Of a stretch of 64,000 nt of DNA, positions 1 through 64,000 are shown one piece after another (positions within the stretch are counted from its first letter, which is position 1; the number at the start of each line of letters is the position of its first letter). This stretch comes from Gemmatimonadetes bacterium 2013_60CM_65_52 (GTDB lineage Bacteria; Gemmatimonadota; Gemmatimonadetes; Gemmatimonadales; Gemmatimonadaceae). Under the pieces are notes generated by a model that ran no database searches, had not been told where the DNA came from, and saw nothing but the letters and a program-made list of their open reading frames with translations. The stretch is taken from NCBI GenBank assembly GCA_002215645.1, contig NGFI01000002.1, forward strand, positions 327,406 to 391,405. The letters are read 5' to 3'. Position numbers and translations under genes: made by a program.

Positions 1-311
1 AGGTGGAGAAGAACGCGAAGGAGTGGTCGGACAAGCTGCCGGGCGACCTCAAGACGCGGCTCGAGGCGTCGGTGGAGCGGGCCCGCAAGGCACTTCGCGG
101 GGACGACATGAACGAGATTCGCGCGGCGCAGGAGGAGCTGAGCCGCACGTTCGGTGAGGCGGGTCAGTCCTTCTATGCCCAGAGCCAGGCGGCGTCAGCC
201 GCACCTGGCGCCGGCCCGGAGGCCGGTCCGGTTGGCGGTGAGACCGGCGGTGCTCGTCCCGCGGACGACGTCGTCGAAGCCGACTACGAGATCGTGGACG
301 AGAAGAAGTAG
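1..311 (+). CDS. dnaK: Chaperone DnaK, C-terminal end (partial)
   Basis: Only the last ~103 codons are present; the gene begins before the window and the reading frame is open at base 1. The visible part is the helical lid of Hsp70 (an EWSDKLPGDLKTRLE-like helix), then an Ala/Gly/Pro-rich linker and the acidic tail ending DYEIVDEKK, the typical bacterial DnaK C-terminus that docks co-chaperones. DnaK is the ATP-driven cytosolic Hsp70 that works with DnaJ and GrpE. It lies 133 bp before an HtrA protease gene on the same strand, so folding and periplasmic quality control are neighbours here. The N-terminal ATPase and substrate domains are outside the window, so only the tail supports the name. 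Confidence 0.88.
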   Translation, partial: VEKNAKEWSDKLPGDLKTRLEASVERARKALRGDDMNEIRAAQEELSRTFGEAGQSFYAQSQAASAAPGAGPEAGPVGGETGGARPADDVVEADYEIVDEKK

Positions 312-444
312 TCGTAAGTGGCAGGAGACAGCGAGTGGAAACCGGACGGGCGGCGCATGTGTCTCAATGGAACACGCGGTGCCCGTTCGAGTGTATGTAA
401 TTAGCAGGACTTCACAGACTTCAATCAGGACAGGTGGAATAACG

Positions 445-2010
445 ATGTCTACACGATTCTCACGCATGCGCCTCGGCGCGGCGGTCGCGACCGCCTTCGC
501 GTGCGGTCTGTTGTTCGCGTCGAGCATCGACCTGACGCGCTTCGGCTTTGCCCAGGAGGGCAAGGGCACGAAGGTCGCGCCGGCGCAAGTGCAGTCGCTC
601 GCGGAAACAGGCAACGCGTTCGAGGCGATCGCGGATCACGTCACGCCAAGTGTCGTTTCGATCCAGATTCAACGGGTGCGGCAAGTCCGGGGGCGCGATC
701 CGCGCCAGCCGGGCACGATGGAGGACTTTTTCCGGAATTTCGAGCAGCAGGGACCTCCTCGCGAGCAGTCGCAGGAAGGCACCGGCAGCGGCTTCATCGT
801 CTCGAAGGACGGATACATTCTCACCAACAACCACGTGGTGGCGGACGCCGACAAGGTGACGGTGACGCTGCTCGACAAGCGGACCTTCACGGCCAAGGTG
901 ATCGGCCGCGATCCCACCACGGACGTCGCAGTCATCAAGATCGACGGCTCCAACCTGCCGGTCGCGTCGCTGGGTGACGACAACGTCTCCCGCGTCGGCC
1001 AGTGGGTCGTGGCCATCGGCAACCCGCTCGGCCTCGACTTCACGGTGACGGCGGGCATCATCAGCGCCAAGGGCCGTCCGCTGCCAGGGCTTCTCGAGCC
1101 GACGGCGGGGCGGTACGCCATCACGGACTACATCCAGACGGACGCGGCGATCAATCCCGGCAATTCCGGAGGGCCGCTCGTCAACATCCGCGGTGAAGTC
1201 ATCGGCATCAACAGTGCGATCGCGAGCCAGACCGGCATGTACGCCGGCTACGGCTTCGCGATTCCCGTGACGTTGGCGAAGCAGGTGATGGACGACCTCC
1301 TCGCCTATGGCAAGGTGCGGCGCTCCGTCATCGGCGTCGCGATCAACCCGGCCTCGCCCGAGGAGGCCAAGGCGGCCGGACTCGATCAGGTGACCGGTGT
1401 GGTGGTCGGCAGTTACAGCTACGGTGCCGACAGTGTGAGCCCGGCCAAGAATGCGGGCATAGAGCCTGGTGACGTGATCATCGCGGCCGATGGCAAGCCC
1501 ATCGATCGCGTCAGCACGCTTCAGCGCATCGTCCGGAGCCACAAGCCGGGCGAGACGGTGAGCTTCGACGTCATGCGCTTCGGCAGCAAGAAGACCTATC
1601 GCGTGAAGCTCGTGGAGGCACCCGATGAGACGCGCGCGGTGGCGTCGGCAAGTCGGAGCTCGGTGGATGAAGGTGCACCGAGCGAGTCACGTCGCTTCGA
1701 CAAGGTTGGTATTGCCGTTGAGCCCGTGAGTGCCGGCCTGCGTGCCGTCGTCGCGGAGCCCTATCGTCGCGGACTCGTCGTCAGCGACGTGAGCGCCATG
1801 GGTCCGTCATATCGGAAGCTCACGGCGGACCAGACGGTGCTGTACGAGGTGCTGAATCCCGGTCCGCGTCGCGTGCTGCACACGACGGGGGATCTGGACG
1901 CGGTGTTGTCGCGGCTGAAGGCAGGTGATCTCGTGACGTTTCTCGTGTACGACATCGCGCCGCAGGGTCAGCAGGGGTCAACGCGCGCGGTGACCGTGCG
2001 GGTTCAGTAG
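445..2010 (+). CDS. HtrA/DegP-family periplasmic serine protease
   Basis: 521 aa. ATG 445 is chosen because a GGTGG ribosome site lies 8 bases upstream and the protein then opens with a signal peptide or anchor (basic start, hydrophobic stretch ~10-27, cleavage plausible near FAQE). The open frame extends further upstream without a better start. The trypsin-like domain carries H130 (TNNHVV), D160 (TTDVAVIKID) and S241 (NPGNSGGP), the complete catalytic triad. A PDZ domain spans roughly residues 300-395. The C-terminal ~120 residues look like a second, diverged PDZ domain. Role from the family: degradation or chaperoning of misfolded envelope proteins. A strong terminator follows directly. Which of DegP, DegQ or DegS it matches cannot be decided by eye. 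Confidence 0.93.
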   Translation: MSTRFSRMRLGAAVATAFACGLLFASSIDLTRFGFAQEGKGTKVAPAQVQSLAETGNAFEAIADHVTPSVVSIQIQRVRQVRGRDPRQPGTMEDFFRNFEQQGPPREQSQEGTGSGFIVSKDGYILTNNHVVADADKVTVTLLDKRTFTAKVIGRDPTTDVAVIKIDGSNLPVASLGDDNVSRVGQWVVAIGNPLGLDFTVTAGIISAKGRPLPGLLEPTAGRYAITDYIQTDAAINPGNSGGPLVNIRGEVIGINSAIASQTGMYAGYGFAIPVTLAKQVMDDLLAYGKVRRSVIGVAINPASPEEAKAAGLDQVTGVVVGSYSYGADSVSPAKNAGIEPGDVIIAADGKPIDRVSTLQRIVRSHKPGETVSFDVMRFGSKKTYRVKLVEAPDETRAVASASRSSVDEGAPSESRRFDKVGIAVEPVSAGLRAVVAEPYRRGLVVSDVSAMGPSYRKLTADQTVLYEVLNPGPRRVLHTTGDLDAVLSRLKAGDLVTFLVYDIAPQGQQGSTRAVTVRVQ

Positions 2011-2032
2011 GTCACTGTTCGCAGGAAAGCGA

Positions 2033-2066
2033 AGCGGCCCTCGGCGATTGCCGAGGGCCGCTTTTG
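2033..2066 (+). terminator. Rho-independent terminator after the HtrA gene
   Basis: A 13-bp perfect GC-rich stem (AGCGGCCCTCGGC pairing with its complement) closes a GATT loop and is followed by TTTT. It begins 23 bp after the HtrA stop. The stem is symmetric, so it may also serve the convergent PEP-CTERM gene, though the T-run favours the + strand. Confidence 0.85.
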
Positions 2067-2085
2067 CTTTCCCAACAGAGTGGGG

Positions 2086-2712
2086 TCAGCTCGTCTTCCG
2101 GCGGCGACGCGCGAAGCCCGCGATGCCGACGAGTCCAGTGGCCAAGAGGGCTGCTGAAGCCGGCTCCGGGGCCGCCAAGGTGAAGCTCACGTCGTCGACT
2201 GCCAGCGCTTCGCTACCATCGCCACTGATCGTCACCTCCGAGAAGCCGGACACGTCCGTTATGCCCACGAACTGGGGCGCGAACGTCTGTCCGTAAGGTA
2301 CGACGCTCGTCGTGACGGATCCGTTGTTGGTCGTAACTGTCAGGTTATTGCTCAACGAGAGCTGCATGAACCCGAATGACGCGATGGGCTGATTGAAGAG
2401 AAATGTCAGCGCGGGATACACTGTGGTGGAGCCGCCGTTGCAGGAGGTACCCCAACCCGTGAGGTTGGAGATTACCGTACTGCCCCCGAAGAACATGCCC
2501 AGCGTGCTGTTGGCGCAGGCATACTCGCCCATTGTGAAGGCCGGGAGCTGGTTTCCGACAACCGAGTTGTCACTCAGGCTGCCGAAGCCCTGTTTCAGGC
2601 TCTTGGGTTGCGGCGCGCCGCTCAACACAGGCTGCGCGGCAAGCGGAGCCGCGGAGACCAATGTCAGGATGGTCGCCGCACCGCTGAGGAGAGACCGAAC
2701 GCGCATCTTCAT
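2086..2712 (-). CDS. PEP-CTERM sorting-domain protein
   Basis: 208 aa from the ATG at 2712; the next in-frame ATG, at 2706, has AAAGG 9 nt upstream and is equally possible. The frame runs on upstream without signal-peptide character, so the longer form is rejected. An N-terminal signal peptide (hydrophobic, ending PLAAQ) precedes a Ser/Thr/Gly-rich secreted body. The C-terminus is a textbook PEP-CTERM tripartite tail: APEPAS, a hydrophobic helix (LLATGLVGIAGF) and ARRRRKTS. Such proteins are processed by an exosortase and sent to the envelope or exopolysaccharide matrix. No exosortase is in this window, so one must lie elsewhere if the signal is used. The body's function is not recognisable. 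Confidence 0.85.
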   Translation of the reverse strand: MKMRVRSLLSGAATILTLVSAAPLAAQPVLSGAPQPKSLKQGFGSLSDNSVVGNQLPAFTMGEYACANSTLGMFFGGSTVISNLTGWGTSCNGGSTTVYPALTFLFNQPIASFGFMQLSLSNNLTVTTNNGSVTTSVVPYGQTFAPQFVGITDVSGFSEVTISGDGSEALAVDDVSFTLAAPEPASAALLATGLVGIAGFARRRRKTS

Positions 2713-3014
2713 GGGCCTTTGTCTTCGAGGAGGTTTGGGGCGCCGCGCTGTGCGGCTAGACGGCAGGGGCAATCGCAAGGCACGTGCGCACGGCTGGCTC
2801 ATCGTTTGAGAGGGTAGAAAATCAGCCTTAAGTGCATTGCCCATAACGACTTGACGCAATTAAACAGACACCGGGAATTGTGAGGTGGGTCACACCAAAC
2901 CTGCGATGTCCGTTGCACGGCCGCAACAACCGATGCGGCATGGCCACACCGCCAGCAGCAGATGCTTTAAGCGCTTACCAATTCGAGACTTCCATCTTAG
3001 GTTGACCCGACGTC

Positions 3015-3096
3015 GCGAGAGTGGCGAAACTGGCAGACGCACCAGACTTAGGATCTGGCGCCGAAAGGCTTGGGGGTTCGAGTCCCCCCTCTCGCA
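3015..3096 (+). tRNA. tRNA-Leu (anticodon UAG)
   Basis: The acceptor stem GCGAGAG (3015-3021) pairs with CTCTCGC (3089-3095), followed by discriminator A 3096. The anticodon stem CCAGA/TCTGG (3042-3046/3054-3058) holds loop CTTAGGA with anticodon TAG (3049-3051). The T arm is GGGGG-TTCGAGT-CCCCC (3072-3088). The D arm contains TGGCAGACGC, and the long variable arm (roughly 3059-3071) is typical of class II tRNA-Leu. No CCA is encoded. It sits 38 bp before a lipoprotein gene. Confidence 0.96.
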
Positions 3097-3134
3097 TGCT
3101 GGGAGCTGCACCCACTTCTCGACCGGAGACACCC

Positions 3135-3554
3135 ATGAGATCGGCCGCCGCATTGCTGTGCCTCATTCTCGGCGTCGCCTGCTCCAAGGAGTACGATCAG
3201 AGCACCCGCCCCGAGCAGGTCGCTGGCACGTACACGCTGACCCAGTACAAGGGTGCCGCGCTCCCCGCGATCGTGCGCACGGATTCGACGGGCATCCTCC
3301 GACTCATGTCGGGGTCCCTCGTCATCGGTGCGGACCACACGTTCTCGGAGACGTTGTCCTTCACGCTCACGTCGCCCGTGGGCGCGGCCACGTCGCAGAT
3401 CGGCCTGCGTCAGGGCACGTGGTCGATGGTGAGAGATTTCGCGCTCATGTCCTTCAACGACACGAGGAACGGCCAGACGTACACGGGCACGGCAGCCGGA
3501 GGCGCCGTGGTGCTCGAGACTGTGACGGGCGCGCAACTCATTTACCGAAAGTAA
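3135..3554 (+). CDS. Small lipoprotein of unknown function
   Basis: 139 aa. ATG 3135 is preceded by CCGGAG and starts a lipoprotein signal peptide: MRSAAALLCLILGVAC, with a lipobox-like LGVAC and Cys at residue 16. An in-frame upstream extension would run through the tRNA gene, so it is rejected. The mature part is rich in Thr/Gly/Ser with alternating hydrophobics (predicted beta-rich, lipocalin-like in feel). It contains no motif I recognise. The gene may be co-transcribed with the upstream tRNA because no terminator separates them. Location should be the inner or outer membrane, facing the periplasm. Confidence 0.75.
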   Translation: MRSAAALLCLILGVACSKEYDQSTRPEQVAGTYTLTQYKGAALPAIVRTDSTGILRLMSGSLVIGADHTFSETLSFTLTSPVGAATSQIGLRQGTWSMVRDFALMSFNDTRNGQTYTGTAAGGAVVLETVTGAQLIYRK

Positions 3555-3638
3555 AGCGGCAGGACAGTGGGACGGTAGGACAGTAGAACACCCGAAGAAC
3601 GGCGCACCAAGCTGGATCTTTTCGTCGCGCCGTCGGGT

Positions 3639-3644
3639 TAGATT
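3639..3644 (+). promoter_or_regulatory. Putative -10 box of tig, leaderless arrangement
   Basis: TAGATT ends 6 nt before the tig ATG at 3651 and no ribosome site lies between. This TANNNT-to-ATG spacing is what a leaderless transcript needs. No clear -35 box is seen. Confidence 0.42.
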
Positions 3645-3650
3645 TGAGCC

Positions 3651-4904
3651 ATGGATATCCAGATCACCACGAAGAAGAGCGACGGCGTGGAACGCCTGCT
3701 GGAGGTTTCCGTTCCGCTCGCCACGGTGCAGCACGAAGAGGAAAAAACAGCGCGGCGCTACGCGAGCTCGGTACGGCTTCCCGGCTTTCGCCCGGGAAAG
3801 GCCCCCGCGGCGATGGTGCGCAAGCGCTTCAAGGACGCGATTCGGCAGCAGGTCCTCGAGAACCTCGTGCAGGAGGCCTTCAAGGAGGTCATCGAGCGCG
3901 AAAAGCTCGACGTCGCCGCGCAGCCGCACGTGCATGACGTCAAGTTCGACGAAGGGCAGCCGCTCACGTTCGAGCTGCATCTCGAGGTCAAGCCCACTGT
4001 CGTGCTGGCGCGGACGGAGGGATTTCGGATCACCCGCTCGGTCAAGGACGTGACGGACGAGACGGTCGCCGAACAGATCGAGGCGCTGCGGGATCAAAAG
4101 GCTACGTGGTCGCCGGCCGATGGACAGCCCCGCGAGGCCGACATGGTGCAGGTGCTGCTGGCCACGCCAGACGCACCGGGCGGTGACATGCCGGAGGGCA
4201 AGCCGTACAACATCGTACTCGGCGGCGGCCAGGCGATCGCGGGCGTGGAGGAGCTCATCATGGAGCTCTCGCCGGGCGAGACGAAGGAGCGCGTGGTGAA
4301 GTGGCCGGACGATTTTCCGGATGAGGCGCAGCGCGGTGCGTCGAAGAACGTGCGCGTCACGTTGCAGGAGGTGAAGCGGAAGGCGCTCCCGGAGCTCGAC
4401 GACGCGTTCGCGCGCAGCGTCGGCGACTTCGATTCCCTGGAGGCGCTGCGCGCGGCAGTTCGCGCGGACCTCGAGGAGCACGCCACCCGCGATGCCGACG
4501 CGCTCGTTCGGCAGTCACTCATCGACCAGATCACGGAAGCAAACCCCTTCGATGTGCCGCCGAGCTGGGTGCATCGGATGATCGACGCGTACGTGCAGGC
4601 GTATCAGATTCCGGAGGACCAGCGCCAGGCCTTCGCCGCCGAATTCGCATCGGTGGCCGAGAAGCAGGTGCGACGCGACATGCTGATCGACACGCTCGCG
4701 CAACGCGAGACGCTCGCCGCCACGGAGCAGGATGTGGATGACCGCGTCCAGCGTGTCGCCGAACAGCGCAAGACCGACCCTGGGCAGGTGTATGCGTCGC
4801 TTCAGAAAGCGGGGCGCCTGCCCGAAATCGAGCGCAGCATCACCGAGGAAAAAGTGTTCGCGTGGTTGCTGCAGCGGAACGACGTGACCAATCAACCGAC
4901 GTGA
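3651..4904 (+). CDS. tig: Trigger factor, ribosome-associated chaperone
   Basis: 417 aa, close to the family length. The N-terminal ribosome-binding domain has the expected signature near residues 43-50 (GFRPGKAP, matching the GFRxGKxP consensus). The FKBP-like PPIase domain lies at about 145-235 and the helical C-terminal chaperone domain follows. It binds nascent chains at the ribosome exit and helps them fold. It heads the tig-clpP-clpX-lon-engB run, an order conserved in many bacteria. The start has no Shine-Dalgarno but carries a TANNNT box 6 nt upstream. The tig stop lies 23 bp before the clpP start. Confidence 0.95.
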
Positions 4905-4927
4905 CCAATCATCAAATGAGCGGACCC

Positions 4928-5566
4928 ATGGCAACAATTTACCCGCCGTATGTCATCGAGCGCTCCAGCCGCGGCGAGCGCACGTACGACATCTTCTCAC
5001 GCCTGCTGATGGACCGGATCGTGTTCCTCGGCACGCCCATCAACGACGACGTCGCGAACATCATCATCGCGCAGCTGCTCTTCCTCGAGGCGGACAATCC
5101 GGATCGCGACATCTTCGTGTACATCAACTCGCCGGGCGGCACGGTGTCGGCGGGGCTGGCCATCTACGACACCATGCAATATTTGAAGGCGCCCGTGAAC
5201 ACCATCTGCATGGGTCTCGCGGCGAGCATGGGCTCGTTCCTGCTCGCGGCGGGTCGCAAGGGGAAGCGGAGCGCGCTCCCGCATTCGCGGATCATGATCC
5301 ATCAGCCGTCGGGCGGAACGCAGGGCACGGCGGCGGACATCGAGATTCAGGCGAAGGAGATTCTGTTCCTGCGCCATCAGCTCAATACGATCTACAGCCG
5401 GCACACCGGACGGCAGGTGGAACAGATCGAGCGCGACATGATCCGCGACTTCTTCATGTCGTCGGAGGAGGCGAAGGATTACGGGCTGATCGACCACGTG
5501 ATCACAAATCGTGGCGAGATCATCGATCCGCAGGTGATTGCGGCGCAGGCCGCGGGCGTCAAGTAG
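4928..5566 (+). CDS. clpP: ATP-dependent Clp protease, proteolytic subunit
   Basis: 212 aa from ATG 4928 (an AGCGGA element lies just upstream); an in-frame ATG at 4916 would add four residues and overlap nothing, so the choice is not firm. With this start the catalytic triad is S100 (GLAASMG), H125 (MIHQP) and D174, with family-standard spacing. The start [13 protein letters not shown] is typical of ClpP. It forms the tetradecameric serine-protease chamber fed by ClpX, encoded next. A 160-bp gap with a GC hairpin separates it from clpX, so the two can also be transcribed separately. Confidence 0.96.
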
Positions 5567-5572
5567 CCGGGG

Positions 5573-5596
5573 CGGGCGCGCGGCGTGGCGCGCCCG
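5573..5596 (+). other. GC-rich hairpin between clpP and clpX
   Basis: CGGGCGCGC and GCGCGCCCG form a 9-bp stem around GGCGTG, 7 bp after the clpP stop. No T-run follows, so it is more likely an mRNA stabiliser or attenuator than a standard terminator. Confidence 0.4.
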
Positions 5597-5640
5597 ACGG
5601 GTCAGTGATTTGCCAGAACGGGGTCCGATCGTCTCTTTTC

Positions 5641-5668
5641 TTGACCGGGTAGTCCGCTCGCGTTAACT
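5641..5668 (+). promoter_or_regulatory. Possible clpX promoter
   Basis: TTGACC (5641-5646) and TTAACT (5663-5668) are 16 bp apart, in the clpP-clpX gap about 60 bp before the clpX start. The -35 match is good and the -10 match is weak. Confidence 0.3.
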
Positions 5669-5726
5669 CTCGGTACCTGCCCTGTCCCGGCGTGTCCGGG
5701 TGTGCGTTTCCTGCTGAGTCTCCGCC

Positions 5727-6977
5727 ATGTCGCACGACAAACACCTCCGCTGCTCGTTCTGCGGGAAGTCGAAGGACTCGGTCCGGAAGTTCATCTCCGG
5801 TCCGTCCGTCTACATCTGCAACGAGTGCATCGCGCTCTGCAACGAGATCCTCGCGGAAGACGAGGAGCGTGAGGTCGCGGAGGCTATCACCCAGGTTCCG
5901 ACGCCGCAGGAGATCAAGGACACGCTCGACGGGTACGTCATCGGGCAGGAGCGCGCTAAGAAAGCGCTCGCGGTCGCGGTCTACAATCACTACAAGCGGA
6001 TCAACTCGGCCTCCGGGCGCGAGGATGACGTCGAGCTCGACAAGTCGAACATTCTGCTGATCGGCCCGACGGGTGTCGGCAAGACACTGCTCGCGCAGAC
6101 GCTGGCGCGCATTCTCGACGTCCCGTTCACGATCGCCGATGCCACGACGCTGACGGAGGCGGGCTACGTCGGCGAGGACGTCGAGAACATTCTCGTGCGG
6201 CTGCTCCAGGCGGGCGACTTCAACGTCGCCGAGTGCGAGCGAGGTATCGTCTACATCGACGAGATCGACAAGATTGCACGGAAATCGGAAAATCCCAGCA
6301 TCACGCGCGACGTGAGCGGCGAGGGCGTGCAGCAGGCGCTGCTGAAGATCCTCGAGGGCACGGTGGCCAGCGTCCCGCCGCAGGGCGGACGAAAGCATCC
6401 GCAGCAGGAATACATCCAGATCAACACGAAGGACATCCTGTTCATTTGCGGCGGCGCGTTCGACGGGCTGGAGAAGATCATCGAGGCGCGTACGGGGCGG
6501 CGGCAGATCGGTTTCTCGAAGGTCGAGACGGACCCGGTGAAGCTGGCGACGCTGTCGAAGAACGCGTTTTCCGAGGTCGAGCCGGACGACCTGCTCCGCT
6601 TCGGCCTCATCCCCGAGCTGGTGGGCCGCCTCCCGGTGACCGTTCCCCTCGAGGGGCTGGACGAGGAATCGCTGGTGCGGATTCTCCAGGAGCCCAAGAA
6701 CGCGCTCACGAAGCAGTACACGAAGCTGTTCGGCCTCGAGGAGGTGAAGCTCACCTTCGAGAGCTCCGCGCTGCGGGCCATCGCGCAGAAGGCACTGAAG
6801 CGGGGCACCGGTGCGCGCGGACTTCGGGCCATTCTCGAGGAGCTGCTCACGGACGTGATGTTCGACCTGCCGACGCGCGAGGACGTGGTCGAGGTGAAGA
6901 TCACGGAGCCGAGCGTGTTGAGCGGAACCGCGCCGCTGCTGGAGCTGGCGCCGACGAAGCGAAAGAAGGAAGCGTGA
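5727..6977 (+). CDS. clpX: Clp protease ATP-binding unfoldase ClpX
   Basis: 416 aa, full length. The N-terminal zinc-binding domain has C9, C12, C31 and C34 (CSFCG ... CNECI). The AAA+ domain has Walker A GPTGVGKT at 113-120, Walker [10 protein letters not shown], and a GYVGED pore-type loop. It unfolds tagged substrates and threads them into ClpP. It follows clpP by 160 bp and precedes lon by 29 bp. No good Shine-Dalgarno is visible before the ATG at 5727. Confidence 0.97.
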
Positions 6978-6995
6978 ACTGGCGGTAGTTTGGGC

Positions 6996-7001
6996 TATGT
7001 T
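6996..7001 (+). promoter_or_regulatory. Putative -10 box of lon, leaderless arrangement
   Basis: TATGTT ends 5 nt before the lon ATG at 7007, with no ribosome site between. GTGAAC 16 bp upstream is a weak -35 candidate. Confidence 0.42.
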
Positions 7002-7006
7002 TAGGC

Positions 7007-9412
7007 ATGGCTTCCTTCATCGTCGACGGCGAGACCATCACCACCGCCGATCGCCTGCCCGTGCTGCCGCTGCGCGACGTCGTGGTGTTTCCATACGTCG
7101 CCATGTCGCTCCTCGTGGGGCGCGCGGCATCGCTCGCTGCACTCACCGCCGCCGGAGGCGCTGACGGCCTGCTCCTGCTCGTCGCCCAGCGCGACGCGGA
7201 AACGCAGGAGCCCGCTGCCGCCGATCTATATCGCGTCGGCGTGATTGCCCGAGTGCGGCAATTGTCCCGCATGGGGAGCGGGACCGTTCGCGTCCTCGTG
7301 GAGGGTGTCACCCGCGCGCGCGTGACGCGATACGTGCCGGGCGGCGACACGCTGCGGGCCGTCGTCGAGCCGATGCCCGCGCTCACGCTCGACGACGACT
7401 CACAGACCGAGGCACTCCTCCGCCGCGTGATCTCGCTGTTCGAGGAGTACGTGAGCGTGCACCGCCGCCTGCCCGCGGAGCTCGTGTCCCTGATCCAGGG
7501 CTCCGATTCGCCGACACGCCAGGCGTTCGGCGTCGCGGCGCACGTCGGTACCCGGCTCGAGCGACGACAGAGCATCCTCGAGGCACCGGAGCTCGCGACC
7601 CTGTTGCGGGCGCTCGGTGAATCTCTGGTGGGCGAAACCGATCTGCTCAAGCTCGAGCGGAAGATCGACGACGACGTTCGAGGCTCGCTCTTCCAGAATC
7701 AGCGCGAGTTCTACCTCCAGGAGCAGCTCAAGGCGATTCACAAGGAGCTGGGCTCGGAGGAGGCCGACGACACCGAGGAGCTGAGCGCGCAGCTCGAGGC
7801 GCGGCAGTTGCCCGAGCCGGTGCGTGCGCGCGTGCGACGCGAGCTGCGTCGCCTCAAGCGAATTCCGCCGATGTCGCCGGAGTCGGGCGTCGCCCGGACG
7901 TATCTCGAATGGATTGCGGCGCTGCCATGGACGGAGCGCACGGATGACGTGCTGGATGTCGCGCACGCGCGCCAGGTACTCGACGAGGATCACTACGGAC
8001 TCGCCGACGTGAAGGAGCGCGTGCTGGATTACATCGGCGTGCTGGCGCTCGTGGAGCGGCTCGACGGGCCGATTCTCTGCCTGGTGGGCCCTCCGGGCGT
8101 TGGCAAGACGTCGCTGGGACGCTCGATTGCGCGCGCGCTGGGACGGAAGTTCGTGCGCATGTCGCTGGGCGGCGTGCGCGACGAAGCCGAGATCCGCGGA
8201 CACCGGCGCACGTACATCGGGGCAATGCCGGGGCGTCTGATTCAGGCCATGCGTCGCGCCGAGACGGTGAATCCGGTCATTCTGCTCGATGAGGTGGACA
8301 AGCTCGGATCGGACTACCGAGGCGATCCCTCAGCGGCTCTTCTCGAGGTGCTCGATCCCGAGCAGAACCGCGCGTTCAACGATCACTACCTCGAGGCCGA
8401 CTACGATCTGTCGCAGGTGCTGTTCATCACCACGGCGAATTCGCTGGCCACCATTCCGGAGCCGCTGCGCGACCGGATGGAGATCATTCGGCTGGCCGGT
8501 TACCTGGACCAGGAGAAGTACGCCATCGCGCGGCAGTTCCTGTTGCCGCGGCAGCTGCGACAACACGGGCTCGAGCCGAAGTCGGTGACGCTCGAGGCGG
8601 ACGTCATTCCGGCAATCGTGCATGGATACACGCGTGAAGCCGGCGTGCGCGATCTCGAGCGCCGGCTCGCCCGGTTGTCGCGTAAGTTGGCGCGCGCGCG
8701 CGCCGAGCGGCGCACCCTCTCGGCTGCGTCGGCGGCGACGGAGCACGACCTCGTGACGGCCGACATGCTCCACGGGATGCTCGGCACTGCCCCGTTCGAT
8801 CCCGAAGCGAATCCCATCGAGGACAAAGTGGGTGTGGCAACGGGGCTGGCGTACACGAGCGTGGGCGGCGACGTGCTGGAGATCGAGGTCAGTGTCGTTC
8901 CCGGCCGCGGGCGTTTGCAGCTGACGGGTACGCTGGGCGACGTGATGAAGGAGTCGGCGAGCGCCGCGCTCTCGTATGCGCGGGCGCGCGCGGCAGCTCT
9001 CGGCCTCGAGCGGGAGTTTCTGCGCACGCGCGACCTGCACGTGCACATTCCCGCCGGCGCAACGCCGAAGGACGGCCCCTCCGCGGGCATCGCCATCGCG
9101 TGCGCGATCGTCAGCGCGCTCACGGGCGTTCCGCTCCGTGGAACCGTGGCCATGACGGGTGAGATCACACTGCGTGGACGCGTGTTGCCGATCGGCGGAC
9201 TCAAGGAGAAGGCGGTAGCAGCACTGCGCAACCGAATCTCACACGTGATCATACCGCACGAGAACACACGCGATCTCGACGAGCTGCCGGATGAGGTGAA
9301 AGCCGGATTGCAGTTCCATCCGGTGCGTTCGATGGACGAGGTGCTGGCACTTGCGCTGGCGCACGCGATGCCGGCACGCGAGGAACAGCCCGCCGCCATG
9401 GTGACGCATTGA
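7007..9412 (+). CDS. lon: ATP-dependent Lon protease
   Basis: 801 aa, standard LonA architecture. The N-terminal LON substrate-binding domain (~17-205) starts [13 protein letters not shown]. The AAA+ module has Walker A GPPGVGKT at 361-368. The C-terminal peptidase has S692 in PKDGPSAG and K735 in GGLKEK, 43 residues apart as in known Lon dyads. It degrades misfolded and regulatory proteins in the cytosol. Its TGA overlaps the TTG start of engB, indicating translational coupling. Confidence 0.97.
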
Positions 9413-10071
9413 GTGAGCGCGGAAAGGATCCGCTCGTCATTCGAAGCCTGGAATTCATAGGGCCAATGGCGTCGGTAGACGGTTGGCGGCCAGTGAACGA
9501 GTTACCCGAGGTTGCGTTCGCTGGGCGATCGAACGTGGGCAAGTCGTCGTTGCTCAATCGGCTGGTCCGTCACAAGGCGATGGCACGGGTGAGCCAGACC
9601 CCGGGCCGGACGCGCGAGATCAATTTCTTCCGCGTGAATGATCGTTTCGTTCTGGCAGACCTGCCCGGTTATGGCTACGCGCGCATCTCGAAGGAGCGAC
9701 GAGCGCAGTGGCAGCCGCTCATCGAGGGGTACCTGCGGAACTCCCCGGCGCTGCGCGGAGTAGTGCTGTTGATGGACGTGCGACACGACCCGACGGAGGA
9801 CGACCGCGGCATGCTCGCGTTCCTCGCGGAGCTGGAGGCGCCCACGGTCGTCGTGCTGACGAAGATCGACAAGCTGCGCGCGCGCGAGGTCGAATCGCGG
9901 GTGGCGGAAATCGCGTCGTCGCTCGAACTGGAGCACGACCAGGTCATTCCGTTCAGCGCGCTTACGAACGCAGGCCGCGACGAGCTCGCGGAGGCCGTGG
10001 TCGCATTGGTGGAGCAGCCGTCGTGGCGCGCCGCGACGACGCCACAGCCCGCCGAGCCGTCGAGCGCATGA
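9409..10071 (+). CDS. engB: Ribosome-biogenesis GTPase EngB/YsxC
   Basis: 220 aa. The TTG start at 9409 overlaps the lon stop (TTGA), and the first conserved residues ([10 protein letters not shown]) lie just after it, so a later ATG (codon 20) would cut into the domain. The P-loop is GRSNVGKSS (39-47), with G2/G3 motifs TPGRTREI and DLPGYGYA and the G4 motif TKID. The family acts in large-subunit assembly. It ends the quality-control run and overlaps the next gene by ATGA. The C-terminal ~25 residues are Ala/Pro-rich and unconserved. Confidence 0.95.
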
Positions 10072-10739
10072 GCCGGCGCGTCCTGCTGGTGGTACTCGCG
10101 ACGGCGACGCTTCACACGAGCATCGGCTGCGCGCAGAACGCGTCACCCGTGCCGCGCCCATCAGCCGTGCCTGCGACATCTGCGCCGGACACCAGCGCCA
10201 CGGAGCTGATCCCGGCCGGATTCGGACAACTGCGGCAGGACGATATCGCGCTCAAGCTGCAGCTCCCCGACGTGATGGTCAGTCTCATGCCGATGAACGA
10301 GAACGTGATTCGCACGCTCTCGCCTGACTCTTATCGCGCGCTTCGGGACCAGCTCGACAGCCGGAAGGCGACGCTGGCGCGACTGGCATCGCAGCATGGG
10401 TTGCAGCGCGGCAGCGTGTGGTACGTGTCATTCTTCGGCCTCGCGCCGGACGCGCACTTCTCGCCGCTCGATCTCACGATCACGGTGGCCGGCCGCGAAT
10501 TCCGGCCGCTCGAAGTCGTGCCGCTGAGCAGTGGGTTCGGGAACCAGCGACTCCAGCCGCGAGAGCGGCAGGCGGCGCTGTACCTGTTCGAGGACGCGCT
10601 CGAGGTGAATCAGCCGCTCACCGTGATCCTGGGAACGCAGCAAACCGCAGGTTGGAGCGCAATTTTGAGGGAGATCGAGGCGCAGCGCATGCTGGTGCGT
10701 GCTCGCGCCCGCGCGCAGCAATCCCTGCAAACACCGTAG
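10068..10739 (+). CDS. Secreted protein of unknown function
   Basis: 223 aa from the ATG at 10068, which overlaps the engB stop (ATGA), so coupling is likely. Much longer in-frame extensions upstream are shadows of engB. An N-terminal signal peptide ends around TSIGCAQ; SIGC could be a poor lipobox. A Pro/Ala/Ser linker follows, then a globular part with the conserved-looking stretch LSPDSYRAL and a domain built around WYVSFFGLAPDAHFSP. I recognise no family. Position suggests co-transcription with engB by read-through rather than shared function. Confidence 0.7.
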   Translation: MSRRVLLVVLATATLHTSIGCAQNASPVPRPSAVPATSAPDTSATELIPAGFGQLRQDDIALKLQLPDVMVSLMPMNENVIRTLSPDSYRALRDQLDSRKATLARLASQHGLQRGSVWYVSFFGLAPDAHFSPLDLTITVAGREFRPLEVVPLSSGFGNQRLQPRERQAALYLFEDALEVNQPLTVILGTQQTAGWSAILREIEAQRMLVRARARAQQSLQTP

Positions 10740-10771
10740 ATCCGAGGTCGAGGCGGATCGCAACCACTTTC

Positions 10772-11629
10772 ATGCCGATGCCATTCCTTCCACTTCGCGC
10801 GCTGCCGCCAACGAGCAATTCCGCGCTGGCCGATGCGTGGCTCGAAGAGATCGCCGACCGGCTGGGCGGCACGTCGCGCGACGTCGCGGCCGACCGTTCC
10901 CTGCTCTGCCGCGACGTACTCACGGCGATCGTCTACCCCGAGTACGCTGGCAACTGGGAGACTGCCGTCAGCGACGAGAAGCTGTCCCGGGCCACGCGGC
11001 TCGCGCTTTCCGCCCTCGACCCACGCAACGTTACGCTGGAGCCGGAATACTACGCGGACTGCGACGATACGCTTTTTCAGCCGGTGAAGCCCCTGCTGTG
11101 GCTCTGGTATTCCTTCGATCGCACTGCCCTGGGCGGCCAGAATGTCGGTTTGGGCATCCGTTTACGCCGGTTGTTGGCGCAGCGGATCTTCAAGCGGTGC
11201 GGTGAGAACTTCAAGGCGTTTCAGCACGTCGAGGTCACGTTCGGGCACCGCATCGAGGCGGGCGACAACGTGGTCATTCATCGGCACGTCCTGCTGGACG
11301 ACCGCGGCGGCATCAAGCTCGGCAATAACGTGTCGGTGAGCGATTACGCCAACATTTACAGTCACACGCACAGCATCGTTGATCAGCGCGACGTCACCAA
11401 CGTCGAGACCGTTCTCGAGGACGGCGTGCGCATTACCTATCACGCGACGGTGTTGGCTGGCGTACACGTTGGCGAGCAGGGAATGGTCGGAGCCAACGCG
11501 GTCGCCACCAAGGATGTGCGTCCGTACCACGTGTACGTCGGCATTCCCGCGAAGAGCGTGCGCGTGAAGCCGAATGCGCCTGATCCGGCCACGATTCTGC
11601 GCACGTCGGAGCACCGCATTCCCCGATGA
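10772..11629 (+). CDS. Hexapeptide-repeat acyltransferase (LbH family)
   Basis: 285 aa from the ATG at 10772 (MPMPFLPLRALPP); the open frame extends upstream only through the previous gene's shadow. The N-terminal ~130 residues are helical and unrecognised. From about residue 150 the sequence shows the left-handed beta-helix hexapeptide pattern (IEAGDNVVIHRHVLLDD, IKLGNNVSV, VRITYHATVLAGVHVG) and ends in the typical GIPAKSVRVKPN cap of O-acetyltransferases such as the maltose/galactoside acetyltransferase group. Substrate cannot be inferred. Its stop lies 27 bp before the left edge of the duplicated Nudix fragment, i.e. at the border of the accessory insertion. Confidence 0.82.
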   Translation: MPMPFLPLRALPPTSNSALADAWLEEIADRLGGTSRDVAADRSLLCRDVLTAIVYPEYAGNWETAVSDEKLSRATRLALSALDPRNVTLEPEYYADCDDTLFQPVKPLLWLWYSFDRTALGGQNVGLGIRLRRLLAQRIFKRCGENFKAFQHVEVTFGHRIEAGDNVVIHRHVLLDDRGGIKLGNNVSVSDYANIYSHTHSIVDQRDVTNVETVLEDGVRITYHATVLAGVHVGEQGMVGANAVATKDVRPYHVYVGIPAKSVRVKPNAPDPATILRTSEHRIPR

Positions 11630-11649
11630 GCTGGGGGGCCGAGCGCCCG

Positions 11650-12002
11650 TCAGAGCACGCGCAACACGTCTTCGGCAACGCCCGCCGTTCCATCGGCCAG
11701 GAGCGTCAAAGCCTCTCGCAGCGATTGCCGGTCACCGGGCCAGAACAGGCGCGCGAGCGCGTCGTCGTCGTTTACCCACTCCCCCGCGGTATGCTCGGTG
11801 CCGAGTGTGAGTGGTGCGCTCGGGTCGGCAAAGGCCGCGAAGACGACCGATAGCTGGACCGTGTGAGACCGATGCAGATAGAACGGCTGCACGCGCACGT
11901 TGTACAGCCGGAGGACTTCCAGTCCGGTCTCCTCGCGAACTTCGCGCATGGCGGCCGCGGCCGGCGTCTCTCCGACCTCGATGCGCCCATGCACCGCCTC
12001 CC
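11650..12002 (-). pseudogene. 5'-deleted copy of the Nudix hydrolase gene
   Basis: Bases 11656-12002 repeat 16614-16960 with no indels and only three mismatches that I count, so this is a recent copy of the 3' part of the intact Nudix gene. It keeps the Nudix box and the C-terminus, which ends RVL-TGA here and RVI-TAG in the intact copy. The first ~45 codons are missing: at 12001-12003 the sequence jumps into a piece of the gspE-like gene, in another frame. The joined frame (from 12102) could encode a 150-residue chimera with an intact Nudix box, but it lacks the proper N-terminus, so I treat it as a relic. Confidence 0.85.
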
Positions 12003-12170
12003 GCCGTTTCACGGTCACGGATCTCTCCCACAAGGATGACATCGGGATCCTGCCGCACGATGGACCGCAGCGCGGCCTCGAAGGTGAGGCCGGCGCGCTC
12101 ATGCACCTGAACCTGAACGATGCCGGGAAGCCGGTACTCGATCGGGTCTTCTACCGTGACCACGTTGACG
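11656..12170. repeat. Chimeric direct repeat: Nudix 3' part joined to gspE segment
   Basis: Two collinear blocks: 11656-12002 matches 16614-16960 (347 bp) and 12001-12170 matches 17917-18086 (170 bp, about four mismatches). The 956 bp that separate the blocks in the intact locus are missing here, with a 2-bp overlap (CC) at the join. Both blocks have the same orientation as the originals. The repeat brackets the insertion 12171-16613 on its left; the intact Nudix gene brackets it on its right. Confidence 0.93.
12001..12170 (-). pseudogene. Internal fragment of the gspE-like ATPase gene
   Basis: Encodes residues corresponding to about 288-344 of the intact ATPase ([13 protein letters not shown] ... 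GEIRDRETA), i.e. the Asp box and Walker B region, without Walker A or the Cys motif. It ends abruptly at 12170 where the accessory DNA begins. It cannot make a working ATPase. Confidence 0.9.
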
Positions 12171-12304
12171 GGTTAGGGGATAAGTCCGCGGAGACTTCAC
12201 CCCTCGCGCTACTCACGTCGCTTGCGCCACAGGCCGTCATGACCGATGATTGGGCTGGGTGACGGAGGCGTTAATGTAGCGGACCACTACATCGAGGGAT
12301 AACG

Positions 12305-12817
12305 ATGCCCAGCGACTTTACTGTGATCCAAGCGGTGCGGCAACGCTTTGGCGAGATGCACAACGATCCCGCCATCTCCGAGGAGGAGATCAAACTTGAA
12401 CCGGAAGTGCTTTTCGTTGGCGCATCGAAGGACTACCACTTCCTCTGTGAGAACGTTGATTCCAAGGAGTTGGGCGTCCTTCAGTTCGAAACACTGGGAG
12501 CCAGGGCAGGCTCGCTTGAAGATTCGGCAACGACGGATCCGACAGCCAGGAACATCGTGCGCATCAATGGAACTGACATCCCCGGCGGTATAACACCTGG
12601 TTATGCGCCGGTGTTCCATAATAGACGCCTACCCTACTGGAAGGCTCACACGTTGCTCGTGCCGTCTAATGTGCTAAGGGAACAAAATGTTCTGCACGTC
12701 GAATCGGCATTGCAGTTGTTTGGGCACGACAACGAGCTTGACAATTTTATCATCGACAACGTAGTCGTCTTTTTCAAGACGCGAAAAGGCCGCAGCGATC
12801 ATCCCAGCATTGGATGA
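12305..12817 (+). CDS. Hypothetical island protein
   Basis: 170 aa, ATG 12305 with a GAGG element about 9 nt upstream. No signal peptide or membrane segment. The sequence has alternating hydrophobic strands and ends DNFIIDNVVVFFKTRK, suggesting a beta-sandwich with the feel of a carbohydrate- or ligand-binding jelly roll, but I cannot assign a family. Base composition is lower in GC than the flanking housekeeping genes, in line with transfer. It is the only undamaged gene of the insertion. Confidence 0.6.
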   Translation: MPSDFTVIQAVRQRFGEMHNDPAISEEEIKLEPEVLFVGASKDYHFLCENVDSKELGVLQFETLGARAGSLEDSATTDPTARNIVRINGTDIPGGITPGYAPVFHNRRLPYWKAHTLLVPSNVLREQNVLHVESALQLFGHDNELDNFIIDNVVVFFKTRKGRSDHPSIG

Positions 12818-12934
12818 CAACGAAATATCCCAACAGCCTGCCGCTGTTGGGGAGTTGTTTTTTTTTCGCCGTCCGCATCCTACTGCTTCGCCCACCTGCG
12901 GAGACCACTGTTGCTTGACCGTCGCCAGCAACTC

Positions 12935-13900
12935 TTACTGGCGAACGCTCTGATTGCAGTAAGGATGCGTCAACTTCAAATTGTCCGCTTCTCCCACTCC
13001 GCCATCCCGAACTCGCTCGATGTGATCGTACGACATCGATTTCTCGGGATCCAAGTAGCCGCTGCAAATGGGGCATCGCGGCGCGCCGGAAAGTGCTTGG
13101 GCGATAAATACCTCGCTCCTGGCCTCATCGGAAAAGCGCGATCCTTGCTGACGCGCGCTTCCGGCCAAGACCCGTCCTCTCAGGCCAGCTTGCTCAATTA
13201 GCCATTCCTCGGTGGGCGTGCCTCCCGTTTCAAGGAGGATGAGCAATGCCCCCAATAGGTGCTCATACGTACCGACGCGCTTTCGGCTTGAGTGCTTCTG
13301 CAGGATGGTTGCGATCAAGTCCTTCTTCGCGATGAGCTCTGCTTCGAAGGCAGCTCGTACCGCCGTGAACTTGTCGAAAAACGTCGGGTCGTTGTTCGCG
13401 AGTCGTTTGCCAATGAGCGCGACGGTTCCCATGAACATGGGATTCGAGCGAACACCACTAGGTCCGCAAAAAAAGACGGCGGGATGCAGTCCAAGGCTTC
13501 CGCCGTCATTGCCGGTGATGCGACGTGCCAGGCGAAGCGACCGCCGCAACGATTCCATAGTACCGTTCCCGTCGGCATCCTCGGCCTGTTCCTCAACTTT
13601 TTCCGGCTCGCCCTGCTGATTGCGATTAGCCACAAGCATAAAATCGATCAGCAACTACAGCGCTGTGCGAATACCCCTAGAGCCACCTAGCGGAAGGTCC
13701 AACGTTTTATCGGACGCCGAAGCTCTGGCTCAAACAGAACTGAGTGTAGTTCTTTCGCGCTGGCTTCGATGCGGCTGGCCGCTTCTTGTGGAAAGGAGGA
13801 CCAATATCGATGACCCTTTCCCGCGCGGATGACCGCACGCGCCGCTATGGCAATGGGCCGACGCCGATTCTTGAGGAGGAGTTCTTCGATATCATCTCGT
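12935..13900 (-). pseudogene. Degraded DUF262/HNH-like nuclease gene, cut by IS630
   Basis: The longest intact piece (12935-13654, 239 codons) ends with an HNH-type motif: CPICSGYL, YDHIERVRDGG, NLKLTHPYCN. Reading upstream, the same protein continues through an in-frame TAG (CTG TAG TTG at about 13651-13659) and then, after a one-base shift in the AAAA run near 13705, into another frame that stays open to about 13917. Joined, the region reads RRPIKTLDLPLGG, similar to what I recall of DUF262 proteins before their HNH end. The N-terminal half is missing where the IS630 end begins (~13900). GmrSD-type DUF262 proteins restrict modified DNA, so this may be a defence-gene relic. The DUF262 part of the call is tentative; the HNH motif is clear. 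Confidence 0.62.
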
Positions 13901-13901
13901 A

Positions 13902-15060
13902 TTGTGTCCCATTAATTAGCAGCATTAGTCTTGCAGGGGCTCCGAGGATACTTTCTCGGGAGCCTGTATGTCTATCGGCCGGCCACGGACCTTCGCCCTC
14001 ACGTTGTCTGACGTCGAGCGCACCCAGTTGCACGAGTGGGCGGCGTCGCGGTCGCTCCCGCATGCGTTGGTGCAGCGCGCCCAGGCCATTCTACTGTCCG
14101 CCGACGGGTTGGCGAATACCGAGGTGGCGAAGCGGATCGGCTTGAGCCATCCGATGGTGGGGCACTGGCGCCGCCGCTTCCAGCACGAGCGATTGGCCGG
14201 CCTCTACGATGCGCCGCGCCCCGGGCGACCGCGCACGCACGATGACGACGAGGTCGCGCGCCTCCTGCGCACCGTGCTCAAGACGACGCCGGCGAATGCC
14301 ACCCACTGGAGCGTGCGGTCGGTGGCTACGCAGACGGGCATTAGTAAGAGCACGGTGCAGCGCTATTTCGCGCTCTTCGGCGTCCAGCCGCATCGGACCA
14401 AGGGCTTCGTGCTCTCCACCGATCCGTTCTTTGTCGAGAAGGTGCGCGACGTCGTGGGACTCTACCTCAACCCACCCGAGAACGCGCTCGTGCTCTCCGT
14501 CGACGAGAAGAGCCAGATCCAGGCGCTGGAGCGGACGCAGCCCAATCTCCCGCTGGGCCTCGGCTATGTGGAAGGGATCACGCACGGCTACACGCGGCAT
14601 GGCACCACCACGCTCTTCGCGGCCCCGATGTCCAGACCGGCGACGTGCTCGCGCAGTGTAAGCGCCGGCACCGCCATCAGGAGTTCCTCGCCTTCCTCCG
14701 GCACATCGACGCGAACGTCCCAGCACACCTCGACGTGCATTTGATTCTCGACAACTACGCTACGCATAAACACGCGAAGGTCCGGGCGTGGCTGGCCCGG
14801 CGCCCTCGGTACCGCGTCCACTTCACGCCGACCTACGCGTCGTGGCTCAACCAGGTGGAACGCTGGTTTGGTCTGATCACCCAGCACGCGATTCGCCGCG
14901 GGTCGTTCCGCACCGTCCGCGAACTGGTGCAGCGCATCGACACCTTCGTCACGCGATACAACCGCACCTCAACACCCTTTGCGTGGGCCGCGACGGCCGA
15001 CTCGATCCTCGCGAAACTCACCCGCCTTGCGAAAGCAATTAACGGGACGTCACACTGGGG
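13902..15060. mobile_element. IS630-family insertion sequence (approximate ends)
   Basis: A transposase of the IS630 type fills the element. Imperfect terminal inverted repeats are visible: GTCCCATTAATT near 13906-13917 and its relative GTCCCGTTAATT read on the minus strand at about 15037-15048. A TA dinucleotide, the family's target, lies at 13900-13901. The outer right end is uncertain because no matching TA sits at the same distance. The left end truncates the DUF262/HNH-like gene; the rest of that gene is not found on the right side, so an adjacent deletion is likely. Confidence 0.78.
13938..13964 (+). promoter_or_regulatory. Hairpin covering the transposase ribosome site
   Basis: GGCTCCGAG (13938-13946) pairs with CTCGGGAGCC (13955-13964), leaving one bulged G. 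The right arm contains GGGAG, the ribosome site 5 nt before the transposase ATG at 13968. In read-through mRNA from outside, the site would be buried, a known way for ISs to avoid activation by flanking promoters. Confidence 0.6.
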
Positions 15061-15103
15061 GCGTACCTTCTGTATTTATCTTGAAAAAGGAAGGCCCGTA
15101 TGA
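13968..15103 (+). pseudogene. IS630-family transposase, frameshifted
   Basis: Frame one (13968 onward) carries the N-terminal helix-turn-helix region and the first catalytic Asp (D179, [10 protein letters not shown]). Near 14621-14627 (GGCCCCG) the correct sequence continues in the -1 frame, which holds the second Asp ([10 protein letters not shown]) and the Glu (WLNQVERWF). All DDE residues are therefore present but split over two frames. Joined length is about 378 aa; the expected C-terminus is near INGTSH, so the last ~14 residues run past the inverted repeat. A lost base is the simpler reading; programmed -1 frameshifting is possible since some ISs use it, but no canonical slippery heptamer is seen. 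Confidence 0.85.
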
Positions 15104-16005
15104 CACGGATCATCGACCTGAACGCGCAGCATTTTGTCCCCTTGCCACTCGCCGTTGACATAGGCGCCCACGTGCATCGTGCCGGGCTCCACGAGTTCTC
15201 TAGTACACGTTCGCCCGATTCTACTTCGACACGATACCGTGTCCGCGCTGCCGAGACGATCTGGTACCCATTTGAACTCGAGGCCAGACATATCCACAGG
15301 GTTCGGGTTGCCGGGGAAATACTCCTGCTCCATGCCGGCCGAGAACGTCACATACGAATTGACGGCACTCTCCGGTGTGCGGGTTAGTGTTAGTCCGACG
15401 TGAATGCGTGTTACGTCGAGATGGGTGCTGCCCGTCCACGTCCAGCACGCGACGTACCCCTGCAAGCCGCAATGGGTAGCGTCGCCAGCCGTTGCGGGTG
15501 AACCTCCCGCATCGTTTCGCCGCCCGTAGATATTGTTTACTACGCGCACGACGCTCGTCGTGTCTGTTGCCCACCATAGATCGCCACCGCTACGGAAGCC
15601 CAGGACGCCATATAGTCTGCAGGTGTGGCACTTCGTTGGCTGACGTGTGATCGGCGTGCCGCCCTAACCCGCAGCGAGGTTCTGCGTTACAAGACCAGAG
15701 ACCTTCACACGCATGAAAGTCGGGTGCCTCACTATCGCGGTTGGCGTCGGCTTTTCGTTCGCATAGCCGTAATACAGCTCGATCTCTCCATCATAACTCC
15801 CATCTGCCTGCGTCTCAGTCGAGCTACAGTTGGGATCACATGAGAACATCCGCGCCGCAGCTTGTGGCGGCTCCAGTCGTGGTGCGGTCGCGAAATCGTG
15901 ACATCCGACCAGAAACGTTACCATCGCTCCAACGAGCACGAGGCCACGTCGAGAAATGTGGCGCCCAAGTGGTTTAGACTCATTGCTACCAGCGGAAGGA
16001 ATCAT
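15076..16005 (-). pseudogene. Lipoprotein gene interrupted by one in-frame TAG
   Basis: From ATG 16005 the protein has a signal peptide with lipobox FLVGC and a mature part of about 75 residues, then stops at TAG 15664-15666. The very same frame stays open from there to the TAA at 15076, adding about 195 codons rich in W/Y/G/T and paired Cys, with an extracellular, Ig-like feel (YVACWTWTG, GLEFKWVPDRLG). The two parts read as one ~308-residue lipoprotein with a single amber codon. It ends within a few bases of the IS630 right edge, so its last residues may be altered. Function unknown. Amber read-through would be the alternative to a pseudogene. Confidence 0.7.
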
Positions 16006-16607
16006 CTATGTCTTAGAGTAGGAATGACGTGTAGCGTAGACGCGGGAACGGTTATGACACGGCGTGAGCTCATCGCAAGCACGAGAGGGCCCCAACGGTG
16101 AAGATGAGGTCGCTTGACTCGGTCTGGTTAGCCCGATGTTCGTAGTGGTAGGGCGACTAAGAGCGGCTACCGTTTCGTTTTGGACTGTCAGCTAAGACTG
16201 GCCGGGAGGCTGTGCACTCTAAACAGTTGCAAGCCTGCCTTCCTAAACAGCGAGCCTTACCGCACTGTCGCACCGCAGTGTTCTCAGTAGTTCGCTACGG
16301 CATTTGTGATGCATGGACGGGAAGGCGTCACGGCCATCTCCACTCAGGAGAACTGCTCAGAGGCGGAAGCACCGGCAATCGGATCACCTTGGTCCTTTGC
16401 CTACTCCGGCGTCTGCACACGCTCCGCGGTGCTCGGCTCTTCGCCCGCTCTTCAAGGTACGCAAGCTGCTTCAGCGCAGTCTGAATGCAGGTGGGCCTTT
16501 CCAGTCCATCGTCCGCTTAGTCAATCGAAGACCGCAGAGTGAGCACACTAGATACGGATCTACTCTTGCGACACGCTGTTCCCAGGTGACGTACCGCCGA
16601 GCCGCCG
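16006..16607. other. Gene-free stretch at the right side of the insertion
   Basis: About 600 bp. Short open frames exist on both strands but none has a convincing start, composition or motif. I see no tRNA, no clear terminator and no repeat. Probably decayed accessory DNA; it may carry the promoter of the lipoprotein gene near 16010. Confidence 0.5.
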
Positions 16608-17096
16608 CTAAATCACGCGCAACACGTCTTCGGCAACGCCCGCCGTTCCATCGGCCAGGAGCGTCAAAGCCTCTCGCAGCGATTGCCGGTCACCGGGCCA
16701 GAACAGGCGCGCGAGCGCGTCGTCGTCGTTTACCCACTCCCCCGCGGTATGCTCGGTGCCGAGTGTGAGTGGTGCGCTCGGGTCGGCAAAGGCCGCGAAG
16801 ACGACCGATAGCTGGACCGTGTGAGACCGATGCAGGTAGAACGGCTGCACCCGCACGTTGTACAGCCGGAGGACTTCCAGTCCGGTCTCCTCGCGAACTT
16901 CGCGCACGGCGGCCGCGGCCGGCGTCTCTCCGACCTCGATGCGCCCATGCACCGCCTCCCACGAACCGGGACACCGCGTATCCGCAGCGCGCTGCAGGAT
17001 GAGAACGCGCCACTCCACAGACGTGTGTGAAATCACGTGCACTTCGACAGTTCCGACTGATACGTCGACCATGACCTGAGATTTCGCGGCATTCAT
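16608..17096 (-). CDS. Nudix hydrolase
   Basis: 162 aa from ATG 17096, which overlaps the stop of the upstream ATPase gene by ATGA, implying coupling. The Nudix box is complete: G at the start of GRIEVGE, then [10 protein letters not shown] with the metal-binding REXXEE. The following [15 protein letters not shown] and [10 protein letters not shown] stretches resemble the NudB/dATP-pyrophosphohydrolase-like branch, but substrate is unproven. Nudix enzymes cleave nucleoside diphosphates linked to another moiety. Its 3' 347 bp exist a second time at 11656-12002. The last codon and stop differ between copies (ATT TAG here), so the insertion boundary falls in the final codon. Confidence 0.88.
   Translation of the reverse strand: MNAAKSQVMVDVSVGTVEVHVISHTSVEWRVLILQRAADTRCPGSWEAVHGRIEVGETPAAAAVREVREETGLEVLRLYNVRVQPFYLHRSHTVQLSVVFAAFADPSAPLTLGTEHTAGEWVNDDDALARLFWPGDRQSLREALTLLADGTAGVAEDVLRVI
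16614..16960. repeat. Right copy of the 347-bp Nudix repeat
   Basis: Partner of 11656-12002, same orientation, offset exactly 4958 bp, three mismatches counted. It lies inside the intact Nudix gene. Confidence 0.93.
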
Positions 17097-18946
17097 GAAG
17101 AGCGCCACCGGAGCAGCGAGAGCACGGTGGCGAGAACGAACCTCGCCGACGACTCGCGAGGAAGCACCAGATCGGCGGCGCGGCCGACCATCGAGAGATG
17201 GTGATGCCCGGGTGCGAGCTCCGCCAGTGCGACGACCAGTGGTGCCGGAGGCGTCGCTGGCAGTGCGGCCCGCAACGACTCCGCCTCGCCGATGGCGCAG
17301 ACGATGGCATGCGGCTCCACGGCGCCGATGGGCCTGCTCGCGTTCAGCGGAACAATTTGCACGCGTCCCTTGAGGAACGACGCGACGAGCTGCGCTTCGC
17401 GGAGCCGCCGTTGCGCTTCGGCATCAGGTGTCACGGTCCAGAGAACCGTGATTGCAACGTCGTCAGTCCCGGAAGCGCGGACTGCCTCCTTGACCGTGCG
17501 CACAGGCTCGGCGGCAATGCGCCGCAGCTCTTCCATCGTCGTGGCACCCGATTTCACCAGGGCGAGGCCTGATTCCCACAGGCTCACGCATCCGGCGGCC
17601 CGAGCGGCCTGCGCGATCGCCTCCGAGGATTCCCCCGCCGAGATGCGCCGCTCGACCTCGGTGGACGTGATGAGAATCTCCGCGACGGCGCGTCGTCCCC
17701 GGTAGCCCAACCCTCGACAGACCTGACACCCGGCCGCCTCACACGGCTGGCAAGCCCGGCGCACGAGACGCTGCGCGATGATGCCCTTGACCGCGGTCGC
17801 GATCTTGGCGGGAGCGACGCCCACATCGACGAGGCGTGTGACGGCGCTCGCCGCATCGTTGGTGTGCAGCGTGGAGAGCACGAGGTGTCCTGTGAGGGAC
17901 GCTTGTATGGCAATTTCCGCCGTTTCACGGTCACGGATCTCTCCCACAAGGATGACATCGGGATCCTGCCGCACGATGGACCGCAGCGCGGCACCGAACG
18001 TGAGGCCGGCGCGCTCGTGCACCTGAACCTGAACGATGCCGGGAAGCCGGTACTCGATCGGGTCTTCTACCGTGACCACGTTGACGCCACGCTGCTGGAT
18101 TTCCCGGAGCGCTGCATACAACGTCGTCGTCTTGCCCGAGCCCGTTGGGCCCGTTACCAGGATGAGCCCCTCGCGCTGCTCGAGCAGCGAGCGGATACGT
18201 GCAAGATCGGTGGCCGCGAAACCGATGGTTTCGAGGGTGCGGAGTCCGGCGTTTCCGTCCAACACGCGCACGACGACCTTTTCGCCGTGAGACACAGGCA
18301 ACGTGGACACACGAAGATCCACGACGGAGCCGAGTACCGCCACGCGAGCCCGGCCGTCCTGCGGGCGCATGCGATCGGCGATATCCAGCGCGGAGAGGAT
18401 CTTGACCCGTGAGACGAGCGAGGGCCCCAGCGAACGGGGGAGCGACCGGACAGGCCGAATCACGCCGTCGACCCGATGGCGAACGGCTACGCCTTGCTCT
18501 TCCGGCTCGAGATGAAGGTCGCTCGCACCGGCGCTGATGGCTTCAGCGAGAAGGTGATCGACCAGGCGGATGATGGATGCGCCACCATCGGTCGCCATGT
18601 CACCAACGGCGACGGCATCGTTGGAGAAGCCGAGATGCTGTACTTCGACCGGTGGTGTCGCGCTGTCGGGCTGAGACGCAGGCTGCGCGTATACGGCATC
18701 GAGGTGGCGCGCAATCTCCTCGCGAGACGCAATCTGCCAGCGCACACGATGGCCTGTCGCAAACGCCACGGCCCGTTCCGCGTCGAGATCGAGGGGATTG
18801 GCGGTTGCGAGAATGAGAGCTCCATCCTCCACCGCAATCGGCATGACGTGATGGCGCCGAGCCCACCGCTCGGCCAGGAGGGCGATGGCGTGTGGATCGA
18901 TGCGCTCGAACTCGGCGCGCGGCGGATCGGTGAGAGTGGTTGCCAC
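17093..18946 (-). CDS. GspE/PilB-type secretion or pilus ATPase
   Basis: 617 aa from a GTG start at 18946. The N-terminal MshEN-like domain (~15-90) is followed by the ATPase core: Walker A GPTGSGKT (266-273), Asp box TVEDPIEY, Walker B VILVGEIR (331-338), His box (STLHTNDA) and the tetracysteine zinc motif C399, C402, C407, C410. Such hexameric ATPases drive type II secretion or type IV pilus assembly from the cytoplasmic face. No other gsp/pil gene is in the window. Unusual is a C-terminal extension (about 481-617) with a receiver-like alternating pattern but no clear phospho-Asp. A 170-bp internal segment is duplicated at 12001-12170. Confidence 0.92.
   Translation of the reverse strand: MATTLTDPPRAEFERIDPHAIALLAERWARRHHVMPIAVEDGALILATANPLDLDAERAVAFATGHRVRWQIASREEIARHLDAVYAQPASQPDSATPPVEVQHLGFSNDAVAVGDMATDGGASIIRLVDHLLAEAISAGASDLHLEPEEQGVAVRHRVDGVIRPVRSLPRSLGPSLVSRVKILSALDIADRMRPQDGRARVAVLGSVVDLRVSTLPVSHGEKVVVRVLDGNAGLRTLETIGFAATDLARIRSLLEQREGLILVTGPTGSGKTTTLYAALREIQQRGVNVVTVEDPIEYRLPGIVQVQVHERAGLTFGAALRSIVRQDPDVILVGEIRDRETAEIAIQASLTGHLVLSTLHTNDAASAVTRLVDVGVAPAKIATAVKGIIAQRLVRRACQPCEAAGCQVCRGLGYRGRRAVAEILITSTEVERRISAGESSEAIAQAARAAGCVSLWESGLALVKSGATTMEELRRIAAEPVRTVKEAVRASGTDDVAITVLWTVTPDAEAQRRLREAQLVASFLKGRVQIVPLNASRPIGAVEPHAIVCAIGEAESLRAALPATPPAPLVVALAELAPGHHHLSMVGRAADLVLPRESSARFVLATVLSLLRWRSS
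17917..18086. repeat. Intact-locus copy of the 170-bp gspE segment
   Basis: Partner of 12001-12170, same orientation, offset 5916 bp, about four mismatches. It encodes the Asp box/Walker B part of the ATPase. Confidence 0.92.
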
Positions 18947-19015
18947 GCAACGAAGCTGCTCCGGTGTCAGGCCCCGAGCGTCATCGCTGCACCGCGCGCC
19001 GTATCGATTTCGCCG

Positions 19016-21103
19016 CTAGAGGACGCTCCAGAAATCTCGCGTCACGTCGAGGTTGAACGTCCATCGGCCACCTCGCAGTCCGCGCGCAACCTGGAGCCGA
19101 AGGAGATCGAAGAAGGGCTGAAGGGCGACGCCTACGCTCGGGTATCCCGCGTTTGCGTGAGCGGTGTCGAACGCGCTGGCGCGCTGAATCACCGTGGCCT
19201 GCGCAAAAGGTGCCACAGTGGCCTGTCCCGGAATCCGGCCGAATCGGCCGAGCGAAATAGCAGGAGCCGGGATGGCCATCCGCCATTCGGCGCGTGCAGT
19301 CGCGCCTATCTTCGCTGCGAGCTCATGAACCGCGTAACCGGGCGCGCTAATCGGCCCGCCAAAGTAGAGCCATTCCTGGGCGACAACTCCCTCCGTTCCG
19401 CCGACGACGCCCCCGCTCGCGAACAGCGCCAGACGGCCTGTCTCAAACGGGCGCTCGAGCCAGGCGGACGTCGTCGCGCGTACGACCGTGATCGGTGCCG
19501 GCAGAACGGAGAGCTCGTCCGCTGTGAGTCGCGCCACGCGCGCTTCGGCGGTCGCGCGCAACTCGCTGCCGAGCCACCAGAGTGACGTCGCACGCTCCAC
19601 ACCAAGGCCGACGCGGACTTCGCGCGATGCAAGCGCGGAAACGGGCGCCGAGAACGAGCCGAACGCGGGCGTCGCATGGACGCTCAACGCGTGCTGTCGC
19701 TCTATTGAAGCATCGAGGTGCCAGCGAAGGCCGACAAGCTCGTTGGCGTCGAGACCGACGCCCGCGCCCTGCGACCAATAGGGATCGCTCAGGTCACTGC
19801 CGAACTCCTGCGCGGCGATCGAGTTGATCAGGCGCGAGCGCTCCATGATGTCTCCCGCCTCACGGAAATCGCGCGTCGCGTGCACGCGCGCGCGCCAGGA
19901 GGCCGACTGCCAATCGACGCCGGCAAGCCCCTTGATGGAACGGTCGTCGGTACCGTACCGCGCGCGCGTCTGTGCACCAAACCCACCGCCGAAGCGCGAA
20001 GCGATGCCCGCGCCGAGGGCGAATCCTTCCACGCGATCGAACCGAACGAACTCGGATAGCCCCGACATGGCCAACGTGAGTCGTTCAGGACGCTGCATGG
20101 CCTGCATGCGCACGAGCGACCGGGCCTCCGTCTGCACTCTCCGGACGTCGGCGTCGGTGACAGTCCGGACGTCGGGCGGAAGCGAATCGAGCACGCGTCC
20201 ATGAAAATGGAACGTGTCGGTGATCGTGCGCGGCGCGGCGACGATCTCCTCGTCTCCAGCAAAAATGGCGGGCGAGACGCCGACGTTCACCTGATAGTCG
20301 CCGATCTCCCAGCGTCCGCGGATGATGCCGCGCACGGGATAGTCGAGCCAGGTCCCCGCCCGCTTGATCTCAATCTCCTGGCGCCGGGGCAGCCAGAAGC
20401 GCCCGTCCACCAGGCTGTTCTCGATGACGACGAACAGGTCCTCCAGGGCTTCGTCGCGGAAGGCGGCGCGCGTGAAGTTGAATGCCATGCGCACCACCTG
20501 TGCATCGTCGCGATCGAGATACAGCGCGCCCACGATACGTGGCTGCCGGTCGTCCGTGGGACGCACGCTGACTTCCAGTACCTGGATGGTGCGACCCGGC
20601 AGTTGCAGCGCCAACGAATCGACGATGGCGAAGTCGTACTGCGAGAGTCCTGCCGGCGACAGCGGATGGGGTACGTCCACCACTTCGTCGCCGTCGCCCA
20701 GCCGAATGATGGCCGGAAAGTTGTTCTGGACGATTCCGAGGTGGTCCCGGTGATAGGCGATGTCGGTGGGCAGCAGCAGCGTGTCGCGCCGCCCGACGAT
20801 GATCTGCTTGCTCAGGTTGGGCGCGCGCCAATACACTTGGTTCATCAGCTCGTCGGCCTTCACGATCTTCGGCGGTTCGGCGAGGCCTTCGCCGACCTGG
20901 GCGAGGAAGGTGACGTACCCGTGCGCCACGGCCTTGTAGTCGCGGAGGCCCGTGTCGGCGAGCTGCTGGGCGCGGCGCATCATGGCTCGTTCGACGAGCT
21001 CGCGCGCGCGCGCGTCATTCCAGTTCTGTGCGCCCGCTGGAGCACCGGCGAGTGCCAACCCCATTGCGCAGGCGGCAACCGCCGCGGCGACCGAGTGATG
21101 CAT
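19016..21103 (-). CDS. Outer-membrane beta-barrel protein, Omp85-like C-terminus
   Basis: 695 aa from ATG 21103, which begins a clear signal peptide (AAAVAACAMGLALAGAPAGAQ); a GTG at 21154 would add 17 residues before it. The N-terminal ~300 residues form a soluble beta-rich domain. The second half is amphipathic-strand rich and contains LYFGGPISAPGY followed by a conserved E-W-R stretch, matching the pattern of the Omp85 barrel loop (GG...RGY) except that Arg is replaced by Pro. It ends in a Phe-containing strand (RDFWSVL), as expected for BAM-dependent insertion. No POTRA domain is recognisable. Divergent from trpE with a 53-bp gap. Function unassigned; export or adhesion are possible. Confidence 0.75.
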   Translation of the reverse strand: MHHSVAAAVAACAMGLALAGAPAGAQNWNDARARELVERAMMRRAQQLADTGLRDYKAVAHGYVTFLAQVGEGLAEPPKIVKADELMNQVYWRAPNLSKQIIVGRRDTLLLPTDIAYHRDHLGIVQNNFPAIIRLGDGDEVVDVPHPLSPAGLSQYDFAIVDSLALQLPGRTIQVLEVSVRPTDDRQPRIVGALYLDRDDAQVVRMAFNFTRAAFRDEALEDLFVVIENSLVDGRFWLPRRQEIEIKRAGTWLDYPVRGIIRGRWEIGDYQVNVGVSPAIFAGDEEIVAAPRTITDTFHFHGRVLDSLPPDVRTVTDADVRRVQTEARSLVRMQAMQRPERLTLAMSGLSEFVRFDRVEGFALGAGIASRFGGGFGAQTRARYGTDDRSIKGLAGVDWQSASWRARVHATRDFREAGDIMERSRLINSIAAQEFGSDLSDPYWSQGAGVGLDANELVGLRWHLDASIERQHALSVHATPAFGSFSAPVSALASREVRVGLGVERATSLWWLGSELRATAEARVARLTADELSVLPAPITVVRATTSAWLERPFETGRLALFASGGVVGGTEGVVAQEWLYFGGPISAPGYAVHELAAKIGATARAEWRMAIPAPAISLGRFGRIPGQATVAPFAQATVIQRASAFDTAHANAGYPSVGVALQPFFDLLRLQVARGLRGGRWTFNLDVTRDFWSVL

Positions 21104-21156
21104 TGAATGAAAGTTCGCGGCCGTAGAGAAGTCGGACAAGCTCGTGTGAGACACCC

Positions 21157-22668
21157 ATGACGTTCGACGAGTTCCGCCGCCGGGCGATTGCGCACCACGT
21201 GGTGCCCGTGTGGCGCGATTGCCTGCTCGACACGGACACGCCCGTCACGGCATTCGCCAAGCTGCGCGAGGGTCCGTTCGCATTTCTGCTCGAGAGCGCT
21301 CCTGCCGGAGGTGAGACCTGGGCGCGATACACCTTTCTCGGCAGCGCGCCCCGCGCCGCATGGCGGCTGCGCGACGGCGTGGTGGAAGACTGGACGCCGG
21401 CAAAAGGATGGCATGGCCGCCGCGGGCCGGCGAATCCACTCGACGACCTCGACGCGCTCATCCGTGCGCATCCGTTGGTGTCCGTGCCGGAACTTGGTGG
21501 TTTCTGGACGGGTGCCGTGGGCTACTTCACCTACGACAGCGTGCGGATGATCGAGCGGCTTCCGTCACCGCCACCGCGTGGAGACGCCACGGCCGACGCG
21601 CTGTTCGTCTTTACCGACGCATTGGTGATCGTCGACAATCTGCGCGCACAGGCACGAGTCGTGGTCGGCGTGCCGCTCGGGGACGACCTGAGCGAACAGA
21701 CGCTTCGGAGTGCCCATGACGCGGCGGTGATGACCGTCGATCGCACGATTCAGCGCTTACGTGCTCCGATGACGCTGCCGTCGCTGGACCTGCGAGCGGA
21801 TGCGCCGGCAGCCACGGGCGCCTCGACGTACGAGCGCGACGCGTTCATGCGAGACGTGGATCGCATCAAGGAATACATCGCCGCCGGCGATGCATTTCAG
21901 GTGCTGCTCGCACGGCGCATTCGTGTCCCGCACGACTTCGACTCGTCGGCTCTGTACCGTGCGCTGAGGGCGCTCAATCCGTCGCCGTACATGTATCATC
22001 TCGTGCTGGACGGTACGGAGCTCGTCGGCAGCTCGCCGGAACTGCTGGTGCGCGTGGAAGGCGAGCGCGTGACCGTGCGGCCCATCGCCGGCACGCGGCC
22101 TCGCGGCGCAACGTCCGAGGAGGACGCGGCGCTCACCACCGAGCTCTCGACCGACGAGAAGGAACGCGCCGAGCATGTCATGCTGGTGGACCTCGGCCGA
22201 AATGACGTGGGCCGCATCGCCCGATACGGTACTGTGCGCGTGACGGACTACATGACGGTGGAGCGATACTCGCACGTGCTCCATCTCGTGAGTCAGGTGG
22301 AGGGCAATCTGCGTGAGGGATTGGACGCGATGGACGCATTCCGTGCGACGTTCCCGGCCGGAACGATGACCGGCGCTCCGAAAGTGCGCGCCATGGAGAT
22401 CATCGACGAGCTCGAGCCTGAACGTCGCGGTCCATACGCGGGCGCTGTCGGATACATCGCGTCGGGCGGCGCGCGGATGGACCTCGCCATCACCATTCGC
22501 ACCTGCGTCATCGCAAATGGCACGGCGTCGGTGCAGACCGGGGCCGGCATCGTGCAGGACTCCGTTCCCGCGAGCGAGTGGGCGGAGACCGAAAGCAAGG
22601 CCCGTGCGATGCTCACGGCGATCGGCCGGGTGCGCGACGCCGCCGCGAGAGCAGGCCGCAGCGACTAG
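21157..22668 (+). CDS. trpE: Anthranilate synthase component I
   Basis: 503 aa, full length. The N-terminal LLES motif (FAFLLESAP) is the tryptophan feedback site typical of TrpE rather than PabB. The chorismate-binding domain shows PIAGTRPRG, DLGRNDVGR, FPAGTMTGAPK and the terminal QTGAGIV block. The enzyme makes anthranilate from chorismate with ammonia supplied by TrpG, which is not encoded nearby, so this trpE is detached from the rest of the trp genes here. A gap of 34 bp precedes the cyclase gene on the same strand. Confidence 0.93.
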   Translation: MTFDEFRRRAIAHHVVPVWRDCLLDTDTPVTAFAKLREGPFAFLLESAPAGGETWARYTFLGSAPRAAWRLRDGVVEDWTPAKGWHGRRGPANPLDDLDALIRAHPLVSVPELGGFWTGAVGYFTYDSVRMIERLPSPPPRGDATADALFVFTDALVIVDNLRAQARVVVGVPLGDDLSEQTLRSAHDAAVMTVDRTIQRLRAPMTLPSLDLRADAPAATGASTYERDAFMRDVDRIKEYIAAGDAFQVLLARRIRVPHDFDSSALYRALRALNPSPYMYHLVLDGTELVGSSPELLVRVEGERVTVRPIAGTRPRGATSEEDAALTTELSTDEKERAEHVMLVDLGRNDVGRIARYGTVRVTDYMTVERYSHVLHLVSQVEGNLREGLDAMDAFRATFPAGTMTGAPKVRAMEIIDELEPERRGPYAGAVGYIASGGARMDLAITIRTCVIANGTASVQTGAGIVQDSVPASEWAETESKARAMLTAIGRVRDAAARAGRSD

Positions 22669-22702
22669 GCAGCGTCCTGCCACGAGGACATATTCGTCAG
22701 TA

Positions 22703-24307
22703 ATGGCGCTCCGACTGATCAGCCCCGATGGGACGCAATCGTTTGACTTGCGCGACGGCGTCCCACTGACCGTCGGCCGCGCACCCACGTGCGACCTGCC
22801 CGTCTTCGACCCGACCATCTCACGCCGGCACGCGGAGCTCGTCGTGGATGGCGGGTCGCTCCGGGTGAAGGACCTGGGCTCCAGCAACGGAACCTTCGTC
22901 AACGGGGCGCGGATCGAGCAGGCCAACGTCGCGGTGGACGACCTCGTCTCCTTCGGCAAGGTCCCGTTTCGCCTGACCACGTTCGACTCGCCAAAGGTCC
23001 AGCACACGACACCTGTGCCGTCGGCCGGCGCGACGATCGTCCGTCAGATCCCGATGCGCGATTCCAACGCCGGCCTCCAGGCGCTTGGCGCGCCGCCCAC
23101 AGCACCTGGCGGCTTGACGCGCGTCGGCATGCTGCCGCCGACGACATCCGTGGCCGACAAGAATCAGCAGAAGCTCGCCACCCTGCTGGAGGTCTCGAAG
23201 GGACTCACGCGCGCCGTGGATGTGGACACGATTCTGGACAAGATCGTGGATTACGCCTATCAGACGCTCGAGGTGGACCGCGTGGCGATCCTGCTCGTGG
23301 ACGCACATGGCGACCTCGCCCCGAAGATTTCACGCGACAAGCGCGGCGGTGACGCGCCACGCGCCGTACCACAGTCGATCGCCCGAAAGGCGGTGGCCGA
23401 GAAGATCGCGATGCTCTCCGACAACGCGGGTGAAGACACGCGCTTCGGAGGGCAGTCCATCCTCATGCAACAGGTCCGGTCCGCCATCTGCGCGCCGCTC
23501 ATCGGCAGCGAGGACAAGGTGCTCGGCGTGCTGTACGTGGACAATCCGAGCATCACGCACCGCTTCAGCGACGAGGACCTGGAATTCCTCGTGGCGTTCG
23601 CGGGTATTGCCGCCGTGGCCATCGAGAATTCGCAATTCGCCGAGCGGATCCGCCGCGAAAGTCTGGTGCGCAGCAACTTCGAGCGGTATTTCGCGCCGCA
23701 GCTGGCCGCGCGCATCGCTGGCTCGCCGGAGGCGTTGCGCCTTGGCGGCGACAAGCGGCCCGTGGCCGTCCTGTTCAGCGACATCCGTGGTTTTACAGCG
23801 TTGTCCGAGACGATGAATCCGGACGACATGGCGACGCTCCTTACGGAATATTTCACTGAGATGGTGGAGTGCGTGTTCCGCCACGGTGGCACGCTGGACA
23901 AGTTCATCGGCGACGCCGTGATGGCGCAGTGGGGCGCGCCAATCGGCAACACCGACGACGCGGATCAGGCGATGGCTGCCGCGCTCGAGATGATCGCGGA
24001 GCTCAAGAAGCTCAACATCCGCTGGATCAGCGAGGGGCGGCCCACCCTGCACATCGGCATCGGCCTGAATTACGGCGAGGTGTTCGCCGGCAACATCGGA
24101 TCCGAGCGCCGCCTCGAATTCACCGTCATCGGCGATACGGTCAACACGGCGAGCCGGCTGTGCGGCGCCGCGGCGGCGGATGAGATTCTCATCTCCGACG
24201 AGATGTGCAAGGCGCTCTCGTCCTCGCCGGCGGTGGACGAGTGTCCGCCCATGGAGTTGAAGAACAAGAGCCAGCCGGTGAAAGTGTTTCGCGTCCGACA
24301 CGAATGA
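22703..24307 (+). CDS. FHA-GAF class III adenylate/guanylate cyclase
   Basis: 534 aa from ATG 22703. FHA domain ~1-92 (VGRAPTCDLPV, ISRRHAEL, DLGSSNGTFVNG), a phosphothreonine-peptide reader. GAF domain ~160-312, a small-ligand sensor. Class III cyclase domain ~350-534 with both metal Asp residues (D360 in FSDIRGF and D404 in FIGDAVMAQWG), K400, and N481/R485 in NTASRL, so catalysis looks intact. Product (cAMP or cGMP) cannot be fixed by eye; the Lys-Asp pair favours cAMP. Cytosolic, no membrane segment. The stop overlaps the start of the Kdo-kinase-like gene (ATGA). Confidence 0.92.
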   Translation: MALRLISPDGTQSFDLRDGVPLTVGRAPTCDLPVFDPTISRRHAELVVDGGSLRVKDLGSSNGTFVNGARIEQANVAVDDLVSFGKVPFRLTTFDSPKVQHTTPVPSAGATIVRQIPMRDSNAGLQALGAPPTAPGGLTRVGMLPPTTSVADKNQQKLATLLEVSKGLTRAVDVDTILDKIVDYAYQTLEVDRVAILLVDAHGDLAPKISRDKRGGDAPRAVPQSIARKAVAEKIAMLSDNAGEDTRFGGQSILMQQVRSAICAPLIGSEDKVLGVLYVDNPSITHRFSDEDLEFLVAFAGIAAVAIENSQFAERIRRESLVRSNFERYFAPQLAARIAGSPEALRLGGDKRPVAVLFSDIRGFTALSETMNPDDMATLLTEYFTEMVECVFRHGGTLDKFIGDAVMAQWGAPIGNTDDADQAMAAALEMIAELKKLNIRWISEGRPTLHIGIGLNYGEVFAGNIGSERRLEFTVIGDTVNTASRLCGAAAADEILISDEMCKALSSSPAVDECPPMELKNKSQPVKVFRVRHE

Positions 24308-25038
24308 CGGCCGCCGGCGCCACGGCCGGCTACCGCCGCCTGACGGCGGGAAAGCGTGTGGCGGTGGTCCGCGAGGCACACGTCGCCGACGCGAAAGCGC
24401 TGCTGGACAAGGGGTCGTTGTACGATGCCGCGGTGGCGAGCGCCGATGCGCGACCGTTGCAGGGCCGCGGCATCGCCTACGCCATCGAGCTGCCCGTGAC
24501 GCGCATACGAGCGGTGGTGCGCCACAACCGTCACGGCGGCCTGCTCGCTCCGCTCACGCGCGATCTTTTTCTCCCGCCGACCCGCGCCGCGCACGAGCTC
24601 GTGGTGACACGGCGCCTTCAGGCGGCTGGCGTTCGCGTCCCGGACGTTCTGATGTTCGCGGCAGAGCCTGTGCTGAACTTCTGGCGGCGAGTGGACGTGG
24701 TGACGCTCGAGATCCGGGACGGCCGCGATCTCTCGACATACATGCTGCCAGGTGAACCGCCGGATTCGCGGGCGCTGGCCTGGGAAGCGGCCCGAGAGCT
24801 CGTCCGCGCCCTGAATGACGTCGGCGCGCGTCACCATGACCTGAACGTGAAGAACATTCTCATCGCGCCATCGGGCGACGGCGTCGCGGCGTGGGTACTC
24901 GACGTCGACCGCGTGGAGCTGGGGCGGCCCAATGCGCGGGGAGTGCGTGTCGGCAACGTGGGGCGGCTGCGGCGATCCGCACGAAAGTGGCGAGACGAGC
25001 GCGGGGCGGAGTTCGACGAGGCGGAGCTCGCGATCTGA
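24304..25038 (+). CDS. Kdo-kinase-like LPS core kinase
   Basis: 244 aa, ATG 24304 overlapping the cyclase stop. Kinase-like fold with RHHDLNVKNILI (catalytic loop HxDLNxxN) and VLDVDRVEL in the position of the DFG metal motif, matching 3-deoxy-D-manno-octulosonic acid kinase (KdkA/WaaP group). It would phosphorylate Kdo or inner-core sugar of lipid A at the inner membrane. The next gene is a heptosyltransferase, supporting an LPS role. The exact acceptor is unproven. Confidence 0.85.
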   Translation: MTAAGATAGYRRLTAGKRVAVVREAHVADAKALLDKGSLYDAAVASADARPLQGRGIAYAIELPVTRIRAVVRHNRHGGLLAPLTRDLFLPPTRAAHELVVTRRLQAAGVRVPDVLMFAAEPVLNFWRRVDVVTLEIRDGRDLSTYMLPGEPPDSRALAWEAARELVRALNDVGARHHDLNVKNILIAPSGDGVAAWVLDVDRVELGRPNARGVRVGNVGRLRRSARKWRDERGAEFDEAELAI

Positions 25039-25070
25039 GACACGCCTCGGCCTGGCGCCCGATCATCGCT

Positions 25071-25076
25071 TAACTT
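25071..25076 (+). promoter_or_regulatory. Putative -10 box of the heptosyltransferase gene
   Basis: TAACTT ends 6 nt before ATG 25083; no ribosome site between, consistent with a leaderless start. Confidence 0.4.
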
Positions 25077-25082
25077 TTTCGG

Positions 25083-26132
25083 ATGCTTTCGACACCGCTG
25101 AACCGCGTCGGCATCATCATGATGTCCGCGGTGGGCGACGCCGTGCACGTGTTGCCGCTCGTCACGGCCCTCAAGCGCCATTCGCCGGCGTCGCGCGTCA
25201 CCTGGGTGCTTCAACCGGGCGCGGCGTCGCTCGTGCGCGGACACCGGGACGTGGACGAGATCGTGGAGTTCGACCGTTCGCGCGGGTGGCGCGCCTATCT
25301 CGGCATTCGGCGTGAATTGGCGCGGCGACCCTTCGACGTCGCCTTGGCGCTTCAGGTCTATCTCAAGGCCGGCCTCGTGACATCGTTTGCACAGGCGCCG
25401 GTGAAGCTCGGATTCGACCGAGCGCGCGCACGTGATCTCAACTGGCTGTTCACCACGCACAGCGTGCCCGCGCGCGAAGGACAACACGTTCAGGACCAGT
25501 ACTTCGAGTTTCTCGAATTTCTGGGCATCCCGCACGAGCCCGTCACGTGGGATCTCGGCCCGTGGGATAACGAGCGCGAATGGCAACACACGTTTCTATC
25601 CGGCTTCGACCGGCCACTGGCTCCCATCGTCGTCGCCACGAGCAAGCCGGAGAAGGACTGGATGCCGGAGCGCTGGGCGGACGTCTGCGATGCGCTGTGG
25701 CACGATTTCGGGTTGCAGCCCCTTCTCGTGGGCGGACTGTCGGAGCGTGAGGCGGCCGCCGACTTCATCATCCGGCAGCGTTCAACGATTCCAGTGGTGT
25801 CCGCCCTGGGAAGCGGGCTTCGGAAATTGGTGTCGATTCTGGACGGTTCCGCGCTCGTACTTTCGCCGGACACCGGCCCGCTCCACATGGCCGTGGCACT
25901 CAATCGGCCGGTCGTCTCGCTGATGGGATACACGAATCCGAAGCGCGTGGGGCCCTATCGGCGGTTTCACGATCTCCTCATCGACGCCTACGGAGATCCC
26001 GGAGAGGACTATCCCATCTCGTTGGAGAACCGGCCCGGACGCATGCAGCGGATCACCGTGCGAGACGTCCTGGACCGCGTTGAGCGCTGGCGCGCGACCT
26101 ACGCCATCGCGCTGAGCGCCCCGAACCGATAG
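25083..26132 (+). CDS. ADP-heptose:LPS heptosyltransferase (GT9)
   Basis: 349 aa. The start VGIIMMSAVGDAVHVLPL is the GT9 N-terminal signature. The C-terminal nucleotide-sugar site includes LVLSPDTGPLHMAVALNRPVVSLMG with the conserved D-TGP-H-A. It transfers heptose to the LPS inner core on the cytosolic face of the inner membrane. WaaC- and WaaF-type cannot be told apart. Neighbour of the Kdo-kinase-like gene. Its 3' end overlaps the convergent maf gene by 34 bp. Confidence 0.92.
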   Translation: MLSTPLNRVGIIMMSAVGDAVHVLPLVTALKRHSPASRVTWVLQPGAASLVRGHRDVDEIVEFDRSRGWRAYLGIRRELARRPFDVALALQVYLKAGLVTSFAQAPVKLGFDRARARDLNWLFTTHSVPAREGQHVQDQYFEFLEFLGIPHEPVTWDLGPWDNEREWQHTFLSGFDRPLAPIVVATSKPEKDWMPERWADVCDALWHDFGLQPLLVGGLSEREAAADFIIRQRSTIPVVSALGSGLRKLVSILDGSALVLSPDTGPLHMAVALNRPVVSLMGYTNPKRVGPYRRFHDLLIDAYGDPGEDYPISLENRPGRMQRITVRDVLDRVERWRATYAIALSAPNR

Positions 26133-26698
26133 CTGATCCCGAGCTGCCCGAGCAGGCGCACCAACCGCTGCAGCGGCAAGCCCATGACGGCGAAGTAATC
26201 GCCGTCCACGCGTTGAACGATGGTGGCGCCGAAACCCTGAATCCCGTATGCGCCGGCCTTGTCCATCGGCTCGCCGGTGGCGATGTACGCGGTGATCTCG
26301 CCGGCGTTCATGGGATGAAACGTGACGCCAACCTCTTCGACGGCGGACACCTCGCGGCCGCGCCACTGCACCGCAACGGCCGTCATGACGGTGTGCGAAC
26401 GGCCCGCGAGGCGCGCGAGCAATTCGGCCGCGTGCGCTTCGTCGCGCGGCTTTCCGAGGACGTCGCCATCCACCACGACAATCGTGTCACTGCCGATGAC
26501 GACCGCATCCGGATGCGCGCTCCCGACCACGGATGCCTTTTCACGTGCGAGCCGCTCGGCATGTGCCCTCGGCGTCTCACCCGGCGTGTACTGCTCGTCC
26601 ACGTCGGCCGGCTGGACGACATGCGGAATGCCGACGAGCGTCAGCAGCTCGCGGCGACGTGGCGACTGCGATGCGAGGATGACGGACAGCGCCGTCAT
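26099..26698 (-). CDS. maf: Maf-family nucleoside-triphosphate pyrophosphatase
   Basis: 199 aa. N-terminal ASQSPRRRELL and the IGSDTIVVVDGDVLGKP block are Maf signatures; DKAGAYGIQG closes the active site. It hydrolyses non-canonical or m5-type NTPs and is linked to septum control in some bacteria. The start ATG 26698 overlaps the dtd stop by 4 bp (ATGA), so it is probably translated after dtd. The C-terminal coding end overlaps the convergent heptosyltransferase gene. Confidence 0.93.
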   Translation of the reverse strand: MTALSVILASQSPRRRELLTLVGIPHVVQPADVDEQYTPGETPRAHAERLAREKASVVGSAHPDAVVIGSDTIVVVDGDVLGKPRDEAHAAELLARLAGRSHTVMTAVAVQWRGREVSAVEEVGVTFHPMNAGEITAYIATGEPMDKAGAYGIQGFGATIVQRVDGDYFAVMGLPLQRLVRLLGQLGISYRFGALSAMA

Positions 26699-27132
26699 TT
26701 CTCGAGCCAGAGCGTGACCGGCCCGTCGTTCACCAGCTCGACATCCATCATCGCGCCGAACTCGCCCGACTCGACCTTCGTGGTACGTTCGCGGAGCAGG
26801 CTGAGAAAACGCTCATAGAGTGGAATGGCCGAATCCGGGCGCGCGGCGTCGATGAAGCTCGGCCGCCGCCCTTTCGATGCGTCGCCGTAAAGGGTGAACT
26901 GCGAGACGACGAGCAGTGCGCCGTCCACCTCGGCGAGCGAGAGGTTCATCTTGTCCTCCGCGTCGGCGAAGAGACGGAGGCCGACGACCTTCTCGGCCAT
27001 CCAGGCGAGCGTTTCTTCCGAGTCAGTCTGCTTGAATCCGACGAGCAGCAGATATCCGCGCCCAATGCGCCCGGTGGCGCGGGTGCCCACGCGCACTTCG
27101 GCGCGCGAAACGCGTTGCAGGAGTAATCGCAC
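26695..27132 (-). CDS. dtd: D-aminoacyl-tRNA deacylase
   Basis: 145 aa, full length, GTG start at 27132 with AGG 2-4 bases upstream. Both family motifs are present: SQFTLYGD and the C-terminal NDGPVT. The enzyme removes D-amino acids mischarged onto tRNA, in the cytosol. It overlaps maf and follows glmS by 39 bp on the same strand, so the order glmM-glmS-dtd-maf reads as one transcript. Confidence 0.95.
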   Translation of the reverse strand: MRLLLQRVSRAEVRVGTRATGRIGRGYLLLVGFKQTDSEETLAWMAEKVVGLRLFADAEDKMNLSLAEVDGALLVVSQFTLYGDASKGRRPSFIDAARPDSAIPLYERFLSLLRERTTKVESGEFGAMMDVELVNDGPVTLWLEK

Positions 27133-27171
27133 GACCTGGTGGCCGGCGCGTTCGACGTTCTGTGACGCTCG

Positions 27172-28998
<1,827 letters not shown>

Positions 28999-29039
28999 GT
29001 GTCACGTTCCTTGGGTGATCGACCTGCTACAGTTCCCGT

Positions 29040-30419
29040 TCAGCGGCGCAGGGCGTCGAGCGGCTCGCGCGACCGACGCACCAGCTCCCGCGCCGAAGCA
29101 TCATCCGGCGCCTCCGCAATGACGCGGACGATGGGCTCGGTTCCCGACGGCCGCACGTGCACCCACCTGTCCTTCCACGACAAGCGGAGGCCATCCTGCG
29201 AGTCCACTGACGCATCCGGAAACGCGCTCCGAAGGGCGCCGTAGACCACGTCCAGACTGGCATCGGGACGCTCGAGCTTTTCCTTCACGATCACGTACCG
29301 CGGAAGGTCCGCGACGATCTCCGACAGTGGGCGACGCTCCTCCGCCAGCAGTTGCAGGAGCAGGGCCGTCCCAACGGGCGCATCACGCCCCAAATGTACC
29401 TCGGGGAGGATGACTCCCCCATTCCCCTCTCCGCCGATCGGCGCGCCGAGCTCTCGCATGCGCACCGCCACGTTCACCTCGCCAACAGGAGCGCGCACCG
29501 CCGCCACGCCCGCGGCACGCGCCACGTCATCAATCAGAAGACTGGTGGACAGGTTCGTCACGACGGGACCCTTCCGGTGCCGAAGCACCAGCCGCGCGGC
29601 GAGCGCCAGCGTGTAGTCCTCGCCGATGGCGCGACCTTCGTTGCTCACCAGCGCCAGGCGGTCGACATCAGGGTCGACGGCCAGCCCGATGTCGGCGCCG
29701 CTCGTCTTCACGAGCTGCTCGAGCTCTCCAAGGTTGGCCGGCACGGGCTCGGGCTCCCTCGGAAACCGGCCATCCGGCTCGAGATTGATGGCCACGACTT
29801 CGCAGCCGAGCCGATGGAGCAGCGCCGGCATGATCGTGGCGCCCGCGCCACGCACGCAATCCAGCGCGACCTTGAACTTCCTCGCGCGAATGGCCTGCGC
29901 GTCCACATACGGAATCGCGAGCACCGCATCGATGTGGCGGCTCGCGACTCCGTCATCCGTCGTCACCGAGCCGATCTCGTCCCACGAGGCGAACGGAATC
30001 CCCGTCTCCACGAGCGCGCGCATCGCCGTGCCCTCGGCCGCCTCGAGAAAGAGCCCGCTCGGGCCCACGCACTTGAGTGCGTTCCACTCGATCGGATTGT
30101 GGCTGGCCGAGAGCATCAGCCCGCCGGCCGCCTCGTGATGCTCCACCGCGAGCTGGCACCCGGGCGTGGTGGTGAGGCCGATGTCGATGACGTCGCATCC
30201 GGCAAGCTGCAGCGTCCCGGTCACGATGCGGTGGAACATGGGACCGGACACGCGGCTGTCGCGCCCCAGCACGATGCGCCGAGACGCTCCCTGGCGGATC
30301 GACCACGCGCCGAAGGCGGCCGCGTAACGCGCCACCACGTCAGGCGTAAGCGAGTCACCCACGCGCCCGCGAATCCCGGAAACGCTGACCATCAACGAGC
30401 CGCCGGACCGCTGCCCCAT
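29040..30419 (-). CDS. glmM: Phosphoglucosamine mutase-type phosphohexomutase
   Basis: 459 aa from ATG 30419, chosen because GGAG lies 5 nt upstream; the frame stays open further up and an internal ATG at 30392 is also possible. The phosphoserine loop is SASHNP (S106), the metal loop DPDVDR, and the sugar-binding region GGEGNGG. The N-terminus [14 protein letters not shown] resembles the archaeal-type phosphoglucosamine/phosphomannomutase branch. Position directly before glmS supports glucosamine-6-P to glucosamine-1-P conversion, though phosphomannomutase activity cannot be excluded. Confidence 0.85.
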
Positions 30420-30478
30420 GCCCGCTCCGTCAAAGGGAAGCCGAAAGGTATTCTGGCCCCCTGACCCGGCAAGCGCGT

Positions 30479-32302
30479 TTGGCGCTTGTCGGTGATGGTC
30501 CCGCATCGGTAGCTTCGTCACGCGGCGCGCGCGGCGCGGCGTTTCACTTTTCTCGACAGCATCGCACCCTGATAGCCTCTCGCGGCGCCATCCGGTTTCC
30601 CGTACGGCTCAAGATGGCCGCCCTCGCGGGCGGTACCGTCATCATTACCGTCGCGGTGCTGCTCGTTCCGGGGTACGCGGGTGTGCGCACGGCGCTGACG
30701 CGGGTGGACGGAGAGCGGCTGCTGGCAATTGCCCGCGCCGTGGTCGAGCAGATTCCGGCGTCGTCTCTTACCCAGCTCGATTCCGTGGGCACGAGAGTCG
30801 AATCATTCGAGACTGCCACAGCGGAACCCGTGCGCCGAGTGCGGGGCGACAACATGCAGACCGCCGGGGCGGCGGACGAGCACCTGGAAGTGATCACGCT
30901 GCTACGCGACGCCGGTGGTCGGTACCGAGTCGCCGCGCGAAGCGATGGGAGCGGAGCGGGTCTCGAGTGGACACCGCCGGCAGAACTTGCTGAGCCGCTG
31001 AGCGCCGGCCGCGCAGCATCCACGGGATTTTACGACGTGAATGGCGAGTCGGTGATTTCGGCAGCCATGCCGATCATCACGCCGGATCGCCGCGTGGCGG
31101 GCGCAGTGGTTGTGACGAGCAGTGCCGCCACCGTGTTTGCGGCAGCACGCCGAGCCGAGCTTTCCCTCCTCGCCTACGCGCTGCTGGCGCTGGCCATCGC
31201 CATCACCGTCGCGTTCTGGGGCGCCGGACGATTTACGCGCGGCATGTTCGAGCTCTCTCGGCAGGCGGAGGCAATCGCACAGGGACAATTGCAGGCGGAG
31301 GTTGCTTTCGAGTCGGACGACGAAGTCGGGCATGTTGCGGCGTCGTTCCGGGAAATGACGCGCGGGCTTCGCCGGCTGGTGGCGGAGCTTGACGCCAGCG
31401 CCGTGGATGTCGCCGCAACGGCCGAGCAGCTTGCGGCAAGCGCCGAGCAGATGAGCGCTTCGACGCAGGAGGTACGCGGGGCGGCGGTGGCCATTGCTGA
31501 CGCGGCAGCCGGCCAAATGCGCGGCGTCAACAAGGCGTCCGACGTGTCCAGCCGGGTTGCGACGCGCGCAGCCGCCGTGGCAAGCCACGCAGAACAGGCG
31601 CGTTCGGCCGCCGATGTCGCCCAACGTACCACGCAGCGCGGCACCGTCGCGGCGGGTGAAGCGTTGCAGGCGATGGCCGAGATCTCTGCGGTCACGGGCG
31701 CGGCAGTTCCTTCGGTCGTGGAGCTCGGCGAGAAGTCGCAGCAGATCGGCAAGATCACCGACGTCATCGGCGCGATTGCCCGCCAGACGAATCTTCTCGC
31801 GTTGAACGCGGCCATCGAAGCATCGCGCGCCGGAGAGCACGGCAAGGGCTTCGCCGTGGTGGCGGATGAAGTGCGCAAGCTCGCGGGCGAAAGCGCGCGC
31901 GCGCTGGGCCAGATCCGGCGGCTGGCCGCCGAGATCCGAACGAGCGCCGTCCGCACCGAGGAGCAGATTCTCCAGGCCAGCGATCGGGTCACCACCGGCG
32001 AATCGGTCATCCGCGCGTCCGCCGAGGCACTGACGCAGATCGACAAGGAGATCGCGAGCGCGCGCGCGGCCGTGGATCGCATCGTCGAAGCAGCAGATGC
32101 CCAGCGCGGTGAGGCGGAGGCGCTCGCGCACGAGATCGAATCGCTCGCCTCGTCGGCCGAGGCGAATGCGACCACGGCGCAGCAGGTCAGCGCCGTCGTC
32201 CAGGAGCAGACCGCGGCAATGACGAACGTCGCGTCGTCCAGCCAGCAGCTCGCGAAGGTCGCGGAACGGTTGGAGAGTTCCCTCAGCCGATTCAAGACCT
32301 GA
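30479..32302 (+). CDS. Methyl-accepting chemotaxis protein
   Basis: Up to 607 aa. The start is uncertain: TTG 30479 opens the frame, ATG 30614 would begin inside the first membrane segment and drop the basic IRFPVRLK before it, so I keep the longer form. Topology: TM1 ~46-68, a periplasmic sensor region (~70-225), TM2 ~230-250, HAMP, then a long coiled-coil signalling domain with the conserved tip [19 protein letters not shown]. It should bind CheW/CheA; none is in this window. Ligand unknown. The gene is divergent from glmM. Confidence 0.9.
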
Positions 32303-32306
32303 GCGC

Positions 32307-33149
32307 TTGAGTAATCCGCTCGCGCTGCTCCCTCTCGCACTCGCCGCGGGCGGCGGACGAATCGGCACCGCGGGCGCGTCCGTCGATTTCGAGGCCCAGC
32401 AGCTCGTCGCCGCGGGAGTGACGCTCCTCCAGCGCAGCGCGCCGCTCGTTCGCGCCCTGAACCGCAGGCGCTCGGCCATCCTGCTGCCGACGTCGCCCTT
32501 GTTCGTCACCGCGCTGGCCGCGAGTGAAGGCCGCGGCGCAGTCCTTCTCGATCCGTTGGCCGCGCCAGCGGAAATCGCGTATCAGTGCGATGACGCCGGC
32601 GTTGGGGTAGTCTTTACGGTTTCGAGACTCGTCTCGCGCGCTCCGGGCGAGATCCCCGTCGTGCTGCTGGACGACGCGCCGCGCAGCGCACAGGTGCTGT
32701 TTGACGGACGCGCTCGAACCATCGATCTCGGCTCCCACTTCGGCCTTTCCCTCGAGGGGGAACGCGACGTCGCCGGCCGCGATGAGGAGGCCGTGGTCGT
32801 CTATACCTCCGCAACGCGCGAGATCCTCACGCATCGCGATCTCATCGCAGGTGCGCGCAATGCGCGAGAGGCGCTGGCGATCTCGCCGGAAGACCATGTC
32901 CTGACGTTGCTGCCGTTCTCGCAGCCTGTCGGCCTCACGATCGGCGGATCAGCGCCGTTGATGAGCGGCGCCCGCGTGACGACGATGGACCGATTTCAGC
33001 CCGCGAAGGTTGCGGAACTGCTCGAGGGCGACATCACCATTGTCGTGGGTGCTCCCGACGCATTTCAGGCGCTCGTTGGGACCATCGGTCGCAAGAACGA
33101 ATCGGTTGGACCGGCCTTTCGCCTCAGGTTGCCGCCCCGGCCGGAATGA
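32307..33149 (+). pseudogene. Half-length AMP-ligase (acyl-CoA synthetase-like) relic
   Basis: 280 codons from TTG 32307, 4 bp after the chemoreceptor stop. Residues ~30-260 follow the N-terminal part of ANL-superfamily AMP ligases, including the region after the P-loop (LPFSQPVGLTIG). The P-loop itself, normally YTSGTTGxPKG, reads YTSATREILTHR, so the nucleotide site is lost. The whole C-terminal half (the usual SGGAPL, YG-TE and hinge motifs) is absent: the frame stops inside the convergent HD-GYP gene, overlapping it by 26 bp. Family members have about 500 residues. I read it as a decayed gene; a repurposed non-catalytic protein is the alternative, since the frame is otherwise clean. Confidence 0.68.
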
Positions 33150-34197
33150 ACGACGGTACCCGCGGCACCAGCGTCAGGTTGCCGTTCTCGATCGCCGCCA
33201 CTGTCGCCTCGACGATTCGAGGATCGAACTGCGTTCCGCTGCAGCGCACGATCTCGGCGATCGCCGCCTCCAGCGTCAGGCCGTCGGGGCGATAGGGCCG
33301 GTCGCTCGTCATTGCGTCGAACGAGTCCGCCACGGCCGCAATGCGCGCCTCGAATGGAATTGCCTCACCGGCCAGGCGATCGGGAATGCCGCGGCCGTCG
33401 AACCGCTCGTGGTGCGACCGGACGATGTTGAGCGCGACCGGCGTCTCTCCGAGGAGCGGCGCCAGGATGCGCCAGCCTACCACGGGGTGCGTCATGATGT
33501 GCTCGTATTCCGCATCCGTGAGCTTGCCGGGCTTGTTCAGCACATCCTCGCGAACGCCGATCTTGCCGATGTCGTGGACATGGCCGCCGAGCTCGATCTG
33601 CCGCAGCAGCTCTCCGTCGAGACCGAGCTCGCGCGCGAGCACCACCGAGTAGTGGCTCACGCGTATCGAGTGGCCGCGCGTGTATGGGTCCTTGACTTCG
33701 AGCGCTTCGGCGAGGGACTGAATGCTCGCCAGGAACAGCTCCTCCAGACGCCGCGCCTGCACCGCCACCTTCTCCTGAAGGCTCTCCTGATAGCCGCGGT
33801 TCTCCACGAGCAGACGCCGTTTCTCGAGCGCCTGCGCGACCCGCGCACGGACCTCCTCGAGGTGGAACGGCTTGGTGAGATAGTCCATCGCGCCGATGGC
33901 GAGGCAGCTCACCGCGACCTCCACGTCGGCCACCGCGGTGATCATCACCACGGCGACGTCCGGCCAGCGGCCACGGATACGGCGGAGCAGCTCCAGACCG
34001 TCCATCTTGGGCATCCGGAGATCGCTCATCACGAGCGTCACCGGATATTGCTCGAGCTGCGCCAGTGCCTCTTCGCCGTTGCTCGCCTCGACGCACACGA
34101 AGCCGTCGTTGCGCATGAGGTGAACGAGCACCTGCCGCAGACGCGGCTCGTCGTCCACGATCAGACAGTACTGTGGCGGATTTCCTTCAGCTTGCAT
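33124..34197 (-). CDS. Response regulator with HD-GYP phosphodiesterase domain
   Basis: 357 aa from ATG 34197. Receiver domain ~10-130 with phospho-Asp in VMSDLRMP and the conserved Lys in LTKPF. A coiled-coil linker follows, then the HD-GYP domain ~175-345 with HVHDIGKIG (HD pair). The GYP motif is GRGIP instead of GxGYP (Ile for Tyr). HD-GYP enzymes degrade cyclic di-GMP, so this likely lowers c-di-GMP when phosphorylated. No histidine kinase is adjacent. No good ribosome site is visible at the start. Confidence 0.9.
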   Translation of the reverse strand: MQAEGNPPQYCLIVDDEPRLRQVLVHLMRNDGFVCVEASNGEEALAQLEQYPVTLVMSDLRMPKMDGLELLRRIRGRWPDVAVVMITAVADVEVAVSCLAIGAMDYLTKPFHLEEVRARVAQALEKRRLLVENRGYQESLQEKVAVQARRLEELFLASIQSLAEALEVKDPYTRGHSIRVSHYSVVLARELGLDGELLRQIELGGHVHDIGKIGVREDVLNKPGKLTDAEYEHIMTHPVVGWRILAPLLGETPVALNIVRSHHERFDGRGIPDRLAGEAIPFEARIAAVADSFDAMTSDRPYRPDGLTLEAAIAEIVRCSGTQFDPRIVEATVAAIENGNLTLVPRVPSFIPAGAAT

Positions 34198-34311
34198 GGA
34201 ACCCGTTGAGCAATGGAAGTTCGCGCAACAAAGGAGACGGCAAGCGCGCTCGCCGCTCCCCACCGCCCCGGTTAACTTGCCGGAGCCCTCACCTCAGGAA
34301 GCAGTATCGGC

Positions 34312-35481
34312 ATGACGCGCGTATACGACGACGACCTCGTCCCGGCCTTTGCAACCCGGGCCATCCATGCGGGACAGCGACCCGAGCCCCTGGCCGGCGC
34401 CATCATGACGCCGGTTTACCTGACGTCCACCTACGTGCAGGACGCTCTCGGGCACAATAAGGGCTACGAATACGCGCGCGGCAAGAACCCTACGCGCGAG
34501 GCCCTGGAGCGCAACGTGGCCGCGCTGGAGGGCGGGCGGCACGGCTTTGCGTTCAGCTCCGGCATGGGCAGCGTGGATTCGATCATGAAGCTGTTCCGCG
34601 CCGGCGATCATATCGTCTGCGGCGAGAACCTCTACGGCGGTGTGTTTCGCCTGTTCGACAAGCTGCTCCAGCATTTCGGGCTGAGCTTTTCCTGGGTGGA
34701 CACACGAGACCCGCAGGTCATCGCCGACGCCATGCAGCCGAACACGCGTCTCGTGTTCGTCGAAACGCCGTCGAACCCGTTGATGCGCCTCTGCGACCTG
34801 CGCGCTGCGGCCGACATCGCACACCGCCACGACGCACTCCTGCTCGTGGACAACACGTTCGCCTCCCCGTTCTTCCAGCGCCCCCTGGAGCTCGGCGCCG
34901 ACATCATCTACCACAGTACCACCAAATACCTGAACGGCCACTCCGACATGATCGGCGGCATGGTCGTCGTGAACGACGATTCGCTCGCCGAGCGGCTCCA
35001 GTTCATTCTCAACGCGGCGGGCGCCGTGCCCGGCCCGTTCGATTCATGGCTCGCGCTGCGAGGCACGAAGACGCTGCATCTTCGGATGCCGCGCCACGAC
35101 GCCAACGGCCGACAGATCGCCGGATGGCTGGCCGAACGCCTCGGCGAGGAGCGCGTGATCTACCCCGGTCTCCCATCGCACCCCCAGCACGCCCTGGCCA
35201 AGTCCCAGATGTCGGGCTTCGGCGGCATGATCTCGGTGGAGCTCGGAACGAAGGAGAAGGCGAACGAAGTGCTCACCCGCTGCCGCTTGTTTTCCCTGGC
35301 CGAGTCGTTGGGCGGCGTCGAGAGCCTCATCAGCCACCCGGCGTCGATGACGCATGCAAGCGTGGATCCGGAACGCCGAGCCCGGCTGGGCATCACGGAG
35401 GGACTCATCCGGCTGTCCTGCGGGGTCGAGGACGTGGGCGACCTTCTGGCCGATCTCGAACACGCATTCCACGTGGTGTGA
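34312..35481 (+). CDS. PLP-dependent Cys/Met metabolism enzyme (cystathionine gamma-synthase/lyase type)
   Basis: 389 aa, ATG 34312. Fold-type I PLP enzyme of the MetB/MetC/CGL family: YEYARGKNPTR, SSGMGSV, ENLYGGVFRL, and the PLP lysine in HSTTKYLNGHSD. The C-terminal SLGGVESLISHPASMTHA is characteristic. It acts in transsulfuration between cysteine and methionine; synthase, gamma-lyase and beta-lyase cannot be told apart by eye. AGGA stands before the start. The 5' neighbour is divergent (HD-GYP). Confidence 0.93.
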   Translation: MTRVYDDDLVPAFATRAIHAGQRPEPLAGAIMTPVYLTSTYVQDALGHNKGYEYARGKNPTREALERNVAALEGGRHGFAFSSGMGSVDSIMKLFRAGDHIVCGENLYGGVFRLFDKLLQHFGLSFSWVDTRDPQVIADAMQPNTRLVFVETPSNPLMRLCDLRAAADIAHRHDALLLVDNTFASPFFQRPLELGADIIYHSTTKYLNGHSDMIGGMVVVNDDSLAERLQFILNAAGAVPGPFDSWLALRGTKTLHLRMPRHDANGRQIAGWLAERLGEERVIYPGLPSHPQHALAKSQMSGFGGMISVELGTKEKANEVLTRCRLFSLAESLGGVESLISHPASMTHASVDPERRARLGITEGLIRLSCGVEDVGDLLADLEHAFHVV

Positions 35482-35555
35482 CCGGCACCGCGGCTGACAC
35501 CTTCCGGAACCCGGTCGCGTAGGACCAGTCATCTTCCGCCAGCGAGCACGGAGCC

Positions 35556-36557
35556 ATGCCTACGCCACTGCCTCAGATCTCCTCCCTCGCCTGGGAGCAT
35601 CCCGCCGATCGCGCCGCCCTCGAGACGTTGCGCGCCATACCGGGATTCGAGGAGATCATCCGGAAGGCGGCGACATTTCTCAGCGAGCGCCGCGTGAGGC
35701 AGATCTTTCTCGCGAACGCCGTCCTGGTGGGACCGGCGCAGCGGCCGCAGCTCGACGCCCTGCTCACCGATGTGCTCACCACGATGGATTGGCAGAGGCG
35801 TCCGGAGCTGTACGTGACGCAGTCGCCCGCCGTGAACGCGTACGCCATCGGCTACGCAGATCCATTCATCGTCATGACGTCGGGAGCCCTCGAGCTGCTG
35901 GAAAGCGACGACGAGCGCCGCTTCCTCATCGCGCATGAGCTGGGGCACATCATGAGCGGCCACATGACGTACCGCACCATCGCGCTCGTCATCATGACGC
36001 TCGGCACGTTGGCCATTCTGCCGGTGGGCCTCGCCCTGCTTCCCTTCCAGCTCGCGCTGCTCGAGTGGCATCGGAAGAGCGAGTTCTCGAGCGACCGCGC
36101 GGCGCTGCTCGCGCTCCAGGATCGCACGGTCGCGCAGCGGGCATTTCTGCGTCTCGCGGGCGGCCGCGATTTCGGGGATGCCTCCAGTGTCGAGGCGTTC
36201 ATGGCGCAGGCCGGCACGTACGACACCTCCGGCGACACCTGGGACAAGGTGCTGCGTCTCTTCAACACCGCGTTCCGCGATCACCCGTTTCACACCGTGC
36301 GCGCGGCGGAGCTGGAGCGCTGGCGCGCGAGCGGCGAGTACGACGCAATCATCGCGGGCGCCTATGCGCGGCGCGGTGCCGAACAGCACGACCTCGGCGA
36401 CGACTGGCACCGCGCGGCGGCGTATTACTCCGGGCGAGCGGAGAATGCCGCGGCGAGCGTTCGCGACGCGCTCGATCGCGCGAAGGCCGCGTTCAACGAT
36501 GCCTTCCGCGGGCCGACAGAACCTCCGCCGCCTCCGCCGCCAACTTCGCCGGAGTGA
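35556..36557 (+). CDS. M48-family zinc metallopeptidase
   Basis: 333 aa, ATG 35556 with CGGAG just upstream. The HExxH zinc motif is AHELGHIMSGH. Next comes a hydrophobic double segment (TIALVIMTLGTLAILPVGLALLP), then WHRKSEFSSDRAAL with the third zinc ligand region (SxxxE...D). No signal peptide. The C-terminus is Pro-rich (PPPPPPTSPE). M48 peptidases (HtpX/Ste24 relatives) act on membrane or misfolded envelope proteins. Substrate unknown. Confidence 0.88.
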   Translation: MPTPLPQISSLAWEHPADRAALETLRAIPGFEEIIRKAATFLSERRVRQIFLANAVLVGPAQRPQLDALLTDVLTTMDWQRRPELYVTQSPAVNAYAIGYADPFIVMTSGALELLESDDERRFLIAHELGHIMSGHMTYRTIALVIMTLGTLAILPVGLALLPFQLALLEWHRKSEFSSDRAALLALQDRTVAQRAFLRLAGGRDFGDASSVEAFMAQAGTYDTSGDTWDKVLRLFNTAFRDHPFHTVRAAELERWRASGEYDAIIAGAYARRGAEQHDLGDDWHRAAAYYSGRAENAAASVRDALDRAKAAFNDAFRGPTEPPPPPPPTSPE

Positions 36558-36582
36558 ACTCCGGCGTGGCGGAGGAGCGCAG

Positions 36583-36588
36583 TATATT
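36583..36588 (+). promoter_or_regulatory. Putative -10 box of purD
   Basis: TATATT ends 8 nt before the purD ATG at 36597, with no Shine-Dalgarno between. Confidence 0.38.
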
Positions 36589-36596
36589 TCTCCGCC

Positions 36597-37871
36597 ATGC
36601 GCGTTCTGATCGTCGGAGGCGGTGGTCGCGAGCACGCGCTCGCGTGGAAGTTGAAAACGGACAGTCCCTCGATCGAGCTCATCGCGGCGCCGGGTAATCC
36701 CGGCATCGCGGAATTGGGGGAATGCGTCGCCGTCGCGGCGACGGATCTCGAGGGCCTTCAGCAGCTCGCCCGCAATCGCGCGGTCGATCTCACCGTCGTG
36801 GGGCCGGAGGCGCCGCTTTCCCTCGGCATCGTCGATCACTTTCGCGCGGCCGGCCTTCCCATTTTCGGACCCACGCGTGCCGCCGCGGAGATCGAGACGT
36901 CCAAGGCGTTCGCAAAGCGTCTCATGCTCGACGCCGGAATTCCCACCGCTCGGGCCGAAGTGCACACGGAGGTGGGAGCGGCAAAGGCCGCCGCCAGAAC
37001 GCTCGGCTCGCCCATGGTCATCAAGGCATCGGGCCTCGCGAGCGGCAAAGGTGTCATCATCTGCCGCACGATCCAGGAGGCCGATACCGCAATCGAGGAG
37101 ATGCTCGGCGGCGATCGCTTCGGCGAAGCGGGGCACGAGGTGTTGGTCGAGGAGTTCATGTCGGGAGAGGAGCTCTCCGTTTTCGCGATTACCGACGGTG
37201 AGCGCTTCGTGACGCTTCCGGCCTTGCAGGACCACAAGCGTCTTCTCGATCAGGACCGAGGCCCGAACACGGGAGGCATGGGAGCCTACGTGCCGGTAAC
37301 GCTCGACGCGCCGAGTGGACAAGCCGAGCGAATCATCGACGCGACGCTCACGGCGCTGCGCGAGCGTGGGCGCCCGTTCACGGGGCTCCTGTACGCCGGC
37401 CTGATGCTCACACGGGACGGCTTCAAGGTGGTGGAGTTCAACTGTCGCTTTGGCGATCCCGAGACGCAGGCACTGATGCCCGTGCTCGACGTCGAGCCGG
37501 ATCTGCTCACGTTGATGACCGTCGTGGCGCGAGGAGACGGCCTTCCGCCGACGCGCGCCCGCGCGCAGGGTGTGTGCGTGACCACCGTGCTCGCCGCAGC
37601 GAACTATCCGGAGACGCCACGTATGGGCGACGTCATCTCCATCGGCAGTGCGGCGCCGGGCGTCGTGGTTTTTCACGGGGGAACAGCGCGCGATGCGGAC
37701 GGACAGCTCGTCACGGCAGGCGGCCGAGTACTGGCGGTCAGCGCGGTCGGCGCGACCATGATGGACGCCCGCCGCCGCGGCGCCGAAGCGGCCGATGCAA
37801 TCCGGTTCGCTGGCATGCAGCGGCGCTCCGACATCGGCTGGCGAGAGATTGCCCGAGCTTCCGGAAACTGA
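36597..37871 (+). CDS. purD: Phosphoribosylamine-glycine ligase
   Basis: 424 aa, full length ATP-grasp enzyme. N-terminal MRVLIVGGGGREHALAW is diagnostic; the ATP-grasp shows KASGLASGKGV, and the metal site FNCRFGDPETQ is intact. It ligates phosphoribosylamine with glycine in purine synthesis. The 3' end overlaps the TTG start of mutM by 23 bp. A TANNNT box lies 8 nt before its start. Confidence 0.97.
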   Translation: MRVLIVGGGGREHALAWKLKTDSPSIELIAAPGNPGIAELGECVAVAATDLEGLQQLARNRAVDLTVVGPEAPLSLGIVDHFRAAGLPIFGPTRAAAEIETSKAFAKRLMLDAGIPTARAEVHTEVGAAKAAARTLGSPMVIKASGLASGKGVIICRTIQEADTAIEEMLGGDRFGEAGHEVLVEEFMSGEELSVFAITDGERFVTLPALQDHKRLLDQDRGPNTGGMGAYVPVTLDAPSGQAERIIDATLTALRERGRPFTGLLYAGLMLTRDGFKVVEFNCRFGDPETQALMPVLDVEPDLLTLMTVVARGDGLPPTRARAQGVCVTTVLAAANYPETPRMGDVISIGSAAPGVVVFHGGTARDADGQLVTAGGRVLAVSAVGATMMDARRRGAEAADAIRFAGMQRRSDIGWREIARASGN

Positions 37872-38670
37872 GACGATCGCCCGCGATCTCGATCGCGAGC
37901 TGCGGGGACGGAGAATTCTCGACGTCGCCGTGCGCCGAGCCGACGTGCTCCGCGAGGTGACTCCGCAGGAGCTTCGGCGTCGCCTTCGTGGAACGGACGT
38001 CGTTCGCGTCTGGCGCCGGGCCAAGCTGGTGGTGCTCGATCTCGGGAACACCGAGCGACTCGTCGTGCAGCCGCGCTTTACGGGTGCCCTGCTCCTCAGC
38101 CCAATTCCCCCGGACGAGGCTCAGTATTCGACGCTCGATCTCTCCCTGGACGATGGCCGTCGTCTCCACTACAGAGACATTCGTCGCCTGGGAACCGTGA
38201 GTCTGATGGGAAAAGAGCGCTTTGCCGCCTACACGAGTGGATTGGGCGCGGAGCCTCTTGACCAGGGATTCACGCCGGCGCATCTATCGGGAATTCTTCG
38301 GGGGTCCACGCAGGCAGTGAAAAAAGTGCTCATGGATCAGCGCCGGCTCGCTGGAGTCGGGAACATCTACGCGAACGAGGCCTGTTGGCGGGCCGGCGTC
38401 GACCCGTCACGCTCCGCGGATTCGATCGGCGCTGACGAGGTGGCGGCGCTCCATGAGGGCATCGTCTCGGTGCTGCGCGAGTCCATTGCTGCGCGTGGTA
38501 CGTCATTCCGCGACTTCATCGACCCCAGCGGCTCAGCCGGAGGCTTCGTGACCTCGCTCGCGGTGTACGGGCGCGGCGGCCAGCCCTGTGTCAGGTGCGG
38601 TGCGCGGTTGGTGGAGACGCACGCCATCGACGGACGTTCGACGGTCCTGTGCGCGCGCTGTCAACGGTAG
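37849..38670 (+). CDS. mutM: Formamidopyrimidine-DNA glycosylase
   Basis: 273 aa from TTG 37849, which gives the obligatory N-terminus MPELPETETI: after Met removal, Pro is the catalytic amine and the following Glu is required. Upstream codons in the frame are purD shadow. H2TH region GVGNIYANEA and the C-terminal zinc finger CVRCGAR ... CARCQR are present. The enzyme excises 8-oxoguanine and nicks abasic DNA. It is followed closely by a UvrC-like gene, so two repair genes sit together. Confidence 0.95.
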   Translation: MPELPETETIARDLDRELRGRRILDVAVRRADVLREVTPQELRRRLRGTDVVRVWRRAKLVVLDLGNTERLVVQPRFTGALLLSPIPPDEAQYSTLDLSLDDGRRLHYRDIRRLGTVSLMGKERFAAYTSGLGAEPLDQGFTPAHLSGILRGSTQAVKKVLMDQRRLAGVGNIYANEACWRAGVDPSRSADSIGADEVAALHEGIVSVLRESIAARGTSFRDFIDPSGSAGGFVTSLAVYGRGGQPCVRCGARLVETHAIDGRSTVLCARCQR

Positions 38671-39767
38671 ACCTGCGGCGTCCACCGACGCCGGAGGCGC
38701 AACTCTCCGCGATGCGCGCCATCGTCCGGTCCACGGCCGAAGATCGTCCGGGCGTATACCGCATGCTGTCGGATGACGGCGAGATCGTGTACGTGGGCAA
38801 GGCCAAGCGGCTGCGCACTCGGCTGCTCAGCTACTTCCGCGCGAGCTTTCCCGAGGACAAGGGCGCACGCGTCGTCCGCGAAGCGACGCGCATCGAATGG
38901 GACTACACGCCAAGCGAGTTTGCGGCGCTGCTGGAGGAGCTGCGCCTGATCAAGCAGTTCCGCCCGCGTCTCAACGTGGCGATGAAGCGCGACGTACGTC
39001 ACTTCGCGTTCATCAAGCTCACGCGCGGCGCGGCGCCGAAGCTTCTGGTGGTACGTGGTGCCGGCGCAGAGGACGCACAGGTGTACTACGGCCCGTTTCA
39101 CGGCGCGCAACGTGTGGGAGAGGCTGTCCGCGAGCTGAACGACGCGCTCGGACTGCGCGATTGCCGACTCGAGCAGCCGATGCATTTCTCGGATCAACGG
39201 GAGCTGTTTCAGAACTTTCCGCGCACGCCCGGATGCATCCGCTACGAGATCGGCAAGTGTCTCGGGCCATGCGTCGGCGGGTGCACGACGACGGAATACC
39301 GCCAGCGCGTGCAGCTCGTCCGTGCGTTTCTCGATGGCTCGAGCGACGGCCCCATCGAGTCACTGCGCGCCGACATGGTGCGGGCCAGCGAGGCAATGGA
39401 GTTCGAGCGCGCCGGCATGCTGCGCGACAAGCTGCAGCGTCTGGAGGATCTCCGCGAGCAGTTCATGCGCTTCCGTTTCGTGGTGGAATCCTTGTCGTTC
39501 GTCTATCCCGTTCCTGGCCACGGCGGTGACGACCGCGTCTATCTCATTCGACGCGGGCGCGTGCGTGGAGAAATGCATCAGCCCCGTACTGACGAGGAAC
39601 GCGATCGGCTCGTGGAAATGTTGACCGATGTCTTCGAACCGGTCGAACGCGAAACAGCTCAGGTCCCCGCGCACGAGATTGATGAGTTGATGCTTCTCTC
39701 CTCATGGTTCAGGCGTTTCCCCGAGGAGCTGGACCGTTCGCAATCCGCAGCGGCATTTGTTGCCTGA
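38649..39767 (+). CDS. Short UvrC-like protein (GIY-YIG nuclease half)
   Basis: About 372 aa from GTG 38649; ATG 38712 is an alternative just before the domain. GIY-YIG domain: PGVYRML, VYVGKAKRLRTRLLSYF, with the catalytic-site Glu/Asn pattern later. Four cysteines at DCRL, GCIRYEIGKCLGPC match the UvrC iron-sulfur site. A UvrB-binding-like helix pair follows (~240-280). The C-terminal endonuclase (RNase H-like) and HhH domains of UvrC (~600 aa) are missing, and the end is a clean stop, so it resembles Cho-type or split UvrC proteins doing only the 3' incision. It overlaps the end of mutM. Confidence 0.82.
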   Translation: MRALSTVDLRRPPTPEAQLSAMRAIVRSTAEDRPGVYRMLSDDGEIVYVGKAKRLRTRLLSYFRASFPEDKGARVVREATRIEWDYTPSEFAALLEELRLIKQFRPRLNVAMKRDVRHFAFIKLTRGAAPKLLVVRGAGAEDAQVYYGPFHGAQRVGEAVRELNDALGLRDCRLEQPMHFSDQRELFQNFPRTPGCIRYEIGKCLGPCVGGCTTTEYRQRVQLVRAFLDGSSDGPIESLRADMVRASEAMEFERAGMLRDKLQRLEDLREQFMRFRFVVESLSFVYPVPGHGGDDRVYLIRRGRVRGEMHQPRTDEERDRLVEMLTDVFEPVERETAQVPAHEIDELMLLSSWFRRFPEELDRSQSAAAFVA

Positions 39768-39822
39768 AGTGGTGACGGCTCGCACAGCATGATGGCGAGC
39801 GTCTTGCAATTCTGTCGTCGCG

Positions 39823-40041
39823 ATGACGACCTCCTGGCAGGCCTCGACTCTGGTCCAGTGCGTGAGCCTGAAACCGTGGCTCACGTTTCCAGGCTGTGAC
39901 GAGCCAGGCGGATGCCACGACCTCACGCTCGGACGCATCTACGAGATGCTCGGCGTCGAAGCGGACGGCGCCTTCTATCGCATTCTCGACGACTCGGGGG
40001 ACGACTATCTCTACCCCGCCTCGCACTTTCGCGTCGTCTAG
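39823..40041 (+). CDS. Small conserved-looking protein
   Basis: 72 aa, ATG 39823. The C-terminal half (LTLGRIYEMLGVE, FYRILDDSGDDYLYPASHF) has the look of a tiny SH3-like barrel found in many short bacterial proteins. No signal peptide. Its stop overlaps the convergent phosphoesterase gene by 4 bp. Function unknown. Confidence 0.62.
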   Translation: MTTSWQASTLVQCVSLKPWLTFPGCDEPGGCHDLTLGRIYEMLGVEADGAFYRILDDSGDDYLYPASHFRVV

Positions 40042-40508
40042 TAGCTGAGCGGCACGAGCTCGGCGCTGGCTGCGCCGACGTCGATCGTCAGTCGCACCAC
40101 ACTCGGAAGCAGATCGAAGCGCCGCGCGCCAGCCGCTCCCGGATTGACCACCAGCCTGCCATCCGCTCGCGTAATGAGCTGACGATGCGTGTGTCCATAC
40201 ACGATCACGTCGGCGGAGTAGGCGGCCAGGAGCTTCTCCGGCGTCGGCGAGCCCAGCTCGTGGCCGTGTGACACGTGCACCCGCAAGCCGCCGATGACCC
40301 TCTCGATGGCGGGAGAAAGGCGAGGATCGTCCGATGCATCGGTGTTTCCGTAAACAGCCGACACGGGCGCAATGAGCGCGAGCTCGTCGAGGATCTCGTC
40401 TCCGCCGACGTCGCCCGCGTGAAGAATCAGCTCGACGCCAGCGAACGCCTGATGAATGTCCGGACGCAGCAGTCCATGCGTGTCCGAGATGAGTCCGATC
40501 GTGGCCAT
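40038..40508 (-). CDS. YfcE/MJ0936-type metallophosphoesterase
   Basis: 156 aa from ATG 40508, chosen because MATIGLISDTHG begins the family and the start lies just after the ubiX stop; ATG 40529 would overlap ubiX. Metal-binding motifs: SDTHG, HAGDVGG, GNTD, SHGHELG and YGHTHR, all present. Family members hydrolyse phosphodiesters; the natural substrate is not clear. Probably co-transcribed with the quinone genes upstream. Confidence 0.9.
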   Translation of the reverse strand: MATIGLISDTHGLLRPDIHQAFAGVELILHAGDVGGDEILDELALIAPVSAVYGNTDASDDPRLSPAIERVIGGLRVHVSHGHELGSPTPEKLLAAYSADVIVYGHTHRQLITRADGRLVVNPGAAGARRFDLLPSVVRLTIDVGAASAELVPLSY

Positions 40509-40515
40509 GCCGAGG

Positions 40516-41115
40516 TCAAACCGATCCATCCCATCGCTTGCCGATGGAATGTTCCACACCCAGATGGTCCAGCACCCTCGCGACCACGAAGTCCACCAGC
40601 TCCTGCACCGTGGCAGGACGATGGTAGAAACCGGGGCTGGCCGGCATGACCACGGCGCCCGCCCGCGTGACCCGAAGCATGTTCTCGAGATGAATCGCGC
40701 TGTAGGGCGTCTCGCGCGGCACCAGCACGAGTGGACGGCGCTCCTTGAGCGCGACGTCGGCAGCGCGCTCCACGAGCGAGCGTGACGTGCCCTGGCTGAT
40801 GGCGCTCAACGTCCCCATGGAGCAGGGACAGATGACCATCCCTCGATTGCGCGCAGAGCCGGAGGCGGGTGCCGCGCCGCGATCGTCGTCGTCGCAGAGG
40901 GTCACCAACTCATCCCACCGCTCCATGCCAACCGACGTACGCAAACCCTCGATGGTGCCGATGTCGGTCTCCGTCTCGAGCAGCCGAAGTCCGTGTCTCG
41001 ACACGATGAGCTGCACGCGCTGCCGAGCCACGAGAAGTTGCTCGAGCAGACGCACGGCGTACGGCGCTCCGGAAGCTCCGGTGATGGCCATGACGAGGGG
41101 GCCGCGATCACTCAC
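40516..41115 (-). CDS. ubiX: Flavin prenyltransferase UbiX-type
   Basis: 199 aa from GTG 41115, overlapping the ubiA stop (GTGA). MAITGASGAPYAVRL and SRHG are the UbiX N-terminal signature; PCSMGTLSAISQG and RETPYSAIHLENM complete the FMN and prenyl sites. It makes prenylated FMN for the UbiD decarboxylase two genes upstream. A 17-residue insertion DDDDRGAAPASGSARNR sits in the middle. In the futalosine menaquinone route the same enzyme type is called MqnM, which may be its role. Confidence 0.93.
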   Translation of the reverse strand: MSDRGPLVMAITGASGAPYAVRLLEQLLVARQRVQLIVSRHGLRLLETETDIGTIEGLRTSVGMERWDELVTLCDDDDRGAAPASGSARNRGMVICPCSMGTLSAISQGTSRSLVERAADVALKERRPLVLVPRETPYSAIHLENMLRVTRAGAVVMPASPGFYHRPATVQELVDFVVARVLDHLGVEHSIGKRWDGSV

Positions 41116-42047
41116 AACCCTCTCCCGCGCTCCAGTGCCGCCTGAAGCCACACCTGGGCATAAATCCGCTCGGCGAGGACGAACAGCAGGAACACGATGC
41201 TCATCACGCCGTTCAGTGTGAAAAACGCGGCGTCGAGTCGCGAGAGGTCGTCCGCCTGCACGAGCGAGTGCTCGTAGAGCAGCACGCCGGCTGCCACGGC
41301 GACGCCCGTGTAGTAGAAGTGCATGCTCCCTGCGCCCAGGCCCGTAACGATCAGCAGGAGCACCGTCGCGACGTGCAGCGCGCGTGCAACGACGATTGCG
41401 CGCGGCACGCCCACTGCGGCGGGAATCGAGTGCAGGCCGTGCGCCCGGTCGAATTCGGTGTCGGGGAGCGCATAGAGAATGTCGAAGCCGCCGACCCAGC
41501 TCGCGACCGCCAGCGCGAGCGCGCACAGCATCCACCAGCGCGCGCTCCAATGTCCAGCGACGGCGAGAAAGCCGCCAACCGGAGCGATCGCCAGACCGAG
41601 ACCCAGCACGAGGTGCGCGAAGCGCGTGAAGCGCTTCGTGAAGCTGTAGAAGAACACCCACGCCAGCGCGAGCGGCGCCAGCACGAAGCACAGGGGGTTG
41701 AGCATCCACGCCGCGATCACGAACAGCACCGACGCACCGGCGACCGAGATCTTCGCTTCCAGAACGCTCATGGCGCCGCGCGGAATCTCGCGCCCCTGCG
41801 TGCGTGGGTTGGCGGCATCGTACTCGCGATCCACGATGCGATTGAACCCCATCGCCGCGAAGCGCGCGGCCGTGAAGGCGACCACGGTCCAGCCGACGGT
41901 GCGCAGCGTGAGCGGATACCGGTACGACGCCAACGTCACCCCGACGAGCGCGAATGGCAACGCAAACACGGTGTGCGGCAGTTTGACGAAGCTCGCGTAC
42001 GTGGAGAGGCGCGTGCCTCCCTCGAACGTCTGTCCTTCCTTGATCAT
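41112..42047 (-). CDS. ubiA: UbiA-family prenyltransferase
   Basis: 311 aa from ATG 42047, overlapping the ubiD stop (ATGA). Polytopic, about eight membrane helices. The first Asp motif is NRIVDREYDAANPRT and the second ALPDTEFDRAHGLHS; both bind the Mg-diphosphate of the prenyl donor. It attaches the isoprenoid tail to an aromatic acid at the inner membrane. With UbiX, UbiD and UbiE partners but no hydroxylases, a menaquinone role (MqnP-like) is more likely than ubiquinone. The symbol marks the family, not the substrate. Confidence 0.9.
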   Translation of the reverse strand: MIKEGQTFEGGTRLSTYASFVKLPHTVFALPFALVGVTLASYRYPLTLRTVGWTVVAFTAARFAAMGFNRIVDREYDAANPRTQGREIPRGAMSVLEAKISVAGASVLFVIAAWMLNPLCFVLAPLALAWVFFYSFTKRFTRFAHLVLGLGLAIAPVGGFLAVAGHWSARWWMLCALALAVASWVGGFDILYALPDTEFDRAHGLHSIPAAVGVPRAIVVARALHVATVLLLIVTGLGAGSMHFYYTGVAVAAGVLLYEHSLVQADDLSRLDAAFFTLNGVMSIVFLLFVLAERIYAQVWLQAALERGRGL

Positions 42048-43516
42048 GAGATCCCCAGCGCCGGCCACATCGCGTCCACTTTCGCCTTTGTCACCTCGTC
42101 CATGACGATCACACCCGGCCACTCACGCGTGAAACCTTCCTCGGGAAACTTGCGCGTCGCGTCGAAGCCGATCTTCGAGCCGTATGTAAACGCGCGCGCC
42201 GAGTGATCGAGCACGTCCATCGGTCCCATCGTGAATCGCGCGTCGCGCTGCGGATCGATGTTGTTGAGTGCCACCCACCACGCCTCCTGCGGATTCTGCA
42301 CGTTCACCCACTCGTCCACGACCACGAGCATCTTGGCAAGCGACATCAGGCCCTGCCCCCACAGTGCATTCATCACCTTGTATGCCTGACCGGGATACTC
42401 CTTTCGAATGCTCACGAACACGAGATTGTGGAAGATGCCCTCGGCGGGCATGTGATAGTCCACGATCTCGGGAATCGTCAGCTTCAGCAGCGGAAGGAAG
42501 ATTCGTTCCGTCGCGTGGCCGAGGTAGTAGTCCTCCATCGGAGGCCTGCCGACGATCGTGGCGGGCCAGATGGGATCGCGCCGCATGGTGATCGCGGTGA
42601 CGTGCACCTTCGGGTACAGATCGGCGAGCGAATAGAAGCCGGTATGATCGCCGAACGGCCCTTCGGTGACGAGCTCCTCCGCGGGGTCGATGTAGCCCTC
42701 GATCACGAAATCCGCCTCCGCCGGAACGTCGAGCTCGCACGTCAACGCCCGCGCGAGCTGCACCGGCGCGCGCCGCAGGAATCCCGAAAAGATGAATTCG
42801 TCCACCGTTGGCGGTAGCGGCGCGCTCGCCGCGTACAGCGACGCGGGATCCGCACCGACCGCGATGACGACCGGCATCTTCTCTCCGCGCTCCGCCATCT
42901 CGCGCCAGTGTGCGGCCCCGACCTTGTGCCGCTGCCAGTGCATCGCCAACGTGTTCCGGCTCAGCTTCTGGACCCGGTACATGCCGACGTTCCGGATGCC
43001 GCGCTTCGGATCCGTGGTGATCACCATCGGCAGCGTGATGTACGGGCCGCCGTCCTCGGGCCAGCAGGTGGTGATCGGCAGCCTGTCGAGATTCACCTCG
43101 TCGCCACGCCACACCACCTCCTGACAGCTCGGCGACGTCGTCGTCCGCGGCGGAAACTTCGCCACCTCCATCAGCCGCGGCAGCAGCGACAGCTTCCCCA
43201 GGATTCCCGATGGGACCTTGAGGTCGAGCAAGGTCGAGATGCGCGCTCCGTGGTCGTCCAGGCGCTCGACGCCCAGCGCCATCGCCATGCGCTTCATGGA
43301 GCCGTAGAGGTTGATGCCGACCGGATACGCAGAGCGCTGGCCATCGTCGAGGATCACGTGCTCGAACAGCAGTGCGGGTCCTCCACCCGGCATCTTCATG
43401 GCGCGGTCGGCAATCTCACAGAGCTCGAGTCGCGCGCACACGGGATGGCTGACGCGTACCAGCTCGCCCGCCGCGTCGATCGCGTCAATGAATTGCCGGA
43501 GTGTATCGAGTGGCAT
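42044..43516 (-). CDS. ubiD: UbiD-family decarboxylase
   Basis: 490 aa. UbiD markers: GPALLFEHV, the prFMN/metal region around EELVTEGPFGDHTGFY, and PAEGIFHNLVFVSIRKEYPG. It uses prenyl-FMN from UbiX to decarboxylate a prenylated aromatic acid. Stop overlaps the ubiA start, then ubiX overlaps ubiA: a tightly coupled cassette. Within the futalosine pathway the corresponding enzyme is MqnL. Confidence 0.92.
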   Translation of the reverse strand: MPLDTLRQFIDAIDAAGELVRVSHPVCARLELCEIADRAMKMPGGGPALLFEHVILDDGQRSAYPVGINLYGSMKRMAMALGVERLDDHGARISTLLDLKVPSGILGKLSLLPRLMEVAKFPPRTTTSPSCQEVVWRGDEVNLDRLPITTCWPEDGGPYITLPMVITTDPKRGIRNVGMYRVQKLSRNTLAMHWQRHKVGAAHWREMAERGEKMPVVIAVGADPASLYAASAPLPPTVDEFIFSGFLRRAPVQLARALTCELDVPAEADFVIEGYIDPAEELVTEGPFGDHTGFYSLADLYPKVHVTAITMRRDPIWPATIVGRPPMEDYYLGHATERIFLPLLKLTIPEIVDYHMPAEGIFHNLVFVSIRKEYPGQAYKVMNALWGQGLMSLAKMLVVVDEWVNVQNPQEAWWVALNNIDPQRDARFTMGPMDVLDHSARAFTYGSKIGFDATRKFPEEGFTREWPGVIVMDEVTKAKVDAMWPALGIS

Positions 43517-43538
43517 TACAGGTCAGATTCTCCCGGCT

Positions 43539-44285
43539 CTATCGGCGCGTGCCGACATGAATGGCCGCGATGCCGAAGGTCAGCGACGACCACCTCACAT
43601 TCGCAAAGCCCGCGGCCATCATGCGTGCTGCAAGCTCCGGCTCGCCCGGAAAGTGCGACACGGAGCTCGGCAGATAGCGATAGGCCGTGTGGTGACCGCT
43701 CACGAGTCCACCGACGAATGGCACGACTTGGTGAAAGTAGAATTGATAGGCTCGACGCATGAGCCAGAATCGCGGCGTCGTGAACTCCAGAATGACGAAC
43801 TTCGCGCCCGGCCTGAGCACCCGACGCACCTCCCGCAGCGCGAGATCGAGCTGCGCGACATTGCGAATGCCGAACGCCACGATCGCGCCGTCCACGCTTT
43901 CGTCGCCAATCGGTAGCTCGAGTGCGTCCGCGGCCACCGGCGCCAGACGCTGCACGGGCGCCTTGCCCGCGCCAGCACGGAGCATGGGAATCGCGAAGTC
44001 GGCGCCGAGTATGAATCCGCGGAAACCGGATTGTCTGGCGAGCTCCGCCCCGACGTCGAGCGTACCCGCACACAGGTCGAGATACCGGCCGGCGGGCCGC
44101 CGCTCCCAGTCGAGCTCGCGAAGTGCGCGCCGCCGCCACAGCCGGTCGATGTTGAGACTCAGCAGGTGATTCAGGAGGTCGTATCGCGGCGCGAGCTCCT
44201 CGAATGTCGTCCGAACGTACGCACGTTTCTCCGCACCCCCCTCGGCGGCGCGCTCCGCACGGCGGACATCCTCGGTCTCGACCAT
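43539..44285 (-). CDS. UbiE/MenG-type quinone C-methyltransferase
   Basis: 248 aa from ATG 44285; the open frame extends upstream only across the divergent sigma-factor region. Class I SAM methyltransferase with YLDLCAGTLDVGAEL (motif I), then the UbiE-typical FGIRNV and LEFTTPRFW, and the N-terminal signature RYDLLNHLLSLNIDRLWRR. It performs the C-methylation of demethylmenaquinone or the matching ubiquinone step. It stands 22 bp before ubiD, completing a prenylation-decarboxylation-methylation set. Confidence 0.9.
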   Translation of the reverse strand: MVETEDVRRAERAAEGGAEKRAYVRTTFEELAPRYDLLNHLLSLNIDRLWRRRALRELDWERRPAGRYLDLCAGTLDVGAELARQSGFRGFILGADFAIPMLRAGAGKAPVQRLAPVAADALELPIGDESVDGAIVAFGIRNVAQLDLALREVRRVLRPGAKFVILEFTTPRFWLMRRAYQFYFHQVVPFVGGLVSGHHTAYRYLPSSVSHFPGEPELAARMMAAGFANVRWSSLTFGIAAIHVGTRR

Positions 44286-44410
44286 CCGCGAAAGGTCGTC
44301 GGACGGCGGAGGGGCGGCAAGCGCGGCGCTGGCCCGCTGGTGGGAGGCCCGATACTTTTCTCGCCGCGCGACGACGCTCGCTTCCCGCAGCGCGGCTCCC
44401 GCTTTCCCGA

Positions 44411-45013
44411 ATGCTCCGCGCCCTCGATCTCGCCAATCTTCCCGACGCCGACGTCGTCGCCCTCGCCCTCGAGGGGCGCGAGGCCGCACATCGCGAGCTG
44501 CTCAAGCGGTACGAGCGGCCCGTGTTCTCGCTCGTGTTCCGCATGGTGCGCGACCGCGAGCTCGCGGAAGACCTCACGCAGGACACGTTCGTGAAGGTGC
44601 TCTCGCACCTCGATCGCTACCGGGCGGACTTCAAGTTCTCGTCCTGGCTCTTCAAGATCGCCAACAACGCCGCCATCGATCACCTCAGGCGCCGTCAGCT
44701 CGACACCGTGAGCATCGACGGCTCGCCGCACGCGATGACGTCCGACGCGGTCGAGGCATCGCGCTTCGAGATCGCGGACACCGCCGAGTCGGCGCTCGAC
44801 GAGATGGAGGCAAAGGAGCTGGGCTCCGCCATCGAGCGCGCAATCGCCCTGCTGCGCCCCGAGTATCGCGCTTGCATCATGCTCCGCCACGTCGAAGGCC
44901 GCTCATACGAGGAGATCGCGAGCACCCTCGACCTGCCGCTCGGCACCGTGAAGACCTATATCCACCGCGCACGACACGAGCTGCGGCGTGCGCTGGAGCA
45001 CTCCCGGGAATGA
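44411..45013 (+). CDS. ECF-type RNA polymerase sigma factor
   Basis: 200 aa from ATG 44411. Region 2: YERPVFSLVFRMV, AEDLTQDTFVKV. Region 4: LRPEYRACIML, YEEIASTLDLPLGTVKTYIHRARHEL, a helix-turn-helix for the -35 box. No regions 1 or 3, as usual for ECF factors. It is followed 79 bp later by a membrane protein with a zinc-type anti-sigma motif, so the pair is probably an envelope-stress switch. Divergent from the UbiE-type gene. Confidence 0.93.
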   Translation: MLRALDLANLPDADVVALALEGREAAHRELLKRYERPVFSLVFRMVRDRELAEDLTQDTFVKVLSHLDRYRADFKFSSWLFKIANNAAIDHLRRRQLDTVSIDGSPHAMTSDAVEASRFEIADTAESALDEMEAKELGSAIERAIALLRPEYRACIMLRHVEGRSYEEIASTLDLPLGTVKTYIHRARHELRRALEHSRE

Positions 45014-45092
45014 GCGTACGTCACCCACTGACCCTTGGTCCGGGTCTGAAACCCAGAACGCCAGCCGCCCGTAGATTGGGGCAAGAGGCCAC

Positions 45093-45674
45093 GTGAATCA
45101 TCGTCATCTGCTCCCGAATGAAGTCGATCTGCTGGTCGACGGCGAAGCCGGATTCGGCGTCGCCGATCTTCGTGCGCACCTCGACCAGTGTGCGGAATGC
45201 CGCGCCCGCGTTGACGAGGCGCGTAGCGTGGTCGATGCACTCGAAGCGCTGCCCCACTTCGCTCCTGATTCGCGGTTGGCGGAGCGGGTCATGGCGCAGG
45301 TGCCGCTCTTCGTGCCGGCGCACGTCGCGGCTCGCGATTCGGTCGCCCGATGGGTGCCACAGGCCGGACCGGCGCGCATAGGAGCTGTGGCCGTGTTCGC
45401 TTCGGCCGCCAGTGCGTTCACTCTCGCACTCGTCTGGCTCGCTGCCCAGGGCGATGCGGCAGTCTTCGTGTCGGGGCTGCTTGGGGATCGTCTTCGGGGC
45501 GCGATGGTCGGAGCGGCCCGTGACGTCGCCATTTCCCTCTTTGGCGAACAGGCGCTCAGCGCCATCCAGGGCGCGGGCGCCATCGGCGTCTCGCTGCTCT
45601 TCGGCGGCTTCCTGCTCGGCGCCGCCGGAACCGTCGTCGGCATTCGGCGGCTCGCCACCGTCAGCCGGCGCTAG
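45093..45674 (+). CDS. Membrane anti-sigma factor with zinc-finger-like domain
   Basis: 193 aa, GTG start at 45093 with AGAGG 5 nt upstream. N-terminal HLDQCAEC (HxxxCxxC) is the zf-HC2/ZAS anti-sigma motif, preceded by a His-containing N-terminus. Two hydrophobic segments (~98-120 and ~160-185) anchor it. Following an ECF gene, it should hold the sigma factor until a signal releases it. The region between the segments may face the periplasm. Confidence 0.85.
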   Translation: MNHRHLLPNEVDLLVDGEAGFGVADLRAHLDQCAECRARVDEARSVVDALEALPHFAPDSRLAERVMAQVPLFVPAHVAARDSVARWVPQAGPARIGAVAVFASAASAFTLALVWLAAQGDAAVFVSGLLGDRLRGAMVGAARDVAISLFGEQALSAIQGAGAIGVSLLFGGFLLGAAGTVVGIRRLATVSRR

Positions 45675-45675
45675 G

Positions 45676-46749
45676 ATGCGCGCCGCGCCAAGCCTGTTCG
45701 CGCTCGCGTTGCTCATCGGCCCGCGCGCCCTTTCCGCGCAGACCTCCAGCGCCAGTCTTCAGCACGACCTCGAGCGCCTCTCAAAGGGCGAGCTCGTGGC
45801 GGGAGTCCCTCCCGCCGACAGCGTGGCACCGGGCGCACGAAGCATTCCCGCGGGCAGCACGGTCAAAGGCGCCGTCGTGGCTCGCGGCCCCGTGGATGTG
45901 TTCGGTACCGTGAATGGCTCGGTCGTTTCGCTCACGGGCGACGTGACCGTCCATCGCGGCGGGACCGTCACGGGTGACGCCATCAGCGTCGGCGGACGCG
46001 TCAAGGCCGACAGCGGCGTGGTAGAGGGCGAGATGCGCACCCTGAGTTCACTCCCCACTCTGCGGGGCGCGGCTGCCGCAGTCGGCGTGCGCAGTCCGGC
46101 GCGGCAAACGCTCGATGCGGTCCGTGTCGTCGCGGCGTGCTTCGCCATGCTCCTGATCATCGCCATCGGCGTGGTGCTGTTCGCCGGAGACAATCTCGAC
46201 GAGGTCGTGCGCACCATCGAGATCCGATTCGCGTCGGCATTCTGGTACGGCGTGGTCGGTCAGCTCCTGGTGCTCCCTGCGCTCGTGATCATCGTCATCG
46301 GGCTGGTACTGAGCCTCATAGGCATTCTCCTCGTTCCGTTCGTGGTGGTGGCGTACACCATTGCCGTCGCGGGCCTCGTCACGCTGGGCTTCCTCGCCAC
46401 GTCTCGGCTGGTCGGAGGCGCGTTGTATCGCGACCCCGCGGCGCCTGCACGCGTCCACGCGTTGATCGCGCTCGGCATCGGAGTGGCGCTGTTCTTCTTT
46501 CTCTGGCTCGTGGCCGCGCTCGTCACCTGGGCCCCGTTGGCTGCGATGGTGGTTCGGGCCGCCGCGTTGGCCACCACGTGGGTCGCAATGACGCTCGGCC
46601 TGGGAGCGGCGTTGGTCTCGCGCGCTGGCACCCATCGCAAGGTCGCCGCGAGCACGAGGCCCGCGGAGCTCGCGTCCTGGATGACCCCGACGCCAGTCAC
46701 CGGCGTGGTTGCCGCGCGGCGCGTCGGCGGCACGCGCGAGGGACGATAG
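45676..46749 (+). CDS. Bactofilin-like membrane protein of the ECF operon
   Basis: 357 aa from ATG 45676, one base after the anti-sigma stop. Signal peptide (ends LSAQ), a charged linker, then a polymer-forming/bactofilin-like beta-helix stretch ~60-110 (STVKGAVVARGPVDVFGTV, VVSLTGDVTVHRGGTV). Four to five membrane helices follow (~145-310) with a basic tail. The repeated G-V-x-V pattern suggests a small outside beta-helix tethered to the membrane. Function unknown; operon position suggests envelope maintenance under the ECF factor. Confidence 0.75.
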   Translation: MRAAPSLFALALLIGPRALSAQTSSASLQHDLERLSKGELVAGVPPADSVAPGARSIPAGSTVKGAVVARGPVDVFGTVNGSVVSLTGDVTVHRGGTVTGDAISVGGRVKADSGVVEGEMRTLSSLPTLRGAAAAVGVRSPARQTLDAVRVVAACFAMLLIIAIGVVLFAGDNLDEVVRTIEIRFASAFWYGVVGQLLVLPALVIIVIGLVLSLIGILLVPFVVVAYTIAVAGLVTLGFLATSRLVGGALYRDPAAPARVHALIALGIGVALFFFLWLVAALVTWAPLAAMVVRAAALATTWVAMTLGLGAALVSRAGTHRKVAASTRPAELASWMTPTPVTGVVAARRVGGTREGR

Positions 46750-46751
46750 TC

Positions 46752-47606
46752 ATGCGCATGAGACGCTGGCTGGCCGCGCTTGCCGGGTTGCTCCCCTTGT
46801 CGGTTGGTGCGCAGAGCGCTCCGCTCTGGCGCAGCGTCGACATTGCTCGTCAACTTCGCGACACGCAGCCAATGCGTGTCCGAGTGCAGTACCGCGCGGG
46901 CCGAGTCGATGTCCGGCCGACGTCGGAACCGCTGCTGTACTCCATGCACCTGCGCTACGACGAGCGCCGGGCTGTTCCCCTGCATCACTACGATGCCGAG
47001 CAGCATTCCGTGGCCCTCGGACTCGAAAGCGGCGGACAGAGCACTCACGCGATGTCGGGAAATCGCGAGGCGGGAGAGCTGCGCCTCACGCTGCCGATGA
47101 ATGTTCCCCTGGAGCTCGATCTCGACCTCGGAGGCACGCAGTCCACCTTCGACCTCGGCGACATGTCGCTGCAGTCGGTGCGGCTCGAGTGCGGCGCGAC
47201 AGACGCCACGCTGCTGTTCTCGCGGCCGAACCGCCGCCGCATGCGCGATCTCGACATCAACGTCGGCGCGGCCGCGTTCTCTGCCGTGCATCTCGGCAAT
47301 GCGAATGCCGATCAGATGCGGATTCGCGGCGGCGTCGGCAGCGTCGATCTGGATTTCAGCGGTGTGTGGACGCACGACCTCGCCGTGAATGCGCGGCTCC
47401 TGATGGGCAGTCTCACGCTGCGCGTGCCGGCCGATGTTGGCCTACGGCTGGAGGTGCAGCGTTTCGTCACCGGGTTCGACCATCCGGGTCTCGAGAAGCG
47501 CGGCGACGCGTGGTACACGCCCAACTACGACAGCGCGCCACACAAGCTCCAGATCCACGCCGAAGCGGCGATTGGACAGATCGAGGTCGTGACGGCCAGC
47601 CGGTGA
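46752..47606 (+). CDS. Secreted beta-rich protein, ECF operon
   Basis: 284 aa, ATG 46752, 2 bp after the previous stop. Signal peptide MRMRRWLAALAGLLPLSVGAQ. The mature part is beta-strand rich with the repeated turn pattern of adhesin-type DUF4097/LiaF-C beta-helices (LDLDLGGTQSTFDLGDM, IRGGVGSVDLDFSGVW, LLMGSLTLRVPADVGLRLEV). Probably periplasmic or surface. Convergent with the DUF62 gene. Exact family is tentative. Confidence 0.72.
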   Translation: MRMRRWLAALAGLLPLSVGAQSAPLWRSVDIARQLRDTQPMRVRVQYRAGRVDVRPTSEPLLYSMHLRYDERRAVPLHHYDAEQHSVALGLESGGQSTHAMSGNREAGELRLTLPMNVPLELDLDLGGTQSTFDLGDMSLQSVRLECGATDATLLFSRPNRRRMRDLDINVGAAAFSAVHLGNANADQMRIRGGVGSVDLDFSGVWTHDLAVNARLLMGSLTLRVPADVGLRLEVQRFVTGFDHPGLEKRGDAWYTPNYDSAPHKLQIHAEAAIGQIEVVTASR

Positions 47607-47633
47607 GCGGTAAATCGTAGGAACGAAGGCCGT

Positions 47634-48389
47634 TTACAGTTCCCGATGCTTCAAGAGCACCGCCTGCCCTCGCTGAGCGCCGAGAAGGGTCGCCGCGCTG
47701 CCATCGCGCAACGCGATCTCCAGGAGGCCGGAAGACCCCGTATGCGCTGACAGTTCGCCGCTCGCGACATCCACATAACTGCGCGCAACCGGCAACACGC
47801 GTCCCGCGATCTCGACGCTGGCCCCGCGGCGCGCGATGAGATTCGTCAGAATGTTGCCGAAGCGATCGATTCCGAGAACGACGCCATGCGCAACTCCGTC
47901 AGCGTCGCGAATCGCTTCAGGCGTGCGCAACAGAATGGGATTCTCGTATGGTGGGCCGAGCGCGTCGAGCGGCGTGCCGGAGGCAAGTCGAATCGCGGCC
48001 GGCGCGAACACGTCGCGTCCATGAAACGTGGCGGAAGCGCCCGGTGGAACCCGCAGAGACACGCAACGTGCGCCCGGGTGCAGCATCGCAGGAGAGAGGA
48101 TCCCGTTATCGGGCCCGACGAGAAATCGTCCTTCACTCTCCACCGCGAGCGCCATGCGCGTCCCACCCACGCCCGGGTCGATGACGGCGACGTGAATCGT
48201 TCCCGTTGGAAAACGTCGCCAGTACCGCGCGAGAGCGAGTCGGCCCGCCTCGACATCCTGGGGGACGAGATCGTGCGCGATGTCCGTCACGACACAGTCC
48301 GGCGCTCCCGACATGAGCACGCCCTTCATCTCGCCGACGTATCCGTCGGACGTGCCAAAGTCCGTCAGGAGCGTGACGATGCGTGGCAT
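47634..48389 (-). CDS. SAM hydrolase / hydroxide adenosyltransferase (DUF62)
   Basis: 251 aa. N-terminus MPRIVTLLTDFGTSDGYVGEMKG, VVDPGVGG-type stretch (AVIDPGVGGTR) and GPDNGILSPA are the SAM-chlorinase/fluorinase-fold family signatures. Members of the housekeeping branch hydrolyse S-adenosylmethionine to adenosine and methionine. The halide-specific loop cannot be judged by eye, so halogenase activity is not proposed. Convergent to the previous gene and 12 bp downstream of mrp. Confidence 0.9.
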   Translation of the reverse strand: MPRIVTLLTDFGTSDGYVGEMKGVLMSGAPDCVVTDIAHDLVPQDVEAGRLALARYWRRFPTGTIHVAVIDPGVGGTRMALAVESEGRFLVGPDNGILSPAMLHPGARCVSLRVPPGASATFHGRDVFAPAAIRLASGTPLDALGPPYENPILLRTPEAIRDADGVAHGVVLGIDRFGNILTNLIARRGASVEIAGRVLPVARSYVDVASGELSAHTGSSGLLEIALRDGSAATLLGAQRGQAVLLKHREL

Positions 48390-48395
48390 GGTGCC

Positions 48396-48401
48396 ACAGT
48401 A
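48396..48401 (-). promoter_or_regulatory. Putative -10 box of the DUF62 gene
   Basis: On the minus strand TACTGT ends 6 nt before ATG 48389, again without a ribosome site. It lies inside the 12-bp gap after mrp. Confidence 0.33.
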
Positions 48402-49517
48402 TCAGGCTGTTCGGGGTGCGTCCGCCATCGACGCGATCCGCGCCGCGATCTTTCCGAGCGCGCGTGCCGCCGACGAATTCGGATCGGCCGTCACGATGGG
48501 TGCACCGGTATCTCCGCCCTCCATCACGCGCATGACCAGCGGCACCTGCCCCAGCAGCGGAAGCGACACCGCATTCGCGAGACGCTCGCCGCCACCAGTG
48601 CCGAAGAGCGCCGTCGGCTTCCCGCAGTGCGGGCACTCGAACCAGCTCATGTTCTCGATGATGCCGAGCACCGGGGTGCTGACGCGCTGAAACATCTTCA
48701 CGCCGCGCAAGGCGTCGCCGACGCTCACTTCCTGCGGCGTCGTCACGATGATGGCCCCATCCAGCTGCGTCGCCTGCACCAGTGACAATTGGGCGTCGCC
48801 GGTTCCCGGCGGCATGTCCACGAGGAGATAGTCGAGCTGTCCCCATGCAACATCCTGAAGGAACTGGTTGATGATCTTCATCACGATCGGGCCTCTCCAG
48901 ATCGCAGGCTGATCCGGCTCGATCATCATTCCCAGCGAGATGACCTTCACGCCAAACGCCTCGAGCGGGATGATCTTCTCGTTGATCACCGGCGGCTGGC
49001 CGACGATGCCCATCATCCGCGGAATGTTCGGGCCGTAGATGTCGGCATCCATGAGACCGACGCGCTTCCCACTCGCCGCGAGCGCCACCGCGAGATTCAC
49101 GGCGATCGTCGATTTGCCCACGCCGCCCTTGCCCGACGAGATGGCGATGATCTTTCCCAGCTGGGGATAGTGCTTGGGCGTCGGAGCCGACGGTCGAGCG
49201 GGCGCGCGTGCCTGATCCATTACCGGAAGCGTGCGTCCCGACGCGCCCTTCGGCGCAGGAGACGAGTCCGGCAGCGTGACCGGCTTCACCTCGAGCTGCA
49301 CGTCGACGACACCATCGATACGCTCCACCTCCTGACGCACGGTACGCGCGAGCGCGGGATCATCCTCCTGTGTGAGCAGCAGCGTGAGATGGACGCGTCC
49401 CTCGGTGGTCGTCGCGATGTCTCGCACCTGTTGCGTCGAGTACACGTCCGCGCCGGTCCGTGGATTCCGTATGTTCGAGAGCGTCTTCGCGACGCGCTCC
49501 TGAAGTGTCGATGCCAT
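48402..49517 (-). CDS. mrp: Mrp/NBP35-family iron-sulfur carrier ATPase
   Basis: 371 aa. An N-terminal MIP18/DUF59 domain (~1-100) is fused to a deviant Walker ATPase: SSGKGGVGKSTIAVN, and the LVDMPPGTGD switch. The CxxC iron-sulfur ligands are in WFECPHCGK. It loads or transfers [Fe-S] clusters in the cytosol. The start ATG 49517 carries a TANNNT box 5 nt upstream. Confidence 0.94.
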   Translation of the reverse strand: MASTLQERVAKTLSNIRNPRTGADVYSTQQVRDIATTTEGRVHLTLLLTQEDDPALARTVRQEVERIDGVVDVQLEVKPVTLPDSSPAPKGASGRTLPVMDQARAPARPSAPTPKHYPQLGKIIAISSGKGGVGKSTIAVNLAVALAASGKRVGLMDADIYGPNIPRMMGIVGQPPVINEKIIPLEAFGVKVISLGMMIEPDQPAIWRGPIVMKIINQFLQDVAWGQLDYLLVDMPPGTGDAQLSLVQATQLDGAIIVTTPQEVSVGDALRGVKMFQRVSTPVLGIIENMSWFECPHCGKPTALFGTGGGERLANAVSLPLLGQVPLVMRVMEGGDTGAPIVTADPNSSAARALGKIAARIASMADAPRTA

Positions 49518-49522
49518 GCCGC

Positions 49523-49528
49523 AAGATA
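49523..49528 (-). promoter_or_regulatory. Putative -10 box of mrp
   Basis: Minus-strand TATCTT ends 5 nt before ATG 49517; no Shine-Dalgarno between. Confidence 0.42.
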
Positions 49529-49550
49529 ACGACGGCCCTCCGCCGGTGGC

Positions 49551-50579
49551 TCAGAACCCGAGGCCGCGCGTCGCCGTGCGTATCCTGAGGAGCCTGTGGT
49601 TGGCGGTCATGTAGAGCGTCGCACCGTCGTCGCCGAAGGCTACGTTCGCGGTGCGGTCGCCCGTCAAGATGCTGCCAAGATGTTTTCCCTCCGGCGTGAT
49701 GACGAGCACGCCGCCGGGACCGGTGGTGAAGATCACGCCGTTGCGGTCCACCTTCATGCCGTCGAGCCCACCAGGACGGCCCGCACGAATCAACGGTGAC
49801 GCGTCGAAGAGAATTCGCTTGCGCGCGATGGTTCCGTCACTCCGGATGTCGTACGCGAACAAATACGGAGTTCGGTCGTCGGAGGTTCCGATGTAGAGCG
49901 TGCGCCCGTCCGGCGAGATGGCGATGCCGTTCGGAAAGGTGATGTCGCTCGCAAGCAGCGTGAGCTCGCCCCGCGGCGTCAATCGAAACACGCCGTTGAA
50001 CGGCAGCTCCTTGTGCTTGCTCTCGTTGATGCCGTCCAGACCATACGGCGGATCGGTGAAGTAGAGATCACCGCTGGAATGGTAAACGAGGTCATTCGGG
50101 CTGTTCAGCCGTTTTCCCTCGTAGCGATCCGCGAGCGTCGTCTTCGTGGCCCGCGCCTCGTCCACACGCGCAATCTGGCGATTGCCGTGATCCGCCATGA
50201 CCAGGCGGTCGCTCGCATCGAACGTCAGTCCGTTGCTTCCGAGCTCGCGGCCGAACGGCGTGGATCCCGCATAGCCCGCCGGCCGAAGGAACACGCTGAT
50301 CCCGCTTCCTTGCCGCCACTTGTTGATCGTGTTCTTCGGGATGTCGCTGAAGAGCAGATAGCCTCCGCTCTTCCGCCACACGGGTCCCTCCGACCAATCG
50401 AATCCCTCGGCGAGCACGTCGATGGTTGCGCCCGGAGGAACGAGTGCATCGAACGCCGGATCGAGGCGCTCAAGACTTCCAACAGGCGCCGCCCCGCCGA
50501 TCGGTGGCACGGGTGCAGCGCCATGACACGCCGCGAACAAACAGAATGCAGCGGAGAAGACGAGCGCTGCGCGACGCAT
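49551..50579 (-). CDS. SMP-30/gluconolactonase-like lipoprotein
   Basis: 342 aa from ATG 50579, with AGGTGG 8 nt upstream. Lipobox FAAC at residue ~18. Six-bladed beta-propeller of the SGL family: EGFDWSEGPVW, SDIPKNTI, NSPNDLVYHSSGDLYFTDPPYG, FPNGIAISPDG, GGLDGMKVDRNG. Family enzymes hydrolyse sugar lactones using Ca or Zn. It overlaps the ribosome site of the upstream gene's end and is likely translated with it. Possibly linked to sugar breakdown with the nearby GH3 enzyme. Confidence 0.9.
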   Translation of the reverse strand: MRRAALVFSAAFCLFAACHGAAPVPPIGGAAPVGSLERLDPAFDALVPPGATIDVLAEGFDWSEGPVWRKSGGYLLFSDIPKNTINKWRQGSGISVFLRPAGYAGSTPFGRELGSNGLTFDASDRLVMADHGNRQIARVDEARATKTTLADRYEGKRLNSPNDLVYHSSGDLYFTDPPYGLDGINESKHKELPFNGVFRLTPRGELTLLASDITFPNGIAISPDGRTLYIGTSDDRTPYLFAYDIRSDGTIARKRILFDASPLIRAGRPGGLDGMKVDRNGVIFTTGPGGVLVITPEGKHLGSILTGDRTANVAFGDDGATLYMTANHRLLRIRTATRGLGF

Positions 50580-50591
50580 GATCAGCGCCAC

Positions 50592-51266
50592 CTACTCCTC
50601 GCCGTGCGGGAGAAGTCCCGCTGCCTGCATGGCGGTTTGAAATCGCGCGAGCATTCGCTTCCCAGGCTTTCTCACCTTGATGTCCACGCCCGCCAGGATG
50701 GCCATGCCGCTCACACGAAGCACCGGAGCGTGCGGATCGAGGTTCCCTGCATCACCCGCACTCGACTCGAAACCGCCCATGAAGGCGGAGCCCATGGTTT
50801 CGACGCGAATGCCGGGCGGCACCGTGATCTCGATGCCGCCCATGAACGCCGTGCATTCGATCTCGGTGACGCCCGGCGCAAATCGTGCCTGCCGCAGGTC
50901 GAGCTCCGCCCCGCCCATGAATGCAAGCACCTTCAGGTTGCGCGGCACGACCCAGCTTCCCTTTCGCGACGCACCGCCCATCATCGCCATCACGACGCCA
51001 CGCTCGGGAACCGCGCTCATCGGCGCCAGCGTCGGTGAGCCGGGATCGTACGAGGTCTGCGTCAATGCCGGCAGATCGCTCACGAGCCGCTCGAGCTCGT
51101 ACAGCGTCGGCGCTTCGTAGGCGAGCGCCAGCCGCGCCTCGAGCGAATCCATCGCGATGTGGTCGGCGGCAAAATGCAGACACAGCACCTCCACCACGCG
51201 CTGTCGGTCGGCGGGGATGATGGGCCGCTGCGGGGAATACGGCGAGGCTCGATCGGGATATGTCAT
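50592..51266 (-). CDS. DUF1707/LiaF-like cell-wall response protein
   Basis: 224 aa. N-terminal DUF1707-like part (~15-65, ADRQRVVEVLCLHFAADHIAMDSLEARL). The C-terminal ~100 residues carry repeated FMGG units (VLAFMGGAELDL, CTAFMGGIEITVP, SAFMGGFESS), the cell-wall-active antibiotics response (LiaF C-terminal) beta-helix. No membrane segment or signal peptide, so cytosolic. Likely regulatory. Divergent from the GH3 gene. Confidence 0.85.
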   Translation of the reverse strand: MTYPDRASPYSPQRPIIPADRQRVVEVLCLHFAADHIAMDSLEARLALAYEAPTLYELERLVSDLPALTQTSYDPGSPTLAPMSAVPERGVVMAMMGGASRKGSWVVPRNLKVLAFMGGAELDLRQARFAPGVTEIECTAFMGGIEITVPPGIRVETMGSAFMGGFESSAGDAGNLDPHAPVLRVSGMAILAGVDIKVRKPGKRMLARFQTAMQAAGLLPHGEE

Positions 51267-51343
51267 CTGGTTGTGCGCGTGACGGGCGATGGTGCAATAT
51301 GCTAGTGGACCTCCCCCTCAGACCAGCAAGGTCGCGTCTCACC

Positions 51344-53980
51344 ATGTGCCGTCGCCTTCCGCTCGTGCTCCTGGCGTCCTTCGGGATCGTCGGAACCGCG
51401 TACGCCCAACAGGCCGCGGCTCCACGTCCCGCATATCTCGACGAGTCGCGTCCCATCAGCCAACGCGTGGACGATCTCGTCGGGCGCATGACGCTGGATG
51501 AGAAGGTCCTCCAGATGAAGGATGTCGCGCCCGCGATCGACCGTCTGGGCATTCCCTCCTACAACTGGTGGAACGAAGCCCTGCACGGCGTCGCACGCAA
51601 CGGACTCGGCACGGTGTTCCCCCAAGCCATCGGGTTCGCGGCCACGTGGGACAACAGTCTCATTTTCCGCATGGCCACGGTCATCTCGGACGAGGCGCGC
51701 GCGAAACATCACGAGCATCTCCGGCACGATCAGCACGGTCGCTATCAGGGACTCACCATCTGGTCGCCGAACATCAATCTCTTTCGCGATCCCCGGTGGG
51801 GCCGCGGACAGGAGACGTACGGCGAAGACCCGTTTCTGACCGGGCGCATCGCGCTGTCGTTCATTCGCGGCCTCCAGGGCGACGACCCGAAATACCTCAA
51901 GACGGTTTCCACGGTGAAGCATTACGCCGTGCACAGCGGGCCGGAGACAGACCGCCATACGTTCGACGCCGTCGTGAGCGAGCGGGATCTGCGCGAGAGC
52001 TATCTCCCCCACTTCGAGACCGGTATCCGCGAGGGCGGCGCCTACTCGGTGATGTGCGCGTACAATCGCGTAGCCGGAAAGGCGGCCTGCGGCAGCGAGC
52101 CCCTTCTCAAGGACATCCTCCGCGGTGAATGGCATTTCCCGGGTTACGTCGTATCGGATTGCGGCGCCATCGACGACATCTACCTCCGGCATAAGGTCGA
52201 GCCCACCGCGGCGGCAGCCGCGGCGCGCGGGGTCAAGTCCGGTACCGATCTCGATTGCGGTCGCGTCTACCCGAATCTCGTGGATGCCGTGAAGCAGGGC
52301 CTCATCACCGAAGCGGAGATCGACACTTCACTCAAACGGCTCTTCACCGCACGCTTCCGTCTTGGAATGTTCGATGCGCCGGAACACGTGAAGTGGGCAC
52401 AGATCCCCTTTTCCGTCGTCGATCAGCCGTCTCATCGCGCGCTCGCGCGACAGGTGGCACGCGAATCGATCGTGCTCCTGAAGAACGACGCCAGGGCGCT
52501 GCCACTCAGGAAGACGCTCGGAACCATTGCGGTCATCGGTCCCAACGCCGATCAGCCGCGCATGCTGCTCGGCAATTACAACGGCGAGCCGGCGGATCCC
52601 GTCACGCCGTTGCGCGGCGTCCGCGAAGCCGTGTCTCCGGGCACGAAGGTGCTCTACGCACTGGGATCGGATCTCGCCGAGAGCTTTCCCGTGCTCGCGC
52701 CGGTCTCCGCTGGTCTGCTCGCGCGCCCCGACGGAGCCCCCGGCGTGCGGGTGGAGTACTTCGCCAGCGCGAAGATGGACGCGCCTGCCGTCTTCACGTC
52801 CACCGACGCCACCATCAGCTCGCACTGGGGCGAGCGAGCGCCTCGACCCGATCTCGACCCGGACGATTTCGGCGTTCGCTGGACCGGCAACTTTACGCCG
52901 CAGCACGCAGGCACGTACCGCCTGGGACTCATTGGCACGATGAAGTTTCAGCTGTACCTGAACGACACCCTGGTGTTTCGCTCCGTGTATCCGACACACG
53001 ACGGCGAGTTTCCCGATCCACGTCTCGTGCAGAGTGCTCCGCTGCAGCTCGAGGCCGGACGACACTACGCACTGCGCGTGGACGCGCAGGAGACGTACGG
53101 TGACGCACAGCTCGAGATGATGATGTCCGCGCCGCAGGAATCCCTCGAGGCGGACGCCGTGCGCGCGGCGCAACAGGCGGATGCCGTGGTCATGGTGCTC
53201 GGCCTCACGGCGCGGCTCGAGGGTGAAGAAATGCCCGTGCAGATCGACGGATTCAAGGGCGGCGATCGCACCCGCATCGACCTACCCGCGCCGCAACAGC
53301 ACCTGCTGGAGAAAGTTGTTGCCGTCGGGAAGCCTACGGTGCTCGTGCTTCTCAACGGAAGCGCACTGGCGGTGAATTGGGCGCAGGATCACGTGCCGGC
53401 AATCGTGGAGGCCTGGTACCCGGGTCAGGCGGGAGGCACCGCCATCGCCGACGTGCTATTCGGCGATTACAACCCGGGCGGAAGACTGCCCGTGACGTTC
53501 TACCGCGACACCACCGACCTCCCGGCGTTCACCGACTATCGAATGGCGGGGCGCACGTACCGCTACTTCACCGGCAAGCCGCTGTATCCGTTTGGACACG
53601 GCTTGAGTTACAGCACGTTCGCCTACCGCCATCTGCGTACGAGCGCCCGCACGCTTCCGTCCAACGGCTCCATCACCGTCTCGGTGGACGTACGCAACAC
53701 GGGCACGCGCACAGGAGACGAGGTCGTGCAGTTGTACGCACGTCATGTGAAATCCGCGGTCGAACGTCCGCTGCGCGACCTTCGCGGTTTTCGGCGAATC
53801 ACGCTCAGGCCCGGCGAGACGCGCAAGGTGTCGTTCACACTCCCCGCGTCATCACTCGCGTGGTGGAACCCGGCGAACCATCGCTGGGAGGTGGAACCCG
53901 ACTCCGTCGCTCTCGAGGTCGGCGCGTCGTCGAGAGACATCCGCGCCTCGAAGACGATTCGCGTGATCGCGAAGCCTTAG
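51344..53980 (+). CDS. Glycoside hydrolase family 3 (xylosidase/glucosidase type) with PA14 insert
   Basis: 878 aa from ATG 51344, which starts a signal peptide (LVLLASFGIVGTAYAQ); upstream starts at 51260 and 51299 would precede it. GH3 N-domain with WNEALHGVAR, WSPNINLFRDPRWGRGQETYGEDP, and the nucleophile Asp in YVVSDCGAIDDI. A PA14-like domain (~470-610) is inserted in the C-domain, and a fibronectin-III-like domain ends the protein. Layout matches beta-xylosidase/beta-glucosidase members that degrade plant oligosaccharides. Exported. Substrate is not settled. Confidence 0.92.
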   Translation: MCRRLPLVLLASFGIVGTAYAQQAAAPRPAYLDESRPISQRVDDLVGRMTLDEKVLQMKDVAPAIDRLGIPSYNWWNEALHGVARNGLGTVFPQAIGFAATWDNSLIFRMATVISDEARAKHHEHLRHDQHGRYQGLTIWSPNINLFRDPRWGRGQETYGEDPFLTGRIALSFIRGLQGDDPKYLKTVSTVKHYAVHSGPETDRHTFDAVVSERDLRESYLPHFETGIREGGAYSVMCAYNRVAGKAACGSEPLLKDILRGEWHFPGYVVSDCGAIDDIYLRHKVEPTAAAAAARGVKSGTDLDCGRVYPNLVDAVKQGLITEAEIDTSLKRLFTARFRLGMFDAPEHVKWAQIPFSVVDQPSHRALARQVARESIVLLKNDARALPLRKTLGTIAVIGPNADQPRMLLGNYNGEPADPVTPLRGVREAVSPGTKVLYALGSDLAESFPVLAPVSAGLLARPDGAPGVRVEYFASAKMDAPAVFTSTDATISSHWGERAPRPDLDPDDFGVRWTGNFTPQHAGTYRLGLIGTMKFQLYLNDTLVFRSVYPTHDGEFPDPRLVQSAPLQLEAGRHYALRVDAQETYGDAQLEMMMSAPQESLEADAVRAAQQADAVVMVLGLTARLEGEEMPVQIDGFKGGDRTRIDLPAPQQHLLEKVVAVGKPTVLVLLNGSALAVNWAQDHVPAIVEAWYPGQAGGTAIADVLFGDYNPGGRLPVTFYRDTTDLPAFTDYRMAGRTYRYFTGKPLYPFGHGLSYSTFAYRHLRTSARTLPSNGSITVSVDVRNTGTRTGDEVVQLYARHVKSAVERPLRDLRGFRRITLRPGETRKVSFTLPASSLAWWNPANHRWEVEPDSVALEVGASSRDIRASKTIRVIAKP

Positions 53981-53987
53981 ACGGACC

Positions 53988-55007
53988 TCAAGCGGGAGCG
54001 GCCAGGAACGACTTCGCCCGTTCGACCACCTTGTCACGCACGTCCGCCAGCTCACCCGAGACGAGCGCGCCAGACGCGCGCGCGTGGCCTCCGCCGCCAA
54101 ACTCGCGCGCGAACACGTTCACGTCCGTGGCTCCGGTGGAGCGGAACGACACCTTCACCTTGCCGTTTCCCAGGTCGCGGAACAGCAGCGCCATTCTCGT
54201 CCCCGCAATCGAGCGTGCATGTTCCACGAGGCCGTCCAGGTCCTCGGCCTTCACCTGGTATTTCTCCAGCGCGTCTGCCTGCATCGAGAGCCATGTGAGA
54301 CCGCGATGCTCGTCCACCTGTAGCGTCCCCAGCACGTCGGCCATGAGTCGGATCCGCCCCGCGGGCGCGGACGCGTAGATGCGCGTGTACATGTCCTCGG
54401 GGTCCACGCCCGCCGCCAGCAGTTGTGCCGCGATGGCCAGACATCGTGGAGACGTGTTGCTGAATCGGAAGCCGCCCGTGTCAGTCACCATTCCCGTATA
54501 GATCGCGCGGGCAATCGGCGGCGTGATCTCCCAGCCGAGCACGACGGCGGTGTCGTACACCAGTTCCGCTGTGGCACACGCGGCGATGTCGCACACGCCG
54601 ACATGCCCCGCAGGGTCGTCCGACGCCGCATGATGGTCTATGACGATCTTCTCCACCGTCATCTCCCGGACAGCCGCCGTGAGATGGCCCAGCCGCTTCA
54701 CGTCGCTGATGTCGAGCACGATCAGCAGATCGACGTCGCGCAACGCCTTCGATCCCTGCGACGTCCGGTCGTCCACGCCCTCGAGCAGAAAATCGAACAT
54801 CTCCGGCCACGGCGTCGGATTCACGACGTGCGGCAGCAGTCCGCGCGACGAGAGGAGGCGGGCCAGCGCGCTCTCGGAGCCGCAGCCGTCTCCATCCGCG
54901 TTCAGATGCGTGCTGAGAGCAACTCGACGGCCCGGCGTGAAGGACCGCGCAAACTCTTCGATGGCATTGCGGCGTCCGGCCGGAACGCTCAACAGATCAG
55001 TGGTCAC
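53988..55007 (-). CDS. DHH-family phosphoesterase, NrnA-like
   Basis: 339 aa, GTG start 55007 with GAGG upstream. DHH domain: STHLNADGDGCGSE, LDISDVKRLG, VIDHHAAS; the DHHA1 end has FGGGGHARASG. This matches bifunctional oligoribonuclease/pAp phosphatase NrnA, which degrades nano-RNA and recycles pAp. Ends 7 bp from the convergent GH3 gene. Confidence 0.9.
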   Translation of the reverse strand: MTTDLLSVPAGRRNAIEEFARSFTPGRRVALSTHLNADGDGCGSESALARLLSSRGLLPHVVNPTPWPEMFDFLLEGVDDRTSQGSKALRDVDLLIVLDISDVKRLGHLTAAVREMTVEKIVIDHHAASDDPAGHVGVCDIAACATAELVYDTAVVLGWEITPPIARAIYTGMVTDTGGFRFSNTSPRCLAIAAQLLAAGVDPEDMYTRIYASAPAGRIRLMADVLGTLQVDEHRGLTWLSMQADALEKYQVKAEDLDGLVEHARSIAGTRMALLFRDLGNGKVKVSFRSTGATDVNVFAREFGGGGHARASGALVSGELADVRDKVVERAKSFLAAPA

Positions 55008-55124
55008 TCAAGGTCCTCGTGGAATCGGATCAGCGTGCAGGGCAAGATATCACAAGAGAAACAGCGAGGAATAGCGGAAACGGCGAGGAACAGCGAATGA
55101 ACGACGGAGAGACACGGCAATGAA

Positions 55125-55247
55125 CCACAGAGGACACAGAGGACACAGAGACACTGAGACACTGAGGGCTTCGGCAACGCTGGACCACGCATGCTTTCTG
55201 TTCTCAACGGTCGGTTAAGAACTCTGTGTTCTCTGTGTTCTCTGTGG
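55125..55247. repeat. 26-nt inverted repeat (hairpin) built of ACACAGAGG units
   Basis: Left arm 55125-55150 and right arm 55222-55247 are inverted copies with two differences; in RNA both become G-U pairs, giving a continuous 26-bp stem around a ~71-nt loop. The arms are made of 9-base units (CACAGAGGA on the left, CTCTGTGTT on the right). The right arm runs straight into the 8-bp tandem array. Confidence 0.85.
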
Positions 55248-55311
55248 CTCTGTGGCTCTGTGGCTCTGTGGCTCTGTGGCTCTGTGGCTCTGTGGCTCTG
55301 TGGCTCTGTTG
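55240..55311. repeat. Tandem array of an 8-bp unit (CTCTGTGG)
   Basis: Eight perfect copies (55240-55303) plus one altered copy (55304-55311). Being 8 bp long, the unit gives open frames on both strands with repeats of 8 residues, but these have no gene-like ends. Likely slippage-prone and variable between strains. Confidence 0.92.
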
Positions 55312-55352
55312 CGAATTTCATATGTCCTTACATTCCCTCTCGCTGGCCCCAT

Positions 55353-55391
55353 AAAGCAGAGCGGCGTTCCATCGGAACGCCGCTCTGCTTC
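55353..55391 (-). terminator. Terminator of the amino-acid permease gene
   Basis: A 16-bp perfect stem (55355-55370 with 55374-55389) around a 3-nt loop. On the minus strand it ends GCTTTA, 20 bp after the permease stop. The array-side flank lacks a T-run, so the permease is the expected user. Confidence 0.82.
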
Positions 55392-55409
55392 CTGGAAACC
55401 GACCAGCGA

Positions 55410-56897
55410 CTACGCGGCCTCTCGAACCAGCTTCGAATGCGACCGGCCGTACGAGAAGTAAAACACGAGCCCGATCGCAAGCCACACGATGAGCCGCAGC
55501 CAGTTCGTCCAGCCGAGTCCGTAGATCATGGCGCCGCACACGACGATGCCGAGCGTGGATACCACCGGTACGGCCGGCGCCCTGAACGACCTCGGCAGCT
55601 CCGGACGACGCCTGCGCAGGATCCATACGCCGGCACACACCAGAATGAATGCGAACAGCGTTCCAATGCTCGTCATCTCGCCGACGATGTCGCCCGGAAT
55701 GAACGCGCCAAACAGCGCCGTCAGCACGAAGAACAGCAGGTTCGACTTCCACGGAGTCTTGTACTTCGGGTGCACCTCGGAGAACACCGGCGGCACCAGG
55801 CCGTCGCGGCTCATCGAGTAGAACACGCGCGACTGCCCCAGGAGCATGACCAGGATGACCGAGGAGAATCCGGCCAGAATCGCGACGGTCACGAACTTCG
55901 AGAGCCATTCGTAGCCCGTCATGTACTTGCTGATCGCGAAGGCGACCGAGGCCTCCTTGCCGGCCGTGCGGAAATCCTCCACCGTGGCGACGCCGCTCAG
56001 TACGTGCGAGAACAGCACATAGAGGATCGTGCAGACGACCAGCGACCCCAGAATGCCAACGGGCATGTCGCGCTGCGGATTCTTGGCTTCCTGCGCAGCC
56101 GTCGATACCGCGTCGAATCCGATGAAGGCGAAGAACACCACACCCGCGGCGCCGAGAATGCCCATGATGCCGCCGTACGGGTGCGTCACCCCTTCGTGCG
56201 TCGTGTACGTCGTCGCGGCAGGAATGTACGGCGTATGGTTGGCCGGGTTCATGTACCCCCAACCGATGATGATCACCGCGACGACGATGGTGACTTTCGT
56301 GATGACGATCAGGTTGTTGACCCAGGCCGATTCCTGCGTGCCGCGCACGAGCAACAGCGACAGGATCAGCAGAATGGCGACCGCGGGCACGTTCATCATG
56401 CCGTGCACGGCGGTGTTCGACTGCATCGTCTCGAAGGGCGAGTGGCTCCATGCGAACGGCACCTGAAGCCCCACGAACGAGAGCACCTTGTTGAAGTACT
56501 CGCTCCACGCGATGGCCACGGTCGCCGCGCCAACGGCGTACTCGAGGATCAGATCCCAGCCGATGATCCACGCGACGAACTCACCCATCGTGACGTACGA
56601 GTAGGTGTACGCACTGCCCGCGATGGGGATCATGGACGCGAATTCGGCGTAGCACAGGCCGGCGAACGCGCAGCCGATCCCTGCCACGATGAACGCAAGC
56701 GTCACCGAGGGCCCGGCGCGCTCGGCGATGGCCGCGGCCGTCCGAACGAAGAGGCCAGCCCCGATGATGGCGCCGATGCCCAATGCGATGAGCGCAAAGG
56801 AGCCGAGCGTCCGTTTGAGCGCATGCTCCCCGCCCTCCACCGCCCCTTCGGCGATGAGCCGGTCTATGGACTTCGTTCGAAAGAGTGAGCCCGCCAC
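55410..56897 (-). CDS. APC-family amino-acid permease
   Basis: 495 aa, GTG start 56897 with AGGAG 7 nt upstream. About 12-14 membrane helices. The first helix has the substrate-binding GIGAIIGAGLFV, and the stretch FFAFIGFDAVSTAAQEAKNPQRDMP is the cationic amino-acid transporter (CAT/YfnA) signature. Secondary transport of amino acids at the inner membrane. Substrate not fixed. Own terminator downstream; guaB upstream is closed by a terminator too. Confidence 0.92.
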   Translation of the reverse strand: MAGSLFRTKSIDRLIAEGAVEGGEHALKRTLGSFALIALGIGAIIGAGLFVRTAAAIAERAGPSVTLAFIVAGIGCAFAGLCYAEFASMIPIAGSAYTYSYVTMGEFVAWIIGWDLILEYAVGAATVAIAWSEYFNKVLSFVGLQVPFAWSHSPFETMQSNTAVHGMMNVPAVAILLILSLLLVRGTQESAWVNNLIVITKVTIVVAVIIIGWGYMNPANHTPYIPAATTYTTHEGVTHPYGGIMGILGAAGVVFFAFIGFDAVSTAAQEAKNPQRDMPVGILGSLVVCTILYVLFSHVLSGVATVEDFRTAGKEASVAFAISKYMTGYEWLSKFVTVAILAGFSSVILVMLLGQSRVFYSMSRDGLVPPVFSEVHPKYKTPWKSNLLFFVLTALFGAFIPGDIVGEMTSIGTLFAFILVCAGVWILRRRRPELPRSFRAPAVPVVSTLGIVVCGAMIYGLGWTNWLRLIVWLAIGLVFYFSYGRSHSKLVREAA

Positions 56898-56986
56898 GCG
56901 AGTTCTCCTAGGTTGGGGTCTGAATTCTTGTCGGTCATGGCGCCGCCGAGCCCGGCCGCGTCAAACTTGCATACAAAAATGTCGGC

Positions 56987-57014
56987 AAAAGGGGTGCGTT
57001 GTCAACGCACCCCT
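56987..57014 (-). terminator. Terminator of guaB
   Basis: Minus strand GGGGTGCGTTG and its complement form an 11-bp stem (loop a few bases if the inner pairs open), followed by CTTTTGCC. It lies 58 bp after the guaB stop. Confidence 0.85.
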
Positions 57015-57071
57015 CATGGGACCCCCGAATTAGACCTCCGCCAGGGCCGAAAGCAAGCAGCCCCGGACCAC

Positions 57072-58619
57072 CTACACGCTGTAGTTCGGCGCCTCGCGAG
57101 TGATCGTCACGTCATGCGGGTGCGACTCGCGCAGCCCCGCCGCCGTGATGCGCACGAACCGAGTCTCCGTGCGAAGCTGGTCCACCGTCCCGCACCCCAC
57201 GTAGCCCATGCCGCTGCGCAGACCGCCCACCATCTGGAAGAGGACGTCGGCCACCGGACCCTTGTACGGCACGCGCCCCTCGATGCCCTCGGGAACCAGC
57301 TTCTTCGGCGAGAGCTCCCCCTCCTGGAAGTAGCGATCGGCGCTGCCGTCCTGCATCGCGGACAGCGATCCCATGCCGCGCACCATCTTGAAGCGCCGCC
57401 CCTCGAGCAGAAACGCCTCGCCTGGACTCTCCTCGGTACCCGCGAGCATCGAGCCCATCATGACGCTTCGTGCACCGGCTGCGAGCGCCTTCACCGCATC
57501 GCCGGAATACTTGATGCCGCCGTCGGCGATGACCGGAATGTCACCGGCGCCCTCCACCGCGTCGAACACCGCGGTGAGCTGCGGCACGCCAACGCCCGTC
57601 ACCACACGCGTGGTGCAGATGGAGCCCGGACCCACACCCACCTTCACCGCGTCCACTCCACGCTCCACCAGCGCTTGGGCACCCTCGCGTGTGGCCACGT
57701 TGCCAACGACGAGCTGCGTGTCGGGAAACGCCTCACGGACTCTCGCCGTCGCATCCAGCACGCCCACGGCGTGGCCGTGCGCGGTGTCGATGATGATCGC
57801 GTCAACACCCGCGTCGATGAGCGCCCGCGCGCGCGTGAGATAGTCTCCCGCCGCGCCGATGGCCGCCGCCACGCGCAGCCGCCCGTGCTGATCCTTGTTG
57901 GCGCCCGGATACTGCCGGCGCTTGTGAATGTCCTTGACGGTGATCAGGCCCTTCAACCGCCGATCCGCGTCGATGACGGGCAACTTCTCCACGCGGTGCT
58001 TCGCGAGAATGCGCTCCGCCTCATCCAGCGTCGTTCCCAACGGAGCCGTCACGAGACCGTTCTTCGTCATGGCTTCGGCCACAGGCTGGTCCAGCAGCTT
58101 CTCGAACTGGAGGTCGCGGTTCGTGATGATGCCGACCAGCCGGCCTTCTGCGTCCACGATCGGCACGCCCGACACACGGAAGCGCGACATCAGGTTCGCG
58201 GCTTCTCGCAGCGACGCCGTCTCGGGCAGCGTGTACGGATTGATGATCATTCCGCTCTCGCTGCGCTTGACGATGTCCACCTGCATGGCCTGGCGGTCGA
58301 TGGACATGTTCTTGTGCAGCACGCCGATGCCTCCGGCGCGCGCCATCGCGATGGCCATCTCCGATTCCGTCACGGTATCCATCGCGGCGGACACCAACGG
58401 GACATTCAACTCGATCTGGCGCGTGAACCACGACGTCGTCGAAACGTCCTTCGGATGCGTCAGCGAATGGCGCGGCGCGAGGAGCACGTCATCGAACGTC
58501 AGCGCCACGTCGTCGCACACGCGCGCCGCGCCATTGACGGCCTCGGAACGCGACGGCCCACTGTCAGCGCTGGGCTGAGTGGGCCGGTTTCTGGATGCCG
58601 AGCGGATTGTTGTCGCCAT
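57072..58619 (-). CDS. guaB: Inosine-5'-monophosphate dehydrogenase
   Basis: 515 aa. The N-terminal ~35 residues are an unconserved extension. [12 protein letters not shown] opens the TIM barrel; two CBS domains (about 125-245) are inserted; the catalytic Cys is in [11 protein letters not shown] and the mobile flap in GRVPYKG. It converts IMP to XMP with NAD, the committed step of GTP synthesis. A TANNNT box stands 5 nt before ATG 58619. Monocistronic by its terminator. Confidence 0.97.
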
Positions 58620-58624
58620 GGATA

Positions 58625-58630
58625 AAAGTA
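58625..58630 (-). promoter_or_regulatory. Putative -10 box of guaB
   Basis: Minus-strand TACTTT ends 5 nt before ATG 58619, with no ribosome site between. Confidence 0.42.
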
Positions 58631-58673
58631 AACCGCCAGGGCGTCCTGCGCCACTCCGAACGGCCTCCGCGTG

Positions 58674-59150
58674 CTACCGCCCGATCACCCGCAAACGCCT
58701 GCGCAGCCGACGCGGAAGAAAAAACGCAGCGGCCGCGAGCGCCTCGCGAAGATTCAGGTCGGCAAGATCCTCCGCAGCGCCGCTCCAGTGTGCGAGCAGC
58801 ACGCTCCGCCCCGCGTTCGCCACCAACCGCTGGAGCGCGAGCACCAGGATGAAGACGTCATCGACCTCGCCGAGAAAGGGAATGAAATCCGGAATGAGAT
58901 CGATCGGCATCACGATGTACGCGATGGCGCCTCCAACGATCAGCTTGTCCACCATCGAGACGCGACGGTCCATGAGGAGTCCGCCCAGCAGACGGACGTA
59001 GTTCGGAAGCTGCCTGATGTAGTGGAGCACGGTGCGCTTGGCGCCGGTGCGCGGTGCGGGCGGTGCGGGCTCCGCTGTCGTCGCGCGCGATCCTGTCGAG
59101 CCGCGCCCACCCGCCGCGCGGCGCGCCTCTCCCCGACTCGTGGAACTCAT
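58674..59150 (-). CDS. YkvA-family (DUF1232) membrane protein
   Basis: 158 aa from ATG 59150 (a GTG at 59156 is possible). After a ~35-residue disordered Ala/Pro/Arg-rich N-terminus comes the DUF1232 core: KLIVGGAIAYIVMPIDLIPDFIPFLGEVDDV, whose PxDLIPDFIP motif is diagnostic. One or two short hydrophobic segments. Function of the family is unknown; it often sits near envelope genes. The preceding gene ends 12 bp away. Confidence 0.85.
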   Translation of the reverse strand: MSSTSRGEARRAAGGRGSTGSRATTAEPAPPAPRTGAKRTVLHYIRQLPNYVRLLGGLLMDRRVSMVDKLIVGGAIAYIVMPIDLIPDFIPFLGEVDDVFILVLALQRLVANAGRSVLLAHWSGAAEDLADLNLREALAAAAFFLPRRLRRRLRVIGR

Positions 59151-59162
59151 CGTCACCGCTGG

Positions 59163-59627
59163 CTACGAGGGGTTGATGCCGCCCGCTCCACTCGGCGGCG
59201 GCGAGCCGGGCGCATGTCCGCCCGCGTCCGGCGTGGCGCCTGCACTCGCACCACTCGTGCCGCCGGACTGATCCGGCGGAGACGAGCGGCCTACGGACAC
59301 CGCGGCGTCCACCACGCGATTGGTTGCCGTCATCAGATCGCTCGCGACCGACTTTCCCGCCGCGGCCGCGCCGCTCAGCACGCCCATCGCCTTGTTCATG
59401 AAGCCCATCGTCTCGGCGATCGTCGTCGCACTCACCTTTCCGGCGCGCAGCTTTTCCTCGACGGCGTCGGCAAACCGGCCCAGTGGATTCGTCGTCGTCG
59501 CACCCGGCATGGGGCGCTCCGCGTACTTCGACTCGAGGAAGTCCACGTAGTCGAGCACCTGGTACCCTCGCTCATCGGAGAGGGTCTCGAGCTTCTGCAG
59601 CAGCTTGTCGCGCAGATACGTGTTCAT
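59163..59627 (-). CDS. Hypothetical protein with helical N-terminus and Gly/Pro-rich tail
   Basis: 154 aa. The N-terminal ~35 residues (LLQKLETLSDERGYQVLDYVDFL) resemble DUF2281-like short helical domains. The middle is a predicted amphipathic helix and the last ~40 residues are Gly/Ser/Pro-rich and probably disordered. No signal peptide. Likely co-transcribed with the YkvA gene. Function unknown. Confidence 0.65.
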   Translation of the reverse strand: MNTYLRDKLLQKLETLSDERGYQVLDYVDFLESKYAERPMPGATTTNPLGRFADAVEEKLRAGKVSATTIAETMGFMNKAMGVLSGAAAAGKSVASDLMTATNRVVDAAVSVGRSSPPDQSGGTSGASAGATPDAGGHAPGSPPPSGAGGINPS

Positions 59628-59654
59628 CGGTCGTGCCTCCTCGAGTCCGTCGCG

Positions 59655-60683
59655 TCACCCCTTCCAGCGTTTGCGCGTGCCGCGCGCGTCGATGTGGACG
59701 TACGGGGAAGGATAACGACGGCTCGTGTAGAGTCCGAGGCCGCCCATGAGCTCCGGATGTGCGTCCTCGACGCGCTCCACGGCGAGCGTCACGAGCAGGG
59801 CGTCCGTCATGGTAATGCGTCCGTCCCCATCCGCGTCGACGGCGATGTCGGCGGCGTCACCGTATTGATGGCGGCTGTCACTGGCGGCGCGAGGAACGCG
59901 CGCATTGTGCAGCGGCGTGCGGAACCCGGAGTGGATGTCCACGGCGAGTTGCGCGCGCACGTTTCCGCCGAGCTCCGCGAACACGAGCTCCAGCTTGTCG
60001 AGCAGCTTGGGATTCAGCGCCACGTACTTCGGCCACACGTCGCGCTGCTCGTCGTGCGTCACGAATGCCGCGAGACGCAGGTGCCGCGTGACCTGGAGAT
60101 CGAGATCCGCCTGTCGGACCTCGAGGAAGCCTGGAGGGTGCTCGCGATCTTCCCTGCCGAATCGCTCCGCCAGGTACGTCCCGATGCGATAGCCGTTCAG
60201 CCGGCCGGCGATCTTCTGGTCGAACGGCATCATCACCGCCAGCAGCGGCTCGGGGAGAATCTGATGCTCGGCGCCGTGTGACAGCGCCAAATGGTAGAAG
60301 CCCGGACGGGCTGGGGCGATGGTCGGGCCGGCGGTAAGGGGCCGCATCGGTGCGACCTCTCCCGAATCACCGACGGGAACCCAGGTATAGAGGAGGGAAT
60401 CATTCGCGCTCGGCACGTTCACCGGGAACTCGACGTCGCGCCCCGGCAGTGCAAAGCGGACCTTTACGTTGCCGCTCTGGCCGAAGGCGTCGGCCGCCGC
60501 GCTCGCGGTGACAAGCGGCTTGGGAGTCGCGACATGCGCGGCGAGTGTTCGCAGGGGTGTGGTGGGAACCATGTCGCCCGGCTTGAGAAACTGCACCGCC
60601 GCGACAGTGGCGAGACAGAAGAGCACGCCTGCGCCGATAGCGCCCACGGAGCCGGGCGTTTCGCGGGCCGCGGCGCTCTTCAC
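59655..60683 (-). CDS. M15-like peptidoglycan peptidase with an EF-hand loop
   Basis: 342 aa from GTG 60683 with GGGG just upstream; the frame extends further up but without protein-like sequence. A membrane anchor or signal (~13-33) is followed by a ~110-residue beta-rich domain, then a D,D-carboxypeptidase/DUF882-like domain: FRTPLHNARV, RHQYGDAADI (SxHxxGxAxD zinc motif) and PYVHIDARG. Directly after the zinc motif lies DADGDGRITMTD, a canonical EF-hand calcium loop, where family members have no such insert that I know of. Likely a periplasmic cell-wall enzyme possibly gated by calcium. Catalytic details need modelling. Confidence 0.78.
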   Translation of the reverse strand: MKSAAARETPGSVGAIGAGVLFCLATVAAVQFLKPGDMVPTTPLRTLAAHVATPKPLVTASAAADAFGQSGNVKVRFALPGRDVEFPVNVPSANDSLLYTWVPVGDSGEVAPMRPLTAGPTIAPARPGFYHLALSHGAEHQILPEPLLAVMMPFDQKIAGRLNGYRIGTYLAERFGREDREHPPGFLEVRQADLDLQVTRHLRLAAFVTHDEQRDVWPKYVALNPKLLDKLELVFAELGGNVRAQLAVDIHSGFRTPLHNARVPRAASDSRHQYGDAADIAVDADGDGRITMTDALLVTLAVERVEDAHPELMGGLGLYTSRRYPSPYVHIDARGTRKRWKG

Positions 60684-60945
60684 TGGGACCCCATGGCGCA
60701 GGAGCCCTGGGAGTGTCTTACAAGGCCCGCGCCTGGGCCGAGGGGACGGAAATCCTGCACTATTGGACTTGCCTCCTGTAGACGACGGGCGGACGAAGCA
60801 GGCTGAGACACCGGCCACGGAAACTTGTGCCCTCGGAGGGTGAGGAGGGCGGACCCTGCGCGAATCGGCCCGCGTGGTCCGATGCGCGTATTGGGTAAAT
60901 GTATTCATAGGAAAGACGAATCGGCGCCGCCATCGTCACGCATGC

Positions 60946-60963
60946 TGACTGGCCGGCCAGTCA
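60946..60963. promoter_or_regulatory. 18-bp perfect palindrome, possible operator
   Basis: TGACTGGCCGGCCAGTCA is fully self-complementary. It lies in the gap between two divergent genes, a likely spot for a dimeric repressor or activator site. Confidence 0.45.
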
Positions 60964-60976
60964 ACATCAGTACTTA

Positions 60977-61170
60977 GTACGAAGGCCAGTATCCGGAACT
61001 CGGCACTCTGTACGACGGCGTACGCGGTACGATGCGGAACAACGGCCGGCCCACCCATCAACCCGGTTTATTACTCACCCATCAACCCGGTTTATGGCTC
61101 ACCCATCAACCCGGTCTATACCAAGTACTCAGGATACCGGATGCCGGGTACCGGATACTGGCCTTCATAC
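60977..61170. repeat. 27-nt inverted repeat enclosing tandem repeats
   Basis: Left arm 60977-61003 and right arm 61144-61170 match in 24 of 27 positions when one is reverse-complemented. They enclose ~140 bp that includes the three 24-bp units. Could form a cruciform or a long RNA hairpin upstream of gpmI. Confidence 0.8.
61052..61123. repeat. Three tandem 24-bp units
   Basis: Units start at 61052, 61076 and 61100 and share CACCCATCAACCCGGT at their beginning. The last 4-7 bases vary. No spacers between units, so not a CRISPR. Confidence 0.92.
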
Positions 61171-61253
61171 CGTGTACTGCCGTTGTAGGTGTGCGCTTTG
61201 TCCGCGTAAGGCGGCCCGATACATTTCCGCCTCTCCTTTACCCCGACAAACTC

Positions 61254-62795
61254 ATGGCGAAACCCTCCCGACCCGCTCCGGTCATCCTCGTGGTGCTCGA
61301 CGGATGGGGATATCGCGCCGAAACGGAGGGAAACGCCATCGCGATGGCGAAGGTTCCGACATGGGACCGGATATGGGAGCGCGGTTCACGCACCCTGCTC
61401 CACGCGTCGGGCGAGGCCGTCGGGCTGCCGGAAGGACAGATCGGCAATAGCGAGGTCGGCCATCTGAATCTCGGGGCCGGCCGAGTGGTGCTGCAGGACC
61501 TGGTGCGGATATCGAGTGCGGTTCGCGACGGCAGCTTCTTCCGCAACCAGGCCTTCGTCGGCGCCTGCCGCAAGGTGAAGGAGAGCGGTGGCACCCTGCA
61601 TCTGGTCGGCCTCATCGGCGCCGGCGGCGTCCACGCCATCGACACCCACCTGCTCGCGCTCATCGAGCTGGCGTCCCGCGAAGGTGTGCCTCGCGTTGCC
61701 ATCCATGCCATGCTCGACGGCCGCGACACCATGCCGCGCTCCGGCCTGGGTTACCTCGAGGAGCTGCTTCGGAAGGCTGAAGGGCGCGCCAAGGTAGCCA
61801 GCCTGGGCGGTAGATATTTCGGCATGGACCGTGATCGCCGCTGGGACCGCACCGAGAAGTGGTATCGCGCCACCGTGCTCGGCGCCGGACCCGCGACGAG
61901 GGATCCTCGGAAGTACGTGGCGGACGCGTACGAGCGCGGCGAGACGGACGAGTTCCTGACGCCGGCGACCGTGGTGGACGATTCCGGCAAACCGGTCGGT
62001 CCAATGCGCGACGGCGACGCGGTCATCTGCTTCAACTATCGCTCCGACCGTATGCGCCAGATCGTGCGCTCGCTCACGCAGCCGGACTTCAACGATTTCG
62101 ACGTCTCGACGCGGCCCGCGCTGCACGTCGTCACCATGACGGTGTACGACCAGACCTTCAACGTGCAGGTCGCGTTCCCGCCACAATCGATGGCGAACAT
62201 CGTCGGTCAGGTGGTCTCGGGCGCCGGCTTCGCGATGTTACGGACCGCGGAAACCGAGAAGTACGCCCATGTGACTTACTTCTTCAACGGGGGCATCGAG
62301 ACGCCGTTTCCGCACGAGGATCGGCGGCTGGTGCCCAGCCAGAAAGTGGCGACGTACGATCTCGCGCCGGAGATGAGCGCGTACGGCGTCACGGATGTCC
62401 TCTGCGACGCCATCGTCGAGCGGGAGCACGACTTCATTCTCTGCAATTACGCCAATGGCGACATGGTGGGACACACGGGCTCCATCCCCGCGACACTCAA
62501 GGCCGTCGAGACGGTCGACGAGTGCCTCACGCGGGTCGTCGCAGCGGCTGGTGCTGTGGGGGCGCGGTTGCTCGTCACCGCGGATCACGGCAACTGCGAG
62601 ATGATGATCGATCCCGCCACCGGCGGTCCGCACACCGCCCATACCACCAACCCGGTACCTTTCGTCGTCGTGGATGATGCCGGCCGCGCGCTGCGCGGTG
62701 GCGGCGCCCTGTGCGACGTCGGTCCGACCATTCTCGCGCTGCTCGGCCTCGAGCAGCCATCCGAAATGACGGGACGCGACCTGCGGCTCGTCTGA
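61254..62795 (+). CDS. gpmI: 2,3-bisphosphoglycerate-independent phosphoglycerate mutase
   Basis: 513 aa, ATG 61254; the upstream open frame runs through the tandem repeats and is rejected. Catalytic Ser in GNSEVGHLNLGAGR, metal ligands in VLDGWG and VTADHGNCEMM, plus CNYANGDMVGHTG. It interconverts 3- and 2-phosphoglycerate in glycolysis using two Mn ions. No clear ribosome site before the start. Confidence 0.96.
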   Translation: MAKPSRPAPVILVVLDGWGYRAETEGNAIAMAKVPTWDRIWERGSRTLLHASGEAVGLPEGQIGNSEVGHLNLGAGRVVLQDLVRISSAVRDGSFFRNQAFVGACRKVKESGGTLHLVGLIGAGGVHAIDTHLLALIELASREGVPRVAIHAMLDGRDTMPRSGLGYLEELLRKAEGRAKVASLGGRYFGMDRDRRWDRTEKWYRATVLGAGPATRDPRKYVADAYERGETDEFLTPATVVDDSGKPVGPMRDGDAVICFNYRSDRMRQIVRSLTQPDFNDFDVSTRPALHVVTMTVYDQTFNVQVAFPPQSMANIVGQVVSGAGFAMLRTAETEKYAHVTYFFNGGIETPFPHEDRRLVPSQKVATYDLAPEMSAYGVTDVLCDAIVEREHDFILCNYANGDMVGHTGSIPATLKAVETVDECLTRVVAAAGAVGARLLVTADHGNCEMMIDPATGGPHTAHTTNPVPFVVVDDAGRALRGGGALCDVGPTILALLGLEQPSEMTGRDLRLV

Positions 62796-62816
62796 CGCGC
62801 AACCTCGAGTGATTGA

Positions 62817-63509
62817 ATGATTGAACGTGTGGTGGGGGCATTCCTCTGCGCGGTGGTGCTCGTGCAGCCGGCGCTGGCGCAGGTCGGCCACGAGCCGGAG
62901 CGCAGCCCGTACAGGGACCTCGAATACAGCCAGGAGCTCACGCTGTTGAGCGGCTGGATGAAGGCGCGGCACGATCCCGCGGGCATCGCGCCGAACGGCT
63001 TTGCCATGCTCGGAGCGCGTTATGAATGGACGCTCACGGGCCCGCTCGCGCTCAGCGCGGACGTCCTCGGCGGGTCCACGCATCGCGACGTCATCGATCC
63101 CCTCAGGCCAGCCGCGACACGCCACATCGGCACGCAGAGCTCCAAGGAGTTTGCCGCGGATCTTGCCCTGGTGATGAACCTGACGGGCGCACGAAGCTGG
63201 CACGGTATGGTGCCGCAGGTGCGGACGGGGCTCGGCGTGGTGCATAATGGCGCCAGCGACGACTCCACGGGCTTCGCGTTCGGCACCCCCTTTGCATTCT
63301 CTTTCGGCGGCGGCGTGAAGTACGTGCCGAATGGACGCGTGCAGTTGCGCGTGGACCTGACGGACCGGCTGTTCAAGTTGAACTACGCCGATGCGTACTA
63401 TCGGGCCGCCTCCGACAACACGTCGGTACTGAGCAGCTCAACCGCGCGATCGTTTTATACGCATCACACCGCACTCACGGTGGGCCTGTCGTATCTCTTC
63501 GCGCGCTGA
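62817..63509 (+). CDS. Outer-membrane beta-barrel protein (small)
   Basis: 230 aa, ATG 62817. Signal peptide ends LAQVG. The mature part has ~8 amphipathic strands with Gly/aromatic turns and a C-terminal strand ending GLSYLFAR, typical of 8-stranded OmpA/OmpW-like barrels. The region 90-130 (THRDVIDPLRPAATRHIG) may form an extracellular loop. Function unknown. It follows gpmI by 21 bp. Confidence 0.78.
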   Translation: MIERVVGAFLCAVVLVQPALAQVGHEPERSPYRDLEYSQELTLLSGWMKARHDPAGIAPNGFAMLGARYEWTLTGPLALSADVLGGSTHRDVIDPLRPAATRHIGTQSSKEFAADLALVMNLTGARSWHGMVPQVRTGLGVVHNGASDDSTGFAFGTPFAFSFGGGVKYVPNGRVQLRVDLTDRLFKLNYADAYYRAASDNTSVLSSSTARSFYTHHTALTVGLSYLFAR

Positions 63510-63547
63510 CCGCCGGTCCGACGCTCACTCGAGCAGAGGCGGCAATC

Positions 63548-64000
63548 ATGGCGCGCGACTTCGAGAACCTGCACGACAGCGAAGAGCTGGACGATCGTGA
63601 GTTGAGAGATCTGGTGCGCGAACAGCTCGCGCAGCATACGGCGCTGGACGTGGACGACATCACCGTGCTCGCAAAGGACGGCTGCGTCTCGCTCACGGGC
63701 CGAGTGGGCACGGATGGCGAGCGTCGTGTGGCGGAGCACGTGTTGACGGACGTGCTGGGGCTCACGAACTACACCAACGATCTCGTGGTGGACTCGTTGC
63801 GCCGCGCCGAAAGTCCGGAGGCCATCGACGACCATCTCGCGGACGAGGCAGAGCGCAGTGGCACGCTGCTCGGGGACGTTCCGGTGCCACTGAGCCCCGA
63901 AGCGGAGCATCTCGCCGACGAGAAGGAAGACGACCTGGCCGGCACCACCGACTATACGGTGGTCATGGAGAGCGGACGAACGTGGAATCCCCCGGACTCT
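63548..64000 (+). CDS. BON-domain protein (3' end outside window)
   Basis: ATG 63548 with AGAGGCGG upstream; the frame stays open to the last base (151 codons), so the gene is partial. Residues ~15-75 form one BON domain (LRDLVREQLAQH, VLAKDGCVSLTGRVGTDGER, VLGLTNYTNDL). The rest is acidic and Asp/Glu-rich, probably disordered. No signal peptide. BON domains bind membranes or ligands; function here unknown. Confidence 0.85.
   Translation, partial: MARDFENLHDSEELDDRELRDLVREQLAQHTALDVDDITVLAKDGCVSLTGRVGTDGERRVAEHVLTDVLGLTNYTNDLVVDSLRRAESPEAIDDHLADEAERSGTLLGDVPVPLSPEAEHLADEKEDDLAGTTDYTVVMESGRTWNPPDS

Follow-up and report, generated by a model that had tools for sequence, protein, structure and literature searches.

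The window (the whole 64,000-nt stretch of Gemmatimonadetes bacterium 2013_60CM_65_52 DNA that we analysed) carries at 59655-60683 the gene for a 342-aa protein that is probably a cell-wall-cutting zinc enzyme of this soil-type bacterium. Its features are collected in Table 1. The hydrophobic segment near the N-terminus looks, by its residues, like a membrane anchor, and the part that follows it (residues 54-152 of the structure model) matched Ig-like and similar beta chains at Z 5-7 (VIA-align). An alternative in-frame ATG at 60908 is possible and would give 417 aa; the closest relatives, which came from Gemmatimonadaceae and Gemmatimonadota genomes (80 loci kept of 111 relatives), align from about residue 1-25 of the 342-aa version. 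Directly downstream on the same strand (58674-59627) are two small genes encoding a DUF2281-like protein (below the cut-off) and a DUF1232 protein (Pfam), and a shared transcript with the peptidase gene is possible. Between the peptidase gene and the next gene, at 60962-61185, three direct repeats of 24 nt (CACCCATCAACCCGGTTTAT...) are flanked by the arms of an imperfect inverted repeat of 51 nt. Arms similar to these have 24 matches in the genome and the 24-nt unit occurs only here; the structure is perhaps a REP-like dispersed element.

Table 1 Features of the predicted peptidase gene in the window.
Feature	Protein residues	Window position	Strand	Description or basis
ORF	342 aa	59655..60683	-	GTG start, TGA stop; predicted to be a zinc peptidase of the envelope (M15/LAS) that has an EF-hand-type loop
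N-terminal hydrophobic helix	13-33	60585..60647	-	Predicted membrane anchor or signal; AlphaFold2 helix 12-32
Ig-like beta domain	about 56-151	60231..60518	-	VIA-align matches, model 54-152
M15/LAS catalytic domain	about 198-342	59658..60092	-	Pfam M15_3 above cut-off; structural matches
Zinc motif H272-x6-D279 (HQYGDAAD)	272-279	59847..59870	-	H and D invariant, 82/82; zinc role from the M15 family
EF-hand-type loop DADGDGRITMTD	283-294	59802..59837	-	Translation, conservation, strict-loop test
Post-loop helix ("F helix" of the half EF-hand)	292-308	59760..59810	-	Model helix 291-307, block pLDDT 96-98
Third zinc ligand H330 in HID	330-332	59688..59696	-	No change of H or D across the 82 rows

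The catalytic part was originally predicted to be an M15-like zinc peptidase, and both profile and structure comparisons agree. The protein passes the cut-off of Pfam Peptidase_M15_3 (PF08291; 26.1 versus 23.2 bits), and the catalytic part of its AlphaFold2 model (model residues 197-341; model numbers are one lower than those of the protein) is best matched by the M15 Zn DD-peptidase 1lbu, a muramoyl-pentapeptide carboxypeptidase, with Z 9.8 over 120 residues and an rmsd of 3.7. Further LAS-fold matches were LysECD7 (Z 8.6), ChiX (Z 8.0) and Hedgehog chains (Z about 7); Foldseek alone, run against solved structures, gave no match below E 0.001. The putative zinc ligands H272, D279 and, later in the chain, H330 are invariant in all 82 rows of the family alignment; zinc binding and a zinc-dependent peptidase activity are predicted, with peptidoglycan as the presumed substrate. 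In its motif layout the protein appears closest to the MepK/DUF882 branch. Escherichia coli MepK (YcbK; DUF882, Pfam Peptidase_M15_2) shares an SGYR-like motif, SxH-x6-D, GGxGxY...HxD and a final R-x-W, this C-terminal GGxGxY...HxD...R-x-W motif being recognizable in the alignment with E. coli and others, and hhalign aligned MepK with the family at E 1e-6 and a probability of 91 over 95 columns. The cut-offs of the MepK/DUF882 profiles were missed (PF05951, 22.6 versus 27 bits; NCBIfam NF053624, 20.4 versus 185). In the hhalign alignment the window protein is longer than MepK between the zinc motif and GGxGxY.

The loop DADGDGRITMTD lies between the zinc motif and the last HID as originally described (residues 272-279, 283-294 and 330-332). 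It had been said to follow RHQYGDAADI (residues 271-280) directly, which needs correction, as A281 and V282 intervene; it begins four residues past the zinc-ligand Asp of H-x6-D. The further statement that all EF-hand positions are satisfied holds in part: the loop has 12 residues with putative ligands at positions 1, 3, 5 and 12 and Gly at position 6, but it has Asp at position 12, where Glu is commoner, and is followed by Ala at position 13. The EF-hand pattern PROSITE PS00018 comprises 13 positions and is not matched by the loop because of this Ala; across the window we found no match to the full pattern and one match when only its first 12 positions were used. On the loop stretch, both Pfam Dockerin_1 (17.1 versus 22.9 bits) and EF-hand_5 (11.6 versus 25.9 bits) stayed below their cut-offs. 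A weak Dockerin_1 match recurs in 32 of the 82 family members, at E up to 0.1, and dockerins turn up when the PDB is searched with a profile, only at E 0.05-0.4. The strict loop occurs once across the six frames of the window, where composition would lead one to expect 0.255 (200 shuffles of 597 ORFs), i.e., it is not rare, and 23 of 20,000 shuffles of the window protein itself bore one. A single motif match is thus modest evidence, and conservation among homologs has to decide.

Alignment A1, the 82 rows of which were chosen by similarity and zinc motif irrespective of the loop, reaches down to 32% identity to the window protein. The putative calcium ligands are kept in 80-82 of these rows: Asp at position 1 and Asn or Asp at position 3 (81/82 each), Asp, Asn or Ser at position 5 (82/82), Gly at position 6 (80/82), Thr, Asp, Asn or Ser at position 9 (82/82), and Asp at position 12 (D294) in every row, as invariant as the zinc ligands. 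Positions 10 and 11 are variable, the most frequent residue accounting for at most 14 and 30 of the 82 rows, respectively. The possibility that the loop is absent from all homologs is thereby dismissed, and so is a chance motif. The Asp codons alternate between GAC and GAT (69/35 at position 1 and 78/26 at position 12); the 104 rows used for this count were selected by the loop test, and their amino acid counts therefore prove nothing on conservation. Nor is the protein an oddity of a single genome, as 131 of 298 genomes of the phylum have a family match at E 1e-6.

We further took a census of the distinct ORFs of the fetched Gemmatimonadota loci that have an M15 motif and an upstream SGFR-like motif (n = 195). 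The strict loop was present in 182 of them, starting four residues past the zinc Asp in 108, four of which have a second loop, and only 12-14 residues past it in 74. The remaining 13 lack a strict loop; by our reading of the rows, six belong to other M15 branches (L113, L114, L116, L118, L135 and L219) and the other seven are part of the family but have a damaged loop, which implies that calcium is not indispensable everywhere. To judge from these sequences, the loop is kept across the whole protein family, which spreads over the phylum.

A paralog family with two loops is likewise spread over the phylum. In 47 of the 80 loci (among L033-L112, e.g., L037 and L102) the gene immediately upstream, in the same orientation, encodes a paralog of this type; in the window genome the paralog sits on another contig (C9) and not beside the window gene. 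In many of the two-loop-type paralogs (L018, L077, L082 and similar ones) the first of the loops has decayed to VVNGxRDWMSDLN and the second is strict. In a tree of 112 catalytic domains, the loop family groups together (support 97/92), with a misplaced viral row, P0002, inside; we disregarded the place of this viral protein because its branch length of 7.13 was flagged as unsafe. The single-loop group (support 98/97) includes the window gene and otherwise contains only rows from the same taxonomic family or records titled Gemmatimonadaceae, Gemmatimonadota or the like, and the two-loop group also includes rows from one further family within the order and from three further families within the class.

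AlphaFold2 on alignment A1 gave a model with pLDDT 90.4 and pTM 0.83, in which a strand (model residues 276-281) is followed by the loop and a helix (291-307), with a block pLDDT of 97-98 around the loop. Along the chain the loop is not far from the active site, since it starts four residues past the Asp, where the predicted strand carrying this residue ends. The arrangement is strand-loop-helix and not helix-loop-helix, and since no entering helix is present we regard the loop as a half EF-hand of the dockerin-like kind. The paralog model (pLDDT 83.8) shares this layout, with a strand at 266-271, a longer loop and a helix at 290-306. The strict loop begins 12-14 instead of four residues past the Asp in the paralogs and its register to the helix is fixed, which indicates that it is tied to the helix and not to the distance from the zinc.

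Outside the phylum, the EF loop was absent from all nine readable relatives in a set of 12 plasmid loci, including E. coli MepK (L256, L264 and L265 had no readable motif and were dropped). It was also absent, by eye, from the 31 viral loci with a readable motif among 32 family-related ones, and a phage origin was rejected, P0001 having no match among 50,697 phage or 72,556 plasmid records (E 0.001). In addition, we scanned viral DNA for the zinc motif with a loop; of the 17 stretches obtained, which were selected by the motif itself, 16 gave a translated row and L230 gave none. Two kinds of phage M15 endolysin in this motif-selected set have a complete DxDxDG loop in the corresponding place. 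One is an M15_3 protein, identical in L235 and L237 and counted as one case, with the loop at the same hinge; the other is a Ply500-like group (L224, L232, L233, L234 and L239, with L232-L234 judged by eye), to which L250, with Asn at loop position 1, also belongs. Two database relatives of the Ply500-like group at 58-63% identity have no loop, pointing to gain or loss within this group. L225, L231 and L236 were rejected as GC-rich frames that probably match by chance, and L226, L227, L228, L229, L238 and L240 were not counted, being M15-like with no acid at loop position 12. The phage loops may be independent of the Gemmatimonadota loop, judging by their different M15 branches and not by a tree. 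An insertion point used recurrently is therefore conceivable; that the hinge after the Asp is a general calcium control site, with separate gains in Gemmatimonadota and at least two phage endolysin lineages, seems to us a rather unlikely extension of it. EF-like loops are reportedly known in other lysins.

A calcium switch in the active region of a cell-wall peptidase had been considered new, and here the published record limits the claim. EndoT5, the L-alanyl-D-glutamate peptidase of phage T5 (M15C), has a regulatory calcium loop, which calcium fixes so that the active site opens (PMC10487532). That loop (W114, G118, residue 121) lies between the zinc ligands D73 and H133, about 40 residues past the Asp, compared with four in the window protein. 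Sonic Hedgehog and BacHh have the LAS fold with calcium near the zinc, and the calcium ligands given for Hedgehog (E90, E91, D96, E127, D130 and D132) precede the zinc ligand H141 (PMC4102407), whereas the window loop is C-terminal to its zinc Asp. Bacterial M15A enzymes other than BacHh are stated to lack the Hh-type calcium centre (PMC8052667). The published sites (EndoT5, Hedgehog/BacHh: PMC10487532, PMC4102407, PMC8052667) thus occupy other chain positions. 1lbu, the only M15 structure that a sequence search retrieved, shares the fold and has the motif SRHMYGHAAD, yet has no DxDxDG after the zinc motif in the aligned stretch. The dockerin type I half-repeat shares D-x-[DN]-x-DG-x-[IV]-x3-D followed by a helix; the window protein differs from it in having one embedded loop, below the Pfam cut-off. 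A literature search by titles and the first lines of abstracts, with subscription journals mostly outside its range, returned no EF-hand loop at such a position in an M15 peptidase. Relative to the literature found, what is new is the half EF-hand right after the M15 zinc-ligand Asp, together with its doubling in paralogs.

On balance, we favour the view that the protein is an envelope peptidase of M15/LAS type, anchored in the membrane, with an inserted dockerin-like half EF-hand, and that Ca2+ mainly stabilizes the active-site scaffold. The loop would be inserted between the strand bearing Asp279, the zinc ligand, and the helix that follows, and its residues suggest that it binds calcium, with D283, D285, D287, the backbone around 289, T291 or a water, and D294 as the most likely ligands. 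The bound Ca2+ would cap the helix and pin the strand, thereby fixing the strand-to-helix hinge and with it the scaffold of the active site, and in a periplasm that contains calcium the site would usually be occupied. Dockerin-like sites generally bind calcium well and calcium is usually plentiful in the envelope; for these reasons, and because the loop register is fixed to the helix and not to the zinc Asp, a structural role appears more plausible than a switching one. That Ca2+ instead shifts the strand or helix beside Asp279 and so turns the peptidase on and off strikes us as unlikely, even with the loop beginning only four residues past a zinc ligand: the loop lies at a different distance from the zinc Asp in the paralogs, and with plentiful envelope calcium a dockerin-like site would be filled. 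There is precedent for a switch on the same fold, since fixation of its calcium loop on the domain activates EndoT5 (PMC10487532) and, in a model of Hedgehog, a second calcium shifts the zinc centre (PMC4102407), but these calcium sites lie elsewhere in the chain.

It is less likely still that no calcium is involved and that the acidic loop is just a conserved turn, caps a helix or holds another ion, e.g., Mg2+ or Mn2+. Some family members do lose ligands, and the calcium reading is weakened by the Pfam EF-hand and dockerin scores below cut-off, by the Ala at position 13 and by the presence of half a hand only; a turn, however, would not need Asp at position 1, Asp or Asn at 3 and 5, Gly at 6 and Asp at 12 jointly in 80-82 of 82 rows. 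Dockerins have two loop-helix repeats, the recognition residues of which lie around positions 10-11, and the weak Dockerin_1 matches mentioned above could hint at a half-site that binds another protein, e.g., a scaffold or regulator. We consider such a use very improbable, as positions 10-11 vary in the family and the modelled loop is embedded in the catalytic domain. For PepX, a bacterial peptidase of another fold, little effect of chelator or added calcium and an inactive double Asp mutant are reported (PMC10536834), which illustrates that the role of such loops is uncertain.

Enzymes that cut peptidoglycan must be kept in check. A metal loop beside the catalytic zinc, present in a phylum-wide family and doubled in a paralog, is a candidate way to brace or tune such an enzyme, and the window loop would add a third calcium position on this fold to the two published for EndoT5 and for Hedgehog/BacHh.
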